A stretch of 64,000 nt of DNA from Sphingomonas mollis. Its GTDB lineage: Bacteria > Pseudomonadota > Alphaproteobacteria > Sphingomonadales > Sphingomonadaceae. Below the pieces are notes generated by a model that saw nothing but the letters and a program-made list of their open reading frames with translations, was not told where the DNA came from and ran no database searches. This document shows, one piece after another, positions 1-64,000 of the stretch. Position 1 is the stretch's first letter. The number at the start of each line of letters is the position of its first letter. The translations under genes were made by a program, and so were the position numbers. Location of the stretch: contig NZ_JAELXS010000001.1 in NCBI RefSeq assembly GCF_016427505.1, positions 248,001 to 312,000 of the forward strand, written 5' to 3'.

Positions 1-1706
1 TCATGCACGGATTGTTCGACGGTGGCGGCGGTGCGGGACTTGCGGATTACTGGAAGGCGATCGCCGGTTCGCCCCGTGGCGGTGGTGGCTTCATCTGGGT
101 GTTCGCCGATGAAGGCATCGCGCGCACCGATCGCGGCGGCGCGATCGATACGTTCAGTACCTTCGCGCCCGACGGGATCGTCGGCCCGCGCCACGAACCG
201 GAAGCGAGCGTCGCCACCATCCGCGATCTGTGGTCGCCGGTGCAGATCGATGCGCCGACGCTGGACGATCGCTTCACGGGTCTGGTGAGCGTCCGCAACG
301 GGTACGATTTCACCAGCCTGTCGCAACTCCGTTTCAGCTGGCGGCTGCTCCGCTTTCCCGGACCCGGCGCTGGCACGACAGTGGCGAATGTGATCGGCAA
401 GGGCGAGACTGCTGGCCCCGACATCGCACCGCATGCCAGCGGCGGGCTGTACCTGCGTCTGCCCGCCCGCTGGCACGAGGCGGACGCGCTGGCATTGACC
501 GCGATGCGGGACGGACAGGAAATATGGACCTGGACATGGCCCACCGCACGGCTCGATGCGGCGATGCCCGTCGTCACTGCCGGACGATCGGTGGCGCCGG
601 CCGTCGCCCGGACCGGGGGCATGGTTCACCTGAGCGGGGGCGGCGTCGACGCGACGTTCGATCCCGTATCCGGATTGCTGCGCGAAGTCCGCCGCGGCGG
701 TCGGCGCTATACCCTGTCCAACGGTCCACGGCTTACCTTCGCCCGGCCGCGAGACACGGGCGTATCGACATGGCTACCGATCGCCGGCGGGGACGATGCG
801 AGCCTGACACGACAATTGCCCACCGCGATGCTGGCCAGTGTCGCTGAGGTCGAACTGGACTTCACGCAAGCCGATAGCTGGGCCGGCTTCGCGCTGGATA
901 TCTCACCCGCTGGACAGCAATGGCGGACGATCTTCGACGGATCGCGCCGCAAGACCGATGGCGAGCGCTATGTATTCCCGCCGCAGATCGTGAAGGCGAT
1001 CCGCATCCGCGATCCCCAGCGTGCCGATGGACAGGCAGTCGCGGTGAAGGCGGTACGGCTGGGCTATGAACCCGATCGCTTCCCCGCCGCATCGACGCCG
1101 GTAACGGTCCAGGCCGGTCGTGGCCGCAACGCAACGACGGGCGCGGAGGAGGCGTGGGTAGAGGCACCGGGCGCGGGCGGCCTCGACCGGGTGCGCTGGA
1201 CGATCGATGCGCGTGGCGCGCTCACGCTCGATTATGGCTACCGGTTATCGGGGCCGGTTCTCTATCACGGCGTCAGCTTCGATACGCCGCTGGCCGACAT
1301 CCGCGCCGTCCGGGCGCTGGTGAATGGTGGCGATCCCGTATGGCGCAACCGGGTGCAGGGCGGCGTGCTGGGCGTCCACGATATCGCTGGTACGCGTGGC
1401 GGCCTGCCCGACCCGGCGACGGCGGGATATTTCGCCGGATTGCGGTGGGCGACGTTCAGCGGCAACAATACATCATGGTCCGTGACCAGTGCTGTTCCGG
1501 GTCAGTATCTGCGGGTGGGCACGCGCCCGAACGATCATCCGTACACAACGGTCGACTTCCCATCGGGCGACGTCTCTTTTCTGGGCGCGATTCCCGGGAT
1601 GGGATCGAAGTTCATCAGGCCTGAGGATTCCGGGCCTTCCGGGCAGCCCACGATCGTCAGCGGCGAGCAGCGTGGAAAGCTGACCATTTCGTTTTCGCAG
1701 AATTGA
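1..1706 (+). CDS. GH2 family beta-galactosidase-like glycoside hydrolase, 3' part (5' end outside window)
   Basis: This is the C-terminal part of a large exported or periplasmic glycoside hydrolase of family 2 (LacZ-like). The visible protein opens inside the end of the catalytic TIM barrel, with HGLFDGGGGAGLADYW and GGFIWVFADEGI, a pattern typical of GH2 proteins. Beta-sandwich domains follow. A late segment around VDATFDPVSGLL resembles the small C-terminal beta-galactosidase domain. The reading frame is open to the first base, so the first ATG at position 3 is internal and the true start and the catalytic glutamates lie upstream. It converges with the oxidoreductase gene at 1827-2732. Family assignment is by motif recognition, and the substrate (galactoside or uronide) cannot be told. 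Confidence 0.8.
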   Translation, partial: MHGLFDGGGGAGLADYWKAIAGSPRGGGGFIWVFADEGIARTDRGGAIDTFSTFAPDGIVGPRHEPEASVATIRDLWSPVQIDAPTLDDRFTGLVSVRNGYDFTSLSQLRFSWRLLRFPGPGAGTTVANVIGKGETAGPDIAPHASGGLYLRLPARWHEADALALTAMRDGQEIWTWTWPTARLDAAMPVVTAGRSVAPAVARTGGMVHLSGGGVDATFDPVSGLLREVRRGGRRYTLSNGPRLTFARPRDTGVSTWLPIAGGDDASLTRQLPTAMLASVAEVELDFTQADSWAGFALDISPAGQQWRTIFDGSRRKTDGERYVFPPQIVKAIRIRDPQRADGQAVAVKAVRLGYEPDRFPAASTPVTVQAGRGRNATTGAEEAWVEAPGAGGLDRVRWTIDARGALTLDYGYRLSGPVLYHGVSFDTPLADIRAVRALVNGGDPVWRNRVQGGVLGVHDIAGTRGGLPDPATAGYFAGLRWATFSGNNTSWSVTSAVPGQYLRVGTRPNDHPYTTVDFPSGDVSFLGAIPGMGSKFIRPEDSGPSGQPTIVSGEQRGKLTISFSQN

Positions 1707-1826
1707 ACCTCGCAACCATCAAGCCCGCAAATCCGTGATCGTTTGCGATGTGGCTGTCGATCGCATGTCCCCGACCTGATCGTTCCTCGCTCTGGCATTT
1801 CGATTACCGGCTTTGACGCTCATGGC

Positions 1827-2732
1827 TCAATGCCGCGCTTGCGCTTCGGCCTGGCTGGTGATCGCCTCGCAGATTTCATGGGTCGACAGAATGTCTGCGG
1901 CAAGGGTCGGATGTTTCTCGCGCACGGCCAGCAGGAAGTCCGCGCACATCGCCTCGAAGCCTCGCTGACGGCCGACGGATGTCCAGTCGCCGCGCCGGTG
2001 GTGATATTCCGTGCCCGCCGATCGGACCGTTTCCGCCAGATTGCGCACCGACTGCCGAACGCCGTTTCCGATCACGTCCAGTCGTTCCTCGTCCAGCCCG
2101 CTATCCCGGTGCATGGTGCCGAGGGCGGTATAGCCGTCGCCGGCCAGCGTCAGCGTCACCACCTTCAGCAATCCATGTTCGACATGGGTTTCGATCGTGC
2201 GGCGCCGCACCGGGGCAGGGGCCAGGAACAGCAGCGTATCGACGACATGGATGAAATCGTCGAACACCACCCGTCGCGGCGTATCGGGCTGACGGTGACG
2301 ATGCTTTTCCATGACGATCAGGTTCGCGCCGGTGTCGCGAAGGGCCGCATAATCGGGCGCGAAACGGCGATTGAACCCGATTTTCAGCAGCGTTTCCTGC
2401 CGTTCCGCCAGTGCGACGAGCTGTCGGGCTTCGGCAAGGCTGTCAGCGAGCGGCTTGTCGACGAAGGTGGGGATACGCCGTTCGAGAAGCATCCGGACGA
2501 GCGCCGGATGCGCCCCGGTCGCTGCATGAACGAACGCCGCGTCGAACGTCGTGGCCGCCAGTGCCCGATCGATGCCGGCATGTAGATGAGGCATACGGAA
2601 CATACGGCCGGCGTCATGGAGCATCGCCTGATCGCGGGTCGCCAGATGCACCTCCAGCTCCGGAAGCGCCGACAACACCGGTAGATATCCTTTGCGAGCG
2701 ATATCGCCCAATCCCGTCACCAGCACGCGCAT
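1827..2732 (-). CDS. Gfo/Idh/MocA family oxidoreductase
   Basis: This is a 301-residue NAD(P)-dependent dehydrogenase of the Gfo/Idh/MocA family. The N-terminus MRVLVTGLGDIARKGYLPVL is a Rossmann nucleotide-binding loop, and FVDKPLADS near residue 90 is the family's EKP-type motif. The length is slightly below the usual 330-380 residues. The ATG at 2732 has a GGAG Shine-Dalgarno six bases upstream. It converges with the GH2 gene, which suggests a role in modifying a sugar or cyclitol released by glycosidases, but that is inference from context. The family is too broad to name a substrate. Confidence 0.8.
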   Translation of the reverse strand: MRVLVTGLGDIARKGYLPVLSALPELEVHLATRDQAMLHDAGRMFRMPHLHAGIDRALAATTFDAAFVHAATGAHPALVRMLLERRIPTFVDKPLADSLAEARQLVALAERQETLLKIGFNRRFAPDYAALRDTGANLIVMEKHRHRQPDTPRRVVFDDFIHVVDTLLFLAPAPVRRRTIETHVEHGLLKVVTLTLAGDGYTALGTMHRDSGLDEERLDVIGNGVRQSVRNLAETVRSAGTEYHHRRGDWTSVGRQRGFEAMCADFLLAVREKHPTLAADILSTHEICEAITSQAEAQARH

Positions 2733-2896
2733 CGCGATCTCCGAACTCTCAGTGATGGCCTGTGCGCCGGGTCGTCACCGTGTCGTAAGTATGGCGCGGC
2801 GCCCGCGGCGCATTGACCAGGTCGGCACCGCGATCAAGGGTCGGTCGCATCGACTCCGTCTGGGTTGTCAGAAGACATCCGAAGGGGATCGAATTC

Positions 2897-5800
2897 GTGC
2901 ACCGCCTGCTCCTGACTTCCTCCGCCACATTTGCCCTGGTCGCCGCCACGTCCGCATTCGGACAGACGGTCGTCGATACGAAGCGGACGATGTCCATCCG
3001 CACATCGACCATCCGCAGTGGCACGCCCGACAATATCAGCATCGTCGCCGCCGGCGGCATCGCCCCGACCACCGGGACGGCGGTGACCATCGACAGCAAC
3101 AACAACGTGACCAACGCCGGCACCATCCAGGTGACCGATGCCAACGGCGCGACCGGCATTCTGGCGCAGGCCGGTGTGCGGAGCGAGATCAGCAACAGCG
3201 GCAAGATCATCGTCGACGAAACCTACACGCCCACCGATCTGGACAAGGACGGCGATCTCGACGGTCCTTTCGCGCAAGGCACCGGCCGTACCGGCATCCG
3301 CACGGCGGGCGCGTTCACCGGTACAATCTCCAACGCTGGCGAGATCACCGTGGAGGGCAATGATTCCGCCGGCATCTATCTGGGCGGTCCGCTGACCGGC
3401 ACCCTGACGCATGGTGGCAAGACCAGCGTCGTCGGCGACCGCACGGTGGGCGTGCGGGCGGCGGCGGTGACCGGCAATGTCACGCTCGGTGGCACGATCA
3501 CCGCGGTCGGCCGCGATGCGGTCGGCGCGCGGCTGGACGGCAACATCGCCGGTGCGCTGGTTGTCGAGGGGGTGATCGGATCGACGGGATATCGCTCGAC
3601 CACCGCACCAGCAGACGTATCGAAACTGGATGCCGACGACCTGTTGCAGGGCGGGTCGGCGCTGGTCGTCGCGGGCGATGTGACAGGCGGCATCACGCTG
3701 TCGAACGCCACCGGCAAGATCGCCGATGTCATCTCCTATGGCGCCGCGCCGGCCTTTCAGATCGGTGCGGCGGATCGGGCGATTACGATCGGTGCGGTGG
3801 CGGGTACGACGCCGTCGGCCGGGCTGGTGGTCAACGGCAAGGTGACCGGCAACGGTGTATATAACGGCGTTTCGGCCACCGCGCTGTCGATCGGCGGGCT
3901 GGGCGGTGGCGTGACGATCGCGCAAGGGGTGGCGATCGGCGGCACCGTTCAGGCATCCGCCGTGAACGCCGCCGCCACGGCGATCCACTTCGGGGCGGGC
4001 GCGGCCACGCCCGAATTGCGGGTGTCCGGCACCGTGGCCGCCACCGGCGGCGGCGTCGCGACCACCCGGTCGACGGGTGTCCTGATCGATACGGGCGCGT
4101 CGGTGGCGACGATCCGCAACAGCGGCACGATCCGCGCCGGCGCCACGGGGGCGACGGCGGCGGCCATCCTCGATCGCACCGGCGGCGTCACGCTGGTCGA
4201 AAACAGCGGCACCATCGTCGCGGCGGGCGCGGATGCGACGCGATCGGTCGCGATCGATCTGTCGGCGAACACCATCGGCGCGGTCGTCCGTCAGGTCGCG
4301 GTGACGGGTGCGGCCGCCCCGGCGATCACCGGCGCGATACGTTTCGGTTCGGGCAGCGACCGGCTGGATATCGCGGCGGGATCGGTGGCGGGTGAGGTGT
4401 CGTTCGGCAGCGGCAACAACCGGCTCGACATGAGCGGCGCCGGCACCTTCGCCGGCACCGCGATCTTTGACAGCGGCGTGGATACGCTGGCGATCGGTGG
4501 CACCGCGCGGTTCGACGGCACGGCCGATTTCGCCGGCGGCGGTCAGGATGTGCTGGCGATCGCGGGCAAGGGCGTGTTCGCCGGGCGGCTGGTCAATGCC
4601 GGCAATCTGGCGGTGACGGTCGCGGCCGGCGGCGGCACCTTCGCGGCGAGCGGCGGTGCCACGATCGGTTCGCTGACGCTCGGCGAGCAATCGATCCTGA
4701 GCGTCGCACTCGACAGGGCGAACCCGGCCGCCAACCTGATCCAGGTGACCGGTGCGACGGCGATCGGCGCCAACAGCCAGCTGGCGCTGCGCGTGACCGG
4801 CGGCACCGACATCACCGGCCGCTATGTCGTCCTGCGCTCGGGTACGCTGACCGGAGCGACCAATCTCACCCTCGCCACCACCGCCGTCCCGTTCCTCTAC
4901 AAGGGAGCGATCGTCGCGACCGCCCCGAACGAGATCGCGGTCGAGGTCGTGCGCAAGGCACGTACCGAACTGGGGCTGAACGCCGCCGCCGCCAGCGCCT
5001 TCGACGCGATCGACACGGCGATCGGGAGTGACGTGAAAGTCGCCGCCGCGATCCGCGGGATTTACGACGGTGCCGCCTTTCGCGGCGCGATCGACCAGAT
5101 GCTGCCCAACTATGCCGGCGGCGTGTTCGAGAGCGTGACGCTCGCGTCGCGGGCGGCGGCGGGGCAGTTGCGCGAGCCGGCGGGCGAGTTCACCGAGGAG
5201 GGTAGCTGGGGCATGTGGCTGACCCCGGTCGGCTGGGACGCATCCAAGGCGGCACGGAGCACGACCAGTTACGATGTGCGCGGCTGGGGCATCAGCGGCG
5301 GGCTGGAGCGCAAATCGCAGGCGGGCAATTTCGGCGTCTCGCTCGCCTATCTGCGCGGCCGCGACAATGAGGGCGTGGCGGTCAACCGGGTGAACCACAG
5401 CCAGTACGAGCTGGCCGGTTTCTGGCGCGGCCATTGGGGAGGGTTCGCCGCGCAGGTGCGCGGGTCGGCGGCGTTCCTGTCGTTCGACGCGCGGCGCCAG
5501 TTCGACGGTACGATCGGATCGGAAGTCGTGCAGCGTCGGGCCAATGCGGACTGGAACGGCATGCTCTATTCCGGATCGGGCGGCGTGTCGTACGAACATG
5601 TCATTGGCCAGTTCAGCCTGCGGCCCAATCTGGCGCTCGATTACTACAAGCTCAATGAGGACGCCTATCGCGAGACGGGGGGCGGCACCGCGTACGACCT
5701 GACGGTGCGCAAGCGCAGCAGTGACGAACTGGCCGTCACGGCGGCGCTGGCGGCGGGGATCAATTTCGGCGGCGACAATCGTTACGAGCAGTGGAGCCGC

Positions 5801-6040
5801 ATCGAGGTGGAAGGGGGCCGTCGCGAACGGATCGCCGGCGCGCTCGGCCGCACCACCGCCAGCTTCGGCAGCGGCACCGCCTTCACGCTCGATCCCGAGG
5901 CGCGCGGTGGTGGTTGGACCGGCCGCGTCCGCGCGATCACCGGCACCTCGGAAGTCCGCCTCAGCGGCGAAGTGGGCGCCGAACAACGACTTGGCGACGT
6001 GGCGCTATCCGCGCGCGCCGCCCTGCAGTTCGCCTTCTAG
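2897..6040 (+). CDS. autotransporter domain-containing outer membrane protein (type V secretion)
   Basis: This is a 1047-residue type Va autotransporter. I place the start at a GTG (2897) because AAGGGG sits about nine bases upstream and a signal peptide (HRLLLTSSATFALVAATSAFGQ) follows at once; an ATG at 2813 would put 28 extra residues before the signal. The passenger (about residues 30-680) is rich in Gly, Ala, Thr and NSGTI-type repeats, for example IRNSGTIRAG and VENSGTIVAAG, as in a right-handed beta-helix. The last 280 residues, from about EEGSWGMWLTPVGW, form the beta-barrel and end in the expected C-terminal Phe (LQFAF). I see no catalytic triad or RGD motif, so adhesion or surface structure is the likeliest role. 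A strong hairpin terminator follows. Confidence 0.85.
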   Translation: MHRLLLTSSATFALVAATSAFGQTVVDTKRTMSIRTSTIRSGTPDNISIVAAGGIAPTTGTAVTIDSNNNVTNAGTIQVTDANGATGILAQAGVRSEISNSGKIIVDETYTPTDLDKDGDLDGPFAQGTGRTGIRTAGAFTGTISNAGEITVEGNDSAGIYLGGPLTGTLTHGGKTSVVGDRTVGVRAAAVTGNVTLGGTITAVGRDAVGARLDGNIAGALVVEGVIGSTGYRSTTAPADVSKLDADDLLQGGSALVVAGDVTGGITLSNATGKIADVISYGAAPAFQIGAADRAITIGAVAGTTPSAGLVVNGKVTGNGVYNGVSATALSIGGLGGGVTIAQGVAIGGTVQASAVNAAATAIHFGAGAATPELRVSGTVAATGGGVATTRSTGVLIDTGASVATIRNSGTIRAGATGATAAAILDRTGGVTLVENSGTIVAAGADATRSVAIDLSANTIGAVVRQVAVTGAAAPAITGAIRFGSGSDRLDIAAGSVAGEVSFGSGNNRLDMSGAGTFAGTAIFDSGVDTLAIGGTARFDGTADFAGGGQDVLAIAGKGVFAGRLVNAGNLAVTVAAGGGTFAASGGATIGSLTLGEQSILSVALDRANPAANLIQVTGATAIGANSQLALRVTGGTDITGRYVVLRSGTLTGATNLTLATTAVPFLYKGAIVATAPNEIAVEVVRKARTELGLNAAAASAFDAIDTAIGSDVKVAAAIRGIYDGAAFRGAIDQMLPNYAGGVFESVTLASRAAAGQLREPAGEFTEEGSWGMWLTPVGWDASKAARSTTSYDVRGWGISGGLERKSQAGNFGVSLAYLRGRDNEGVAVNRVNHSQYELAGFWRGHWGGFAAQVRGSAAFLSFDARRQFDGTIGSEVVQRRANADWNGMLYSGSGGVSYEHVIGQFSLRPNLALDYYKLNEDAYRETGGGTAYDLTVRKRSSDELAVTAALAAGINFGGDNRYEQWSRIEVEGGRRERIAGALGRTTASFGSGTAFTLDPEARGGGWTGRVRAITGTSEVRLSGEVGAEQRLGDVALSARAALQFAF

Positions 6041-6078
6041 GCGAAGCGCGTGGGCACCCCCGACCTGCGCATCCTGCC

Positions 6079-6109
6079 GGATCTCCACCCCGCCCCGGGG
6101 TGGAGATCC
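6079..6109 (+). terminator. hairpin terminator after the autotransporter gene
   Basis: A perfect 13-bp stem (GGATCTCCACCCC at 6079-6091 with its complement at 6097-6109) closes a five-base loop and is followed by TTCTCCC. It lies 39 bases after the autotransporter stop codon. The T tract is weak, but the stem is very stable. It separates the autotransporter from the fecI operon and supports the later sigma-factor start at 6173. Confidence 0.75.
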
Positions 6110-6172
6110 TTCTCCCATGACCGTCGTTCGGCTAGACGACCGACCTCCCCGATCCTCCAGCCGGTTCCTGTT

Positions 6173-6676
6173 ATGCCGCCCACCGGGCTCGAAGCCGTCT
6201 ATCTCGCCAATCGCGACAAGCTCGTGCGCTTCCTGAGGGCGCGCGGCGCGGACGACGCGGCGGAGGATCTGGTGCACGACCTGTGGCTGCGGGTGTCCGG
6301 GCAGATGGCAGGGCCGGTGGGCAATCCGCTGGCCTATCTGTTTCGGGCGGCGGACATGCTGATGATCGATCGCTATCGGTCGCGTCGGCAGGCGGAACGC
6401 CGGGAGCAGGCATGGGAGGAGACGCGGGCCGGCGATGCCGCATCCGGCGAACCGGAGGCGGAACGGCTGGTCGCAGTCCGGCAGGAAGCGGCACAGGTGG
6501 AGCGGATGCTCCGCGCGCTCGGCCCCCGCAAGGAAGCGATCTTTCGTCGGGCGCGGATCGACGGGGTTCCCCAGCGGCGGATCGCGGAGGAACTCGGCAT
6601 CAGCATCAGCACGGTGGAAAGCGACCTGCGAGCCGCATGCAGGGCACTGGCCCAGCTCAAGGAAGACATACGATGA
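6173..6676 (+). CDS. FecI-type ECF sigma-70 factor
   Basis: This is a 167-residue extracytoplasmic-function sigma factor that should direct RNA polymerase to genes switched on by an outer-membrane ligand. Region 2 is visible in LEAVYLANRDKLVRFLRARG and AAEDLVHDLWLRV. Region 4 is the helix-turn-helix GVPQRRIAEELGISISTVES. The start at 6173 gives the normal family length; upstream in-frame starts would read back through the terminator hairpin. The stop overlaps the fecR start by four bases (ATGA), so the two are translationally coupled. This is the usual FecI-FecR-FecA order, in which the anti-sigma factor relays the receptor signal to the sigma factor. Confidence 0.9.
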   Translation: MPPTGLEAVYLANRDKLVRFLRARGADDAAEDLVHDLWLRVSGQMAGPVGNPLAYLFRAADMLMIDRYRSRRQAERREQAWEETRAGDAASGEPEAERLVAVRQEAAQVERMLRALGPRKEAIFRRARIDGVPQRRIAEELGISISTVESDLRAACRALAQLKEDIR

Positions 6677-7644
6677 GCGAGGATCGCAACGACGTCGCAT
6701 CCGGGCCGGTTGGCATCGATGACGAGGCACTCGACTGGGTGATCCAGATGGCGGAGCCACAGGCGGATTGGGATGCCTATCTGGCATGGCTGGAGGCGGA
6801 CCCGACGCGCGCCGAACGTTACGATCGGGCGGCGTCCGCTCTGCAGGATGCGGCGATCGCCGTCGCCCGGCTGCCGGTTTCCCCGCCAGCGACCGCGGCG
6901 CACCCCGATACCGCCGACGCCGGCGGCGACCCCACTGGCTGGACACGCCGCCGCTGGCTGGGCGGCGCGGTCGCGGCGGCACTGGTCGGCGCGATCGGGC
7001 TGGGCGTCTGGACCGGGCGGAGCGATCCCTACATCGTCGCGACGGCGGCGGGTGAACAGCGGACCGTCGATCTCGGTGACGGTAGCAGCATCGTGCTGGC
7101 GGGGGCCTCGGAGGTACGGCTGGATCACAAGGCGCCCCGCGTCGCCGCGGTCGAGCGCGGCGAGGCGCTGTTTCGGGTGCGGCACGATCCGGGTCGGCCG
7201 TTCGATGTGCGGGTCGGCGATCTGGCGTTGACCGACCTCGGCACCGTGTTCGACGTGCAAAGGCTGGGGCGGCGGACGCGGGTATCGGTGGCGGAAGGCG
7301 CGGTGATGGTCGATCCCGACGGTGCGGCGCTGCGCCTCGATCCGGGGCAGGCCGTCATCGCCGATGGCGCAGTTCTCGAACGCCAGTCGATCGATGCGGT
7401 GGATGTCGGCGGCTGGCGGGACGGCCGGCTGGCCTATGACGACGCCACCTTGGCCGAAGTGGCCGAAGACCTGTCACGTCAGCTCGCGATGCGGATCGCC
7501 ACGGCACCGTCGGTCGCGGGCCGGAAGTTTCGCGGGACGCTGGAGATCGGCAGTCTCAGGAACGATCCTACGCTTCTGGGCGAGTTGCTCGGTGTGAGCG
7601 TCCGGCGGACAGGGGGTGGCTGGATGCTGGAACCGCGCCGGTGA
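6673..7644 (+). CDS. FecR-family anti-sigma regulator
   Basis: This 323-residue inner-membrane protein holds the partner sigma factor until the TonB receptor signals. Residues 16-55 (DDEALDWVIQMAEPQADWDAYLAWLEADP) are the cytoplasmic DUF4880 sigma-binding domain. A transmembrane helix follows a basic motif (RRRWLGGAVAAALVGAIGLGVW). The periplasmic FecR domain begins at TAAGEQRTVDLGDGSSIVL. A C-terminal DUF4974/STN-like segment (LAYDDATLAEVAEDLSRQL) probably contacts the receptor. Its ATG overlaps the sigma-factor stop, and its TGA overlaps the GTG of the next gene, so all three genes are coupled. Confidence 0.9.
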   Translation: MSEDRNDVASGPVGIDDEALDWVIQMAEPQADWDAYLAWLEADPTRAERYDRAASALQDAAIAVARLPVSPPATAAHPDTADAGGDPTGWTRRRWLGGAVAAALVGAIGLGVWTGRSDPYIVATAAGEQRTVDLGDGSSIVLAGASEVRLDHKAPRVAAVERGEALFRVRHDPGRPFDVRVGDLALTDLGTVFDVQRLGRRTRVSVAEGAVMVDPDGAALRLDPGQAVIADGAVLERQSIDAVDVGGWRDGRLAYDDATLAEVAEDLSRQLAMRIATAPSVAGRKFRGTLEIGSLRNDPTLLGELLGVSVRRTGGGWMLEPRR

Positions 7645-10043
7645 GGGGAACGGCGGCGGGTGTCGGTTCCGCCTTCCTGTTGATGGTCGCCGCGCCGGTC
7701 GCGGCCGAGCCGTTGCTGATCGACCTGCCGGCGGGCAGCGTCCGTCAGCAGGTCATGGCGCTCGGCCGGCTGGCGCGCGTCAGCATCGTCGTGCCGGATG
7801 CGCGCCTGTGGTCGCGGCGGGTGCCGGCGCTGCGCGGCCGTATGCCGGCGTCTGCGGCGCTTTCCGCCATCGCCGCCCAGGCGGGTGCCCGGGTGGAGGC
7901 GATCGGGCCGGGCAGCTGGCGGCTGACGAGACGGGTTGCCGTCGCTCCGCGACCGCCACATCGCACCGTTCCTTCTCCGCCGACCGCCGCACCGGTCGAG
8001 GTCGGACCCGATATCGTCGTGACCGCGAGCAAGCGTGACACGACGCGGGCCAATTTCGCCGGACAGGTGGTACGCGTATCGGGTCGCGATCTGGAACTGG
8101 GTGGCGCCGGCGGCACGGAACGCCTGACCCAGCGGCTGACCAGCGTCACCTCGACCTATCTGGGGGCTGGCCGCAACAAGCTGTTCATCCGCGGCATCGC
8201 CGATTCGAGTTTCACCGGACCGACCCAGGCCACCGTCGGCCAATATTATGGCGATCTGCGGCTGAGCTACAACGCGCCCGATCCCGATCTGCGGCTCGCC
8301 GATCTGGCGGCGGTCGAGGTGCTGGAGGGGCCGCAGGGTACGTTGTACGGCGCCGGTTCGCTGGGCGGGTTGATCCGCCTCGTGCCCAATCCGCCCGATC
8401 TGGTGAACATATCCGGATCGGCGGCGATCGGTGGATCGGCGACGACACACGGCAAGCCGGGGGCGGATACGCAGGTCGTGCTCAACCTGCCGGTCGTATC
8501 GGAACGACTGGCTCTCCGGCTGGTCGCCAATACGGCGAGCGAGGGGGGCTATATCGACAAGCCCCTGCTGGACCGGGTCGATGTGAACCGGACCCGCATC
8601 GCCGGCGGCCGTGCGACCGCGCATCTCGAACTGGGGGCCGGCTGGAGCGCCGAGGTCGTGAGGCTTGGCCAGCGGATCAGGGGAGCGGACAGCCAGTACG
8701 CGGATCGCGACGGGGTGCCGCTGACCCGGTCGGCCGCGGTGACCGAGGGGTTCCGGTCGGACTTCGCACAGGGCCAGTTCGTTCTCGCCGGCCGGATCGG
8801 CGACGTGCGCCTGCGATCGACCACCGGCGTCACTGCGCATGACCTGATGGAGCGGTATGATGCCACCGCGCCGGATGGACCCCCACGCCTGTTCGCTCAG
8901 GCGAACAGGACGCGGATGCAGGCCAACGAGACCCGCGTCTGGTCGTCGGCGCCCGATGGATCGGGCTGGCTCGCCGGGTTCAGCTATGTCCACAACCGGA
9001 CGCGGCTGACCCGCCTGTACGGCACGCCGGGTGCACTGGTGCCGACGACGGGCGTCGTCAACGCGATCACCGAGCGGACGTTGTATGGAGAGGCCAGCGT
9101 GCGGTTGCTGCCGGGATTGCTGACGACGGGTGGGTTGCGCGTCACCCGGTCGCGGCTCGACGGCGAGGGGGAGGACGTACCGCTGTCGCTGGTTCTCCCC
9201 GCCGCCATTACGGCGCGGCGGCCGCAGACGATCGTCCTGCCGGCGGCGGCGGCGCTGATCGATCTGGCGCCGCGCGCGAAGCTGTTCCTGCGCTATCAAC
9301 AGGGGTTTCGGCCGGGCGGTCTGGCGATCGAGGGCGATTACGTCCGCCAGTTCCGTAACGACCGCGTCGCGACGATCGAAGCGGGCGCGCGTCTGGGCGA
9401 GCCCGGTGTCGACACCATCGACGCCAGCCTGACGCTCGCACGCGCATCGTGGCGCGATATCCAGGCCGATTTCATCGACGGCAGCGGGCTGCCCAGCACC
9501 GCCAACATCGGCGATGGCGAGTTGTGGACCATAGAGGGCGTCGTCGGCGCGCGGGTGATGGATGGGTTGCGGCTCGAAGGGGCGTTTTCCTATAACGACG
9601 GGCGTATCGAGGAACCGTCGCAGGCGCTGATCGCGTTCGCGACCGCCGATCCGCGAGTGGACAGCGCCGCCGCCCGCGCCGAGATCCTCGCCCGGTTGAA
9701 GCAGATACCGAACATCGCCCGCATCACGGCGCGGGGTGGTGCAACGTACCGGCGACGAATGGGTGATGGGACCGATCTGACCGTCGACGGATGGCTCCGC
9801 TATGTCGGGTCCTCGCGCCTCGGCGTGGGGCCGGTGCTGGGACAACGGCAGGGCAGCTATCTCGATTCCGGTATCTCCGGGCGTCTTGGTCTGCCCGGTT
9901 TCGGCATCACCGCCAGCATCACCAATCTCACCAACGAACGCGGCAATCGCTTTGCTCTCGGCACGCCGTTCACCACCGGCCGCGATCAGGTGACACCGCT
10001 GCGGCCACGCACCGTGCGGATCGGCATCGATGCACCGTTCTGA
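7641..10043 (+). CDS. TonB-dependent receptor with N-terminal STN signalling domain (FecA type)
   Basis: This is an 800-residue outer-membrane transducer. It has a signal peptide (residues 1-22, ending VAAEP) and an STN signalling domain at about 23-75 (LLIDLPAGSVRQQVMALGRL). A Pro-rich linker, a TonB box (PDIVVTA), a plug with VEVLEGPQGTLYGAGSLGGLIR, and a beta-barrel ending in Phe follow. The GTG start overlaps the fecR stop by four bases (GTGA). The STN domain and the operon show that it both imports a ligand and signals through FecR to FecI. The ligand is unknown: ferric siderophores are the classic case, but the hydrolases downstream leave peptides or glycans open. Confidence 0.9.
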   Translation: MRGTAAGVGSAFLLMVAAPVAAEPLLIDLPAGSVRQQVMALGRLARVSIVVPDARLWSRRVPALRGRMPASAALSAIAAQAGARVEAIGPGSWRLTRRVAVAPRPPHRTVPSPPTAAPVEVGPDIVVTASKRDTTRANFAGQVVRVSGRDLELGGAGGTERLTQRLTSVTSTYLGAGRNKLFIRGIADSSFTGPTQATVGQYYGDLRLSYNAPDPDLRLADLAAVEVLEGPQGTLYGAGSLGGLIRLVPNPPDLVNISGSAAIGGSATTHGKPGADTQVVLNLPVVSERLALRLVANTASEGGYIDKPLLDRVDVNRTRIAGGRATAHLELGAGWSAEVVRLGQRIRGADSQYADRDGVPLTRSAAVTEGFRSDFAQGQFVLAGRIGDVRLRSTTGVTAHDLMERYDATAPDGPPRLFAQANRTRMQANETRVWSSAPDGSGWLAGFSYVHNRTRLTRLYGTPGALVPTTGVVNAITERTLYGEASVRLLPGLLTTGGLRVTRSRLDGEGEDVPLSLVLPAAITARRPQTIVLPAAAALIDLAPRAKLFLRYQQGFRPGGLAIEGDYVRQFRNDRVATIEAGARLGEPGVDTIDASLTLARASWRDIQADFIDGSGLPSTANIGDGELWTIEGVVGARVMDGLRLEGAFSYNDGRIEEPSQALIAFATADPRVDSAAARAEILARLKQIPNIARITARGGATYRRRMGDGTDLTVDGWLRYVGSSRLGVGPVLGQRQGSYLDSGISGRLGLPGFGITASITNLTNERGNRFALGTPFTTGRDQVTPLRPRTVRIGIDAPF

Positions 10044-10111
10044 TCCGGCGATGCAAGGGATCGGCGCAATGTCTCCGTCTTGTTCCTCAAACCCATGAAC
10101 GAGGAAATGCG

Positions 10112-10597
10112 ATGATGAGCCGTGCTGCAGTCTTTCTAGCGGCCAGTGCCGCCCTGCTTGCCGGATGCGCAACGGACCGTCCGGCGATGATCCAGCCAGG
10201 GGCCGAGCGCCTCACCATCGCCGTCGGCCCCTGTTATGGAACCTGCCCGGTCTATTCGATCGAGCTTGCCCCTGATGGTACGGGTCGTTTCCAGGGCAAG
10301 GAGCATGTCGCGGTGTCCGGTACCCGATCCTTTCGTGCCGATGTAGCCGCGCAGGGCGACCTGATGGCATCGCTCGCTCCCTATCGACCGGCGACGGGTA
10401 CGATTACGCAAACCAGGTGCGAGCAACAGGTCAGCGATCAACCGTCCTACACGCTCACATGGACGATGGCGGACGGGCGATCGACTATGCTGACCCATGA
10501 TCGCGGATGCCTGTCGGCGGCCAATGTTCGCCTGAACGAGGTGCTTGCGGGCGTCCCGGAAACGCTCGGTTTGCGGGAGATGATAGGGCGCCGTTGA
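10112..10597 (+). CDS. DUF6438-type lipoprotein
   Basis: This 161-residue secreted lipoprotein has a short signal peptide and a lipobox (LLAGC near residue 20). The mature N-terminus carries GPCYGTCPVYSIELAPDG, the pattern I recognise for the DUF6438 family. Two further cysteines (TRCEQQ and DRGCLS) could form disulfides in the periplasm. GAGGAA lies five bases before the first ATG (10112) and eight before the second (10115), so either may be used. It follows the TonB receptor by 68 bases and may be co-transcribed. No function is established for the family. Confidence 0.7.
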   Translation: MMSRAAVFLAASAALLAGCATDRPAMIQPGAERLTIAVGPCYGTCPVYSIELAPDGTGRFQGKEHVAVSGTRSFRADVAAQGDLMASLAPYRPATGTITQTRCEQQVSDQPSYTLTWTMADGRSTMLTHDRGCLSAANVRLNEVLAGVPETLGLREMIGRR

Positions 10598-10723
10598 GGG
10601 CTCTCGCCGCCCGCGCGAGATCGCATCATGCTGAAACGCGGGTAAGCGCCGCCAAGGAATGGTGCGCCGGCAATTGCATCGACCGCCATAGCGCGCGACA
10701 AGCGCCGTCGATGGGAGAATTCG

Positions 10724-12535
10724 ATGCGTGTTGCCCTTGCCCTGTTATTGATGTCGACGATGCCGATCGTCCAGGCTGCGGCGCCGGTTCCCGTGCAGAC
10801 CCAGCGCACGGCAGCAGCGGACGCCGCACTGCTCAAATTCCTCGACGCCGCCTATGACCAGCAACTCGATCTGAGCCCCGAATCCCTGACGCAACTGGGC
10901 CTGAAGACGCATTACGATCGGCTGGACGATTACACCGAAGCGGCCGCCGTCCGCGCGCAGACGCTGTCGGAGCGGCAGTTGACGGCGATGCGGGCGCGGT
11001 TCCGACCCGAGCAACTGGGCGAGAGTGCCCGCGTCAGTTACCGGTTGTTCGAATATGAGGTCGAACGCGGCCGCCAGTCGCTCCAATTCCGCAAGCTGCG
11101 CTTTCCGGTGTCGACGAACGGCAGCCCGGCGGGCGAGATTCCCGTGTTGCTCATCAACAACCACAAGGTCGATACGCTTGCCGATGCGCAGGCCTATATC
11201 GCCCGCCTGCGCGACACCGAGCGCGTGATGCGCGAGATCACCACGACGATGCGGGAGCAGGCGGCGGCGGGCATCGTCCCGAACAAGGTGAATTTCGCAC
11301 CGGCGCGCGCCGATGCGCGTGCGGTCATCACCGGTGCACCGTTCGATAGCGGCGCGGATTCGACGGTCATGGCCGATTTCAGCAAGAAGGTGACCGCGCT
11401 GAACGTGCCTGCCGCGACCAAGGCGACGCTGTTGCAGGAGGCGAGCACGGCGCTGACGGGGCCGTTCCGCCGGGGCTATGCCATGTTGTTCGCGACGCTG
11501 GACGCGATCGAGCCGCAATCGAAGGGCAATTTCGGCGCCTGGAGCCTGCCCGATGGTGCCGCCTATTATGCCGACCGGCTGAAGAGTTCGACCACGACCG
11601 ACCTGACCGCCGACCAGATCCACGCGATCGGCCTGAAGCAGGTCGCCTCGATCCGGCAGGAGATGGAAGCGATCAAGCGCGAGGTCGGATTTCAGGGGAC
11701 GCTGGAGCAGTTCTTCGACAAGATCAGGACCGATCCTCAGTTCAAATATCCCAATACGGCGGCCGGTCGCGAGCAGTATCTGAGTGACGCGCGTGGTGTG
11801 ATCGCATCGGTCATGGCGGTCGCGCCGCGCTATTTTCGGAAACTGCCCAAGGCACCGCTGGAAGTCCGCGCGGTCGAGAAATGGCGCGAGGGCACCGCGT
11901 CCACCGCCTTCTACAATCCGCCGTCGGCGGACGGATCGCGGCCCGGCATCTATTACGTGAATCTGGTCGACATGAACCAGACGCAGAAGGTGCAGGTGGC
12001 CGGCATCGCCGCGCATGAGGGCGCACCGGGCCACCATTTCCAGATCGCGCGGCAACAGGAACTGACGGGCATACCGAAGTTCCGCAAGTTCGGCGGCTAT
12101 GGTGCCTATGTCGAGGGCTGGGGGCTGTATTCGGAGCGGCTTGCCAACGAGATGGGCGTATACAAGGACCCTTATGCCCGGTTCGGCATGTTGTCGTTGC
12201 AGGTATGGCGGGCGATTCGGCTGGTGCTGGATACCGGTATCCATGCCAAGCGGTGGACGCGCGAACAGTCGATCGCGTATTTCAAGGCGAACAGCTCGGT
12301 GTCGGACACCGATATCGCGCGGGAGGTGGACCGGTATTTCAACTGGCCGGGGCAGGCGACCAGCTACATGGTGGGTCAACTGAAGATCGCCGAACTGCGC
12401 GCGCGGGCTGAACGTGAGTTGGGACCGCGCTTCGACATCCGCGATTTCCATGAGGCGGTCCTCGATCAGGGCGCATTGCCCCTCGACGTTCTGGACGAGC
12501 AGATCGGCCGGTACATCGCCGCGCACCGGCAATAG
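10724..12535 (+). CDS. DUF885 family exported metallopeptidase
   Basis: This 603-residue protein carries a signal peptide (MRVALALLLMSTMPIVQAA) and the DUF885 fold. The signature HEGAPGHH at residues 431-438 contains a zinc-type HExxH-like arrangement, and the following GGYGAYVEGWGLYSERLANEMG holds the further conserved acidic residue. DUF885 proteins are related to M2/M3-like zinc carboxypeptidases or dipeptidases, so peptide breakdown in the periplasm is likely. The start is supported by GGGAG upstream. It faces the acylase gene tail to tail across 10 bases. Confidence 0.8.
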   Translation: MRVALALLLMSTMPIVQAAAPVPVQTQRTAAADAALLKFLDAAYDQQLDLSPESLTQLGLKTHYDRLDDYTEAAAVRAQTLSERQLTAMRARFRPEQLGESARVSYRLFEYEVERGRQSLQFRKLRFPVSTNGSPAGEIPVLLINNHKVDTLADAQAYIARLRDTERVMREITTTMREQAAAGIVPNKVNFAPARADARAVITGAPFDSGADSTVMADFSKKVTALNVPAATKATLLQEASTALTGPFRRGYAMLFATLDAIEPQSKGNFGAWSLPDGAAYYADRLKSSTTTDLTADQIHAIGLKQVASIRQEMEAIKREVGFQGTLEQFFDKIRTDPQFKYPNTAAGREQYLSDARGVIASVMAVAPRYFRKLPKAPLEVRAVEKWREGTASTAFYNPPSADGSRPGIYYVNLVDMNQTQKVQVAGIAAHEGAPGHHFQIARQQELTGIPKFRKFGGYGAYVEGWGLYSERLANEMGVYKDPYARFGMLSLQVWRAIRLVLDTGIHAKRWTREQSIAYFKANSSVSDTDIAREVDRYFNWPGQATSYMVGQLKIAELRARAERELGPRFDIRDFHEAVLDQGALPLDVLDEQIGRYIAAHRQ

Positions 12536-12545
12536 ATGTCTGCCG

Positions 12546-14738
12546 CTATCTGCCGGGGCGGTAGGTGCGCTCGACATGCCCCTTGAGCTCGTCGGGATAG
12601 AAATAGACGGGACGTAGCTGTCCCTGCGCATAGCGGGCGATCTGGTCGGCGAAGTGCGGTGATGCCGGGTCGCCGCTCTGGCCGCCGGCCATGACCGCCA
12701 TCGCCTTCACGCGCGGCCCGAACTCGACGACCGCGACGAAGCTGTTGCCGCTGGTGCCGTAATAGCGTTTCGTACTTGGCCATGGCTTGGCGCCGAACGA
12801 CGCCAGGCTGCCCCATTGCGCCGACGTGAACGGCACCGGGACGGACGCCCGGGCATCGTCGAAATGCGGCTTGATCGCGTCGTCGAGCCGCTGGAACCGG
12901 TTGATGTCCTGCCACGGCGTCCGCCAGTCGCCGAAGTCGCGGGTCAGGCGATCGACCGCGGCGGACAGCGCGGCGAGCTTGGCATCCGGTTGCACGCGGG
13001 TGGCGATATAGTCGGGCACGTTCAACCGCTCCGCCTGCGCGAAGCTACCCACCTCGCGCCAGAGCTGGTCGCCCCAGAACACGGCGAGGCTGGTCGCGAC
13101 GGAATCATAGGCCCAGCGGTGGTCCCATGCCTTCAGCAAGGCGATCGGCGCGGCGAGTGATCGCTGCCGGGGATCGTCGGCGGGCAGGGCCGCCCACGCG
13201 TCGATCAATCCGGGGATCAACCGGGCGAAGGCAGGCAGATAGGGATCGAACGCGGCGGCGCGCAGGCCATCGGGCGTCCAGCCGCGTTTGTTCGTCAGCA
13301 ACAGGTCGGCATGCACACCGCGTGCGTTGCCGCCCACCTGATCCATGTAGCGGGGATAGTCGCGGGCGTCGGGGCTGTCCGGACCCGCGGCGCTCCACGG
13401 CCAGTCGTTGGTGTTGTGTACCCAGCCGGTGCGCGGGTTGGCGACGCTCGGCAGGCTGGCGAGCGTATGGAGTCCGTGCCAGTCGGTCGCCGGATCGCTG
13501 CCGTCGACGGGACGGGTATAATCGAACCGGTCGCTGCGGATCGGCATGAACTGCGGCATCAGGAACGCGATCTCACCCTTGCTGTCGGCGAACAGCGTGT
13601 CGTTCGACGAGTTCGCCTTGCGCCGGGCGACGGCCATGAAGCTGGCGAGGTCGGTCGCCCTGGTGCGCAGATAGCTTTGTTCGAGGGCGGGGACGGGTTT
13701 CCACATCAGCGCGGTGGCGATCCACCGCCCCGATTTCATCGCGACGATCGGGCCGTGATGCGTGCGATAGGTGGTGAAGCGGCGCTCCCCCATCCTGCCG
13801 TCGGCCTTGCGATAGCGCAGCGTGACGGCACGCATCGTGACCGGACGGCGGGCGGTGCCATAGCGATAGGCATAGCCGGGGCCGGTGCGCGTGATCCGTT
13901 CGGCGAATTCGTCGATATTGTCGACCGTCGAGGACGTGTGCATCCAGCCGGCGTTCGCATTGAAACCCTGATAGATGAAGAACTGGCCCCAGGTGCTGGC
14001 GCCGTACGCGTTCAGGCCCTCCGCGCTGGTCATCTGCGCTTCGGAGCGGAAATAGAAACTGGTGTGCGGGTTGATGAGCAGCAGGGCGCGGCCTTTGGTG
14101 GTCAGGCGGGGTGCGATGGCGATGCCGTTCGACCCCGACGGCTCGCGCGGCACCATGCCCCGTTCCTCCGGGGTCGGCGGGGTGGGCGTGCCGTAGAACG
14201 TCTTCAGGTCGCTGAGCGAGATCCGCTCGATATCACCGCCGATGCTGCCCTCGGTGAAGCTGAGCGCCATCCACGGTTCGAACCTTGTGATGACTTTCGG
14301 CTTCGTCTGCGGGTGCGTCGCCAGATAATAGTTCAGGCCGTCCGCCCATGCCTGCATCAGCGTGCGCAGCCAGGCCGGACTGGACGCATATTGTGCCTGC
14401 AATTCCCCCGGATCGACGAACAGCCGCTGGCGCAGATCGGCCCAGATCGCATCCTCTCCCTCCGCTTCGGCGGTGCGACCGAGCGCGGTCAGGTAATTGG
14501 CCTCGATACGGGCGAAATCGTCCTCCGCCTGCGCGTACATCAGCCCGAACACCGCATCCGCATCCGATTGCCCGCGGATATGCGGGATGCCCCAGTCGTC
14601 GCGGGTGATCGTGATGCGGGCGCTTTGCGCCTGCCACCGGGCCGCCTCGGGCAGCGGAGAATTGGACGCCGCGGCGAGCAGCGCGGGCAAGGCCAGCAGG
14701 AAGACCGGATTGCGTGTTCGCCTGAGGACCCTATCCAT
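12546..14738 (-). CDS. penicillin acylase family N-terminal-nucleophile amidohydrolase
   Basis: This 730-residue exported amidase belongs to the penicillin G acylase / acyl-homoserine-lactone acylase family. It begins with a signal peptide (about residues 1-25). The alpha chain contains ITRDDWGIPHIRGQSDADAVFGLMYAQAEDDF. The autocatalytic cleavage point is the GSNG motif, with Ser203 as the predicted nucleophile and new N-terminus of the beta chain. The start at 14738 is the last one before the signal peptide; more upstream starts would run into the divergent amidohydrolase promoter. It likely hydrolyses an N-acyl or peptide amide. Quorum-signal quenching is possible but unproven. Confidence 0.88.
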   Translation of the reverse strand: MDRVLRRTRNPVFLLALPALLAAASNSPLPEAARWQAQSARITITRDDWGIPHIRGQSDADAVFGLMYAQAEDDFARIEANYLTALGRTAEAEGEDAIWADLRQRLFVDPGELQAQYASSPAWLRTLMQAWADGLNYYLATHPQTKPKVITRFEPWMALSFTEGSIGGDIERISLSDLKTFYGTPTPPTPEERGMVPREPSGSNGIAIAPRLTTKGRALLLINPHTSFYFRSEAQMTSAEGLNAYGASTWGQFFIYQGFNANAGWMHTSSTVDNIDEFAERITRTGPGYAYRYGTARRPVTMRAVTLRYRKADGRMGERRFTTYRTHHGPIVAMKSGRWIATALMWKPVPALEQSYLRTRATDLASFMAVARRKANSSNDTLFADSKGEIAFLMPQFMPIRSDRFDYTRPVDGSDPATDWHGLHTLASLPSVANPRTGWVHNTNDWPWSAAGPDSPDARDYPRYMDQVGGNARGVHADLLLTNKRGWTPDGLRAAAFDPYLPAFARLIPGLIDAWAALPADDPRQRSLAAPIALLKAWDHRWAYDSVATSLAVFWGDQLWREVGSFAQAERLNVPDYIATRVQPDAKLAALSAAVDRLTRDFGDWRTPWQDINRFQRLDDAIKPHFDDARASVPVPFTSAQWGSLASFGAKPWPSTKRYYGTSGNSFVAVVEFGPRVKAMAVMAGGQSGDPASPHFADQIARYAQGQLRPVYFYPDELKGHVERTYRPGR

Positions 14739-14772
14739 CGACACAGGGTAGGGCGGCAAAGGGGGAAAGACC

Positions 14773-16047
14773 ATGCGTTGGTTGGCGATGGGGATGATGG
14801 CGGTCGTGACGACCCTGATCGGGCCGGCGGGTGCGGTGCCCGCCGCCGATCGGGCGTCGATCCTGTTGAAGCCCGCAGGCGTCTTCGACGGTATCGACGG
14901 CACGGTACACACCGGCTGGCAGGTGCTGGTTACCGGCGACCGGATCGACGCGGTCGGCCCCGACCTGCCGGCGCCTGCGAATACGCGGATCATCGAGCTT
15001 GCCGGCGATACGCTGATGCCCGGCATGATCGAGGGGCACGGGCACCTGTTCCTGCATCCCTATGACGAGACGAGCTGGGACGATCAGGTCCTGCACGAGT
15101 CGCTGGCGCTGCGAACCGCACGGGCGGTGGCGAATGCGCGGGCAACCTTGCTGGCGGGTTTTACCAGCGAGCGTGATCTCGGCACGGAGGGGGCGGGCTA
15201 TGCCGATGTCGGGCTGAAAGAGGCGATCGATCAGGGGATCGTGACGGGGCCGCGCCTGTCCGTCTCGACGCGGGCCATCGTGGCGCTCGGTGCCTATGGT
15301 CCCAAGGGCTTCGAGCCGGGCGTCGCCGTGCCGCAGGGGGCGGAGGAAGTGTCCGGCGTCGATCAGATCGTCGCCGCCGTCCGTCGCCAGATCGCCGCCG
15401 GCGCCGATTGGGTGAAGCTCTATGCCGATTACCGCTGGCGGCCGGGCGACGAGAGCCGGGCGACACTGAGCCTGGCGGAGATGATCGCGGCGGTCGCCGC
15501 TGCCCATGATGCCGGCCGACCGGTCGCCGTCCACGCCGCGACGGCGGAAGGGATGCGTCGTGCGATCGCGGCCGGCGTCGATACGATCGAACATGGCTAT
15601 GGCGGCACGCCCGACATCTTCGCGGCCATGGCGGCGAAGAAGATCGCCCTGTGTCCGACGCTGGCGGCATCGGACGCGACGTCGCGTTACCGCGGCTGGA
15701 ACGGCAGCGAACCGGCGCCGCACGCGGTTCAGCTCAGCCGCACGAGCGTGCAGATGGCGATCAAGGCGGGTGTGCCGATCTGCATGGGCGGCGATGTCGG
15801 TGTGTTCGCCCATGGCCGGAACGCGCGCGAGATGGACCTGCTGGTCGCTGCCGGGATGAGCCCGGCCAAGGTGCTCGTCGCGGCGACATCGGGCAATGCC
15901 CGGTGGCTGTATCTCGCCGACAGGGTCGGTGCCGTGAAACCCGGCCTGCTCGCCGATCTGATCGCCGTGTCGGGCGATCCGACCAGGGATATCGGCGCGG
16001 TTCGCCGCATCCGGCTGGTCATGAAGGGCGGGGTCGTGGCCTCGTAA
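14773..16047 (+). CDS. exported metal-dependent amidohydrolase (imidazolonepropionase/prolidase-like)
   Basis: This 424-residue amidohydrolase-superfamily enzyme has a signal peptide (ending near VPAAD). Metal-binding features are visible in order: HGHLFLH after [10 protein letters not shown], a candidate carbamylated lysine in [10 protein letters not shown], His in VAVHAAT, His in TIEHGYGG, and the catalytic Asp in CMGGDVGVF. Homologues often act on peptides or amides such as Xaa-Pro or Xaa-Arg dipeptides. It is divergent from the penicillin-acylase gene with 34 bases between starts, so one short promoter region serves both. GGGGGAAAG lies just before its ATG. Confidence 0.85.
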
Positions 16048-16062
16048 AACAGGGTCGCTGCT

Positions 16063-17229
16063 TTATTCGGCCTGTCGCAGCGTAATCCGTGTGATCTCCG
16101 ACGGCACGCCAAGCCTCAGCGCGAAGCCGGGCCACAGCCCGGTGCCGTTGCTGACGTAGAGCGTCATGCCACCGACATCGTAACGCCCCGAGACGAACCC
16201 CGCATTGCCGCGTGCGACGAGCCGGTCGAGCCCGACGATCATACCGCCATGGGTGTGTCCCGATAACTGCAACGCGACGCCCCGCGCTGCCGCGGGGGGC
16301 GCCCGGCGCGGTTGATGGTCGAGCAGGACGATGGGCGCTTCGGCAGGCGCGTCTTTCAGGGCGAGGCCAAGGTCGGGTCCGGCTTCACCGACGCTCGGCG
16401 CCGACAGGTCGGTGACACCGGCGATCACCAACTGCCCGCCGCCGCGGTCGATGACGGCATGTGCGTTGGGCAACATGAGGAAACCCATGCTCGTCAAATG
16501 CCGCATCCAGTCACGATAGTTGAAGAAATATTCGTGATTGCCCGGAATGGCGTAGACCCCGTCCGGCGCCCGTAGCTGTCGCAGCGGCTCCACGTCGGCG
16601 CGGCGCATCGCCACCGATCCGTCGATGAAGTCCCCGGTCACGACGATCAGGTCGGCGCCGGCCGTGTTGGTGCGATCGACAACCGCCTGCGCCCATCCGG
16701 CCGTGAAGAGGCGGCTGATGTGGAGGTCGGTCAGCTGGACGATCCGATAGCCGTCGAACGACGCCGGAAGACCGCGGACCGCAACGGTCACGTCCCTGAC
16801 CGGTGGCACGCGGAGCGCATTGCCGACACCGATCGCCGCCAACAGCGCCGCCAGCATTGCGGCGGCATAGCGAAGCTGCGCCGGTTGGCCGACGCCGTGC
16901 TGTCGGATCAGCATCGTCAGCAGGGTACCGAGATCGAGGACCAGCTGAAAGACGGCGAGCAGGACAAGCGCGCCGAACGCCCAGTTGAACAGGATCACGA
17001 CCGCGCGCGGAAACTCCGGCGCGAACACCGAGCCCGACGACAGCCGGCTCCACAGATGGAACTGGGACGCGGCGAGCATCAGCAGCGCGGTCGACACCTT
17101 GGCCCAGACCGGCAGCGGGAGCGGCCATAGCCAGCGGGCGATGACGACCAGCGCCGGTACGGCAAAGACGAGGTTGAAGATGGTTGGGCTCCCGGTGTCG
17201 CGTGTGATGTCGGCTGTAACGAGGCGCAC
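16063..17229 (-). CDS. membrane-anchored metallophosphoesterase
   Basis: This 388-residue protein has four or five N-terminal transmembrane segments (about residues 15-145) and a C-terminal calcineurin-like phosphoesterase domain. The dinuclear metal motifs are all present: QLTDLHIS, VVTGDFIDG, IPGNHEYF and LSGHTHGG. Such proteins (YkuE/YaeI-like) act on phospholipid or sugar phosphate esters at the inner membrane. The start is a GTG at 17229; other starts within the first helix are possible. It converges with the amidohydrolase and diverges from the SirB1-like gene. Confidence 0.85.
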   Translation of the reverse strand: MRLVTADITRDTGSPTIFNLVFAVPALVVIARWLWPLPLPVWAKVSTALLMLAASQFHLWSRLSSGSVFAPEFPRAVVILFNWAFGALVLLAVFQLVLDLGTLLTMLIRQHGVGQPAQLRYAAAMLAALLAAIGVGNALRVPPVRDVTVAVRGLPASFDGYRIVQLTDLHISRLFTAGWAQAVVDRTNTAGADLIVVTGDFIDGSVAMRRADVEPLRQLRAPDGVYAIPGNHEYFFNYRDWMRHLTSMGFLMLPNAHAVIDRGGGQLVIAGVTDLSAPSVGEAGPDLGLALKDAPAEAPIVLLDHQPRRAPPAAARGVALQLSGHTHGGMIVGLDRLVARGNAGFVSGRYDVGGMTLYVSNGTGLWPGFALRLGVPSEITRITLRQAE

Positions 17230-17288
17230 GTCGCGAATGTCCGCCGCTGGCCGTTTCCATCGTCGCTTATGTTCCCCATCTGGGCGGG

Positions 17289-18086
17289 ATGCATCAAGAA
17301 CTCAACCGCCTCGGACTGATCGACGACGAGGAGATCGACCTCGACGATGCCGCGTTGTCGCTGGCGCTGCTCGATCATCCCGATACGGATATCGCGCCTT
17401 ATAATGATCTGCTGGACGCGATGGAGATGCGGCTCGATCTGGTCGGCGCCGAAACCGGAACACCTGCCGAGCGGGCCGATGCCCTTGCCGCGGTGCTGAC
17501 CGGCGAGTTCGGCTTCGCCGGGGACGCCGAAACCTATGACGATCCCGCCAATGCCGATCTCATCAGCGTTCTGGATCGCCGTCGCGGATTGCCGGTGAGC
17601 CTGTCGATACTCTGGGTGGCGATGGCCCGGCGGCTTGGCTGGCGGGCCGATGTGCTGGACGTTCCGGGTCATGTCCTCGTGGTCGTCGGCGCGGAGGCGG
17701 CGCCGGTAATCGTCGATCCCTTCGCCGGCGGCGTGCGGATCGGCGCCGAACGGCTGGCGGCCCTGGTCGAAGCGTCTGCCGGTGCCGGCCGCGCGGTGGC
17801 GCATGTCGCGGCGATGCCGAACCGGGCCGTGCTCGTCCGCCTCCTGCAGAACCAGGCATCGCGCGCCGAGCAGGCGGGGCAGGGGCGCCGGGCGCTGGAA
17901 CTCTATATCCGTATGACGACGATGGCGCCGGCCTTTCCCCATGCGTGGTGGGAGCGCGCCAGGCTCGAACTCGTCGACGATCAGATCGCGGCGGCGCGCG
18001 GCAGTCTGGGCGCCATGCTGGAGATCACACGCGATCCCGACTTGCGTCGTCGCGTGACGAGCATGCTCAACGCGCTGCCGGGTTGA
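17289..18086 (+). CDS. SirB1-family transglutaminase-like/TPR protein
   Basis: This 265-residue cytoplasmic protein matches the SirB1 family, which joins a transglutaminase-like N-terminal part to C-terminal TPR-like helices. The conserved core RRGLPVSLSILWVAMARRLGWRADVLDVPGHVLVVV is present at about residues 95-140, followed by PVIVDPFAGG and helices such as QGRRALELYIRMTTMAP. The catalytic Cys of real transglutaminases is absent from this core (Ser in PVSLS), as is usual in the family. No biochemical role is firmly established. Confidence 0.8.
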   Translation: MHQELNRLGLIDDEEIDLDDAALSLALLDHPDTDIAPYNDLLDAMEMRLDLVGAETGTPAERADALAAVLTGEFGFAGDAETYDDPANADLISVLDRRRGLPVSLSILWVAMARRLGWRADVLDVPGHVLVVVGAEAAPVIVDPFAGGVRIGAERLAALVEASAGAGRAVAHVAAMPNRAVLVRLLQNQASRAEQAGQGRRALELYIRMTTMAPAFPHAWWERARLELVDDQIAAARGSLGAMLEITRDPDLRRRVTSMLNALPG

Positions 18087-18138
18087 TTGAAACGGGCGGT
18101 TGGAGTCCGGTTACCAAACACGCCTCATGCGCCTGTTC

Positions 18139-19131
18139 TCAGGCCAGACCGATCCTTCGGGACCAGCCCAGCCAAAGATCGGGCCACGCCGCGACGGGCT
18201 TGCCCGCGATATTCCATAGCCCGAAGCCGTGGCCACCTTCCGCGAACAGATGCGTATCGACCGACACACCCGCTCGCCTGAGCGCTGCGCGCAATTGCAG
18301 GCTGTTGTCCACCGGCACGCTCGCATCGTCTTCGGCGTGGACGAGGAAATGGGGCGGCGATTTCGCCGTGACGTTGCGATCGACCGAGTGCGCCGATTCC
18401 ATCGTCGCCGACGGATCGGGGCCGAGCAGTTTCTCGCGCGATCCGGGATGCGCGATCCGTGGGTCCATGCTGACGACCGGATAGATCGGCGCGGCGCAAC
18501 AGGGCCGGGCCGACAACCGGTCGGCGGCATCCACCGGCGCATAGGTCGCGGCGGCGAACCGGTTCGCCAGATCGGCACAGGCATGCCCCCCCGCCGACAG
18601 GCCCATGACCGCCACCCGGTCGGGCTCGATGCCATAGACGGTTGCCCTGTGCCGGATCAGGCGGATCGCCCGCTGTGCATCGGCCAGCGGCACGTCCGCG
18701 CGGTCGGCCCAGCCTTCGCCCGGCAAACGGTGGATCAGGACGAAGGCGGTGAAGCCGTGATCGACCAGCCAGCTCGCGATCTGATAGCCGCCCTTGTCCA
18801 CCGCCAGCCAGCGATAGCCGCCACCCGGCACGATCAACACCGCCGCGCCGTTCGGCCGTTCTGGCCGAAACGCGACGATGCGTGGGCGGGCGATGCCGTA
18901 CACCACCCGGTCTGGACGATCAGGGATGGTCGTCCGCTCGTCGACCGTCTCCACCGGCAGGCTCGATGGAGCACCCGGCGCCGTGCCGGACCACAGATCG
19001 ATGCGTTGGCCCGCGTCGGCGAAAAGGCGCGGCGTCATCGTCGCGGCGCGGGTGGTGGCAGGCAGAACGACCGGCGCGATCAAGGCACCGGCGATCAGGG
19101 CTCTGCGATCGATCGTCACGATGCCTGCCAT
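18139..19131 (-). CDS. Tat-exported alpha/beta hydrolase (carbohydrate esterase-like)
   Basis: This 330-residue alpha/beta hydrolase has a Tat-type leader (IDRRALIAGALIAPVVLPATTRA). The oxyanion stretch VLIVPGGGYRWLA and nucleophile elbow VMGLSAGGH (Ser) are clear. The acid and His are likely in VHAEDDASVPVDN and EGGHGFGLW. It resembles BD-FAE-type xylan or pectin esterases. Its place next to kdgD and glycoside hydrolases supports removal of acetyl groups from plant polysaccharide. ATG 19131 is annotated; a GTG at 19119 (VTIDRR) would match the usual form of such leaders and is also credible. Confidence 0.82.
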   Translation of the reverse strand: MAGIVTIDRRALIAGALIAPVVLPATTRAATMTPRLFADAGQRIDLWSGTAPGAPSSLPVETVDERTTIPDRPDRVVYGIARPRIVAFRPERPNGAAVLIVPGGGYRWLAVDKGGYQIASWLVDHGFTAFVLIHRLPGEGWADRADVPLADAQRAIRLIRHRATVYGIEPDRVAVMGLSAGGHACADLANRFAAATYAPVDAADRLSARPCCAAPIYPVVSMDPRIAHPGSREKLLGPDPSATMESAHSVDRNVTAKSPPHFLVHAEDDASVPVDNSLQLRAALRRAGVSVDTHLFAEGGHGFGLWNIAGKPVAAWPDLWLGWSRRIGLA

Positions 19132-19145
19132 CCTTTCGTCGATCG

Positions 19146-20072
19146 TCAGGCCGCTGCCTTCAGCGGTGTCTTCGCCGTTTCGACCAGCGCGGCGAGCATC
19201 GCCACTTCGTCCGGCGTCAGGTCGGTCAGCGGCGACCGGACGGGGCCGGCGGGGCGGCCGACGACGGTCATGCCCGCCTTGACGATCGACACCGCATATC
19301 CCGCGCTGCGGTTGCGGATCGCGATATAGGGAAGGACGAACGCGTTCAGCTGCGCCAATATCGTCGCCGTGTCACGTGCGCGAACCGCGTCGTAGAAGCC
19401 CAGGGCCCATTCCGGCATGAAGTTGAAGATCGCCGAGGAATAGGTCGTCACGCCCATTTCCAGATAGGCCGGCGCGAACGTCTCCGCCGTGGGCAGGCCG
19501 CCGATATAGGTCAGCCGATCGCCCATTTTGGCATAGATGCGCATCATCAGTTCGACGTCGCCGACGCCGTCCTTGTACCCGATCAGATTGGCGTTGCGAT
19601 CGCACAGCCCGGCGAGCGTATCCTCCTGCACGATCGCATTGTCGCGGTTGTACACGATCACGCCGAGCGAGGTCGCGCGACACACCGCCTCGATATGCGC
19701 GGCAAGCCCCTCCTGCGTCGGCTGCACCAGATAGGGCGGCAGCAGCAGGATGCCGGCGGCGCCGGCCCGTTCCACGTCGCGCGCCATCTCGGTCGCGATC
19801 GCGGTGCCGTAGCCGCAACCGGACAGGACGGGCACCTTGCCGCCGGCTTCCTCGACCGCCGCCTTCACGATCAGCGGTACTTCGCGCGGCGTCAGCGAGA
19901 AGAACTCACCGGTGCCGCCGGCCGCGAACAGGCCGGCCACCGCATAGCCGGCGAGCCATGCGCAATGTTCGCGGTAGGCGCCTTCGTCGAAGACCATATT
20001 CCGGTCGAAGTGCGTGACCGGAAACGACAATAGGCCGCCACCGATCGTGGTGGCCATTTCCTGAGGCGACAT
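19146..20072 (-). CDS. kdgD: 5-dehydro-4-deoxyglucarate dehydratase
   Basis: This 308-residue cytoplasmic enzyme belongs to the DHDPS/NAL superfamily. It converts 5-dehydro-4-deoxy-D-glucarate to 2-oxoglutarate semialdehyde, CO2 and water in the oxidative hexuronate/hexarate route. The opening [13 protein letters not shown] and [10 protein letters not shown] fit KdgD. The Schiff-base lysine is K167 in [10 protein letters not shown], and the catalytic Tyr is Y141 in VIVYNRDNA. The start at 20072 has GGAG nine bases upstream. It is divergent from a LysR gene, and a dehydrogenase for its product lies at 45425-47008. The subfamily call is from sequence pattern and context. Confidence 0.85.
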
Positions 20073-20138
20073 CGCGATGCTCCGATTGACTGATGCACCG
20101 TTGGTAAAGACTGCCGGGGCGCCCACCCACCGCTTAGA

Positions 20139-20152
20139 ATGGATCGATCCAT
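20139..20152. promoter_or_regulatory. palindromic operator candidate between kdgD and the LysR gene
   Basis: ATGGATCGATCCAT is a perfect 14-bp palindrome in the 146-base gap between the divergent kdgD and LysR-type genes. LysR regulators usually bind such gaps and control both directions. The palindrome does not show the T-N11-A spacing clearly, so binding by the adjacent regulator is only a proposal. Confidence 0.4.
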
Positions 20153-20218
20153 GTCCGCGCGACATCGATCGCCCGACGGGATGAACGACGCCGCGCGCTT
20201 CCCGTTCGGGGCGACACG

Positions 20219-21130
20219 ATGTATCCCTCGACCATGTTCGAGTTGACCCATCTGCGCTGCTTCGTCGTTCTGGCCGAGGAACTCCACTTCGGTCGGGCCG
20301 CCGAACGGTTGCACATCACGCAGTCGCCGCTCAGCCGGCAAATCCAGGTGCTGGAACGTATTCTCGGCGTCGAACTGTTCAACCGCGCCAGCCGCCGCGT
20401 CACGTTGACGCTGGCCGGCGAGACGTTCCTGCAGGAAGCGAAGCGGATCGTCCGCCTGTCCGAAAGCGCCGCACTGGCGGCGCGACGGGTGTGGAAGGGG
20501 GAGACGGGCCGTATCTCCATCGGCTTCACCGCCGTGTCCGGCTATGTCCTGTTGCCCGGTATCGTCAAACGTGCGGCGGCCGAATTGCCGGGACTGGAAT
20601 TGCAGCTGCACGAACTGGTATCCGGCGATCAGTTCGAGGCGCTGCATACCGGCCTGATCGATCTCGCGCTGGTCCGCCCGCCGGTCGACCGGGTGCAGTT
20701 CGATTCGGTGCCGCTGTTGCTGGAGAAGCTGCTCGTCGCCCTGCCCGAATCCGATCCGCGATCGACGCAGGCCAGCTTCGTCCCCAAGGACTTCGACGGC
20801 ACCGATCTGGTCATGTACACGCAGCGGGGGGCAGGATATTTCCACCATCTGCTCGGCAGTCTGTTCGAGCGCGCCGGCGCGTCGCCCCATTATGTCCAGC
20901 ACGTCACCCAGATTCACTCGCTGTTGGGGTTGGTCGGGGCGGGACTGGCGCCGGGGATCGTTCCCGAAGCGGCGGCGGGGATGAATCCGCGCGGGGTCGT
21001 GTTCCGTCCCCTGATCTGCGAACCGCAGACCCCGGTCGAGCTGCATCTGGCGTGGCGGCGCGAAAGTGGCAATGCCGCCCTGCCGGCGTTCCGGGAACTG
21101 TGCCTGAAGGCGGTGGCGCAGCCGCATTGA
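20219..21130 (+). CDS. LysR-type transcriptional regulator
   Basis: This 303-residue regulator has the N-terminal winged helix-turn-helix typical of LysR ([40 protein letters not shown]), followed by a two-lobed effector domain starting near [18 protein letters not shown]. The effector domain resembles BenM/CatM-like regulators of aromatic or acid catabolism. It is divergent from kdgD, so it most likely senses a hexarate-pathway acid and controls kdgD. The ATG at 20219 is used; ATG 20234 (MFELTHLRC) also fits the family and may be the real start. Confidence 0.9.
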
Positions 21131-21151
21131 TCGGCGGGCGCCGACGATCGA

Positions 21152-23005
21152 TCACCCGGTCAGGTCGGGCCAGTCGAGCGTCGGTGGCTGGCTGTGGCGC
21201 CGCATCTCCAGAACGATCCGCGCACCCGAACCGGGCTCCAGCCGTACCGTAACGTCGCGGCGGCCGACGGCGATGCGCCGGTCGCCGATCCGCACCGCCT
21301 CGATCCGGTGTTCGCCATAGCCGCCGCCACGGATCACCATCCGCCGTGGCAGTGCCGGGTTCAGGTTCACCAGCGACAACGTCGTGCTGCCCTCCTCCAG
21401 TTTCTCGACCAGCGCGGCGACGTCTTCGGGCAGGCCCGGTCGCTGGCGATCCGCATCGAAATGGCGCAACCGCGTGAACAGCAGGGTGCCGCCCTGATTG
21501 GGGGAGTTGGGTGACCAGGGCGGCCGCGCGACATGGATCGCGCCCATCGTCTGGTGCAGCAGGGCGGTGACGGACACCGGATTGCGCTCGATCGGATTGT
21601 CCGCCAGCCGGGTCTGCGCGGTCGTTTTATCCTCGCGGACGCGGACCATCTGGGTTCGCACCAGGTCCATGTCGTCCATCAACGCCTGTTCGGCCCAACC
21701 CGGTGCCTTGCCGCCCAGGAAGTCGGTCCACGGCGTGGCCGCCATTGCGGCCCGATCGCTCTCGCGCATCGACAGATACCAGATTTCGCCGGTGTTGAGC
21801 CGATAGGGACCGGGCTTGAATCCGTACCAGCCCCGGTCGCCGTGCATCGTCGGCGCGGACAGGACGCCGTCAACGGTCCGCGAAGCCGCGTTGATCCGCG
21901 CATTCTGATCGCGCCACGCTTGCAGATAACGATCGTCGCCCGTCGCGAGATAGGCGTTCATGAAGCCCATGATCGCGCGCGGGATGCGGTTGCGATCCTC
22001 GCGCTTGCCGGTCACGGGCGAGACCGGGCTGAACCCCCAGCCATAGGTGCCGCCATACCATCGGCCGCGTGCGCCGCCGCCGATGCGGCCATCGACCCCG
22101 ATGTTGCTCGGCAGGATGCCGTCATTGGCGCGGGCGCGGGCGGCCCATGCGTCGACATAGTCGAGCATCCAGTCGCGGAACCGCGTCTCGCCCGTCATCA
22201 TCCATGCATTGAGACCGAGCGCGGTCGAATGGAGGTTCAGCGGGTTGTCGCCCATCGTCTCGGTATATTCGCGGTAATGCTCCAGCGTCTGGGCATAGCT
22301 GGTCTCGCCATGCACCATCTCGAACCGGCTGGTGTCGAACGGGTCGCCCGCCCAGTCGAGCATGGTGGCCGGGCGCATCAGCGGACCGATGCTGCCGTTG
22401 AACATCGACCGGATCAGCCGCAGCCTGGGATCGTAATTGGGTGCCTTCGGATCGCGGCCGGTGTAGAAATCGGCGAAGCGGCGAGTGCGGTCGATCAGGC
22501 GACGATCGCCGGGCGTGCACAGGCCCAGCTGATTGAACGTCGTCAGCCCCTCGCTGATATGTTGCCAGTCCATCTGCGGCGGAAATTCGCGGACGTACAT
22601 GCCCTGCCGACCCATCGGCACGTCGCGGGTACGGGCGCGGGAGAATTGCGCGAAGTGCGCCTCCTGCACCGCGCGCGCCAGATCGAGGATGCCGGCGTCG
22701 CCACCGACCAGATAGAGATAGGGCCAGTCGTTGATCGCCTCGATCGCATCGTCGGGGCCGTCGTTGGCGCCCCAGCGCAGGAACGCCTCGATCTCGTGCC
22801 GGCGGTTGAAATAGCGATCGTGGAATGCACGCGCCGCGTCGCTTTGCATCGCGATCAGATGGCGTTGCAGCACGGCCCAGCGCGGCGGCGGCATCGGCGT
22901 ATCGATGACGATCGCGGCGGTCGCGGCGCGGGCGATGCCCGGCAGCGCCATCGCCAGCGCCGCCACGCCGCCACTCGTCAATACGGCGCGTCGATCGATC
23001 GTCAT
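21152..23005 (-). CDS. Tat-exported protein of unknown function (possible alpha/alpha-barrel glycan enzyme)
   Basis: This is a 617-residue protein with a Tat leader (MTIDRRAVLTSGGVAALAMALPGIARA). I do not recognise a named family. The body is rich in aromatic and helix-forming segments such as LNLHSTALGLNAWMMTGETRFRDWMLDYVDAW and GFMNAYLATGDDRYLQAWRDQNARI. This periodic helical pattern suits an (alpha/alpha)6 toroid, as in unsaturated glucuronyl hydrolases, polysaccharide lyases and GH127/GH105-like enzymes. The last 100 residues look like a beta-sandwich. Its ATG overlaps the transporter stop by four bases (ATGA), so both are made from one mRNA. Export next to a uronate-type transporter suggests it acts on the glycan feeding this pathway. 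Confidence 0.65.
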   Translation of the reverse strand: MTIDRRAVLTSGGVAALAMALPGIARAATAAIVIDTPMPPPRWAVLQRHLIAMQSDAARAFHDRYFNRRHEIEAFLRWGANDGPDDAIEAINDWPYLYLVGGDAGILDLARAVQEAHFAQFSRARTRDVPMGRQGMYVREFPPQMDWQHISEGLTTFNQLGLCTPGDRRLIDRTRRFADFYTGRDPKAPNYDPRLRLIRSMFNGSIGPLMRPATMLDWAGDPFDTSRFEMVHGETSYAQTLEHYREYTETMGDNPLNLHSTALGLNAWMMTGETRFRDWMLDYVDAWAARARANDGILPSNIGVDGRIGGGARGRWYGGTYGWGFSPVSPVTGKREDRNRIPRAIMGFMNAYLATGDDRYLQAWRDQNARINAASRTVDGVLSAPTMHGDRGWYGFKPGPYRLNTGEIWYLSMRESDRAAMAATPWTDFLGGKAPGWAEQALMDDMDLVRTQMVRVREDKTTAQTRLADNPIERNPVSVTALLHQTMGAIHVARPPWSPNSPNQGGTLLFTRLRHFDADRQRPGLPEDVAALVEKLEEGSTTLSLVNLNPALPRRMVIRGGGYGEHRIEAVRIGDRRIAVGRRDVTVRLEPGSGARIVLEMRRHSQPPTLDWPDLTG

Positions 23006-24330
23006 GCGACCAGCTCCAGCCGTTCCAGCTTCTGGACGATGACGAAATAGGCGACGATGGTCAGCAGGCAATGCGCGCCGACGAACACCAGCGCGGTATC
23101 GAACGATCCCCCGCGCGCGACCAGTATGCCGACGACGATCGGCGTGACGATGCCGGCGGTGTTGCCGAACGTGTTGAACACACCGCCCGCCAGCCCGGCC
23201 AGCTTGCGCGGCGCCACGTCGGACATCACGGCCCATCCGAGCGAGGCGACACCCTTGCCGAAGAACGCCAGCGACATGATCGCGACCACGCCCCATTGGC
23301 TGTCGATGTAGACCGCCGCCATGATGAGGCTGGCCAGCAGCATCCCGCCCAGCAACGGTGCCTTGCGCGCCAGCGTGATCGACCCGGTGCGGGCGAGGAT
23401 CCTATCCGATATCAAGCCGCCGACGATGCCGCCGGCGAAACCGCACAGTGCCGGCACCGCGGCGACGAACCCGGCCTGCAGAATGTCGAACCCGCGATCC
23501 TTGACCAGATAGATCGGAAACCACGTCACGAAGAAGTACGTCAGCACGTTGATGCAATATTGACCCAGATAGACGCCGATCATCATCCGGCTGGTCAGTA
23601 ACTGGCGCACATTATGCCAGGTGAAGGTCGGCTCGCTGCCCTTGCGGTTCTGCGAGTCCAGCTCCACCAGCCCGCCGCCTTCACGGATCAGGTCGATCTC
23701 GGCCTGATTTGCCCATTTGTGTTTCACCGGATCGCGGATGAACGCGGAGAAGGCGACCATCGCGAGGAGGCCGAGCCCGCCCATGACGAAGAACACGGCC
23801 CGCCAGCTCGTCGTGTGGACGATCCAGCCCATCAGCGGTGCGAACGCGACCAGCGAGAAATACTGCGCGGAATTGAAGATGGCCGACGCCGTACCGCGCT
23901 CGTGCGCCGGAAACCACGCCGCGACGATGCGGGCATTGCCGGGGAAGGACGGCGCCTCGCACAGCCCGACCAGAAAGCGCATCACGAACAACTGCGTAAC
24001 GACGGTGGCGCCGAAAAAGAAACCGGCGAACCCCTGGATCGCGGTGAAGACCGACCATGTCCCGATCGCCGCGATGTAGATCCAGCGCGTGCCGAACCGG
24101 TCGAGCAATGCGCCGCCCGGTATCTGCGCGGCGGCGTAGGACCAGGCGAAGGCGGACAGAATGAAACCCATCTGCACTGCGTTCAGCCCCAGTTCGTCGG
24201 ACGCGGCCGAACCGGCGATCGAGAAGGTCGCGCGATCCGCATAGTTGAGCGAGGTGATGACGAAGATCAGCGCGATGATGAAATAGCGGACGCGCGTCGG
24301 GCGTACGATCGTTCCCGTTCCGTCCGTCAT
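23002..24330 (-). CDS. MFS transporter, anion:cation symporter family (hexarate/hexuronate type)
   Basis: This 442-residue inner-membrane transporter has 12 predicted helices and matches the ACS family of the MFS, which includes GudP, GarP and ExuT. Family features are the first-helix motif FVITSLNYADRATFSIAGSAASDELGLN, GGALLDRFGTRW between helices 2 and 3, and GLCEAPSFPGNARIVAAWFP. It should import an acidic sugar such as glucarate, galactarate or a hexuronate by symport. The start at 24330 has GGGAGAAT upstream. It is coupled to the unknown exported protein and divergent from the TonB receptor, next to kdgD, which together point to uronate or aldarate use. Confidence 0.88.
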   Translation of the reverse strand: MTDGTGTIVRPTRVRYFIIALIFVITSLNYADRATFSIAGSAASDELGLNAVQMGFILSAFAWSYAAAQIPGGALLDRFGTRWIYIAAIGTWSVFTAIQGFAGFFFGATVVTQLFVMRFLVGLCEAPSFPGNARIVAAWFPAHERGTASAIFNSAQYFSLVAFAPLMGWIVHTTSWRAVFFVMGGLGLLAMVAFSAFIRDPVKHKWANQAEIDLIREGGGLVELDSQNRKGSEPTFTWHNVRQLLTSRMMIGVYLGQYCINVLTYFFVTWFPIYLVKDRGFDILQAGFVAAVPALCGFAGGIVGGLISDRILARTGSITLARKAPLLGGMLLASLIMAAVYIDSQWGVVAIMSLAFFGKGVASLGWAVMSDVAPRKLAGLAGGVFNTFGNTAGIVTPIVVGILVARGGSFDTALVFVGAHCLLTIVAYFVIVQKLERLELVA

Positions 24331-24654
24331 GCGCGATTCTCCCGTCCGATTTTCTGGTTCTCTTGTCGGATGGTCTAGGCGAACGATGGCCGCCCGTTCC
24401 ATGCCGCAATGCAAATCGATTGATGTCCTGACAGCATCGTGCGCCGATGACCGGCCATCCGCACCGATGCGGTACGCGCATCGATCCAACCTCTTTTCGC
24501 CGACGAAATCATGGCGACCTTCGCCTAGCATCGACAGGTTGATGACAAGATTGATCCCGGTGTCATATGATGCCGACAAGACAGCGAATCAAAGGACCAG
24601 CGGCGGTCGTGAACAGTCGCGGCCGATACTTGCGTCATGATGGGGAGGATAAAC
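24331..24654. promoter_or_regulatory. 324-base divergent control region between the MFS and TonB-receptor genes
   Basis: No gene is visible in this gap. It must hold the promoters for both divergent transcripts. Candidate protein sites are an imperfect palindrome at 24559-24574 (GGTGTCATATGATGCC, core TCATATGA), an AATCGATT palindrome at 24414-24421, and two opposed copies of TTGTCGG at 24363-24369 (+) and 24573-24579 (as CCGACAA). TTGTCGG also occurs before the semialdehyde dehydrogenase gene at 47030. Functional use of these sites is inference. Confidence 0.5.
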
Positions 24655-27543
24655 ATGGTTTCTTCTACGGTTGCGCTTCGTCGACATTTCATCGGTGGTG
24701 TTTCGGCTGCGGTCATCGCAATCGCCTGGTTATCGCCCGCTGTCGCCCAAACTGTTGATGCAGCGCAGGAAACGCCGTCTTCCCCGCAAACTGACGATGC
24801 GCCCGAGCCCAGTGCGCCCGATATCGTGGTAACCGGTTTCCGCAGCTCCATCCAGAGCGCGCAGATCGAAAAGCGCCGCGCCACGGGCGCGGTCGATGTC
24901 ATCAAGTCCGAAGACATCGCCAAGTTTCCCGACAACAATCTGGCCGAATCGCTCCAGCGCATTCCCGGCGTCGCCATCTCGCGCGAAGGCGGCGAGGGGC
25001 GCAGCATCGCGGTGCGCGGGCTTGGCCCCGAATATACCCGCGTGCGGATCAACGGCATGGAGGCGGTGGCCACGACGGGCGGCTCCGATGCCGGCGGCGC
25101 GGTCAATCGCGGTCGCGGTTTCGATTTCAATGTCTTCGCGTCGGAGCTGTTCAACTCGCTGACGGTCCGCAAGACCGCCTCTGCTTCGGTCGAGGAAGGG
25201 TCGCTGGGCGCGACCGTCGACTTGCAGGCCGCGCGCCCGCTCGATTTCCGCGACCGTTTCGTCGTCGCCGGGTCGGCGCGCGCCGGATATAACGACCTGT
25301 CGAAAAGCTGGGACCCGCGTCTTGCCGGCCTCGTCAGCTGGCAGAACGGCTCCGGCACGCTGGGGGCACTGTTCTCCGCCGCCTATTCCACCCGCACCAT
25401 CGACGAGACGGGGCATTCGACGGTGCGCTGGAGCCCCACCGGTGCCAATGGCGGCTTCAACGCCGCGTCCACCCTGCCGGGATACAGTATCGCCCAGATC
25501 AATACGGTGCCCGCCACCAACGGATCGAACTGGGGCAATCTGATCTATCATCCCCGCATCCCGCGATACGACACATGGTCGAACGACATCGAACGGCTGG
25601 GTCTGACCGGTGCCGTGCAGTGGAAACCGAACGATGGCACGGAGATCGTGATCGAGGGGCTGTACGCGAAGTCCAAGACCGAGCGGCAGGAAAACTATAT
25701 CGAGGCACTGTCGTTCAGCCGCACCGGCGCGACCGGCAAGGCGCAGTCGATCATCCGCACGGGTGAGGTCGACGACCGAAACAATCTGGTCTACGGTGTC
25801 TTCGACGATGTCGATGCCCGCATCGAATCCCGCCGCGATGAATTCAGTACGACCTTCTATCAGGCCAACACGGTCCTGAAGCAGGAGATCACCGATCATT
25901 TCCGCCTGAACGGCTATGTCGGTTACTCGAAGTCCACGTTCGACAGCCCCGTCCAGACCACCGTCGTGCTCGACCGGCTGAACACGGACGGGTTCAGCTG
26001 GGATTACCGCGACAACGATCGCCTGCCGACGATGAACTGGGGCTTCGACACCGCGAACCCGGCCAGCTGGTCGTTCATCAATGGCACCTCCGACATCCGC
26101 ATCCGCCAGAACGAGGTAAAGAACGACTTCCTGTCGACCAAGCTCGCCGGCGAGTGGGACGTGACGGATGGCTTCAAGCTGTCGGTCGGCGGCGAGTATC
26201 GACGTTTCCGGTACGACACGTTCGAATCGCGCCGCTTCGTCGCGGAAACCAGTTCCGGTACGCTGACGGCGGCGCAGGTCGCGGCGCTGACATCGCCGTT
26301 CAACGGCGCCACCGGCGATCCGACGCGCAGCAGCTACGTCATCCCCAATCTGCAGGGGTTCATCGACACGCTCGGCATCTATTGCAACTGTGTCAGGAAC
26401 ATCAACGGCCAACAGGTCGACTTTCGCGTCAACGGCCGCGACGTGGCGGGTACGAACCCCAACGCCACCGCCGCCAGCAACACCGGCAACATCAAGGAAG
26501 TCGACAAGGCGCTGTGGTTCATGCTCGATTTCGAGCGGGAACTGGGTGGCATCACCTTCCGCGGCGATGCCGGTGTCCGTTACGTGAGGACCGGGCAGAC
26601 ATCGTTCGGCTACGGGCTGGCCAGCGGTGCCGCCAATCCGATCACGGTCAAGCGCAACTATGACAACTGGTTACCATCGATCAATCTGGTCGCGGAGCTG
26701 ACGAGCAACCTGCAACTCCGCTTCGGCGCCGCGCAGGTCATCACCCGCCCCGGTCTCGGTGCGCTGTCGCCCGGCGGCAACCTGACGTTGCAGGCCGCCA
26801 ACCAGGTGTTCAACCAGGGCAATCCCTTCCTGAACCCGACCGAGGCATCCAATCTGGACGTGTCGGCGGAATGGTATTTCGCGCGCGGATCGCTGCTCGC
26901 GGTCAGCCTGTTCCAGAAGAACATCGGGTCGCTCAGCGGCACGCAGATCTCCACGCTGGTGCCGTTCAACCAGCTCGGCTTCCCGCTGAACCTTGCGACC
27001 GATCAAGGACTCGCGGTCGACGTGCCCGTCACCGTGCGCCGGACGATCAACGGCGAGGGCGGCAAGCTGAAGGGCTTCGAGATCAATTATCAGCACCAGC
27101 TGTCGTTCCTGCCCGGCATCCTGCGCAACCTCGGCGTCCTGACCAACTACACCTATGTGAAGGCCGATCTGAGATATCCGGGGCCGGGCGGGGTCGGCAC
27201 CGTCATCGGGCCGCTCACCAACCTGTCGAAGCACACCGCCAACGGTACGTTGTTCTACGAGGACTCGCTCCTCAGCATGCGCGGGTCGGTGTCGTACCGG
27301 TCGGGCTATGTCGAGGCGTTCGGCGGCGGTGCGCGCGACCAGAATAATGAGGAGGGGGTCAACGGCGCGCTGAACGTCGATGCCTCGATCGGCATCAACA
27401 TCACCAAGAACATCACGCTGACGGTCGAGGGCAACAACCTGACCGACGAACCGAAGGATCAGTACATCGACGCCACGGACCGCGTGGTGCTCAACCATCG
27501 GTTCGGCCGGCAATTCTATTTCGGCGCACGCTTCAAGTTCTGA
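24655..27543 (+). CDS. TonB-dependent receptor (Xanthomonas/Caulobacter carbohydrate type)
   Basis: This 962-residue outer-membrane transporter belongs to the large TonB-receptor group that xanthomonads, caulobacters and sphingomonads use for oligosaccharides. It shows a signal peptide (ending SPAVAQ), a TonB box in APDIVVTGFRSSI, a plug with KFPDNNLAESLQRIPGVAISREGGEGRSIAVRGLGPEYTRV, and a 22-strand-type barrel ending in FGARFKF. The start at 24655 is chosen because GGGGAGG lies six bases before it; ATG 24637 would precede that site. GH43 follows by 14 bases in the same operon. It has no STN domain, so it only transports. Confidence 0.92.
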   Translation: MVSSTVALRRHFIGGVSAAVIAIAWLSPAVAQTVDAAQETPSSPQTDDAPEPSAPDIVVTGFRSSIQSAQIEKRRATGAVDVIKSEDIAKFPDNNLAESLQRIPGVAISREGGEGRSIAVRGLGPEYTRVRINGMEAVATTGGSDAGGAVNRGRGFDFNVFASELFNSLTVRKTASASVEEGSLGATVDLQAARPLDFRDRFVVAGSARAGYNDLSKSWDPRLAGLVSWQNGSGTLGALFSAAYSTRTIDETGHSTVRWSPTGANGGFNAASTLPGYSIAQINTVPATNGSNWGNLIYHPRIPRYDTWSNDIERLGLTGAVQWKPNDGTEIVIEGLYAKSKTERQENYIEALSFSRTGATGKAQSIIRTGEVDDRNNLVYGVFDDVDARIESRRDEFSTTFYQANTVLKQEITDHFRLNGYVGYSKSTFDSPVQTTVVLDRLNTDGFSWDYRDNDRLPTMNWGFDTANPASWSFINGTSDIRIRQNEVKNDFLSTKLAGEWDVTDGFKLSVGGEYRRFRYDTFESRRFVAETSSGTLTAAQVAALTSPFNGATGDPTRSSYVIPNLQGFIDTLGIYCNCVRNINGQQVDFRVNGRDVAGTNPNATAASNTGNIKEVDKALWFMLDFERELGGITFRGDAGVRYVRTGQTSFGYGLASGAANPITVKRNYDNWLPSINLVAELTSNLQLRFGAAQVITRPGLGALSPGGNLTLQAANQVFNQGNPFLNPTEASNLDVSAEWYFARGSLLAVSLFQKNIGSLSGTQISTLVPFNQLGFPLNLATDQGLAVDVPVTVRRTINGEGGKLKGFEINYQHQLSFLPGILRNLGVLTNYTYVKADLRYPGPGGVGTVIGPLTNLSKHTANGTLFYEDSLLSMRGSVSYRSGYVEAFGGGARDQNNEEGVNGALNVDASIGINITKNITLTVEGNNLTDEPKDQYIDATDRVVLNHRFGRQFYFGARFKF

Positions 27544-27557
27544 TCGGAGACACGACG

Positions 27558-28814
27558 ATGACCGACGGTTCCTCGATCGATCGCCGCATGGTCCTTGCGG
27601 GTGGTGTGGCGCTGCTTGCCACCACACCGCGTGTCATGGCGCAGGGGGCGACTGTCCGGAAGCGACCGCCGTTTCCCATCGAGGACGATGTCGGCCGCCG
27701 CGTCGCGCCGCCGCCGGCCGGTTATTTCGATGTGAAGGGGCGCAGCGGCCCCGGCCAGCGCGTCACGCCCGCCACGGAGCGTGGCGGCTGGGTCACCAGC
27801 GAGGCGGCGGTCGATCGCAAGGGCGTGCGCTATCGCGGCCCCGGACCGGCACCGGCCAATCTGTTGCCATGGGGCGAATCGGATTCCGGCCGCGTCGTGT
27901 CGCAGGGTCTGATTCCGCCGGTGAAGCCGCTGCTTCATGTCCATCTGCGTGACACGATCGTCTGTCTGGGCGGCGATGGAAACTATTACATGACCGGATC
28001 GACCGGCGACGACATCTGGAAACAGAATGACGGTGTCGAACTCTGGCGCTCGCCCGATCTGAAGCGTTGGGATTATCTGGGACTGGTCTGGAGCATCGAA
28101 CGCGACGGCGGCTGGGAAAAGAACTGGACCGTCCGCAAGGGCGATTATTTCCGCGCGGTCTGGGCGCCCGAAATCCACTTCATCAACGGCAATTACTACA
28201 TCTGCCATTCGATCAGCCGATCGGGCATCGCGATCCTGCGCAGCACGACCGGCCGTGCGGAGGGGCCGTATGTTCACGCCTTCTCGCCCGACGCGCCGCT
28301 GCGCAACGGTATCGACGCGACGCTGTTCGGCGACGACGACGGTTCGGTCTACCTGACCTATGGCGGCGCGTTCGAGATGGTCCGCCTGAAGAAGGACCTG
28401 TCGGGCTATGACGGCGACTGGCAACCGATCGTGCTGGAAACCCCCGACCCGGACCCGGCCCATCACAACAAGAAATGCATCCGGCATGATTACAAGGATA
28501 TCGGGTTCGAGGGCGCGACCATGTTCAAGCATGATGGCCGCTATTATCTGGGCGCCGTCGATCGCTTCGTCCCCAACCGCTATTCCTTCGCGCTCGCGAC
28601 GTCCGACAAGCCGTTCGGCCCTTACCGCGACCGGTATGAAAGTGTGCCGTGCGGTGGCGGCGGCAACATCTTTCGCGACAAGCAAGGCCGCTGGTGGTGC
28701 ACCATCTTCGGCAACGACGACGAAGCGCCGTTCCGCGAAAAGCCCGGCATCGTTCCGGCACGGATGGACGAGAAGGGGCATCTGGTCGCCGATTTCCGCC
28801 CGCGCGACATCTAG
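27558..28814 (+). CDS. GH43-like exported glycoside hydrolase
   Basis: This 418-residue exported enzyme has a Tat-type leader (SIDRRMVLAGGVALLATTPRVMA). The body is a five-bladed beta-propeller of the GH43 kind. Repeats of the form DTIVCLGGDGNYYMTGSTG, VWAPEIHFINGNYYICHS and GFEGATMFKHDGRYYLGAVD match the blades, with the catalytic acid and base likely in WAPEIHF and GFEGATMF. GH43 enzymes release arabinose, xylose or galactose from plant polysaccharide. It sits 14 bases after the TonB receptor gene and converges with the GH32 gene. Confidence 0.8.
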   Translation: MTDGSSIDRRMVLAGGVALLATTPRVMAQGATVRKRPPFPIEDDVGRRVAPPPAGYFDVKGRSGPGQRVTPATERGGWVTSEAAVDRKGVRYRGPGPAPANLLPWGESDSGRVVSQGLIPPVKPLLHVHLRDTIVCLGGDGNYYMTGSTGDDIWKQNDGVELWRSPDLKRWDYLGLVWSIERDGGWEKNWTVRKGDYFRAVWAPEIHFINGNYYICHSISRSGIAILRSTTGRAEGPYVHAFSPDAPLRNGIDATLFGDDDGSVYLTYGGAFEMVRLKKDLSGYDGDWQPIVLETPDPDPAHHNKKCIRHDYKDIGFEGATMFKHDGRYYLGAVDRFVPNRYSFALATSDKPFGPYRDRYESVPCGGGGNIFRDKQGRWWCTIFGNDDEAPFREKPGIVPARMDEKGHLVADFRPRDI

Positions 28815-28839
28815 GCAGTATCGCTTGCCGTGATCGCCG

Positions 28840-30354
28840 TCACTGCCGCCGCGCCGATGCCGCCGGATCGATCGCCGCGATGCTCAGGCGGCTGATGTCC
28901 GCCGACCCGCCGGTCGTGCTGGCCGCCCAGGTCAGCGGGCCTTTGCCTGGATAGAAACGGTCGGTGATCGTACGGGTGCCGTCGGCGGCATAGAGTTCGA
29001 TGATCGAGCGATCGATCAACAGGCGCAACGTGACGGAACCGGTGCCACTTGGCAGGCGTGCCACATGCCGGTCCGCAAAGGCATCGTGGAAATGCGGGCC
29101 GGACCGGGTGCGGTCGATGAACACTTCCCGTGTCGCGGGCGTGTAGCCGACCAGCGTCTGATATCCTTGCGCATCGCTCAGCGTCAGGACGATCTGTTTC
29201 GCATCGAGCGGATCGATGGTCATCGTGGCATCCGCGCTATCGCCGGGTAGCGGCAATGGCGTGGGCGTCGCCGTCAGGCGGATATGGTCGATCTGCCGGA
29301 TCGGCCCATGATGGCTATCCAGTTCGCGCACCGGCGCTTGCACGACCCGCCAGTCGCTTCCATCCCGGCGCAGGGACAGGACGCGCGGCACGGTCATCAG
29401 TCCGCGGGCGGGATAGGTCGGGATGTCGTTGGCGTAGCGCCAGTCATTGGCCCAGCCGATCCAGATACGGCGACCATCGGGCACGTCGTTCCACGACACC
29501 GCCGCATAGAAATCCGCGCCGGCATCCATCCAGTGCGGCTCTCCCGACCAGTCCGGCTCCAGCGTGAAGCGGGTGCCGTCGAACGATCCGACGAACCACT
29601 GGCCGCCCGATCCGCCACCGGGGCCGTTATCGCCCTGACTGACGCTCAGCACCCACCGCTTCTCGCCGGGACGACCGTTCGCGACGGGCAACTCGAATAG
29701 ATCGGGACATTCCCAGTTCTTCCCCCGTGCGCCGGCGGGGCCGAAATCGCTGGCGTGAGTCCAGTGCTTCAGATCGGGCGAGGTATAGATCGTCGCCCTG
29801 TTCTCAATCGCCCGGACGGCGATCATCACCCACCGGTGCGTGTCGTCGTGCCAGAACACCTTCGGGTCGCGGAACTCGGACGATCCGATGTCGAGAACCT
29901 TGCCATAGGGCGTGAAGGTCCGGCCGCGATCGTTGCTGTAGGCGGCATATTGCGACTGGTTCTTCGTGACGGGATCGAAGCCGGTGTAGATGGCGACCAT
30001 CGCGGGCTTGCCCGCCCGCCCGAAGCCGCTGGTGTTCCGCCGATCGACGACGGCGCTGCCCGAAAATGCCATCACGTCCGTCTCGGGGATCGCCAAGGGC
30101 AGTTCTTCCCATGTGACCAGATCGCGGCTGACGGCATGGCCCCAGCTCATATGCCCCCACCGGTCTCCGTGCGGATTATATTGATAGAACAGGTGGTACT
30201 CGCCACCGTACCAGACCAGGCCGTTGGGATCGTTCATCCAGTTTCGGGCAGGCGCGAAATGATAGCGGGGCCGCGGATCGGGTTGCGGCCATTGCGCGGC
30301 GGCGACGGTGGTCAACATGCCGCATAGAACGACGAACAACGATGCCAGACGCAT
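28840..30354 (-). CDS. GH32 exported beta-fructosidase (levanase/inulinase type)
   Basis: This 504-residue exported enzyme hydrolyses terminal fructose from fructans or sucrose. It has a signal peptide (MRLASLFVVLCGMLTTVAAAQ). All three GH32 signature motifs are present: NWMNDPNG (the Asp is the nucleophile), FRDPK (transition-state stabiliser) and ECPDLF (the Glu is the acid/base). A C-terminal beta-sandwich starts near SDATMTIDPLDAKQIVLTL. Its substrate differs from the pectin or uronate theme of the neighbours, so the locus may handle mixed plant glycans. It is divergent from the GH97 gene with a shared 148-base gap. Confidence 0.92.
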   Translation of the reverse strand: MRLASLFVVLCGMLTTVAAAQWPQPDPRPRYHFAPARNWMNDPNGLVWYGGEYHLFYQYNPHGDRWGHMSWGHAVSRDLVTWEELPLAIPETDVMAFSGSAVVDRRNTSGFGRAGKPAMVAIYTGFDPVTKNQSQYAAYSNDRGRTFTPYGKVLDIGSSEFRDPKVFWHDDTHRWVMIAVRAIENRATIYTSPDLKHWTHASDFGPAGARGKNWECPDLFELPVANGRPGEKRWVLSVSQGDNGPGGGSGGQWFVGSFDGTRFTLEPDWSGEPHWMDAGADFYAAVSWNDVPDGRRIWIGWANDWRYANDIPTYPARGLMTVPRVLSLRRDGSDWRVVQAPVRELDSHHGPIRQIDHIRLTATPTPLPLPGDSADATMTIDPLDAKQIVLTLSDAQGYQTLVGYTPATREVFIDRTRSGPHFHDAFADRHVARLPSGTGSVTLRLLIDRSIIELYAADGTRTITDRFYPGKGPLTWAASTTGGSADISRLSIAAIDPAASARRQ

Positions 30355-30424
30355 GGCGATCTCCCGATCCGATCATATCATCACACCGCCGACCGGCCTT
30401 CGATCGACTGGATGATGGTGTATT

Positions 30425-30436
30425 GCAAACGATTGC
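30425..30436. promoter_or_regulatory. LacI-family operator candidate upstream of the GH97 gene
   Basis: GCAAACGATTGC is a near-perfect palindrome centred on CG, with one mismatched pair, in the divergent gap between GH32 and GH97. The form GCAAnCGnTTGC is the usual shape of LacI-family operators. The only LacI-type regulator in the window lies at 44257-45345, so regulation in trans is possible but untested. Confidence 0.5.
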
Positions 30437-30502
30437 TATGCCAATTATGCCATGTCGCGCAACGCCCGCAAAGCAGGTCGGGCGGGCATGGGCGAGGGGG
30501 CG

Positions 30503-32515
30503 ATGATGCATCGTTGGGCGGTTCCGGCATTGGTGGGTTCCATGGTGTCGGCGGCACCCGCAGCGGCGCAGGAGTGGCGATCGATCCGATCCCCCGATGG
30601 CCGCATCGTCGTCGATCTGGCGGTGGACAAGGGCGATGCCGTCTATCGCGCCTCGTTCAAGGGGCGGCCGATCCTCGACCGGTCGAAACTGGGATTCCGG
30701 TTCAAGGACGCCGCACCCCTCGATACCGGCTTCCGTATCCTGAAGGCGCAACCGCTGGCGCATGACGCCGCTTGGCAGCAGCCATGGGGCGAACGGCGCC
30801 AGATGCGCGAGCGGTACAACGGCCTCGCGATCACGCTGGCGGCGGTGGATGGCCGTACGCTGGGCGTTGAATTCCGGGTGTTCGATGACGGCTTCGGTTT
30901 CCGCTATACGCTGCCGGGTGCGGCCGGCGACCGGTTGATCGTCGGCGACGAGGCGACCGAATTCCACTTCGCGCATAATTACCGCGCCTGGTCGATCCCC
31001 GCCTATCGCGAGAAATACAGCGAATATGAATATAGCCGATCGGCCCTGTCGGCGATCCAGACCGCGCAGACGCCGTTGACGTTGGAGGGGGACGGCATCG
31101 CACTGGCGGTTCACGAGGCGGCTTTGGTCGATTTCCCGTCGATGAACCTGCGCATGCCCGACGAGAACAGCCGCACGCTGAAGGCCGATCTGTCACCCTG
31201 GTCGAACGGTGATCGCGCGCGCGTGCAAGGCGGGCAGGCGACCCCGTGGCGGGTGGTGATGGTGGCCGACGATGCCGCGCATCTGGCGGACTCGACGATC
31301 GTCCTCAACCTGAACGAGCCCAACCGGCTGGGCGATGTGGCGTGGGCGGTGCCGCAGAAATATATCGGCATCTTCTGGGCGATGCATACCGGCCTGCTGA
31401 CATGGGAGCCTGGCCCGAGGCTGGGCGCGACCACCGATCGCACCAGGCAGTATATCGACTGGGCGGCGGCGCATGGTATCAAGGGCGTGCTGGTCGAGGG
31501 CTGGAACGTCGGCTGGGATGTGCCGGAATGGTGGAAGAACGGCCATTCGCGCTTCGTCCTCGACCGCGCGCAGCCGGCATTCGATATGCCCGTTGTCTCG
31601 GCTTATGCGAAGGCGAAGGGCGTGAACCTGATCGGGCATCACGAAACCGGCGGTCAGGTGAAGGACTATCTGGCGCAACTGGAACCGGCGCTCGATTATT
31701 ACGACCGCTACGGCGTGCGGTCGATCAAGCTCGGCTATGTCGGCACGAAGCTCGACCTGACGGAATGGCCGGACGGGCAATATGCCGTTGAGGCTTTCCA
31801 GAAGGTGGTGGAGGCCAGCGCCCGCCACCGGATCGCGATCTTCCCGCACGAACCCGTCAAGGATACCGGCCTGCGCCGAACCTGGCCCAATTTGATGAGC
31901 CGCGAGGGCGCGCGCGGTCAGGAATATAATGGCGGCAGCCCCGATACCGGCAACGCGCCGGACCACACGACCATCCTGCCGTTCACGCGGTTGCTGTCCG
32001 GGCCGTTCGACTACACGCCGGGCGTATTCCACTTCGATTATCGCGCGACGCGGCCGAACAACCGCGTTCCCTCCACACTCGCCAACCAGCTGGCGCTGTA
32101 CGTCGTGCTCTATAGCCCGGTACAGATGGCCGTCGATCTGCCCGAGCATTATGACGAGCATCCGGGCGCCTTCCGCTTCATCCGCGACGTGCCGACCGAT
32201 TGGGAACAGTCGCGGACCCTGCAGGGCCGGATCGGCGATTACGCCGTCGTCGCCCGACAGGATCGTGCCGGCCCGGACTGGTATCTGGGCGCGATCACCA
32301 ATGGCGAGGCGCGCACGCTGAAGGTGCCGCTCGATTTCCTGACGAAGGGCCGCCGGTACGAGGCGCAGATCTATGCCGACGGTCCGGGCGCCGACTGGCG
32401 CACCGCGCCCGAGCGGATCGCCATCAGCAGCCGGACCGTGACCGACGTCGATATGCTTGATCTCGTTCTCGCGCCGGGCGGTGGACAGGCCATCCGGTTC
32501 AGGGCGCTCGACTGA
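30503..32515 (+). CDS. GH97 family glycoside hydrolase
   Basis: This 670-residue exported enzyme belongs to GH97, the SusB family of alpha-glucosidases and alpha-galactosidases. It shows a signal peptide (WAVPALVGSMVSAAPAAAQ), an N-terminal beta-supersandwich (residues 25-270) and a TIM barrel with TRQYIDWAAAHGIKGVLVEGWNVGWD and LIGHHETGG. The enzyme is calcium-dependent in characterised members. I prefer the ATG at 30503 or 30506, which follow GAGGGG and precede the signal peptide directly. A LacI-type operator candidate lies 67 bases upstream. The mechanism (retaining or inverting) cannot be told here. Confidence 0.88.
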   Translation: MMHRWAVPALVGSMVSAAPAAAQEWRSIRSPDGRIVVDLAVDKGDAVYRASFKGRPILDRSKLGFRFKDAAPLDTGFRILKAQPLAHDAAWQQPWGERRQMRERYNGLAITLAAVDGRTLGVEFRVFDDGFGFRYTLPGAAGDRLIVGDEATEFHFAHNYRAWSIPAYREKYSEYEYSRSALSAIQTAQTPLTLEGDGIALAVHEAALVDFPSMNLRMPDENSRTLKADLSPWSNGDRARVQGGQATPWRVVMVADDAAHLADSTIVLNLNEPNRLGDVAWAVPQKYIGIFWAMHTGLLTWEPGPRLGATTDRTRQYIDWAAAHGIKGVLVEGWNVGWDVPEWWKNGHSRFVLDRAQPAFDMPVVSAYAKAKGVNLIGHHETGGQVKDYLAQLEPALDYYDRYGVRSIKLGYVGTKLDLTEWPDGQYAVEAFQKVVEASARHRIAIFPHEPVKDTGLRRTWPNLMSREGARGQEYNGGSPDTGNAPDHTTILPFTRLLSGPFDYTPGVFHFDYRATRPNNRVPSTLANQLALYVVLYSPVQMAVDLPEHYDEHPGAFRFIRDVPTDWEQSRTLQGRIGDYAVVARQDRAGPDWYLGAITNGEARTLKVPLDFLTKGRRYEAQIYADGPGADWRTAPERIAISSRTVTDVDMLDLVLAPGGGQAIRFRALD

Positions 32516-32550
32516 CGGCCGACGGCGCCATGGCCGGCACCGGCGTTGAC

Positions 32551-32569
32551 GGCGATAATCATTCGCAAT
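32551..32569. promoter_or_regulatory. Fur-box-like operator upstream of piuC
   Basis: GGCGATAATCATTCGCAAT, read on the other strand as ATTGCGAATGATTATCGCC, closely matches the classical iron box GATAATGATAATCATTATC and its GAGAATGATTATC variant. It lies 70 bases before the piuC start, where a promoter operator is expected. PiuC-type genes are commonly repressed by Fur when iron is plentiful. Confidence 0.6.
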
Positions 32570-32638
32570 AATGCCGATGTGCTCGCCGTTGCCGTCGCGA
32601 TCCCCGCCTGCTCGGTCACGCTTCCAGGGGCCGACGCC

Positions 32639-33322
32639 ATGTTGATCGCCATTCCCGATGTCTTGTCGCCCGTCGAACTGGCGCGGGTGCGCGCCCTGCT
32701 CGACGCTGCCGACTGGATCGACGGCAACGCCACCTCCGGCGCGCAATCGGCGCTCGCCAAGCGCAACGAGCAACTGCCGGAAGGATCGGCGGCGGCGCGG
32801 GAAGCGGGAGGCATCGTGCTCGACGCGCTGGGCCGTTCGCCGCTGTTTATCGCCGCCGCCCTGCCGCTGAAAGTGTTCCCGCCGCTGTTCAACCGGTATG
32901 GCGACGGCCACAGCTTCGGCACGCATGTCGACAACGCGATCAGGATGCAGCGCGGCAGCGATTTCCGCATTCGCAGCGACCTGTCGGCCACGCTCTTTCT
33001 CGCCGATCCCGACAGCTATGACGGCGGCGAACTGGTGGTCGAGGAGCAGTTCGGCGATCAGCGGGTGAAGCTGCCTGCCGGCCACATGGTTCTCTATCCG
33101 GCGTCCAGCCTGCACCATGTCACGCCGGTCACGCGCGGGCGGCGCGTGGCATCGTTCTTTTGGATACAGTCGATGGTTCGCGACGATGGCGAACGCCGGC
33201 TGTTGTTCGAGCTGGATCATGCGGTCCAGGACGTCGCCGGCCGCCATGGCCATGCCGATCCGGCGGCGATCCGGCTGACGGGCGTCTATCACAATCTGCT
33301 GCGTCGCTGGGGCGATGCATAG
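32639..33322 (+). CDS. piuC: Fe2+/2-oxoglutarate-dependent dioxygenase, PKHD-type hydroxylase
   Basis: This 227-residue protein matches the PiuC/YbiX family, whose members are about 226 residues long and are linked to iron-siderophore uptake. The iron ligands are H96 and D98 (GTHVDNA) and H159 (SSLHHVTPV), and an arginine at 168-169 (TRGRRV) should bind 2-oxoglutarate. The ATG at 32639 gives the family length. A Fur-like operator lies upstream. piuC is usually next to a siderophore receptor gene; here it stands alone, with the GH97 gene 123 bases upstream, so its partner receptor is elsewhere. Confidence 0.92.
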
Positions 33323-33425
33323 GGCAGCGGATCGGACCCATGGATGCTAGGCGAGCAGCTGATTATCCCGTATCGCGTCCATCACTTGCGGTGCATCGTG
33401 CCGGGGTGAACGAGGGGATCGTCGC

Positions 33426-34937
33426 TTGTCGTCAGAAGATATACTGCCCGCGCTTGCGCTGACGGGCATCAAGGGGCTGGACGATATCCTCAACGGCGGG
33501 TTGACGCCGGACCGGATGTATCTGGTCGAAGGGACGCCGGGCACGGGCAAGACGACGCTCGGGCTGGGCTTCCTGCTGGCCGGCGCGGAAGTCGGCGACA
33601 CCGGTCTTTACATCACCCTCGCCGAAACCGAGGTCGAACTGCGCGCCGTCGCGAAGACTCACGGCTGGTCGCTCGATGCGCTGACGTTGTTCGAGATGGT
33701 GCCGGTCGATGGCCTGGGCGAGGATCAGGAACAGACACTCCTCCACCCCAGCGAGGTCGAACTGGGCGAGACGATCCGCGACATGATGGCCAAGGTCGAC
33801 GAACTACGCCCGACGCGCGTCGTGATCGACAGCCTGTCGGAACTGCGGCTGCTGGCGCAAAGCCCGATCCGCTATCGCCGCCAGATCCTCGCGCTGAAAC
33901 ATTTCTTCTCGACCCGGCAATGCACGGTTCTGTTCCTCGACGACAAGAGTGCAAGCGGCAGCGACCTGCAATTGCACAGCATCGCGCACGGCGTGATCGC
34001 CCTCGAACAGGTCCTGTCCGGTTTCGGCGCACAGCGACGGCGACTGCATGTTGTGAAGATGCGTGGCGTGCGTTTCCGCGGCGGCTATCACGATTTCGAG
34101 ATCGAGCGTGGCGGCCTGTGTGTCTATCCGCGGCTGGTCGCTGCGGAACATGATGCACGGGAGGCGGGCGACACGGTATCCACCGGATCGTCCGAACTGG
34201 ACGCGCTGCTGGGCGGCGGGCTAGTGCCGGGAACCGCGACATTGCTGACCGGGCCGGCGGGCGTCGGCAAGACGACCGCGTCGGTCCAGTGCATGGTGGC
34301 CGCCCTGAAACGAGGGGAGAAGGCCGCCTATTTCCTCTTCGACGAACGCCTGCCGACCCTGATGACCCGCAGCGCCGCGCTCGGCATGGACCTGCAACCC
34401 TATCTAGATAGCGGCACGCTTTCGATCCGGGCGATCGATCCGGCGGAGATGTCGCCGGGACAATTCGCCGGGTCGATCCAGGCGGCGGTCGAGGAAGACG
34501 GCGCTCGCGTCGTCATTATCGACAGCCTGAACGCCTATCTGCAATCGATGCCCAACGAGCAATTCCTGGTGCTCCAGATGCACGAGATGCTGACGTATCT
34601 TGGACAAAAGGGCGTCGTCAGCCTGCTGATCCTGGGTCTGCACGGCGTGATGGGCGATATCCGGTCGGATGTGGACCTCAGCTACCTGTCCGATACCGTC
34701 GTGCAGTTGCGCTATTTCGAGGCGCATGGCGAAGTGCGTCAGGCGATTTCCGTCATCAAGACCCGCACCGCACGGCACGAAAGGGCGATCCGCGAGTTTC
34801 AGATAGGCAGCAACGGCTTGCAGGTCGGGAAGCCGCTGCACGATTTCCAGGGCGTGCTGACGGGCGTTCCCACTTTCTCCGGTGAAGGCAAGACGTTGAT
34901 GGCAAGCCGGATGGGATCAATGGACGCACACGGATAA
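33426..34937 (+). CDS. KaiC-like tandem RecA-fold ATPase
   Basis: This 503-residue cytoplasmic protein contains two KaiC/RecA-like ATPase domains, as in the cyanobacterial clock protein. Walker A motifs are GTPGTGKTT (about 36-44) and GPAGVGKTT (about 276-284). The glutamates used for catalysis are partly kept: AET in CI and DER in CII. The segment aligning with the KaiC phosphorylation site reads DLSYLSDTVVQLRY, so Ser419 is kept while the neighbouring Thr is replaced by Tyr420. The start is TTG at 33426 with GAGGGG upstream. The histidine kinase gene begins one base after the stop. No KaiA or KaiB is visible. Confidence 0.9.
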   Translation: MSSEDILPALALTGIKGLDDILNGGLTPDRMYLVEGTPGTGKTTLGLGFLLAGAEVGDTGLYITLAETEVELRAVAKTHGWSLDALTLFEMVPVDGLGEDQEQTLLHPSEVELGETIRDMMAKVDELRPTRVVIDSLSELRLLAQSPIRYRRQILALKHFFSTRQCTVLFLDDKSASGSDLQLHSIAHGVIALEQVLSGFGAQRRRLHVVKMRGVRFRGGYHDFEIERGGLCVYPRLVAAEHDAREAGDTVSTGSSELDALLGGGLVPGTATLLTGPAGVGKTTASVQCMVAALKRGEKAAYFLFDERLPTLMTRSAALGMDLQPYLDSGTLSIRAIDPAEMSPGQFAGSIQAAVEEDGARVVIIDSLNAYLQSMPNEQFLVLQMHEMLTYLGQKGVVSLLILGLHGVMGDIRSDVDLSYLSDTVVQLRYFEAHGEVRQAISVIKTRTARHERAIREFQIGSNGLQVGKPLHDFQGVLTGVPTFSGEGKTLMASRMGSMDAHG

Positions 34938-34938
34938 T

Positions 34939-36918
34939 ATGGAGGGCAGGGTCCTCATCCTGGCGCCCCGTGGTCGCGACGCGGCGATCGCCGCTGGTCT
35001 GCTGGCGCGTAACGACATCCGCGCCGAAGTCTGTGCCGATCAGGTGGCGCTGTTGACGGCATTGCGGGCCGGTGCCGACGTCGTGATGCTGACCGAAGAG
35101 GCGTTGGTGATGACCGATCCGGCCGCGCTGACGGCTTGGGTAGCAGCACAGCCGGCATGGGCGGATATCCCGTTCGTCGTCCTTGCCAATGGTACCAGGG
35201 CACCGCGAACGGCGATGGCGACGCAGCGCCTGGCCGATCTGGGCAATGTCGTGTTGCTGGAACGACCGCTCCATGCCGAGGCGATGCTGGGCGCGGTGCG
35301 ATCCGCCTTGAAGGCGCGGCATCGCCAATATGAACTGCGTGACGCCGCCGACACGCTCGAACGCGCGGTCGTCGACCGGACCCGCGATCTGGAGGCGGCA
35401 CGCGACAGTCTCGAAATCGCACTCGATGCGGCCGCGATGGGTAGCTGGGATCTCGATCTGGTGACGGGCGACGCGCGGCGTACGCCGCGTCATGACGAGA
35501 TATTTGGCTATGCGACGATGCTCGATCGGTGGGATAAGGATATGTTTCTCAACCACGTCGATCCGGCCCAGCGCGCCATGGTCGACAAGACGTTTGATGA
35601 TGCGCTGAAATCCGGTACGCTGGATGTCGAATGCGCGATCACCGCCGCGACGGGGGAAAGTCGCTGGATCGTGGCACAGGGGCGGGTGCGATACGGCGCC
35701 GATGGCACGCCGGTGCGGATGACCGGCGTCATTTCCGACATCACCGACCGCCGCGAGGCCAATGCGCAACTGGCGCAGGCGCAGAAGATGGATGCGATCG
35801 GACAACTGACCGGCGGCGTGGCCCACGACTTCAACAACCTGCTGACGCCGATCGTCGGCAGCCTCGACCTGCTCCGCCGGCGTCACAAGGACGACGAGCG
35901 GACGCAGCGGATGATTAGCGGCGCATTGCAGGCGGCCGAGCGCGCCGCGACGTTGACGCAGCGGCTGCTGTCCTTCGCCCGCCGACAGGCGTTGCAACCG
36001 CGCGCCGTGGACGTCGGCGCGCTGATCGACGGGATCGTCGATCTGATCCGGCGGTCGCTGGGGCCGTCGATCGTCGTCAGCCTCGAAATCCCCCGGCATC
36101 TGTCGTCGGCGCGGGTCGATCCGAACCAGCTGGAACTGGCGCTGCTGAACCTCGCGATCAACGCGCGCGATGCGATGCCGGGTGGCGGCAAGCTGGTCAT
36201 CGGTGTCGGCGATGTCGTCGTGGACGACCGCAACGGCGTCGGCCTTCAAGCCGGCAGCTATGTCCGCCTGATCGCGACCGACACCGGCACCGGCATGGAT
36301 CGCGCCACGCTGGCCCGCGCCACCGAGCCGTTCTTCTCGACCAAAGGCGTCGGCAAGGGGACGGGGCTGGGCCTGTCGATGATCCATGGCCTCGCCGCGC
36401 AGTCCGGTGGCACGTTGCGCCTGAGCAGCGAGCCCGGTCGCGGCACGGCGGTGGAGTTATGGCTGCCCGCCACCGACGAAGCGGCGGCCGGCACCGGCGA
36501 GCAGAGCGCCGAACCCGTCGCGGCGCGGCGGGCGGCGACGATCCTGCTGGTCGACGACGAGGATCTGGTTCGCTCGGCCACCGCCGATATGCTGCGCGAC
36601 ATCGGTTATACCGTGATCGAGACGAATTCCGGGACGCAGGCGCTGAGCGCGATCCGTGCGGGGGCGGAGGCCGACATGCTCGTCAGCGACTATTTGATGC
36701 CGGGGATGACGGGCGGACAGCTCATCAACGAGGTGCGCGCATCGGGCATCCGGCTGCCGGCGCTGCTCGTCACCGGTTATGCGGCCGCGGGTGAGGATGT
36801 GCCGGCCGACGTCATGCGTCTCGCCAAGCCGTTCCGTCAGGTCGATCTCGCCGCGAAGGTCGATGAATTGCTGCGCACGGCCGCCGTCGGCCGCGCGCGG
36901 TTGAAGGTCGTCGACTGA
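34939..36918 (+). CDS. hybrid histidine kinase with N-terminal pseudo-receiver, PAS, HisKA, HATPase and receiver domains
   Basis: This 659-residue soluble sensor kinase starts one base after the KaiC-like gene. Residues 1-125 form a receiver-like fold lacking the usual phosphorylation Asp. A short coiled coil (about 127-160) is followed by a PAS domain (160-270), HisKA with phosphorylated His296 ([11 protein letters not shown]), and a HATPase_c domain with N boxes ([10 protein letters not shown]) and G boxes ([18 protein letters not shown]). The C-terminal receiver has D584 ([10 protein letters not shown]) and K in RLAKPFR. No membrane segment is seen, so it senses inside the cell. The tight spacing suggests it works with the KaiC protein, perhaps in energy-state or stress signalling. 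Confidence 0.92.
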
Positions 36919-36924
36919 TCCGGT

Positions 36925-38577
36925 TCAGCGGTCGCGCCCGCCGCCGACCTGTCCCGCTGCACCCGTCAGTGCCAGCGCCACCGCCTCGGCGATCTTGATC
37001 CCGTCCACCGCCGCCGACAGGATGCCGCCCGCATACCCCGCGCCCTCGCCGGCCGGATAGAGCCCGGCGGTGTTGACGCTCTGGAAATCGTCGCCCCGCG
37101 TCACCCGGATCGGCGACGATGTCCGCGTCTCCACGCCGGTCAGCACTGCATCGGGATGATCGTAACCGGGTATCTCCCGCCCGAACGCTACCAGCGCCTC
37201 CCGCATCGCCGTTACCGCGAACTCCGGCAGGCAGGCCGCCAGATCGGTCAGCTCCACGCCGGGGCGATAGGACGGGATGACGCTGCCCAGCGCCGTCGAT
37301 GGGCGCCCCGCCAGAAAGTCGCCCAGTCGCTGCGCCGGTGCCTTGTACGTGCCGCCGCCCACCTCGAACGCGCGCGTTTCCCAATGTCGTTGCAGTTCGA
37401 TGCCGGCCAGCGGATGGCCTGGATAATCGCGCGCCGGATCGATGCCGACGACGATGCCGGAATTGGCATTGCGCTCGTTGCGCGAATACTGGCTCATGCC
37501 ATTGGTCGCGACCCGCCCGACCTCCGATGTCGCTGCGACGACGGTGCCGCCCGGACACATGCAAAAGCTGTAGACCGTGCGCCCGTTCTTGCAGTGGTGC
37601 GACAGGCTGTACGCGGCGGCACCCAGATCGGGATGTCCGGCGCATGGCCCGAACCGCGCATGGTCGATCCAGCTTTGTGGATGTTCGATGCGGACGCCGA
37701 TCGAAAACGGCTTGGCCTCCAGATACACGCCGCGATCGTGGAGCATGTGGAACGTGTCGCGTGCGCTGTGCCCGACCGCGAAGACCACCGGACCGGTCTC
37801 CATCACCTCGCCGCTGTGCAGGCGGATGCCGCGCAGGCGGCGTGCGCCATCGGCATCCTCGGCGATGTCGAGATCGTCGACCCGGTGTTCGAAGCGATAT
37901 TCGCCGCCCAATGCCTCCACCGTCCGGCGCATGCTCTCGACCATCGTGACCAGCCGGAACGTGCCGATATGCGGGTGTGCCTCGGTCAGAATTTCGGGCG
38001 GCGCGCCGGCTTTCACGAACTCGATCAGCACCTTGCGGCCGAGGTGGCGGGGGTCCTTGATCTGGCTCCACAACTTGCCGTCGGAAAAGGTGCCGGCCCC
38101 GCCTTCGCCGAACTGCACGTTGGATTCGGGGTTCAGCTCGCTGCGCCGCCACAGGCCCCAAGTGTCCTTGGTCCGCTCGCGCACCACCTTGCCGCGATCG
38201 AGGATGATCGGGCGGAACCCCATCTGCGCCAGGATCAGCCCGGCGAACAGGCCGCAGGGTCCGGCACCCACCACCACCGGTCGCGGCCCCGCATAATCGG
38301 CCGGCGCCTTCGTCACGAAGCGGTATCCGGTGTCGGGCGTCGTATTTACATGCCGGTCGCGCCGGAACCGGGCGAGCACCGGCGCCTCGTTCTTCAGCGT
38401 CACGTCGACCGAATAGACGAGCTGGATGTCCATCTTGTCCCGCGCATCATGCGCGCGCCGGGCGATGGTGTAGCGGACCAGATCGCGCGGCGTGATGCGC
38501 AGCCGGTTGCGGATCGCGGCGGGCAACGCCTCCTCCGCATGGTTCAGGGGCAGCTTCAGATCGGTAATGCGCAACAT
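36925..38577 (-). CDS. NAD(P)/FAD-dependent dehydrogenase (COG2509 type)
   Basis: This 550-residue cytoplasmic flavoprotein matches the uncharacterised FAD-dependent dehydrogenases of COG2509. The FAD-binding loop is VVVGAGPCGLFAGLILAQMG (about residue 100), and a second conserved block is NVQFGEGGAGTFSDGKLW. The C-terminal GLYPAGEGAGYAGGILSAAVDGIKIAEA is typical of the family. A cysteine-containing stretch (HHCKNGRTVYSFCMCPGG) is also conserved. The physiological substrate is unknown. It converges with the kinase gene, with only six bases between the stops, and lies downstream of mrpG on the same strand. Confidence 0.85.
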   Translation of the reverse strand: MLRITDLKLPLNHAEEALPAAIRNRLRITPRDLVRYTIARRAHDARDKMDIQLVYSVDVTLKNEAPVLARFRRDRHVNTTPDTGYRFVTKAPADYAGPRPVVVGAGPCGLFAGLILAQMGFRPIILDRGKVVRERTKDTWGLWRRSELNPESNVQFGEGGAGTFSDGKLWSQIKDPRHLGRKVLIEFVKAGAPPEILTEAHPHIGTFRLVTMVESMRRTVEALGGEYRFEHRVDDLDIAEDADGARRLRGIRLHSGEVMETGPVVFAVGHSARDTFHMLHDRGVYLEAKPFSIGVRIEHPQSWIDHARFGPCAGHPDLGAAAYSLSHHCKNGRTVYSFCMCPGGTVVAATSEVGRVATNGMSQYSRNERNANSGIVVGIDPARDYPGHPLAGIELQRHWETRAFEVGGGTYKAPAQRLGDFLAGRPSTALGSVIPSYRPGVELTDLAACLPEFAVTAMREALVAFGREIPGYDHPDAVLTGVETRTSSPIRVTRGDDFQSVNTAGLYPAGEGAGYAGGILSAAVDGIKIAEAVALALTGAAGQVGGGRDR

Positions 38578-38624
38578 ACCGGCGACTTAGCGCCGCCGGC
38601 CCGCAATCGCCATGATCGATCGCG

Positions 38625-38975
38625 TCAGTCGGGTCGATCGGTCGGCTTCGCTTCGGCGCGATCGAGCACGTCAGCCAGCGGATCGTCGTCCACCCCCTCC
38701 ATCCGGGCGCCCGACAGATAGGCCGCACGGCCCAGCAACTGCGCACCGATCGGCAGGGTCAGCAGCAGGAACAGGATCGTCAGCAACCCCGTCGACAACC
38801 GCGCCGTCTGGTCGAGCAACAGCACGCCCAGCACGATCAGGCTGGTCCCCAGCGTCCCCGCCTTCGTTGCGCTGTGCATCCGCTGAAACGGATCGGGCAA
38901 CCGGACGAGGCCGATCGCCGCCACCAGCAGGAACCCGACGCCCAACGCCAGCATGGCGACCCCCAACACGATCAT
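38625..38975 (-). CDS. mrpG: Na+/H+ antiporter subunit G
   Basis: This 116-residue membrane protein is the last gene of the mrp operon. It has three transmembrane helices and the MrpG core MLALGVGFLLVAAIGLVRLPDPFQRMHSATKAGTLG. The start at 38975 overlaps the mrpF stop by four bases (ATGA). MrpG is part of the multi-subunit antiporter that exports Na+ (or K+) in exchange for protons at the inner membrane. Confidence 0.9.
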   Translation of the reverse strand: MIVLGVAMLALGVGFLLVAAIGLVRLPDPFQRMHSATKAGTLGTSLIVLGVLLLDQTARLSTGLLTILFLLLTLPIGAQLLGRAAYLSGARMEGVDDDPLADVLDRAEAKPTDRPD

Positions 38976-39247
38976 CGCCCGCCACCTTTCCGTTCCAGAA
39001 ATACCGCGAAGGCCGCCGTCGCCACGAAATTGATGAGCGACAGGCCCAGCGCGATGTCCAGAAACGCGCTCCGCCCCGTCGATACCGCCGTCAGCGCCGA
39101 AAACGCCACCGCGACCGCCGTCAGCATGTCGAACGCGACGAACCGGTCGGCGAAGCTCGGTCCGCGCACCATCCGCCATCCGGCCAGACCCAGTGCGACG
39201 CACAGCACCACCGACAGGATGGCGGCGACCAGTTGCAGATCAATCAC
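38972..39247 (-). CDS. mrpF: Na+/H+ antiporter subunit F
   Basis: This 91-residue membrane protein has three helices and the MrpF pattern GWRMVRGPSFADRFVAFDMLTAVAVAF. I use the GTG start at 39247, which overlaps the mrpE stop (GTGA) and gives the normal family length; earlier starts read through mrpE. Its stop overlaps the mrpG start. MrpF is required for assembly and transport by the complex in characterised systems. Confidence 0.9.
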   Translation of the reverse strand: MIDLQLVAAILSVVLCVALGLAGWRMVRGPSFADRFVAFDMLTAVAVAFSALTAVSTGRSAFLDIALGLSLINFVATAAFAVFLERKGGGR

Positions 39248-39579
39248 CGTTCCAGCTCCGCGATGGGGCGCTCGTACAGCCGCTTGAAGCGCGCGATCGT
39301 CGCCGCCGGATCGCGCGTATCCAGCACATGCAGATACAGGGTACGGCGATCGTCGGCGACATGCAGGCAGGTCGATCCCGGCGTCAGCGAGGTGAAATAG
39401 GCGAAAAGCGCCACCGCCCATGGCCGCTCCACCGCCACCGGCACCATCACGATCGCCGGATGCGTCTCGATCCGTGGCGACAGGACCAGCCGCGCCACCG
39501 CGAAGGACGAGAAGAACAGGTCGGCGACGAAGCTGACCGCCAGCACCACGACCGCGACGGCTTTGCGGAGGATGCTCAT
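39244..39579 (-). CDS. mrpE: Na+/H+ antiporter subunit E
   Basis: This 111-residue membrane subunit has an N-terminal hydrophobic segment (AVAVVVLAVSFVADLFFSSFAVARLVL), a membrane-edge domain and the MrpE signature SLTPGSTCLHVADDRRTLYLHVLD. It is shorter than most MrpE proteins (about 160 residues) because it lacks one or two leading helices, which is common in alphaproteobacteria. The start at 39579 overlaps the mrpD stop by four bases (ATGA). Confidence 0.88.
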   Translation of the reverse strand: MSILRKAVAVVVLAVSFVADLFFSSFAVARLVLSPRIETHPAIVMVPVAVERPWAVALFAYFTSLTPGSTCLHVADDRRTLYLHVLDTRDPAATIARFKRLYERPIAELER

Positions 39580-41054
39580 GAGCCTGTCCCTCCCAGCGCG
39601 TCCGCCGACAGCCGCGCGATCCGCAGCAGCGGTTCCGGCATCAGTCCGATCGCCAGCGTGACCGCCGACAGCACCGCCATGCCGGCCAGCATCGCGCCCG
39701 GCACCTTGCGCACCCGCCGCCCGCTCAGGCTCTTCCAGCACGCCTCCGACCAGATCGTCGCCATCGATACGATCGTCAGCATCGCCGCGACCAGCGCCGC
39801 CGCCGCGATCCACGCGCTGCCGCCGTCGAACGCGGCGCGGATCACCAGCAGCTTCGCCCAGAAACCCGACAGCGGCGGAATACCGGCCAGTGACAGGATC
39901 GGCACCGCGAACAGGAACGCGAACAAGGGATTGGACCGCGTCATCCCGCCCGCGCGCGTCAGGTCCCAGCTGCCCGTCGCGCGCCGGATCGCGCCGGCGC
40001 CCAGGAACAGGTTGGCCTGCAGGATCATCGAATGCACCATGTAGAAGACCGCCCCCGCCACGCCGTCGCGCGTGCCGATTGCCAGTCCCGCCGCCATATA
40101 ACCGACCTGCGCCACGACCTGATATCCCAGGATGCGGCGGATATCGCTCTGCGCCAGCGCCGACAGCGCGCACAGGATCATTGTCGCCGCCGCCATGACG
40201 CCGATCGTCGTCAGCAGGGGGGGGCTGACCGCCGTGGTCGCGCCGATCCCGCCGAACACGCCGGCGACGATGACCAGCAGGGCGTAGAAACCCATCTTGG
40301 TCAGCAACCCCGCAAACGCCGCCGCCGCCGGCAGAGGCGCCGACGCATAGGACGCCGGCAACCACGCATGGAATGGAAACAGCCCGGACTTCAGCGCGAA
40401 ACCGCACAGCAGCAAGGTCCCCGCCGCCGCGACCGCCACGCTCGGCGGACCGCTGCCCAATTGCGTCGCCAGCGTCTCCAGATCAAGTGTCCCCGCGACG
40501 CCATAGATGATGCCGATACCGGCCAGTACCGCCGTCGCCCCGACCATGCCGAACGCCGCATAGCGGATCGCGCCGCCGATCTGCGCCTCCCGCCGGTCGA
40601 TCGTGATGAGACCCAGCGCGGCGAGCAACGCCAGTTCGAACCAGACGTACAGGTTGAACAGGTCGGTGGTCAGGAACGCGCCGTTGACCGCCGCCAGCAT
40701 CGCGAGGCTCATCGCATCGTACCCACGCCGCCGCCGACGTGGCCCGATATCGGCATGGCCGTACAGCGCCACCGCGAGCGCGATGATCGACGCCACCACC
40801 ACCAGCGCCGGGCCCGGCAGGCGGGCGGCGAACGCGATGCCGATCGCCTGTGGCCAGCCGCCGAACACCACCAGCGCCGCCGGTCCGCCATCGATCGCCC
40901 GCCGGATCAGCGCGATCGCGGCGATCAGCGTCGCGGCGACGGAGACGAAACCAAGCGCCTCGCACGCGCGTGGCCGGGTTCGCAGTAGCGCGGTGACCGC
41001 TACGCCCAGCAACGGAATGCCAACCGGCGCCAGCAGGACCAGCGGATCACCCAT
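39576..41054 (-). CDS. mrpD: Na+/H+ antiporter subunit D
   Basis: This 492-residue subunit has about 14 transmembrane helices and belongs to the NuoN/NuoM/MrpD proton-pumping family. Key motifs include NGAFLTTDLFNLYVWFELALLAALGL, GFALKSGLFPFHAWLPASYASAPLP (with the conserved Lys) and SALAQSDIRRILGYQVVAQVGYMAAG. The start at 41054 precedes the mrpC stop by eight bases, so translation is coupled. MrpD and MrpA form the two antiporter-like channels of the complex. Confidence 0.92.
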   Translation of the reverse strand: MGDPLVLLAPVGIPLLGVAVTALLRTRPRACEALGFVSVAATLIAAIALIRRAIDGGPAALVVFGGWPQAIGIAFAARLPGPALVVVASIIALAVALYGHADIGPRRRRRGYDAMSLAMLAAVNGAFLTTDLFNLYVWFELALLAALGLITIDRREAQIGGAIRYAAFGMVGATAVLAGIGIIYGVAGTLDLETLATQLGSGPPSVAVAAAGTLLLCGFALKSGLFPFHAWLPASYASAPLPAAAAFAGLLTKMGFYALLVIVAGVFGGIGATTAVSPPLLTTIGVMAAATMILCALSALAQSDIRRILGYQVVAQVGYMAAGLAIGTRDGVAGAVFYMVHSMILQANLFLGAGAIRRATGSWDLTRAGGMTRSNPLFAFLFAVPILSLAGIPPLSGFWAKLLVIRAAFDGGSAWIAAAALVAAMLTIVSMATIWSEACWKSLSGRRVRKVPGAMLAGMAVLSAVTLAIGLMPEPLLRIARLSADALGGTGS

Positions 41055-41427
41055 TGTCCGGGTCCAGAAGTTCGGGAGCGTCGGGCTGCTCGGTCGCCTC
41101 GACGGTGCGGGCATCCAGCGATCCCGTCGCCCGCCATGCGCGCAACACCACCGTCGCCAATACCACCGTCAGCGCGAAGCCGATGACGATCGCGGTCAGG
41201 ATCAGCGCCTGCGCCAGCGGGTCCGCTGCGTCGCCCAAGCGGTCCTGGCCCGGCGCGATGATCGGTGGCTGGCGGTTGGAGAAGTCGCCGGCGGTGAACA
41301 GCAACAGGTTGGCGCCTGTCGACAACAGGGCAAGTCCCAGCATGATTCGCACGAGGTTGCGCGACAGGATCATATAGATCGCCGCCGCCATGATCGCGGC
41401 GACCGCAGCGGCATACAGCACGTTCAT
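41047..41427 (-). CDS. mrpC: Na+/H+ antiporter subunit C
   Basis: This 126-residue subunit resembles NuoK. It has three helices and the core AIYMILSRNLVRIMLGLALLSTGANLLLF, followed by ADPLAQALILTAIVIGFALTVVLATVVLRAW. The start at 41427 overlaps the mrpAB stop by four bases (ATGA). The acidic C-terminal tail (ATEQPDAPELLDPDNG) is cytoplasmic. Confidence 0.92.
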   Translation of the reverse strand: MNVLYAAAVAAIMAAAIYMILSRNLVRIMLGLALLSTGANLLLFTAGDFSNRQPPIIAPGQDRLGDAADPLAQALILTAIVIGFALTVVLATVVLRAWRATGSLDARTVEATEQPDAPELLDPDNG

Positions 41428-44156
41428 CGCGCCGCCTCGCGCTGCAACCCGAACAGGAACGCCAGCACCGCGCCGACGACGACCATGTACACGCCCAGAT
41501 CGAACGAAATGGTCGTGCTCAATTTCGGCACCCAGCCATAGGGTTCGGTCCATAATTGCGTCATGAACGCCTGACCGCCCATCATGCCCGGCAGGCCGCT
41601 GACGATGGCAAGCACCAGACCCGCGCCGACCAGCGTCGATGGTTGCGCGCGCAACGTCCGCTCGGCGGATCGCACGCCCCGCGCCAGCGACAGGATCGCA
41701 AACGCCAGCGCCGCCGCCAGCCCGCCGACGAACCCGCCGCCCGGCTGGTCATGGCCGCGCCACAGGATGACGATCGATGCGACCAGCAACAGCACGAACA
41801 AGGGGCCGCTGGCGGCGGCGAAGCTGTAATGCACCGGTTGACCGGCATCGTCGCCGTCCCGCTTGCCGGGCCGCACGCCCAGCAACGATCCCGCCAGCAG
41901 CGCCGCGATGGCGATCACCGCGGTCTCGCCGAGCGTGTCGAATCCCCGGAAGTCGACGAGGATCACGTTGACGACATTATGCCCCTGTCCGGCGATGTAG
42001 CTCATCTGCCCGAACCAGTCGGCCGCGGGCGTGGCGTTCTGCACCGCCGCCATGTCGAGCAGTGTGACAAACATCACCATGCCGAACGATGCGGCGATGA
42101 TGCCGTCCGTCCGTCGTTGCGAACCCGATCGCGTCGATTTCACGGACAGCGGAACGATCAGCAGCAGGGCGGTCAGCAGCACGACGATCAGCGCCTCGAC
42201 CGCGAACTGCGTGATTGCCAGATCGGGTGCGCCGTTGGTCATGAAGGTGATCGCCACCGCAAACCCCGTCAGCCCCACCGCCACCATCGCCGTCAACAGG
42301 TTCTTCGCCCGCGCCGCCGCCAGTGCGCCCGCAACGCCGGTCAGCGTTACCAATATATCGCCAAGCATCGGCCGGTCGCCGATGACGATGCGCGGCGCCG
42401 CCCCAATCCGCCACCAGGTCGCGATCACCAGCGCGGCGATCACCCCGATCGTCGTCGCCAGATAGCGGCGAAGGTCGCCATGCTCCACCAGCCGCGTCAA
42501 CGCCGCGCTGGCGCGCAACAGCGTACGGAGCAGACGTTCCCACATCCGCTCGATCCCGAAGCGTTCGAAGCCACCCTGACGCCGCAACCGCAGATGGATC
42601 GGCCGCCAGTAGCGCACGATCACGAAACCGATCGCGACGACGACCGCGCTCAGCGCCAGCATCGGCGTCAGCCCATGCCATACCGCCACGTCCACCTTCA
42701 CCGGTTGTCGGTAGACGGCTGCCACCGCCGGACGGATCGCGACGCGGGTGATCCAGTCGGGTTCCAGGCTGATGACCAGTCCGGCCAGCGACAATAGCAG
42801 CGGCGGCACCGCGACCGACAGACTTTCGGGATGCTCGATCTCGATCGGATGATCCGCCTTCAGGAAGAACGGCTTCAGCGTGATGACCGCGGCGACGCCG
42901 ACCATCACCGCGTTGACCAGCACCGCGATCGCCAGCGGGATCAGCTCCCAACTGCTCTCCAACTGCGCCTCGAACAGGAACTCCTTCGAGATAAAACCCA
43001 GAAACGGCGGGATGCCCGCCATCGACAGGCTGGCCCCAGTGCAAGCGAGCGCCGTCAGCGGTAAGGATTTGCGCAGGCCCCCCAGCGCGCGCAGACTGCC
43101 CAGTCCGGTCGAATGCAGCACCGATCCGGCGCAGAAGAACAGTGCCGCCTTGTACAGCGCATGCGCCAGCAGGAACCCGATCATCGCCACCGTCGCCGCC
43201 GGTCCGTCCAGCCCGACCAGCAACACGAGGATGCCGAGCGACGCGATCGTCGAATAGGCGAGCGCCGCCTTGAAACTCTCTGCCCGCAACGCCTGCGTAG
43301 CGGCGATCAGCATGGTGATGCAGGCGACGGTGATGAGGACGGTGCGCCCCCACCAGATACCCGCGACCAACGGTTCGAACCGCGCGAGCAGATATATGCC
43401 CAGCTTCACCATCGTCGCCGAGTGTAGATAGGACGATGCCGGCGTCGGTGCCTGCATCGCGTTCGGCAGCCAGAAATGGAACGGGAACTGCGCCGATTTG
43501 GTGAAGGCCGCGATCAGGATGCCGATGATGATCGGCGCCGCCAGCGGGCTCGCCAGTATCTCCGGCGCCCGGTCGATCGCACCCGACAGCGAATAGCTGC
43601 CCAGCACATGCCCGATCATCACCGTCGCGGCGACGAGGGCCAGGCCACCGCCGGCCGTGACCTGCAACGCCATGATCGCCGCACGGCGGGCACGGGCGCT
43701 GCGGCCGTCGAAACCGATCAGCAGGAACGACAACACGCTGGTCGCTTCCCAGAACACGATCAGCACCAGCATATTGTCGGCCAGCACCGATCCCAGCATC
43801 GCCGTCATGAACAACAGGATAAGCGTCAGGAACCGGCTGCGGTCCGGCCGCGACCTGTTGGTCAGGTAACCGCCCGAATAGATCGTCACCAACCCGCCGA
43901 TGGCCGTAATCAACAGGCAGAACAGAAACGAGAAGCCATCGAGCCTCAGCGTCACGTCAAGACCCAGCGACGGCGCCCAGCGCCAGCTCTCGCTCCGCAC
44001 CCAGCCACGCTCGATTACCGGCGCCAGCGCGATGAATGCGCCCAGTAGCCCGAACGGGAACAGCGCGACGACCAGCCCCGCGCCCTTCCCCATGATCCGG
44101 GCGACGAGCGGAACTATGCAACTGCCGACGAGCGCGACGAACAGGATCAGGAGCAT
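41424..44156 (-). CDS. mrpA: Na+/H+ antiporter subunit A with fused subunit B
   Basis: This 910-residue protein is the first gene of the mrp operon and joins MrpA and MrpB in one chain. The MrpA part (residues 1 to about 750) is NuoL-like, with FTKSAQFPFHFWLPNAMQAPTPASSYLHSATMVKLGIYLLARF and SYSTIASLG. The C-terminal 140 residues contain the MrpB domain, with RGHDQPGGGFVGGLAAALAFAILSLARG. No separate mrpB exists, so the fusion replaces it. The start at 44156 has AAGGGG upstream. The LacI-type gene ends 100 bases upstream on the same strand. The complex supports pH and sodium tolerance. Confidence 0.92.
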   Translation of the reverse strand: MLLILFVALVGSCIVPLVARIMGKGAGLVVALFPFGLLGAFIALAPVIERGWVRSESWRWAPSLGLDVTLRLDGFSFLFCLLITAIGGLVTIYSGGYLTNRSRPDRSRFLTLILLFMTAMLGSVLADNMLVLIVFWEATSVLSFLLIGFDGRSARARRAAIMALQVTAGGGLALVAATVMIGHVLGSYSLSGAIDRAPEILASPLAAPIIIGILIAAFTKSAQFPFHFWLPNAMQAPTPASSYLHSATMVKLGIYLLARFEPLVAGIWWGRTVLITVACITMLIAATQALRAESFKAALAYSTIASLGILVLLVGLDGPAATVAMIGFLLAHALYKAALFFCAGSVLHSTGLGSLRALGGLRKSLPLTALACTGASLSMAGIPPFLGFISKEFLFEAQLESSWELIPLAIAVLVNAVMVGVAAVITLKPFFLKADHPIEIEHPESLSVAVPPLLLSLAGLVISLEPDWITRVAIRPAVAAVYRQPVKVDVAVWHGLTPMLALSAVVVAIGFVIVRYWRPIHLRLRRQGGFERFGIERMWERLLRTLLRASAALTRLVEHGDLRRYLATTIGVIAALVIATWWRIGAAPRIVIGDRPMLGDILVTLTGVAGALAAARAKNLLTAMVAVGLTGFAVAITFMTNGAPDLAITQFAVEALIVVLLTALLLIVPLSVKSTRSGSQRRTDGIIAASFGMVMFVTLLDMAAVQNATPAADWFGQMSYIAGQGHNVVNVILVDFRGFDTLGETAVIAIAALLAGSLLGVRPGKRDGDDAGQPVHYSFAAASGPLFVLLLVASIVILWRGHDQPGGGFVGGLAAALAFAILSLARGVRSAERTLRAQPSTLVGAGLVLAIVSGLPGMMGGQAFMTQLWTEPYGWVPKLSTTISFDLGVYMVVVGAVLAFLFGLQREAAR

Positions 44157-44256
44157 AGCGCCCCTTCGGTACCAACCATCCTCACCGAACGCGCGTCGTC
44201 GCGATGTGTTCGGACGGGACGGTGATTTTTGCCGGACCGGGCCGACGCATCCCCGT

Positions 44257-45345
44257 TCAGCGTTCGCTCCGCCGCGCCGCCGGCCGCTGGCGCGGGGCCG
44301 CATCGGATTGTCGGCGCACCAGCGTGTAATCGGCGGTGACCTGGCGGGGATGCTCGGGATCGGCGGCACGGCCAGCCTTGCGTGCCCGGATCGCGCGGAC
44401 CAGCAGGTCGACGGCGGTACGCGACATCTCGGTCACCGGCTGGCGGATGGTCGTCAGTTCGGGCCAGATCGTCGTCGCCAGCGCGGTGTCGTCGAACCCG
44501 CACACCGTCAGGTCGCCCGGCACGTCCAGCCCGCGGCGATGCGCGATGGCGACGGTCGCCGCCGCCATGTCGTCGTTGGAGGCGAAGATCGCGGTCGGCG
44601 GATCGGTCAGGTCCAGCAACTGGTCGGCGGCATCCAGCCCGGATCGATAGGTGAACAATCCCTCCGCGACCAGTTCCGGCACATCGGGCAAACCCAGATC
44701 GGCCAGCGCCATCCGGTAACCGGCCAGCCGCTCGCCGCTCGCCGTCTGGTTGCGGTTGCCGGTGATGAAGCCGATGCGGCGATGGCCCAGTCCGCCCAGA
44801 TGACGCGTCATGTCGTAGGCCGCCCGCGCATCGTCGATGCTGACCGCCATCGCCCATTCCGGCGCGCGACCGGTGGCTACCGCGACGACCAGCACGTCCT
44901 GCTTCTCCAGTGCTGCCAGCACGGCGGCGGAATCCGACAGTGGCGGCGGCAGTACGATGCCGTCGATCCGTCCCTTCATCAGATGTTCGACCGCGGTGCC
45001 TTCCAGCCCGGCCTCGTCGCATTTCTCGACGACCAGTTGCACGTTGCTGCGGCTCGCCTGATCGAGGCTGCCGACCAGAAATTCGCTGAGATACGCAAAG
45101 CTGGGATTGGAATGGAGCAGGCCGATGCGGATTTCCTCGCCACCGGCCAGCGCCCGCGCCGCAGCGCTGGGCGCATAGTTCAGCTCGGCGATCGCGGTCC
45201 GCACGATCTCGCGCGTCTCGTCGCGGACATTGCCCTCGTTGTTGATGACGCGCGATACCGTCATCGGCGACACGCCGGCCAGTTTCGCCACGTCGCTGAT
45301 CGTCGGCGCGTTGCGCTGGCGCCGGGAGGCGCGCGGTTCCTTCAT
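44257..45345 (-). CDS. LacI-family transcriptional regulator
   Basis: This 362-residue repressor has the LacI helix-turn-helix and hinge (TISDVAKLAGVSPMTVSRVINNEGNV, about residues 15-40) and a periplasmic-binding-protein-like effector domain with PTAIFASNDDMAAATVAIAHRRGLDVPGDLTVCGFDDT. The start at 45345 has AAGGGG upstream. It lies 79 bases downstream of the semialdehyde dehydrogenase gene on the same strand, so it probably controls that gene in response to a pathway sugar or acid. A matching operator form occurs before the GH97 gene at 30425, which may be a second target. Confidence 0.9.
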   Translation of the reverse strand: MKEPRASRRQRNAPTISDVAKLAGVSPMTVSRVINNEGNVRDETREIVRTAIAELNYAPSAAARALAGGEEIRIGLLHSNPSFAYLSEFLVGSLDQASRSNVQLVVEKCDEAGLEGTAVEHLMKGRIDGIVLPPPLSDSAAVLAALEKQDVLVVAVATGRAPEWAMAVSIDDARAAYDMTRHLGGLGHRRIGFITGNRNQTASGERLAGYRMALADLGLPDVPELVAEGLFTYRSGLDAADQLLDLTDPPTAIFASNDDMAAATVAIAHRRGLDVPGDLTVCGFDDTALATTIWPELTTIRQPVTEMSRTAVDLLVRAIRARKAGRAADPEHPRQVTADYTLVRRQSDAAPRQRPAARRSER

Positions 45346-45424
45346 GCAGACCCCTTCCGTCCGGCAGCATGAACCGCCGGACGACAGGGGGCAAGTTGCA
45401 CCACGGCGCGGGCCGTCGCGCAGG

Positions 45425-47008
45425 TCAGCGCGGCGACACCTCGCGCGTGCCGTCCATCCGGCGGGCGACACCCCATGGATTGCCGTCGCCCAGCGCGGCT
45501 GGCAGCAACGACGGCGCCAGATTCTGGAAGCACACCGGCCGCAGGAAGCGATAGATCGCCAGCGTGCCGACCGATGTGGTGCGACCGTCGCTGGTGGCGG
45601 GGAAGGGGCCGCCATGCACCATCGCGTGGCTCACCTCGACGCCCGTCGGCCAGCCATTGGCGAGGATGCGGCCGACGCGGCGCGCGATCACCGGTACCAG
45701 ATGCGCGGCATCCGCCTCGTCCGCGGCATCCATCTGCAACGTCGCGGTCAACTGGCCCTCCAGCGAGGCGATGACGCTGGCGATCTCGGCCATGTCGGCG
45801 CAGCGGACGACGATCGACGACGATCCGAACACCTCATGGCCCAGCGCACGATCGGCCAGAAAGCTGGTCGCATCCGTCTGGAACAGCGCGCCAACGGCCT
45901 GATTGACGCCATCGCCCACGCAACCGCGGGCGACCGTCTTTACCGACTGATGCGCGGCGAGGGCATCGACGCCCTGTTCGAAGCTGGCATGGATGCCCGG
46001 CGACAGCATCACGGCCGGCTGGCTGCCGGTCATCGCGGTGGTCGCTGCCGCGATGAACGCGTCCAGCGCCGGGCCGTCGATCGCGAGCACCAGACCGGGG
46101 TTGGTGCAGAACTGGCCCGCGCCCATCGTCAGCGACTGGACGAACGCCGTCGCCATCGCCTCGCCCCGTGCTTCCAGCGCGGCGGGGAACAGGATGACGG
46201 GGTTGATGCTCGACATTTCGGCATAGACCGGGATCGGCTGCTCGCGTTCGGCGGCGATCCGCACCAGCGCGAGGCCACCGCCGCGCGATCCGGTGAAGCC
46301 GACCGCCTGGATGCGCGGATCGGCAACCAGCGCACCGCCCAGATCGTTGGTTTCACCCGGCAGGTACGAGAACGTACCGGCGGGCAGGCCGGCATTCGCC
46401 ACCGCCTTGGCGATCGCGCGGGCGACCAGTTCGCCGGTGCCGGGATGTGCCGGATGGCCCTTCACCACCACCGGGCAACCGGCGGCCAGTGCCGAGGCGG
46501 TGTCGCCACCGGCGACCGAGAAGGCGAGCGGGAAGTTCGACGCGCCGAACACCGCGACCGGGCCGATCGCCAGATTGACGCGGCGCAGGTCGGGGCGGGG
46601 CAGCGGGGCGCGATCGGGCAAAGCGGGATCGATCGTGGCATCCAGCCAGTCGCCCTGACGCACGACCTGCGCGAACAGCTTCAACTGGCCGACGGTCCGG
46701 CCGCGCTCACCCTCCAGCCGGGCACGCGGCAGGCCGCTTTCGCTCATCGCGCGGACGATCAGGTCGTCGCCGATCGCGACGATCTGATCGGCGATGCCTT
46801 CCAGAAACGCGGCGCGATCCTCGGGCGTCGTCGCCGAATAGACCGGGAAGGCGGCATCGGCGAGCGCACAGGCATCGGCGACCGCGCCGGCATCGGCAGA
46901 CGAGAAATCGGGCGTCAGCGTCTCGCCGCTCGCAGGATCGATCGCGCTGAAACGCGCCGTCGCCTGGCGTTCGTCGCTGCCGATCAGCATGGCTCCGTCG
47001 ATCATCAC
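45425..47008 (-). CDS. 2-oxoglutarate semialdehyde (2,5-dioxovalerate) dehydrogenase
   Basis: This 527-residue aldehyde dehydrogenase matches the KGSADH group, which oxidises 2-oxoglutarate semialdehyde to 2-oxoglutarate with NAD(P)+. The cofactor-binding region has GPVAVFGASNFPLAFSVAGGDTASALAAGCPVVVKGHPAHPGT. The catalytic residues are Glu264 (VYAEMSSINPV) and Cys301 (GAGQFCTNPG), and AEMSSINPVI plus the long C-terminus are typical of this subfamily. KdgD at 19146-20072 makes exactly this aldehyde, so the two enzymes complete the oxidative hexarate route. L-arabinose or D-xylose oxidation could feed the same step. Confidence 0.88.
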   Translation of the reverse strand: MMIDGAMLIGSDERQATARFSAIDPASGETLTPDFSSADAGAVADACALADAAFPVYSATTPEDRAAFLEGIADQIVAIGDDLIVRAMSESGLPRARLEGERGRTVGQLKLFAQVVRQGDWLDATIDPALPDRAPLPRPDLRRVNLAIGPVAVFGASNFPLAFSVAGGDTASALAAGCPVVVKGHPAHPGTGELVARAIAKAVANAGLPAGTFSYLPGETNDLGGALVADPRIQAVGFTGSRGGGLALVRIAAEREQPIPVYAEMSSINPVILFPAALEARGEAMATAFVQSLTMGAGQFCTNPGLVLAIDGPALDAFIAAATTAMTGSQPAVMLSPGIHASFEQGVDALAAHQSVKTVARGCVGDGVNQAVGALFQTDATSFLADRALGHEVFGSSSIVVRCADMAEIASVIASLEGQLTATLQMDAADEADAAHLVPVIARRVGRILANGWPTGVEVSHAMVHGGPFPATSDGRTTSVGTLAIYRFLRPVCFQNLAPSLLPAALGDGNPWGVARRMDGTREVSPR

Positions 47009-47120
47009 TCACATTCCTTGATTGTTCTATTGTCGGACAGATAGCGACTGTCGGGCCGTTTCGCGACCCCTTGATGACAGATCGCGCTATCAGACTTGGG
47101 CGGCGAGCGGCAAGGCCGGG

Positions 47121-48827
47121 TCAGTGGTCGCTCGCGCCCGCCGCGCCAATGCCCGTTTCCGACCGGACGCGCTGCGCCAGATAGCCGCCCCGGTCCACCG
47201 CCGCCCGGCCGCTGCGATCCAATGTCGACACCAGCCAGATGACGAAGAACGCCGCCGGCATCGAAAAGATCGCCGGCGAGCCATAAGGATAGATCGGCGC
47301 GGTATGACCCAGCACCGTCACCCAGATCGCCGGGGACAGTATGGTCAGGCCCAGCGCCAGCACCAGCCCGGTCGCGCCACCCGCCACCACGCCCCGTGTC
47401 GTGCAGCCGCGCCACAACAACGACAGCAGCAGCACCGGGAAATTGGCCGACGCCGCGAGCGCGAAGGCGAAGCTGACCATGAACGCGACATTCTGCGATT
47501 CGAACAGGATGCCCAGCACGATCGCGATGGCCGCCAGCACCAGTACGGTGATCCGCGACACGCGCAGTTCTTTCGCGGAATCGACCCGGCCGCGCGCGAA
47601 GACGCTGGCGTACAGATCGTGGCTGACCGCCGACGCGCCCGACAGGGTCAGGCCCGCGACCACCGCGAGGATGGTGGCGAACGCAACCGCCGAGATGAAG
47701 CCCAGAAAGATATCGCCACCCACCGCATGCGCCAGATGGATCGCCGCCATGTTGCCGCCACCGCGCAACGCGCCCGCCGCATCGAGATAGCCCGGATCGG
47801 TCGCTACCAGCACGATCGCGCCGAAGCCGATGATGAAGGTCAGCAGGTAGAAATACCCGATCCATCCCGTCGCCCACAGCACCGAGGTCCGCGCCGCCTT
47901 GGCATCTGGCACGGTAAAGAAGCGCATCAGGATATGCGGCAGGCCGGCGGTGCCGAACATCAGCGCCATGCCGAGCGATATGGCGGAGACCGGGTCCTTC
48001 ACGAAGCCGCCGGGGGCCATGATCGCGCTGCCGGCCCTTGCGGCGACCTCTGGCGTCGCGCCCTTGCCCAGCGCCAGTTGCGTCTTCACCTCGACGGCGC
48101 GGGCGAACATCGCTTCGGGCGAAAAGCCGAATTTGGCCAGCACCGCCACCGCGATGAACGTCGCCGCGCCCAGCAACAGGCCCGCCTTGACGATCTGCAC
48201 CCATGTCGTCGCGGTCATGCCGCCGAACAGGACGTAGAAGGTCATCAGCACGCCGACGATCACGACCGCATAGCCATAGGGCAGGCCGAACAGCAGCCGG
48301 ATCAACTGCCCCGCGCCGACCATCTGTGCGATCAGGTAGAACAGCACGACCATCAGCGTCGATATCGCCGCGAACGTCCTGACCGGCGTCTGCGCGAAGC
48401 GGAACGAGGCGACATCGGCAAAGGTGAAGCGCCCCAGATTGCGCAGCCGCTCCGCCATCAGGAACAACAGGATCGGCCACCCGACGAGGAAGCCGATCGA
48501 ATAGATCAGCCCGTCATACCCATCGGCGTAGATCTGCGCGGAAATGCCGAGGAACGACGCCGCCGACATGAAATCGCCGGCGATCGCGAGTCCATTCTGG
48601 AACCCGGTGATGCCACCGCCGGCGGTATAGAAATCGGATGCCGTCTTCGTTTTGCGCGCTGCCCAGCGGGTGATGCCCAGCGTCAGCAGGACGAAGCCCG
48701 CGAACATGCCGAGCGCGATCCAGTTGGTCGGTTGCTGCGCGCCACCGGGCGCGACGGCGTGCGCCTGCGCTGCATCGGCAAGGGCGATTCCGCCGACAGT
48801 GGCGACGCCCGTCGCGATGCGCCTCAC
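47121..48827 (-). CDS. actP: cation/acetate symporter family protein (sodium:solute symporter)
   Basis: This 568-residue membrane transporter belongs to the sodium:solute symporter family and to the ActP acetate/monocarboxylate group. It has an N-terminal signal-like helix (ADAAQAHA) and about 13 transmembrane segments, with the ActP core [38 protein letters not shown]. Its start overlaps the DUF485 gene stop (48824-48827), which is the usual yjcH-actP arrangement. The substrate in this organism is probably acetate or another short monocarboxylate. Confidence 0.88.
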
Positions 48828-49144
48828 GCGTCGACCGCGCGCAGCACGGCGGCGAGATCGGCGTCGAACACCCGGTTCGCCCGCCAGACGTATAACCCGG
48901 TCAGCGCGATCGCGAGGATGATGATGCCCAGCCCGACCGGCACCCCCAGCGTCGTCGCACCGCCGGCGATCGACCGGCCGAGAAAGGTGGGATCGAACGC
49001 GATCAGCAGGATGAAACCGAAATAGGCGATCAGGATGATCGTGGTCAGCACCGCCGCGAACCGGTTGCGGGTACGGGTGAGATGGCGATAGGCCGGTGTC
49101 GCGGCCAGTTGCTCCAGCACGTCGTCCTGAACGGTCACGGTCAT
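48824..49144 (-). CDS. DUF485 small membrane protein, partner of ActP
   Basis: This 106-residue protein has two transmembrane helices ([19 protein letters not shown] and [22 protein letters not shown]) and matches DUF485/YjcH. Its N-terminus contains [15 protein letters not shown], typical of the family. It precedes actP and its stop overlaps the actP start by four bases, so the two are co-translated. The partner's exact role is not known. Confidence 0.88.
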
Positions 49145-49269
49145 CCTTTCCCCCTCGTTTATCCGATCACGCTATCCGCTGTGGCGGCGGAATCACAGCG
49201 CCATGATGCCTTGACCCGCCGCGGGTTGCTCCGCCATGTCGATGGCACGACTGGGGGAGGAATGATCCG

Positions 49270-50574
49270 ATGAACGCAACGCTGGCACGCGGCGTCGCCG
49301 TGGGGGCGCTGGCCGGGCTGTTGTTCGGTTTCGACACGGCCGTCATCGCGGGGACGACGGCGGGCGTGCGTCAGGCGTTCTCGCTGGATGCGGCCGGCGT
49401 CGGCGTCACCGTGTCGAGCGCGTTGTGGGGTACGCTGGCCGGCGCCCTGCTGGCGGGAAAGCCGGGCGACCGGTTCGGCGCGCGCGTGTCGTTGCAGGCG
49501 ATCGCGCTGCTGTATGTCGTGTCGGGTCTGGGTTGCCTGCTGGCATGGGACTGGGGCGCGTTGCTGCTGTTCCGGGTGATGGCGGGGCTGGCGGTCGGTG
49601 CGTCGTCGGTGCTGGCGCCGGTGTATATCGCGGAGATCGCGCCGGCGGAGAAGCGCGGCGCCTTGGTCGGCGCGTTCCAGTTGAACGTCGTGCTGGGCAT
49701 CCTCGTCGCGTATCTGAGTAATTTCTGGGTTTCCAGCCTCGATCTCGGCGACTGGGAGTGGCGGGTGAAGTTCGGCGTCACGGCGGCGCCGGCGCTCTTG
49801 TTGCTGCTGTTGCTGTTCACCATCCCAGACAGCCCGCGCTGGCTGGCGGCAAAGCGCCGCGATGACGAGGCGTTGGACGTGCTGGGGCGGCTGGGCATCG
49901 CCGATCCAAAGGCGGAACTGGCGAGCTTTCACCGTGCTGACGACACCACCGGCGAGGCGAAGTTGAGCTGGCGGCGGCATCGCAAGCCGATGCTGCTGGC
50001 GATCACCATCGCCGCGTTCAACCAGCTGTCGGGCATCAACGCCATCCTCTATTATCTGAACGACATCTTCGCCGCCGCCGGCTTCGACAATGTGTCGGCG
50101 GACAAGCAGGCGATCGTGATCGGTGCCGCGAACCTGTTCTTCACCGCGCTGGCGCTGACCGTCATCGACCGGCTGGGGCGGCGGACGTTGCTGCTGATCG
50201 GATCGGTCGGGTTGACCGCGACGCTGGCGGGGACGGCGGCGGTGTTCCTGAGCGGGGTGGGCGAGGAGTGGCTGTTGTGGCTGCTGGTCGGTTTCATCGC
50301 GTTCTTCGCCTTCAGCCAGGGGGCGGTGATCTGGGTCTATGTCAGCGAGATCTTCCCGACCGAGGTGCGGGCGCGGGGACAGGCGCTGGGATCGTCGACC
50401 CATTGGGCGGTGGACGCGGTGATCGCCACCGGCTTTCCACTGGTCGCCGCCGCGTCGCGCGGGGCGCCGTTCGTGGTGTTCGCCGCGATGATGGCGGCGC
50501 AGTTCGTCGTCGTGCTGCTGTTCTTTCCGGAGACCAAGGGGAAGTCGCTGGAGAGGCTCGGCAGCGGGCTTTGA
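49270..50574 (+). CDS. sugar porter family MFS transporter
   Basis: This 434-residue transporter has 12 predicted helices and the sugar-porter marks: FGFDTAVIAGT in helix 1, RFGARVSL between helices 2 and 3, APVYIAEIAPAEKRGALV after helix 4, IPDSPRWLAA at the end of helix 6, DRLGRRTLLL after helix 8, and PETKGKSLERL at the C-terminus. It should bring in a monosaccharide by proton symport. The start at 49270 has GGGGGAGG upstream. It stands alone, facing away from the actP pair. Confidence 0.9.
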   Translation: MNATLARGVAVGALAGLLFGFDTAVIAGTTAGVRQAFSLDAAGVGVTVSSALWGTLAGALLAGKPGDRFGARVSLQAIALLYVVSGLGCLLAWDWGALLLFRVMAGLAVGASSVLAPVYIAEIAPAEKRGALVGAFQLNVVLGILVAYLSNFWVSSLDLGDWEWRVKFGVTAAPALLLLLLLFTIPDSPRWLAAKRRDDEALDVLGRLGIADPKAELASFHRADDTTGEAKLSWRRHRKPMLLAITIAAFNQLSGINAILYYLNDIFAAAGFDNVSADKQAIVIGAANLFFTALALTVIDRLGRRTLLLIGSVGLTATLAGTAAVFLSGVGEEWLLWLLVGFIAFFAFSQGAVIWVYVSEIFPTEVRARGQALGSSTHWAVDAVIATGFPLVAAASRGAPFVVFAAMMAAQFVVVLLFFPETKGKSLERLGSGL

Positions 50575-50584
50575 CGGGGCTTGT

Positions 50585-50629
50585 TGCGAATCGAAGTTCG
50601 CACTGATTCGCACCCGGACGAGGTTTTTT
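50585..50629 (+). terminator. possible terminator after the sugar porter, with two alternative hairpins
   Basis: GCGAATC (50586-50592) can pair with GATTCGC (50605-50611), or TGCGAA (50585-50590) can pair with TTCGCA (50597-50602). Both cannot form at once. A run of six T bases follows at 50624-50629, 12 bases after the longer stem, which is rather far for a classical intrinsic terminator. Confidence 0.35.
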
Positions 50630-50751
50630 CTCGCCTTGGGCGGGCGGCATGGAATGCATGCCTTTCGAGGATACCGGTTTGTTCGTGTGTAGGACAGCCC
50701 CGGATCATCGATGATTCAGAGCAAGTTGCGTGAAATCGGACCCACCCTCGA

Positions 50752-50820
50752 CCGTTCGGCCTGAGCGCAGTCGAAGGCCACCTTTCCACACGGTGCTTCG
50801 ACTTCGCTCAGCACGAACGG
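50752..50820. repeat. imperfect inverted repeat of a sphingomonad dispersed-repeat type
   Basis: The 268-base gap between the sugar porter and the MobA-like gene holds no gene. It contains two related 28-base arms at 50752-50779 and 50793-50820 (opening CCGTTCGGCCTGAGCGCAGT; complement of CCGTTCGTGCTGAGCGAAGT), separated by 13 bases. The CTGAGCGAAGTCGAAG core is a motif I associate with many intergenic copies in sphingomonad genomes. It can form a long hairpin and may also end the convergent transcripts. Confidence 0.65.
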
Positions 50821-50842
50821 GTCGGATTTAGCGCTTAGTGCT

Positions 50843-51604
50843 CTAGGGAAGCAGCGTTCTGACCAGGTCGAGGTCGGCGGGTTTGTCGACGTCGACGGCG
50901 GCCAGGCCATAGGGCGTCGCGACCACGGCCGCTTCCACGCCGGCACGGCGGCCGAGATGGCGAACGGCATCGTTCAACGTCAGGCGGCCGGTCAGGTAGC
51001 GGAGGAGCAGGCCGGGGCCGAGGCGGCGGACGATGCGCCAGGGGCGCTTGCGATCCGCCTCGACCTGCGCCCACAGGCCGATCGCGGCGGCGGCGCGGGG
51101 GGTGGCAAGCCAGAACAGGTTGCATCCCGACCATGCGCCATCGGCGAAGCGCAGATAGGTGCGGCGCGTGCCGGGCGCCGCCGCCTCGATCACGTCCTGC
51201 CGCGCCAGTAATGTCGCCACATCCGTGCCCGGCGGCAGATCGGCGATGAAGCGGTCGATCCACGCCGGCTGCAACAAGGCATGGTCGGCGGTGGTGACGA
51301 GCAGGGGCGCCCCCAGCGCCTCCAGCCCGCGCGCGACGCTGCCGCTCGGTCCCGACGCGGTCGGGATCACGCGCAGGCTCAGCCGGTTCGCCTCGGCAAT
51401 GACGGCGGGATCGTCCGCCGACACCGCGATCATCGTCGCGCCGGCCCCGCGCACGGCGGCGGCGACGCGGGCAAGCAGCGTCTCGCCGTTCAGCACGATC
51501 AGCGCCTTGTGCGGCACCCCAGCATAGGCGGCGAGCGGATCGACCACCCCCGGCCGCGACCCGGCGAGGATCAATGCCGACCAGCCTGTCGCCGTGTCGG
51601 TCAT
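50843..51604 (-). CDS. MobA-like NTP transferase
   Basis: This 253-residue protein has the nucleotidyltransferase fold of the MobA/GT-A type. The N-terminus WSALILAGSRPGVVDPLAAYAGVPHKALIVLNGETLLARV carries the nucleotide-binding loop in the usual place. The metal-binding acidic position is likely in VTTADHALLQP. It is not molybdenum-specific by sequence, so transfer of a nucleotide to a sugar, polyol or phosphoalcohol is more likely. The start at 51604 overlaps the stop of the preceding unknown protein (ATGA). It is the last gene of a same-strand run that also holds a lipid kinase. Confidence 0.78.
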   Translation of the reverse strand: MTDTATGWSALILAGSRPGVVDPLAAYAGVPHKALIVLNGETLLARVAAAVRGAGATMIAVSADDPAVIAEANRLSLRVIPTASGPSGSVARGLEALGAPLLVTTADHALLQPAWIDRFIADLPPGTDVATLLARQDVIEAAAPGTRRTYLRFADGAWSGCNLFWLATPRAAAAIGLWAQVEADRKRPWRIVRRLGPGLLLRYLTGRLTLNDAVRHLGRRAGVEAAVVATPYGLAAVDVDKPADLDLVRTLLP

Positions 51605-52482
51605 CGCCGCGACCGCCACACTTGCCAGAAGACCGCCGGTGCCGACAGGATCGGATGCCGCTCGCGCCACGGCGTCAGCGCCACCTTCACACCGGTATGC
51701 CGCTCCACCTTCCACAGGCCATAGGCGGCGGCGCCGTCGAAGGTGAAGGCGGCACGGACCAGCCGGGCGATGTTGAGCGGCTTGCCGGCGCGGCGGCGGC
51801 GGTGCCAGCGGGCGAGTATCCGTGCCCGGTCCGACACATCGGGGGTGAGGATGTCGCCGTCGCGGTCGAAGGCGATGCCACCGGCCTGCCACGCCAGCGG
51901 CAGGATCGCCTGATAGCGGCCGGCGCCGTGGTCGAGGATCTGCTCCTCCCGCCCGCTCTTTTCGACGCGCAGTTCGGCGGCATAGGTCTGGCGGAACAGC
52001 GCGCGCCAGTAATCTGCGGCGGTCCCGCGCGCTGGACCGAGCGCGGCGGCGAAGCGTGCGGCGGTTACGGCAGCGGCGGCGATCGCCTGCACCACGCCGG
52101 CGCGGGCCTCGTCATCGCGCTGCCAGACGAGGGCGGCGGGCTGGACGAAGCGGGTCCAGATCGTCGTGTCGATCAGGTCGCCCGATGCCGCCGCCCGAAA
52201 CGTCGCCAGCCGCATCGTCGCGATCTTGGCGCGCAGGGTGACGCCGTCGCGCGTGACTTCACGGTAGCTGACGGTCGGCCACAGCCCGCGTTCCGGCGGG
52301 CCGGCGGTCAGGACGTAGAAATCGAGCACGCCGTCGAGCGAGCCGGTGCGCAGGTTCGATCCATAGAACAGCACCGCCTGCACCGACGGCTCCGCCGCCA
52401 GCATCTCGGCAAGATCGCGCACTTCGATGCGAACCCCGGCGTCCAGCGCGGCGGCGACATACGCGTCCAGCGCGTCAATCAC
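51601..52482 (-). CDS. conserved protein of unknown function with a possible nucleotidyltransferase core
   Basis: This 293-residue protein is not one I can name. The region AVLFYGSNLRTGSLDGVLDFYVLT near residue 45 resembles the GS-x-D-h-[DE]-h core of the polymerase-beta nucleotidyltransferase fold, but the match is partial. The rest is mostly helical and ends in HPILSAPAVFWQVWRSRR. The reading frame requires a GTG start (52482), four bases after the lipid-kinase stop; an ATG in the overlap (52490) is out of frame and closes at once. It is coupled to the MobA-like gene downstream. It probably works with its neighbours in lipid or glycan synthesis. Confidence 0.6.
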   Translation of the reverse strand: MIDALDAYVAAALDAGVRIEVRDLAEMLAAEPSVQAVLFYGSNLRTGSLDGVLDFYVLTAGPPERGLWPTVSYREVTRDGVTLRAKIATMRLATFRAAASGDLIDTTIWTRFVQPAALVWQRDDEARAGVVQAIAAAAVTAARFAAALGPARGTAADYWRALFRQTYAAELRVEKSGREEQILDHGAGRYQAILPLAWQAGGIAFDRDGDILTPDVSDRARILARWHRRRRAGKPLNIARLVRAAFTFDGAAAYGLWKVERHTGVKVALTPWRERHPILSAPAVFWQVWRSRR

Positions 52483-52486
52483 GGGA

Positions 52487-53503
52487 TCATGGGGCGATGA
52501 AGGAGAGAACCGGCCCTTGCCGCACCGCCAGCTTGCCACCGGCGAAATGCTCGCCATCGAGGATGAAGCCATCGTCCAGCGACACCTCGAACGACGCGGT
52601 GTCGATATGGTGATACCCGGCCCGCCGCATCCAGTCGGCTTCCGATCCCGCCAGCAGGGCCGGGACGGTCAGCATCAGCCGCTTCGGCGGCGCATCGACT
52701 ACCAACAGCTTCATGCCGTCACGCGGTTGCCCGAACGGCTTCAGCCCCAGCGGCAACTGGCGCAGCGCAGAGGCGAGCAACAGATAGCGGGGCCGGGGAT
52801 CGACCGACCCGCCGGGCAGCTTCAGACCGAGCGGGGTGCCCACACGCCAACTGCTCGTGGCCCCGCCGAACATCGTCTGGATCAACGCCCAGCCGAGGGC
52901 GAGGCCGACCGCGACGCCGTTGAAGGCACCCGCGCGGTGCGTATGCTGGGCCAGTTCGGTCGCCTTCACGAACGCACCGGCGCCGAACAGGAAACCGCGC
53001 AGCGGGCGCGATCCGTCATCGCGCGCGATCTCGACCGGGCGGCGTTCGACCCGGCGGCCGCGCGTCACGGCGGCCAGCGCATCGGCCAGCGTCCAGCCGG
53101 ACGGAATGCCCAGATCGATCGCCAACGCGTTCGTCTTGCCCGACGGGATCACCGCGATATCGGGCCACTTGCCCTTCCACAGATGCGCGGCACAGGTCAG
53201 TACGTCGCGGACCGTGCCGTCACCACCGTCGATCACCAGCAGGTCGATCTTTCGCTCGGCGAACTCGGCCAGCGTATCGGCTAGTGCGGCGCGGGTGCCG
53301 GGTGCGGCGAGCAGGACGCTGTCGACGCCGGGCACGCCCGCTTCGTACTCCGCGCCATGGTTCAGATGGCTTTTGGGATTGCAGACGATGCCGATGCGCA
53401 GGCGACCGACCGCGGCGGCGGTCGGCGCGGCTTTCACCGTTACCGATCGCGCGGACTCAGGTCCGGCAAAGGCGAGAACGCTGGCAGGCGAAAATGACGA
53501 CAC
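52487..53503 (-). CDS. diacylglycerol/sphingosine kinase-family lipid kinase
   Basis: This 338-residue protein has the DAGK catalytic domain, with the ATP-binding motif IDGGDGTVRD at residues 91-100 and PSGKTNALAIDLGIP shortly after, as in DgkB, YegS and sphingosine kinases. It should phosphorylate a lipid such as diacylglycerol, a ceramide or a long-chain base. Sphingomonads make glycosphingolipids, so a ceramide-type substrate is worth considering, but the sequence cannot decide. It sits four bases before the unknown protein and 68 bases after the DUF2141 gene, on the same strand. Confidence 0.85.
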   Translation of the reverse strand: MSSFSPASVLAFAGPESARSVTVKAAPTAAAVGRLRIGIVCNPKSHLNHGAEYEAGVPGVDSVLLAAPGTRAALADTLAEFAERKIDLLVIDGGDGTVRDVLTCAAHLWKGKWPDIAVIPSGKTNALAIDLGIPSGWTLADALAAVTRGRRVERRPVEIARDDGSRPLRGFLFGAGAFVKATELAQHTHRAGAFNGVAVGLALGWALIQTMFGGATSSWRVGTPLGLKLPGGSVDPRPRYLLLASALRQLPLGLKPFGQPRDGMKLLVVDAPPKRLMLTVPALLAGSEADWMRRAGYHHIDTASFEVSLDDGFILDGEHFAGGKLAVRQGPVLSFIAP

Positions 53504-53571
53504 GCTTACCTCGCTACCGCGAACATGGCATGGCTGCTACAAATTTGTGACGGGATCATCACGATCGCTCC

Positions 53572-54033
53572 TCAACGACGGTAACGCATCGCCATGCGGA
53601 TGGTCGCACCGCCGGCGGGAACGGCGAACCGTGCGGACGCGAACGAGGGCAGGCCGATCGAGGTCGGCGCATCGTTGGAAAAGCCGAATCCTTCCTTGGG
53701 CGCCCACAGCGTCCGGTTGAAACTGTGGTCGCCATTCTCGTCGTGATATTGCGCGATGGCGTAGTAACCGGGCGGCAGCCAGAAACAGGCGGTGGTCGCC
53801 GGCGCGCGGGTCGGCACGCGCGCGCGCAGCAACTTGCCGCCCTTGGCCAGAAAGCGGCCCTTGTCGTCCGGATAGACGGTGAACGCGACCTCGCCGTCGC
53901 CGCTGTGCAGGCCGGTCGCCTGCACGGTCAGCTTCACCGCATTGCCACCGGGCGTGCCGGTGCAGGATTGCGCCGCCGCCGGGACGGCCGCCATCACGCC
54001 CGACAGGGCGGCGAGCAGGAACAGGGTTTTCAT
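53572..54033 (-). CDS. DUF2141 exported protein
   Basis: This 153-residue secreted protein has a signal peptide (MKTLFLLAALSGVMAAVPAAAQ) and matches DUF2141. Family features are GDGEVAFTVYPDDKGRFL, YYAIAQYHDENGDHSFNRTLWAPKEGFGFSNDA and a C-terminal beta strand. The Asp/Asn-rich DENGD loop suggests calcium binding in a transthyretin-like fold. Start 54033 has AGAG nine bases upstream; ATG 54042 (MRSMKT) is an alternative. Function is unknown, and it may act in the envelope with the neighbouring flippase. Confidence 0.85.
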   Translation of the reverse strand: MKTLFLLAALSGVMAAVPAAAQSCTGTPGGNAVKLTVQATGLHSGDGEVAFTVYPDDKGRFLAKGGKLLRARVPTRAPATTACFWLPPGYYAIAQYHDENGDHSFNRTLWAPKEGFGFSNDAPTSIGLPSFASARFAVPAGGATIRMAMRYRR

Positions 54034-54086
54034 CGAACGCATCTCTTTTCGCAACTGCGATAAGGATGTGGGCGTGAACCGCGGCT

Positions 54087-55436
54087 TTACTGTGGCGAAT
54101 TGTGGCGAGGGGCGCGTGACAGGCGCAGCGCGGCGATCGCCATCAGCACCGCGACCGCCGCCGATCCCACCGTCACTGCCATCGCGACCCCGGTGGCGCC
54201 GTACCAGGGGGTCAGCATCGCAGTCGCGCCGAACAGCACGCCGACGCCGGCGGCCCGGATCGCGAAGACGCTGCCCGCGCGCTGCATCGCGGTCATCACC
54301 GTATCGACGCCGGTCGTCGCCAGATCGAGGCAGCCGGCGACCGACAGCCACAGCAGGACCGGCCACGCGCCCCGGAAATCACGCCCGCCGACCAGATTCA
54401 GCACCGGCTTGCCCGCCACCAGCACCAGCGCCATGATCGCCACCGCCGCCAGTCCGCTGCCCAGGAACAACCGCGACATCAGCCGCGCAAGGAGCGCCGG
54501 CGGGGCATCGCGCAACGTCTTCACCACCTCCGGAAAAGCGGCACGCGAGATGAGTTGCGACAATTTCGCCAGCGCCTGCGCGATCTGCGAGGCGAGGCGG
54601 AACACGCCCGCCGCCGCCGGTCCCGCCGCCGCGCCGACCAGCAGCAACGGGATCTGCTTGCTCGACAGGCCGAGCGTGGAGCTGGCATTGGTGCTGAGCG
54701 CGAAGCGGACGATGCCGGGATGCTCACGCGCCAGATGCCGCGATCCGCGCCCGCGCCACATCAGCCCCAGATCGCCGCTGCGCGCGACCATGATCCAGTA
54801 TGTCGCCGCGGTCAGCACCTCCGCCGCCGCCCACGCCGCCAGAAACCCCTGCACGGTCGGATGGATCAGCCACACCCCGATCGCGCCGAAGAAGCGCGCG
54901 ACCGGCGTCACGCTGTCGGCGATGGCGGCCAGCGCGAACCGGTCGCGCAGGCGCAGGATGCCGAGCGGCGTCGACCGGATCGTGACGAGCTGGATGATGA
55001 CGAAGATCAGCGTCGCCCGCTTCAGCGTGGCACCGATGCCCAGCGCCTCGCCCCACAGGTCGAGGATCAGCCAGGCCAGCCCGGCCCCGACGATCGATCC
55101 CAGAAAATCGAGGATCGCGCTGCCCCGGAACAGCCGGGCCAGCGCCCCGTCGTCGCGGGTGGCGAGCGGACCGACGCCGTATTGCACGATCACCTGCCAG
55201 CTTTGGAACGCGACCAGCGTCGCCAGCGTCTGCGCCGCGCCGGTGATGAGCGCGAAGCGGCCGAACCCGACGACGCCCAGCGAGCGCGTGGCGATACCCA
55301 GATAGAACAGGGACAGCACCGCCAGCACGCTGCGGCTTGCCAGCAGCCAGCCGAGATTGCGCGCGGCGGCGCGGAACAGGCCGCCCGAACTATCCCCGGA
55401 CGGCAGGGGGGACGATGATGGCGGGGGGCTCGACAT
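54087..55436 (-). CDS. polysaccharide/lipid flippase-like membrane protein (MOP family)
   Basis: This 449-residue protein has about 12-14 transmembrane helices and matches the Wzx-like polysaccharide exporter branch of the MOP superfamily. The first helix pair is LGWLLASRSVLAVLSLFYLGIATRSLGVVGFGRFALIT, and a Pro/Ser-rich N-terminal tail (SSPPPSSSPLPSGDSSGG) precedes it. It should move lipid-linked glycans or similar lipids across the inner membrane. The start at 55436 is 45 bases from the divergent amidotransferase frame. DUF2141 and the lipid kinase follow on the same strand. Confidence 0.82.
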   Translation of the reverse strand: MSSPPPSSSPLPSGDSSGGLFRAAARNLGWLLASRSVLAVLSLFYLGIATRSLGVVGFGRFALITGAAQTLATLVAFQSWQVIVQYGVGPLATRDDGALARLFRGSAILDFLGSIVGAGLAWLILDLWGEALGIGATLKRATLIFVIIQLVTIRSTPLGILRLRDRFALAAIADSVTPVARFFGAIGVWLIHPTVQGFLAAWAAAEVLTAATYWIMVARSGDLGLMWRGRGSRHLAREHPGIVRFALSTNASSTLGLSSKQIPLLLVGAAAGPAAAGVFRLASQIAQALAKLSQLISRAAFPEVVKTLRDAPPALLARLMSRLFLGSGLAAVAIMALVLVAGKPVLNLVGGRDFRGAWPVLLWLSVAGCLDLATTGVDTVMTAMQRAGSVFAIRAAGVGVLFGATAMLTPWYGATGVAMAVTVGSAAVAVLMAIAALRLSRAPRHNSPQ

Positions 55437-55481
55437 GCGTCCGTCGGGGATTAAGCGGCTCGACCGGATGCGGCAAGAGCC

Positions 55482-57431
55482 GTGACATGGCGGGCGGGTC
55501 CGCCCTATGCGCTGATCGCGATCAATCGGGAGTATGGCACCATCTGCGGCATCGCCGGTCTTTATGCACGCGGACGGGGCGTCTCCGCCGACACGGTGCG
55601 CGCGCAATGCGCCGCGATCGTCCACCGCGGTCCGGACGACGAGGGCGTGTTCGTCGATCGCGATTTCGGATTCGGCATGCGGCGGCTCAGCATCGTCGAT
55701 CTGGCCGGCGGGCATCAGCCCTTTCATTCGCCGGGTGGCCGCTATGCGCTGGTGTTCAACGGCGAAATCTACAACTTCCCCGCCCTGCGCGCCGAGCTGG
55801 CGGCGATGGGCCGGGCGTTCGACAGCCATGGTGATACCGAGGTCGTTCTGGCCGGCTATGAACGCTGGGGCGACGGCATCTGGTCGCGGCTGGACGGGAT
55901 GTTCGCGGTGGCGGTGTGGGATCGGGCGACCCGCACGCTGACGCTGGCGCGCGACCCGGTGGGGATCAAGCCTCTCTATTATACCGACCAGCCCGCCGGG
56001 TTCGCCTTCGCATCGGAACTGAAGGCGCTGACGCTGCTGCCTGGTTTCGCGTTCGACACCGACGAGCGCGGGCTGCTCGACTATTTCCGCTTCGGGCATG
56101 TGCGAACGCCGCGATCGATCCATGCGCAGGTCAGGACGCTGCCGCCGGGGCATGTGCTGACGCTGGCGGCGGGCGGCGAGCCGGTGCTGCGTGCGTATTG
56201 GACGCCGCGCTACACGACGCCCGAACCGCTCGGCGACGGCGAATGGGTCGACCGGTTCCGCACCCGGTGGCTGGAAACCGTGGCGGAACAGATGGTCGCG
56301 GATGTCGAGGTCGGCGCGTTCCTGTCGGGTGGAGTCGATTCGTCGGCGGTGGTGGCCGCGATGATGCGGATATCCGATCGCCCGGTCCGCACCTTCACGA
56401 TCGGTTTCCCCGACCCGCGCGTCGACGAAAGCGGCCCGGCGGAGGCGATCGCCCGCGCGCTCGGCACCCGTCACGAAAGCCGGCGACTGGAAATGGCCCA
56501 CGCCCGCGATCTGCTGCCGGCGGTGGCGGCGGCCTATGACGAGCCGTTCGCCGACCCGTCGATGGTGCCGACCTGGTATGTCAGCAAGGTGGCGGCCGAA
56601 CAGGTGAAGGTCGCGCTGTCGGGGGACGGCGGCGACGAACTGTTCTTCGGCTATAAACGCCACGCCACCGAACGCCGGATCGGCCGCCTGCCAGCCCCCC
56701 TGCGCCATGCCGCCCGGGCGATCGGCGCGATCCCGCCGCTGCCCTCGCGCGCGCTGAACGAGCGTATCCAGCGATGGACGAAGACGGCGGCGAGCGCGGG
56801 CCTGCCCAGCGGCGTCGCGCGGTTCTTCGCCAAGACGCAGATCACGGCGGCGGGCTTTCGAAATCGCGTCTTCACCCCCGATTTCCTCGCCCGCGCCGGT
56901 GGCGGCGAGGGTGAGATCGAGCGGCTGTGCGCAGAATATTTTCCCGATGCCGGTGCGATTTCGGCCGACACGCTGGAGCAGTTCGGCCTGTGCGACCTGG
57001 CGCTCAACCTGCCCGGCGCGATGCTGACCAAAGTCGATCGCGCCAGCATGGCGCACTCGCTGGAGGTGCGGGTGCCGATGCTCGGCCAGCCGATGATCGA
57101 TCTGGCATTGGGGACGCCGGTGCACATGAAGCTGAACGGCCGGGTGGGGAAGCATGTGGTGCGCGAAGCCATCGCGCCATGGCTGCCCACCGGCATCCTC
57201 GACCGCCGCAAGCAGGGTTTCCAGATGCCGCTGTCGGCGTGGTTCGCGGGCGATTTCGGTCGCTATGCCGAGGAGCTGTGGCGCGACAGCGGTGCGCGAG
57301 GCGAGAGTATCTGGCACGCGGCGGCGGTGGATCGGGTGTTCGCCGATCACCGTGCGGGGAAGCGGGATTACAGCCGCTTTCTTTACGCGCTGGCGGTGTA
57401 TTGTTTGTGGCGGGTCAGGACGGGCTCCTGA
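55482..57431 (+). CDS. AsnB-type glutamine-dependent amidotransferase/asparagine synthetase, start codon unclear
   Basis: This protein matches the AsnB/exopolysaccharide asparagine-synthase family. It has an N-terminal class II glutaminase domain (CGIAGLYARGRG, VHRGPDDEG, LVFNGEIYN, SHGDTEVVL) and a C-terminal synthetase domain with the ATP motif FLSGGVDSSAV. In this family the catalytic Cys is residue 2 after Met. Here the codon before that Cys is ATC (55542-55544), with GGGAG nine bases upstream and no ATG, GTG or TTG in that position. The only in-frame ATG (55482) adds 21 residues before Cys22. Either an AUC start or a cleaved propeptide is required. Such enzymes amidate sugars or amino acids in surface polysaccharides. 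Confidence 0.85.
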   Translation: MTWRAGPPYALIAINREYGTICGIAGLYARGRGVSADTVRAQCAAIVHRGPDDEGVFVDRDFGFGMRRLSIVDLAGGHQPFHSPGGRYALVFNGEIYNFPALRAELAAMGRAFDSHGDTEVVLAGYERWGDGIWSRLDGMFAVAVWDRATRTLTLARDPVGIKPLYYTDQPAGFAFASELKALTLLPGFAFDTDERGLLDYFRFGHVRTPRSIHAQVRTLPPGHVLTLAAGGEPVLRAYWTPRYTTPEPLGDGEWVDRFRTRWLETVAEQMVADVEVGAFLSGGVDSSAVVAAMMRISDRPVRTFTIGFPDPRVDESGPAEAIARALGTRHESRRLEMAHARDLLPAVAAAYDEPFADPSMVPTWYVSKVAAEQVKVALSGDGGDELFFGYKRHATERRIGRLPAPLRHAARAIGAIPPLPSRALNERIQRWTKTAASAGLPSGVARFFAKTQITAAGFRNRVFTPDFLARAGGGEGEIERLCAEYFPDAGAISADTLEQFGLCDLALNLPGAMLTKVDRASMAHSLEVRVPMLGQPMIDLALGTPVHMKLNGRVGKHVVREAIAPWLPTGILDRRKQGFQMPLSAWFAGDFGRYAEELWRDSGARGESIWHAAAVDRVFADHRAGKRDYSRFLYALAVYCLWRVRTGS

Positions 57432-57452
57432 TCGTTCCGCCAGTCCTTCCCT

Positions 57453-57561
57453 CCGTCATCCCGGCGAACGCCGGGACCCATGGACACGCAGGTCGGGGTA
57501 AGTTTGCACCCGCTATCTAATGCGCCCCAACCATGGGTCCCGGCGTTCGCCGGGATGACGG
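57453..57561. repeat. perfect 31-bp inverted repeat between convergent genes
   Basis: Two identical 31-base arms in opposite orientation lie at 57453-57483 and 57531-57561, with 47 bases between them. Each arm also holds an internal palindrome, CCCGGCGAACGCCGGG, that folds into its own hairpin. The arms lie between the convergent amidotransferase and phosphatidyltransferase genes, so they can end transcription from both sides. The CATCCCGGCGAACGCCGGGA core is one I associate with repeated intergenic copies in sphingomonads and related bacteria, which suggests a miniature mobile or REP-like element. Confidence 0.8.
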
Positions 57562-57598
57562 AAGGGGGGATGGGACATGGGATTAATCCCCACCAAAA

Positions 57599-58690
57599 TC
57601 ACGCCAGCCAGCTCACCATCGCCACGCCGGCGCGCTTCACCGCCATCGCCTGCAACAGCCGCACCAGATGCACCACCAGCGAGATCGCGGTCCACGCGGC
57701 CACCCCGATGATCCCCCAGTCCGGCCGCCCGATCAGCAGTCCGGCGAGCAGGATCACCATGTTCGGATTGCGCCGCGCGGTGACCAGCCGGAAATCGCTG
57801 TCGAATTTCTGCCAGACATGGATGTGCATCCCGAAGCGGACGATGAACGCTCCCTCGATCAGCCGTTGCGCGACATAGCCGAACAACATCGTGCCGATCA
57901 CGATCCAGAACATCTCGTCCGACAGCGCCCGGCCATAGGGTGCACACCCCGCCGCCCATGCCCACCACCAGAAGGGCGGATGGACCAGATCGACGCCGTG
58001 ATCCCACGCATTGCCCAGTTTCGACGAGGTGATCGTGCACCGCGCCAGCTTCCCGTCGACGGTGTCGAGCACCATGAAGACGAGGCCGGTGGCGAGGCCG
58101 GTCCAGAACCAGCCGTACCAGAACGCCACCGTCGCCATGATGCACAGCACGCTGCCGATCGCGGTGATGCCGTTGGGGCTGATCCCGATACGCGCCGACA
58201 GCTGCGTCAGCCGGAACGCCCATTCGGGCCAGAGATATTTGGTCAGGACGTCGGTCACGCCCTTGTACGCACCCTTGTAGCTCAGCCGCTCGATCGCCGG
58301 CACGGTCGCGGGGGTCAGCGGTTCCATGAACGGCCGTTCGCGCTTCCTCAGCACCTCGTTCAGGATGCCAGCCTCGTCCTCCGCCTCGATCACCTTTAGG
58401 CCGGGGAGCGGCCGGCCGGCGATCATCAGCGCCGCCGCCTCGTTCGCCTCGACCTCGCCGACATGCGCCAGCACCGGCCGGCCGTTCCGCGTCACGACCG
58501 TGCCGGGCCGGGATTTCAGATACGTGGTCCACATCGGATCGAACGCGTAATCCAGATGCGCCAGGATGATGGTGGGACCCTGTTCGTCGAACCCCTGCGC
58601 CTGCGAGATGCGGCGCACGCGTTCGGCATTGGTCATGCCCCATAGATGCGTGGAATTGTCGCCGATGGTGGCGAGCGCGGGAGAAGTCAT
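57599..58690 (-). CDS. CDP-alcohol phosphatidyltransferase with an N-terminal extra domain
   Basis: This 363-residue enzyme has the CDP-alcohol phosphatidyltransferase motif D-x2-D-G-x2-A-R-x8-G-x3-D-x3-D complete: D209, D212, G213, A216, R217, G226, D230 and D234 (VLDTVDGKLAR and GNAWDHGVD). About five transmembrane helices surround it. The first 130 residues are a soluble domain (ILAHLDYAFDPMWTTYLKSRPGTVV) that resembles a worn-down nucleotidyltransferase domain, as in two-domain inositol-phosphate enzymes. It joins a CDP-activated alcohol to another alcohol or lipid. It follows the glycerophosphotransferase-like gene by 17 bases in one operon. Confidence 0.85.
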   Translation of the reverse strand: MTSPALATIGDNSTHLWGMTNAERVRRISQAQGFDEQGPTIILAHLDYAFDPMWTTYLKSRPGTVVTRNGRPVLAHVGEVEANEAAALMIAGRPLPGLKVIEAEDEAGILNEVLRKRERPFMEPLTPATVPAIERLSYKGAYKGVTDVLTKYLWPEWAFRLTQLSARIGISPNGITAIGSVLCIMATVAFWYGWFWTGLATGLVFMVLDTVDGKLARCTITSSKLGNAWDHGVDLVHPPFWWWAWAAGCAPYGRALSDEMFWIVIGTMLFGYVAQRLIEGAFIVRFGMHIHVWQKFDSDFRLVTARRNPNMVILLAGLLIGRPDWGIIGVAAWTAISLVVHLVRLLQAMAVKRAGVAMVSWLA

Positions 58691-58707
58691 GGGGGCGCGT
58701 TACCCCA

Positions 58708-59841
58708 TCACGCTCGTTTGTCGAGCAGGTCCCGGATGACCCGTGCCGCGCGTGCGGGGGCTGACCCGCGCGTGTCGCCCAGCGAGTCGCCTGCGAACCG
58801 TGCCTGGATCGCGGCAAACGAATCATGCACCGCCGGTGCCCGCGCCAGCATCGGCAGCAGATCGCCGACATCGTTCACGACCTCACCGCAGGTCCATTGC
58901 GCATAGGAGGGATCGCCCCGCCACTCGACGCCGCCCGCATTCAGGAACACGCAGGGGCGCGGGCGTTGCAGGAATTCGATCACCTGGCTCGACGTATCGC
59001 CCAGATAGAGGTCGGCGGCGGCGGTGTAGCTGCCATCGACCATCGCGAAGCCATCCATGTCGCAATGGACGTTGGGCAGGCCGCGTACCTCGTCCATCAC
59101 CGCCCGCACCTCCGGCGCACCCTCCGCCAGCCGCTGATGCGGCGCGAAGATCAGGTTCCAGCGGCCATCCTGGGCGATCCGCCGCACGGTATCGGCCCCC
59201 CATGCCCACCAGGACGAGCGGTGTCGCTGCCAATGCGGGGCATAGAGGATCGTCGGACGCGGCTCGGCAAAGGGCAGATTGGTCATGCTCCGCTGCCGGA
59301 ACGACGCCTTCACATATCCCGTCGCCACCACCCGCGCCGGATCGAAGCCGCGTTCGAGATACGTCGCGCGTTCCCGCTCGCTCGGCACCATCATCACCGC
59401 GGCGGCGCGGCGGCGAGGATCGTCGCGCGCGCTCATCGATCCGACGCCGTGCGAGGTCTTCACGAAGGGCGTGCGCAGCGGCAGCAAGCGCGGCAGCCAC
59501 AGGCTGGTCTGTTCCGCACACACCGCCGCGCGGGCGCGCAGCAGATGCGGCAACAGCCGCAGCAACGTCGGGATTTTGGGCGGCAGCGGCGGATTCTGTC
59601 CCTCGCCCGCGTCGGCGATCCGCCGGAACCCCGGCACCCGGCGGATGCGGACGCCGGTCAGCCCCTCGCTCCACCGGGTCAGCAGCGTTTCGTGGACGGA
59701 GGTCGCCACCCACAGGTCGATCGCCACATCGCCGTCCGCCGCCAGCGCCTCGACGATCGGATAGAGATGCGGGATCAACAACGTCTCGCCCAGGAACAGG
59801 AAGGCGACCGGACCCTTTTTCTTCGGGCCTTGCCGGCTCAA
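58708..59841 (-). CDS. CDP-glycerol glycerophosphotransferase-like protein
   Basis: This 377-residue protein resembles the CDP-glycerol glycerophosphotransferase/TagB-TagF family, which adds phospho-polyol units to glycans or lipids. Visible family parts are GPVAFLFLGETLLIPHLYPIVEAL, KTSHGVGSM, PTILYAPHWQRHRSSWW and DLYLGDTSSQVIEFLQRPRPCVFLN. The start must be a TTG (59841) whose TTGA overlaps the stop of the cytidylyltransferase gene; GGGAG lies eight bases upstream. In Gram-positive bacteria such enzymes make teichoic acids. In a Gram-negative host they occur in capsule and surface-glycan clusters, which fits this envelope-gene region. Confidence 0.82.
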   Translation of the reverse strand: MSRQGPKKKGPVAFLFLGETLLIPHLYPIVEALAADGDVAIDLWVATSVHETLLTRWSEGLTGVRIRRVPGFRRIADAGEGQNPPLPPKIPTLLRLLPHLLRARAAVCAEQTSLWLPRLLPLRTPFVKTSHGVGSMSARDDPRRRAAAVMMVPSERERATYLERGFDPARVVATGYVKASFRQRSMTNLPFAEPRPTILYAPHWQRHRSSWWAWGADTVRRIAQDGRWNLIFAPHQRLAEGAPEVRAVMDEVRGLPNVHCDMDGFAMVDGSYTAAADLYLGDTSSQVIEFLQRPRPCVFLNAGGVEWRGDPSYAQWTCGEVVNDVGDLLPMLARAPAVHDSFAAIQARFAGDSLGDTRGSAPARAARVIRDLLDKRA

Positions 59842-60554
59842 GCGCCATGCTCCCGTCGCCAGCGTTCGATATCGTCGGGCCGGTCGATCTCCTGCCAGTG
59901 CGCGTCGCGCGGCACGGTGACGGCGGCGACCGCATCGACGCCTGCCAGCCGGTCGATAATCGCATGGTGGAACGCATGGATGCCGTCCGCCGCGCCGATG
60001 ACCGCGCGAAGCGCGTCGGCATAGGCGCCGCCCCCCTTCGACGCGACGACGCCCAGCGACCGGTGCGTCGCCCGCGCGGTATCCAGCGTCTTGCCGACCG
60101 CGCGCACGCGGTTGCTCGCCACCTCGACCAGCATGTCGTCCGGCTCCGGCTCGTCCAGCGTATCGACCACCAGTTTCACGCCGCGCCGTTCGTCGTTCAC
60201 CGCGGCGGCGAGGATACCGGCATCGAACACCGTATCGCCATTCATCAGCACAAACGGATCGTTCAGGCAGGCGCGCGCCGCCCAGACGCTGCCGATGCTG
60301 CTGCCCGCCGCCCAGAACGGATTGAAGATCAGGTCGGTCGCCACCGCGCCGCCATGCCGCGCCAGATGCTCGGCGATCTGTTCGACCCGGTAACCGCCGA
60401 CGACCACGGCGTGGCGAATCCCCGCCTGCTCCACCGCGCGCAACTGATGATCCAGGATCGCGCGACCGCCCACCGGCACCAGGCATTTCGGCGTCTCCAG
60501 CGTCAGCGGCAACAGGCGCGAGCCCTGGCCCGCCGCGATGATGATGGCTTTCAT
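59838..60554 (-). CDS. LicC-like nucleotidyltransferase
   Basis: This 238-residue cytoplasmic enzyme has a GT-A-type nucleotidyltransferase fold. The signature MKAIIIAAGQGSRLLPLTLETPKCLVPVGGRAILDHQLRAVE is that of sugar-phosphate and phosphocholine cytidylyltransferases. NPFWAAGSSIGSVWAARACL and FVLMNGDTVFD resemble LicC-type proteins. It most likely makes CDP-activated choline, glycerol or another polyol for the next two gene products. The start at 60554 gives the normal length. It is the first gene of the three-gene operon 60554-57599 (minus strand). Confidence 0.82.
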   Translation of the reverse strand: MKAIIIAAGQGSRLLPLTLETPKCLVPVGGRAILDHQLRAVEQAGIRHAVVVGGYRVEQIAEHLARHGGAVATDLIFNPFWAAGSSIGSVWAARACLNDPFVLMNGDTVFDAGILAAAVNDERRGVKLVVDTLDEPEPDDMLVEVASNRVRAVGKTLDTARATHRSLGVVASKGGGAYADALRAVIGAADGIHAFHHAIIDRLAGVDAVAAVTVPRDAHWQEIDRPDDIERWRREHGA

Positions 60555-60762
60555 GCGTGTGTCCGTTTTCCTTGACCGTGCCTTCAGATCGTCGAGGCCC
60601 GCCGCCCTTCTGCTCCCCGGCCTCCGCCGGGGAACAGCAAAGTGAATTCTGGTCGAACCACTAATCCGCAATGGTGGTCGGATTGCGGCGGCGGCGAAAG
60701 GGCTGTCCTACAACTAACCAGATAGGATAGTTGGTTGCCCTCAATGACGAATGGGGGTGGCC

Positions 60763-61311
60763 ATGAACATCGATGAATTGATCGACGCGGTGATCGATCG
60801 GGAGGGCGGGTATGCCGATCATCCCGCCGATCGCGGCGGGGCGACCCGCTGGGGCATCACCATGGCGGTGGCGCGCGAGCATGGGTGGCGCGGCGACATG
60901 CGGCATTTCCTGCGCAGTGCGGCGGTGACGATCTATCGCCGGCTCTATTGGGACCGGCCGGGGCTGGACGCGGTGGCGGCGCGCGCGCCGCTGGTCGCGG
61001 CCGAGCTGTTCGACACGGGCGTGAACATGGGGACGGCGACCGCCGTCCTGTTCCTGCAACGCGTGCTGAACGCGCTCAATCGCGGCGCCACCGATTATGC
61101 CGACCTGACGCTGGACGGCCGGATCGGCGCGGCGACGCTGGCCGCACTCGACGCGTTCCTCCGTACGCGTCGTGCGATCGGGGAAAGCGTTCTGCTGAAG
61201 GCGATCGAGGCGTTGCAGGGTGCGCGCTACCTGACGCTGGCCGAACGGCGGCCGGCCAACGAGGCGTTCCTGTATGGCTGGCTGGCGAACCGGGTGGGGG
61301 AGCCGGCATGA
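60763..61311 (+). CDS. GH108-like N-acetylmuramidase (phage-type endolysin)
   Basis: This 182-residue protein matches the GH108 muramidase family, with the catalytic Glu in REGGYADHPADRGGATRWGIT and a C-terminal peptidoglycan-binding part (YWDRPGLDAVA and LFDTGVNMGTA). It cleaves the glycan strands of peptidoglycan. No signal peptide is seen, so release would depend on a holin. The start at 60763 is preceded by GGGGTGG. Its TGA overlaps the ATG of the next gene (ATGA). Homologues are common in prophages and gene-transfer agents. Confidence 0.85.
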   Translation: MNIDELIDAVIDREGGYADHPADRGGATRWGITMAVAREHGWRGDMRHFLRSAAVTIYRRLYWDRPGLDAVAARAPLVAAELFDTGVNMGTATAVLFLQRVLNALNRGATDYADLTLDGRIGAATLAALDAFLRTRRAIGESVLLKAIEALQGARYLTLAERRPANEAFLYGWLANRVGEPA

Positions 61312-61526
61312 GCGAGCAACGACTGCGCTACCGCGCGTTCCTTGCCGTCGTGCTGGCGACCCTGGTGGTCGCGCTGGCGCCGGTCATCGTGTCGGGCCTG
61401 CTCGGCAAGGTGCTGCCCGATGGCCTGATTGCTACGTCGGACAAGGTCACAACGGGGCTCGTCACGCTGCTCGGTACGATCGGCGGCCTGTTGTTCCGCC
61501 GCGTCGACACGGGGGTGGAGCGGTGA
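61308..61526 (+). CDS. small holin-like membrane protein
   Basis: This 72-residue protein has two hydrophobic stretches (FLAVVLATLVVALAPVIVSGLLG and VTTGLVTLLGTIGGLLF), a charged N-terminus (SEQRLRYR) and a charged tail (RRVDTGVER). Size, topology and its place directly after a muramidase gene fit a holin, but no named family is certain. Its start and stop overlap the genes on both sides by four bases. Confidence 0.6.
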   Translation: MSEQRLRYRAFLAVVLATLVVALAPVIVSGLLGKVLPDGLIATSDKVTTGLVTLLGTIGGLLFRRVDTGVER

Positions 61527-61831
61527 GGGCGGCGCTGATCCCGATCGCCGCGCTGTGCCTGGGCGCCTGCACGGCCATCGCGATGCGAACGACGACAGCG
61601 GACCCCGCCATCGTCCGCCTGCAACGCGCCCATGAAGCGGCACGCGCCGTCGCCCTGTTGTTCCGGCCATATCTGTCGCCTGCGCAAACCGCGCAGATCG
61701 ATGCGCTCGGCCTGCTGGTCGATCGCGCACTGGCGGCGGCGCAGGTCGCCGACGACCGGGCGGCGCGGCGGGCCGCGCTCGCCGACGCGGCGACCGCCGC
61801 CTGTGCCTATCGGCTCGCCACCGGTGGCTGA
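61523..61831 (+). CDS. small lipoprotein, spanin-like position
   Basis: This 102-residue protein starts at a GTG that overlaps the holin-like gene stop (GTGA). It has a signal sequence and a lipobox (LCLGAC, about residue 15). The body is Ala/Arg-rich helix (LQRAHEAARAVALLFRPYLSPAQTAQIDALGLLVDRAL). Order after muramidase and holin matches phage spanin genes (Rz/Rz1), which join the inner and outer membranes at lysis, but spanin identity is only inferred. Confidence 0.6.
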   Translation: MRAALIPIAALCLGACTAIAMRTTTADPAIVRLQRAHEAARAVALLFRPYLSPAQTAQIDALGLLVDRALAAAQVADDRAARRAALADAATAACAYRLATGG

Positions 61832-61858
61832 CCTTTCCTATTTCCATTCGGAGACATG

Positions 61859-63375
<1,517 letters not shown>

Positions 63376-63379
<4 letters not shown>

Positions 63380-64000
63380 CGGGGCGGGGCGTCACGGAGG
63401 CGGTAGACGAACTGGCGCAGCCGGCCGATCCGCACGACGCCCACCAGCCGATACCGGTCGGCGACCGCGCGCAGTACCAGCGCCTCGGTCGCCGGATTGG
63501 TCGTCGTCTTGCGTTCGCGCATCACGATCACGCCGGGATCGCGGGCCAGCAGGCGCGCGGTCTCGGCGACCGGATCGACGCCGATCCCCTTCGATTCGAC
63601 CGTCTGGCCCACATGACTGCGAAAGACATAGGCGGTCGGCAGGCAGGATCGCGTCAGGTAATAGAAGATCGGCTCGCTGTTATATCCGAACAGGCATCCC
63701 GCCGGCCGGTCGCCGATCAGCCCGACCAGCGCGGCGGCCTGGGCCGGCGTGCCACGCTGGCGCACGCGCAGCCCGGTCACCAGCACGGCGATCGCCACGC
63801 CGATCAGCAGCACCGTGATGCCGCGGCGTACCGCCAGCGCCCTCGACCCGTCCGGTCGCGGGTGATCCAGTCCAGCCGCGCTCGCCACGGACAGCGTCGT
63901 ATATTTGATCTGCATCGCGATCCCGACGAGCAGCATCGCCGCCGCCCCACGCGCCCGCTGGCGTTTGGCGGAGCGAATGCCGTCCAAGGCATATAGTGCC
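63376..64000 (-). CDS. C-terminal part of a membrane protein, probably GT39/ArnT-like (5' end outside window)
   Basis: The frame is open to the last base of the window, so only the last 207 codons are seen. The first visible part (IRSAKRQRARGAAAMLLVGIAMQIKYTTL) matches the GAAxGLALQxKYT helix of dolichol-phosphate-mannose-type glycosyltransferases of family GT39, which transfer sugars from lipid carriers outside the membrane. A second helix (GITVLLIGVAIAVLVTGL) precedes a soluble C-terminal domain (CLFGYNSEPIFYYLTRSCLPTAYVF). A TTG at 63987 would give a shorter separate protein, but partial GT39 fits better. It fits the envelope-glycan theme of the region. Confidence 0.65.

Follow-up and report, generated by a model that had tools for sequence, protein, structure and literature searches.

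What do three coupled minus-strand genes of Sphingomonas mollis make, and is their pathway a new one? The genes, P0001, P0002 and P0003, occupy positions 57599-60554 of the window, the whole stretch of 64,000 nucleotides that was analysed. An earlier note on this DNA proposed that they activate an alcohol such as glycerol, inositol or choline with CDP and attach it, as a phospho-compound, to a lipid or glycan, in a teichoic-acid-like or new phosphoglycosphingolipid pathway. Sequence comparison indicates that the three genes very probably represent a reordered portion of the route by which phosphoglycerate is put on ceramide, giving CPG and then CPG2. This pathway, recently described in Caulobacter crescentus (cpgA-D, CC_1153 and CC_1158; PMC11324152, PMC12275187, PMC10331486), adds acidic phosphoglycerate groups to outer-membrane ceramide lipids. 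CPG2-type lipids help Caulobacter to live without LPS and set its polymyxin sensitivity (PMC12275187, PMC11324152).

Table 1 Genes of the three-gene unit and its surroundings in the window.
Feature	Position	Strand	Remarks
P0001, CpgD-type cytidylyltransferase, variant clade	59838..60554	-	238 aa; 31% to Caulobacter CpgD
P0002, distant TagF/TarL-related transferase	58708..59841	-	TTG start; family profile matches
P0003, CpgA-type CDP-alcohol phosphotransferase, extra N-terminal domain	57599..58690	-	363 aa; PF01066
Amidotransferase	55482-57431	+	divergent to the P0007 flippase
P0007, MOP-type flippase, CC_1166-like	54087..55436	-	Pfam Polysacc_synt; 30% to C. vibrioides flippase
DUF2141 protein, signal-peptide-like N-terminus	53572..54033	-	PF09912, E 6.2e-24
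P0006, lipid kinase, CpgB-type (ceramide kinase)	52487..53503	-	PF00781, E 1.8e-13; 44% to CpgB
P0005, CpgC-type, pol-beta-like nucleotidyltransferase signature	51601..52482	-	51% to C. vibrioides CpgC
P0004, MobA/CofC-like nucleotidyltransferase, CC_1153-type	50843..51604	-	PF12804; 60% to CC_1153

The coupling described in the earlier note was confirmed in the sequence at both junctions: the stop codon of P0001 and the TTG start of P0002 overlap in TTGA (59841-59838), and 17 bases separate P0002 from P0003. The amidotransferase, flippase and lipid kinase that it listed as neighbours are all present. P0007, P0006, P0005 and P0004 lie on the same strand, 2-7 kb beyond the three genes; P0004 and P0005 overlap by ATGA, and P0005 likely starts at the GTG at 52482.

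P0003 matches PF01066 (E 1.7e-7) and is 42% identical to C. vibrioides CpgA. The motif D209-D212-G213-A216-R217-G226-D230-D234 is invariant in all 13 aligned CpgA-type proteins, and the extra N-terminal domain is common to the same 13, including that of Caulobacter, in line with the CDP-alcohol transferase with an additional domain named in the earlier note. That note held that loss of active-site residues in homologues would count against it; the CpgA-type motif is intact throughout, and the nucleotidyltransferase has lost none of its catalytic residues (Arg, Lys and Asp). The idea that the N-terminal domain is a degenerate nucleotidyltransferase found no support in a single hhalign comparison with nucleotidyltransferase profile A4 (probability 0.1%).

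P0001 matches PF12804 (E 5.5e-15) and PF00483 (E 7.6e-13), which bears out its assignment to the LicC/IPCT-type family, and it aligns with Caulobacter CpgD over 236 columns. The residues corresponding to CpgD R16, K26 and D112 (the catalytic Arg, Lys and Asp) and to N110, M147, K161 and S170 are unchanged, and N90 is Ser and W201 is Phe. In the solved CpgD structure (PMC13228409), Asn90 contacts the glycerate and the ribose, and Trp201 contacts waters on the Mg. The set of glycerate contacts is thus incomplete in P0001, with Asn90 replaced and Asn110, Met147, Lys161 and Ser170 kept. Because of the Ser at Asn90 and the Phe at Trp201, on the Mg side, we file P0001 as CpgD-like rather than as CpgD.

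These two changes mark a clade. The variant nucleotidyltransferases that include P0001 were found in 17 of 397 family genomes (cut-off ≥205 bits, set after viewing the list; next score, 162) and form a branch with support of 98/99, in a tree whose canonical side was sampled by 25 CpgD-type and 5 inositol-type rows out of about 100, with LicC and the own-genome paralogue L126 (dropped as a short aligned piece) left aside. Each of the 17 distinct variant sequences carries Ser in place of Asn90 and Phe or Tyr in place of Trp201. At least four genomes (G175, G449, G536 and G182) carry both the canonical and the variant clade, in a survey that scored seven first-look candidates per genome and may miss second copies. 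In the S. mollis genome, for which all P0001-matching candidates were scored, the other matches reach 33% identity at 54.6 bits and 31% at 39.4 bits, and none is a canonical CpgD; P0001 therefore probably performs the CpgD job there. The published product of CpgD is CDP-glycerate (PMC12275187), which displaces glycerol, inositol and choline as the activated alcohol, but the substrate of P0001 may differ from that of CpgD, since the two are only 31% identical and the glycerate-contacting Asn90 is lost.

This leads to the strongest alternative, that the variant clade activates another phospho-compound, such as glycerol phosphate or a modified glycerate, and that the ceramide headgroup is not phosphoglycerate. 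The uniform replacements in a single clade, at positions next to glycerate, ribose and the Mg-bound waters, speak for it, as does the co-occurrence of both clades in the same genomes. Retention of the four other named residues around the glycerate and the probable CpgD role of P0001 in its own genome weigh against it, and we regard it as possible, if somewhat unlikely.

The TagB/TagF likeness claimed for P0002 holds weakly at the level of the family profile and fails for the single protein, which by itself hits nothing in Pfam at E ≤ 1 or in NCBIfam at E ≤ 0.1. Among 23 aligned homologues, 15 match PF04464 (Glyphos_transf) at E ≤ 1 (best E 4.6e-5), and the similarity covers the C-terminal half. 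Six family members were scanned singly: the three of the CC_1167 type reach 14.8-21.6 bits against the PF04464 cut-off of 22.1, and the three of the P0002 subfamily give no match. The 23-member profile retrieves from the PDB, with modest scores, the TagF-like polymerase Cps3D (E 0.0025) and TarL (E 0.0029). AlphaFold run without alignments gave no usable model of P0002 (pLDDT 42).

The C. vibrioides protein that occupies the CC_1167 position shares 37% identity with P0002 across 299 columns. The tree places P0002 in a sister subfamily (100/100), and strict orthology with CC_1167 was rejected. This subfamily (cut-off ≥293 bits, chosen after seeing the list) stands beside 14 of the 17 variant nucleotidyltransferases. 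The correspondence is not exact: four members (L202-L205) lack the variant nucleotidyltransferase beside them, and the tree needs three changes. Close CpgA orthologues (≥337 bits, likewise set after viewing the list) are present in 59 of 199 genomes overall, with some CpgA match at E ≤ 0.001 in 86 of 199, and in 11 of the 11 genomes with P0002-subfamily genes (p 8e-7). When every kind of P0002 homologue is counted, eleven are found no more than 10 kb from CpgA, against about 0.3 expected. The wider family has other roles, as 45 of the 199 family genomes hold a homologue without a close CpgA.

Could P0002 be the universal enzyme for coupling glycerate to activated ceramide, the gap named in PMC11324152? 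This was rejected: a homologue was detectable in 5 of 28 CpgC-positive alphaproteobacteria and in 23 it was not, by a single-sequence query that may miss diverged homologues. One P0002-positive genome (G288) lacks both CpgC and a high-scoring Spt. Since P0002 accompanies variant CpgD and CpgA yet is missing from most CpgC-bearing alphaproteobacteria, its most likely role is that of an accessory transferase, drawing on the same CDP-donor to lengthen or cap the headgroup.

The remaining genes tie the unit to the Caulobacter locus. P0005 is similar to C. vibrioides CpgC over 297 columns (55% identity over residues 35-323), and P0004 to CC_1153 over 245 columns. One of 20 P0005 homologues matches Tam41 (PF09139; E 5.5e-5, 23.1 bits, below the cut-off of 24). 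AlphaFold without alignments again gave no usable model (P0005, pLDDT 47); Foldseek on this poor model returned generic nucleotidyltransferases, which we do not count as evidence. A search of the genome with P0006 at E ≤ 0.01 gives no further match. In C. vibrioides DSM 9893, one stretch (L131) has the order LptC, CC_1167 type, flippase, AasR, CerR, AcpR, Spt, CpgC, CpgB, CpgA, metallophosphatase and HIT, and another (L128) has Lpt, CerS, CC_1153 and CpgD; together they reproduce the published order CC_1168-CC_1152 (PMC11324152). The window holds, on one strand and within 10 kb, homologues of CpgA, CpgB, CpgC, CpgD, CC_1153 and the CC_1166 flippase, with a CC_1167-family protein. A tblastn search of the 64-kb window found neither the CC_1158 metallophosphatase nor the CC_1157 HIT protein; published work on the Caulobacter pathway reports that CC_1158 is dispensable and absent from several species. 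To judge by their Caulobacter counterparts, the kinase and flippase belong to the gene set. The amidotransferase, which the earlier note had linked to them, is not supported as a core member (0 of 40 family neighbourhoods). Over 80 fetched neighbourhoods it has homologues in L192 (64% identity), L110 (39%) and, weakly, L193 and L203; in L192 it stands divergent beside the flippase, as in the window, which would make it a local partner at best. DUF2141 homologues recur in 8 of the 80 neighbourhoods at E ≤ 1e-5 and in 10 at E ≤ 1e-3, with L058 added by Pfam, and none occurs in L131.

A survey of gene order, suggested in the earlier note, found three relatives (G634, G519 and G449) with all seven homologues together (L188, L191 and L192). 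On one strand these have the variant nucleotidyltransferase, P0002 type, CpgA, CpgB, CpgC and CC_1153; the flippase lies within this series, ahead of it or behind it. As an argument against its own reading, that note had named a gene order shared with a known set whose product is defined, and this is largely what the CPG/CPG2 set provides. Among 31 fetched close-CpgA neighbourhoods (of 59 genomes with one), 19 contain a CpgD-type nucleotidyltransferase, 21 a P0004 homologue, 12 a flippase, 6 CpgB with CpgC and 6 a P0002 homologue. The 80 neighbourhoods comprised 40 chosen ones (the 31 and 9 of distant types), those of 20 of the 28 CpgC genomes, and 20 further places. A simple overlap rule for picking ORFs concealed some genuine genes (in L191 the P0002 type, in L188 the nucleotidyltransferase and flippase); the last 20 places were recounted by tblastn, and the counts for the CpgC-genome neighbourhoods remain from the overlap rule.

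Of 240 alphaproteobacteria, 28 have a CpgC homologue, and all 28 genomes are among the 32 of the same 240 with Spt-type matches of ≥430 bits (Fisher 1.3e-32, with genomes that are not independent). This Spt cut-off was chosen after seeing the list, the next match being at 263 bits; 3 of the 240 genomes pass the curated cut-off, and the other Spt-type calls rest on the score gap. At E ≤ 1e-60 alone, Spt paralogues match too (177 of 240 genomes and 5 of 14 controls). Spt of S. mollis itself, at G000:C18, scores 802 bits against the curated cut-off of 670, which indicates ceramide synthesis in this genome.

A second alternative is that the nucleotidyltransferase and TagF-like pair decorates a surface polysaccharide and adjoins cpgA incidentally. 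Some pairs are indeed separate from cpgA, with glnA/glnB or other housekeeping genes as their neighbours; 7 of the 17 variant nucleotidyltransferase genes have no CpgA in the fetched stretch; the own-genome CC_1167-type paralogue (L206) sits among glycosyltransferase-like genes; and the best PDB relatives of the P0002 family are capsule and teichoic acid polymerases. The contiguity of the pair with CpgA, CpgB, CpgC and CC_1153 in three relatives and the association with CpgA given above argue otherwise, and the solitary sites (L187, L189, L190 and L202-L204), read by eye, show no evident polysaccharide clusters. The Caulobacter relative, called 'probably unrelated' in print, is part of the sphingolipid cluster, where lptC and the flippase flank it; its mutant has a cofitness of 0.57 with spt and of 0.54 with CC_1159 (PMC11324152). 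We consider this alternative improbable, and a teichoic-acid or capsule operon was rejected, as the neighbours match the Caulobacter phosphosphingolipid set. Within 50.8-60.6 kb no glycosyltransferase was seen, so that the 'glyco' part of the proposed lipid is not supported.

An inositol-type osmolyte pathway (DIPP; IPCT with DIPPS), hinted at by weak resemblance of both families to IPCT/DIPPS models and by a distant CDP-alcohol phosphotransferase type that adjoins a nucleotidyltransferase and an inositol-phosphate-synthase-like gene (named by reading), is highly improbable and was rejected on the separate inositol-type nucleotidyltransferase clade (100/100; CpgD Asn110, Met147 and Ser170 replaced, Asn90 and Lys161 present), and by eye no inositol-phosphate-synthase-like gene was seen beside the operon. 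CpgB, CpgC and CC_1153 would have no place in a DIPP pathway.

Under the preferred reading, a rearranged CPG/CPG2 pathway, the CpgB-type kinase P0006 would phosphorylate ceramide, and CpgC, described in print as CDP-DAG-synthase-like, would activate the phosphate on the lipid so that the first glycerate can be added. P0001 would make CDP-activated phosphoglycerate or a close analogue, and P0003 would displace CMP and transfer the phosphoglycerate unit to the inner-membrane lipid. P0002 would use the same CDP-donor, and the flippase with Lpt-like proteins would export the lipid. The product is likely anionic, a phosphosphingolipid of the CPG2 kind whose headgroup may be altered or lengthened. 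What stands of the earlier reading is one coupled unit that would attach a CDP-activated phospho-compound to a sphingolipid-type molecule in a Gram-negative host; the novelty of the pathway falls, the genes being a variant of the Caulobacter set. A more speculative proposal, which we think unlikely, is that a sphingomonad clade pairs its Asn90-to-Ser CpgD with its own TagF-like transferase to produce a ceramide-anchored phospho-headgroup that is new or polymeric, which would give the Gram-negative outer membrane a sphingolipid resembling lipoteichoic acid.

Three features are new. P0001 belongs to a separate CpgD clade in which the glycerate-contacting Asn90 is Ser; a natural clade with one fixed change at this residue is a testable lead. 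A distinct TagF-like subfamily stands beside the variant nucleotidyltransferase and is found only with CpgA; position and co-occurrence point to CC_1167-family TagF-like genes as an accessory step of the pathway, a second testable lead. The DUF2141 protein recurs beside the module and, as a candidate exported partner, is a third lead.

Among known systems, the choline/ethanolamine phosphotransferases and PIP synthases (PF01066) share the motif of P0003 (PDB CEPT1/CHPT1, E 5e-7), which differs from them by its extra N-terminal domain. The LicC/IPCT cytidylyltransferases resemble P0001 in sequence family and in the catalytic Arg-Lys-Asp; tree, gene company and Met147-Lys161-Ser170 group P0001 with CpgD instead, and at Met147 and Ser170 the inositol-type relatives have other residues. 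To the CDP-polyol phosphotransferases TagF, TarL and TagB (PF04464) the P0002 family is distantly similar by profile, whereas P0002 and three members of its own subfamily lack a PF04464 match when scanned singly, and the context is a lipid pathway. With the Caulobacter CPG2 pathway the window shares homologues of CpgA, CpgB, CpgC, CpgD and CC_1153 and proteins of the CC_1166 and CC_1167 types, with Spt in the genome. It differs in its broken-up gene order, with Spt elsewhere in the genome, in the variant CpgD clade and the DUF2141 gene, and in a TagF-like gene of a sister subfamily, sited between cpgD and cpgA.

The minus strand carries three consecutive genes joined by a TTGA overlap and then a 17-base gap. 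Scans against Pfam and NCBIfam models assign the first product, P0001, to nucleotidyltransferases of the LicC/IPCT kind and the third, P0003, to CDP-alcohol phosphotransferases with an N-terminal extension of approximately 120–140 residues. In the alignment, the CDP-alcohol motif of P0003 is complete and is invariant in 13 of 13 relatives. The second product, P0002, scanned alone, matched no Pfam or NCBIfam model. Farther downstream, the genes for the lipid kinase, P0005 and the MobA/CofC-like protein are closely coupled, with a 4-base gap followed by an ATGA overlap.

Genes of the operon and its surroundings
Feature	Coordinates	Strand	Remark
Three-gene operon (P0001, P0002, P0003)	60554-57599	minus	
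Amidotransferase	55482-57431	plus	breaks up the minus-strand series
Flippase (P0007)	55436-54087	minus	
DUF2141 protein	54033-53572	minus	signal-peptide-like start
DAGK-type lipid kinase (P0006)	53503-52487	minus	
P0005	52482-51601	minus	without clear Pfam family
MobA/CofC-like nucleotidyltransferase (P0004)	51604-50843	minus	

The set was anchored to Caulobacter vibrioides DSM 9893 with a primer from the CpgD paper, which led to locus L128; the protein there begins MQPVKTL and possesses R16, K26 and D112, as published for CpgD. The other reference genes were taken from locus L131, and names, down to CpgD, were assigned by position against the order in PMC11324152, in which LptC (PF06835), CC_1167, the flippase and AasR correspond to CC_1168–CC_1165. 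Identities to the Caulobacter proteins are 31% for P0001 (CpgD), 42% for P0003 (CpgA), 60% for P0004 (CC_1153), 51% for P0005 (CpgC), 44% for P0006 (CpgB) and 30% for P0007 (flippase), and P0002 is 37% identical over 299 columns to the protein at the CC_1167 position. The families found in the window agree with that paper, in which CC_1161 (CpgC) is likened to a CDP-DAG synthase and CC_1153 to CofC, and CC_1159 (CpgA) is given as a CDP-alcohol enzyme; the profile-search similarity of CpgC to Tam41 is marginal. A HIT-family protein lies near CpgA and CpgD-type genes at 16 family loci within L031–L061 and at the class loci L102 (matching PF01230), L107, L110 and L117. Its place corresponds to that of CC_1157, judged probably unrelated in print, and none was found within the 64-kb window.

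In three relatives, two of the same genus (G634 and G519; loci L188 and L191) and one of the same family (G449; L192), the variant-clade nucleotidyltransferase, P0002-type, CpgA, CpgB, CpgC and CC_1153 genes are consecutive on one strand, and the window is thus a looser form of this array. The flippase varies in place across the three, lying between CpgA and CpgB, before the nucleotidyltransferase, or after CC_1153 on the opposite strand, and G519 has a DUF2141 gene between CpgA and CpgB. DUF2141 genes recur near CpgB, CpgC and CC_1153 genes, both within the family and among other alphaproteobacteria (L191, L036, L038, L042, L054, L055, L058, L198, L105, L106 and L116), and none is present in the Caulobacter stretch L131. 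The divergent flippase–amidotransferase pair (54087-57431) was seen again in G449 (L192:14761-18099), adjoining the full module and with an amidotransferase 64% identical to that of the window, and in none of the 40 neighbourhoods surveyed around P0003 homologues.

Matches to P0001 in 397 family genomes fall into two groups, with 17 genomes, including that of the window, at 205 bits or more and the rest at 162 bits or less; P0001 is 48–62% identical to the other 16 and 30–39% identical to the lower-scoring matches. These 17 group in a single clade (support 98/99) in which, without exception, Ser replaces Asn90 of CpgD and Phe or Tyr replaces Trp201. Asn90 is retained in all 25 canonical sequences of the tree and Trp201 in most of them, three having Tyr instead; Asn110, Met147, Lys161 and Ser170 are conserved in both kinds. 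According to a preprint (PMC13228409), Asn90 and Asn110 touch glycerate directly, Met147 and Lys161 pack above it, Ser170 reaches it through waters and Trp201 is close to Mg. Both kinds coexist in four genomes. A P0002-type gene adjoins the variant in 14 of 17 genomes (exceptions G585, G507 and G191), and the stretches fetched for 10 of the 17 include CpgA.

Close orthologues of P0003 (at least 337 bits) occur in 59 of 199 family genomes and are missing from two of the same genus, which makes P0003 accessory. Around close P0003 genes, 31 fetched neighbourhoods contained a P0004 homologue (36–63% identical) in 21, a LicC-like nucleotidyltransferase in 19, a flippase in 12, the kinase with P0005 in six and a P0002 homologue in six. 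Loci L063–L068 of other family members hold a distant, approximately 30% identical CDP-alcohol phosphotransferase adjoining an inositol-phosphate-synthase-like gene and a nucleotidyltransferase, some with a second phosphotransferase-like gene. This set is likely a separate inositol-type pathway; the window's own genome has a related nucleotidyltransferase (L125).

P0005 homologues are present in 28 of 240 alphaproteobacteria. ORF clustering around 20 of these, giving underestimates owing to contig ends and the ORF rule, found genes like LptF/LptG (18), Spt (14), AasR (14), CerS (13), CerR (12) and AcpR (11), labelled by our own reading of published order and family matches, with the kinase (14) and a P0003 homologue (9). 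All 28 genomes are among 32 Spt matches of at least 430 bits; because only 3 of 240 genomes pass the curated cut-off of the alphaproteobacterial model, and paralogues match at E ≤ 1e-60 in 177 of the 240 as well as in 5 of 14 controls, this line depends on the drop to 263 bits at the next match.

P0002-subfamily genes (at least 293 bits) occur in 11 of 199 genomes, all 11 with CpgA (P = 8e-7, made too small by the kinship of the genomes), and CpgA occurs in 26 of 71 genomes with other P0002 homologues. A close CpgA is found in 37 of 82 genomes with any homologue versus 22 of 117 without; for 11 homologues CpgA is no more than 10 kb away, against approximately 0.3 expected, kinship again making the probability too small. 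By eye, P0002-type genes in two genomes (L202 and L203) lie away from cpgA, directly beside a phospholipase-D-like gene. The TagF-like gene of L199 (G043:C13) seems broken, since its match is split in two with a change of frame. Another TagF-like gene, on the CC_1167 side of the tree, is present in the window's own genome (L206, G000:C5:5500-24500), adjoining a flippase and glycosyltransferase-like genes.

CpgB is described as a ceramide kinase (PMC10331486) and CpgD as a phosphoglycerate cytidylyltransferase (PMC12275187). P0001 would make a CDP-donor that P0003 would transfer. P0002 is likely also a CDP-donor-using transferase, because profile searches relate its family distantly to Cps3D and TarL, and probably acts in an extending or capping step, since no homologue was detected in 23 of 28 CpgC-positive alphaproteobacteria. 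Among the papers returned by a search of open-licence literature, CC_1167 was found by name only in PMC11324152, which calls it probably unrelated, yet gives a cofitness of 0.57 with spt; an extending or capping role for the P0002 family would go further than that assignment.
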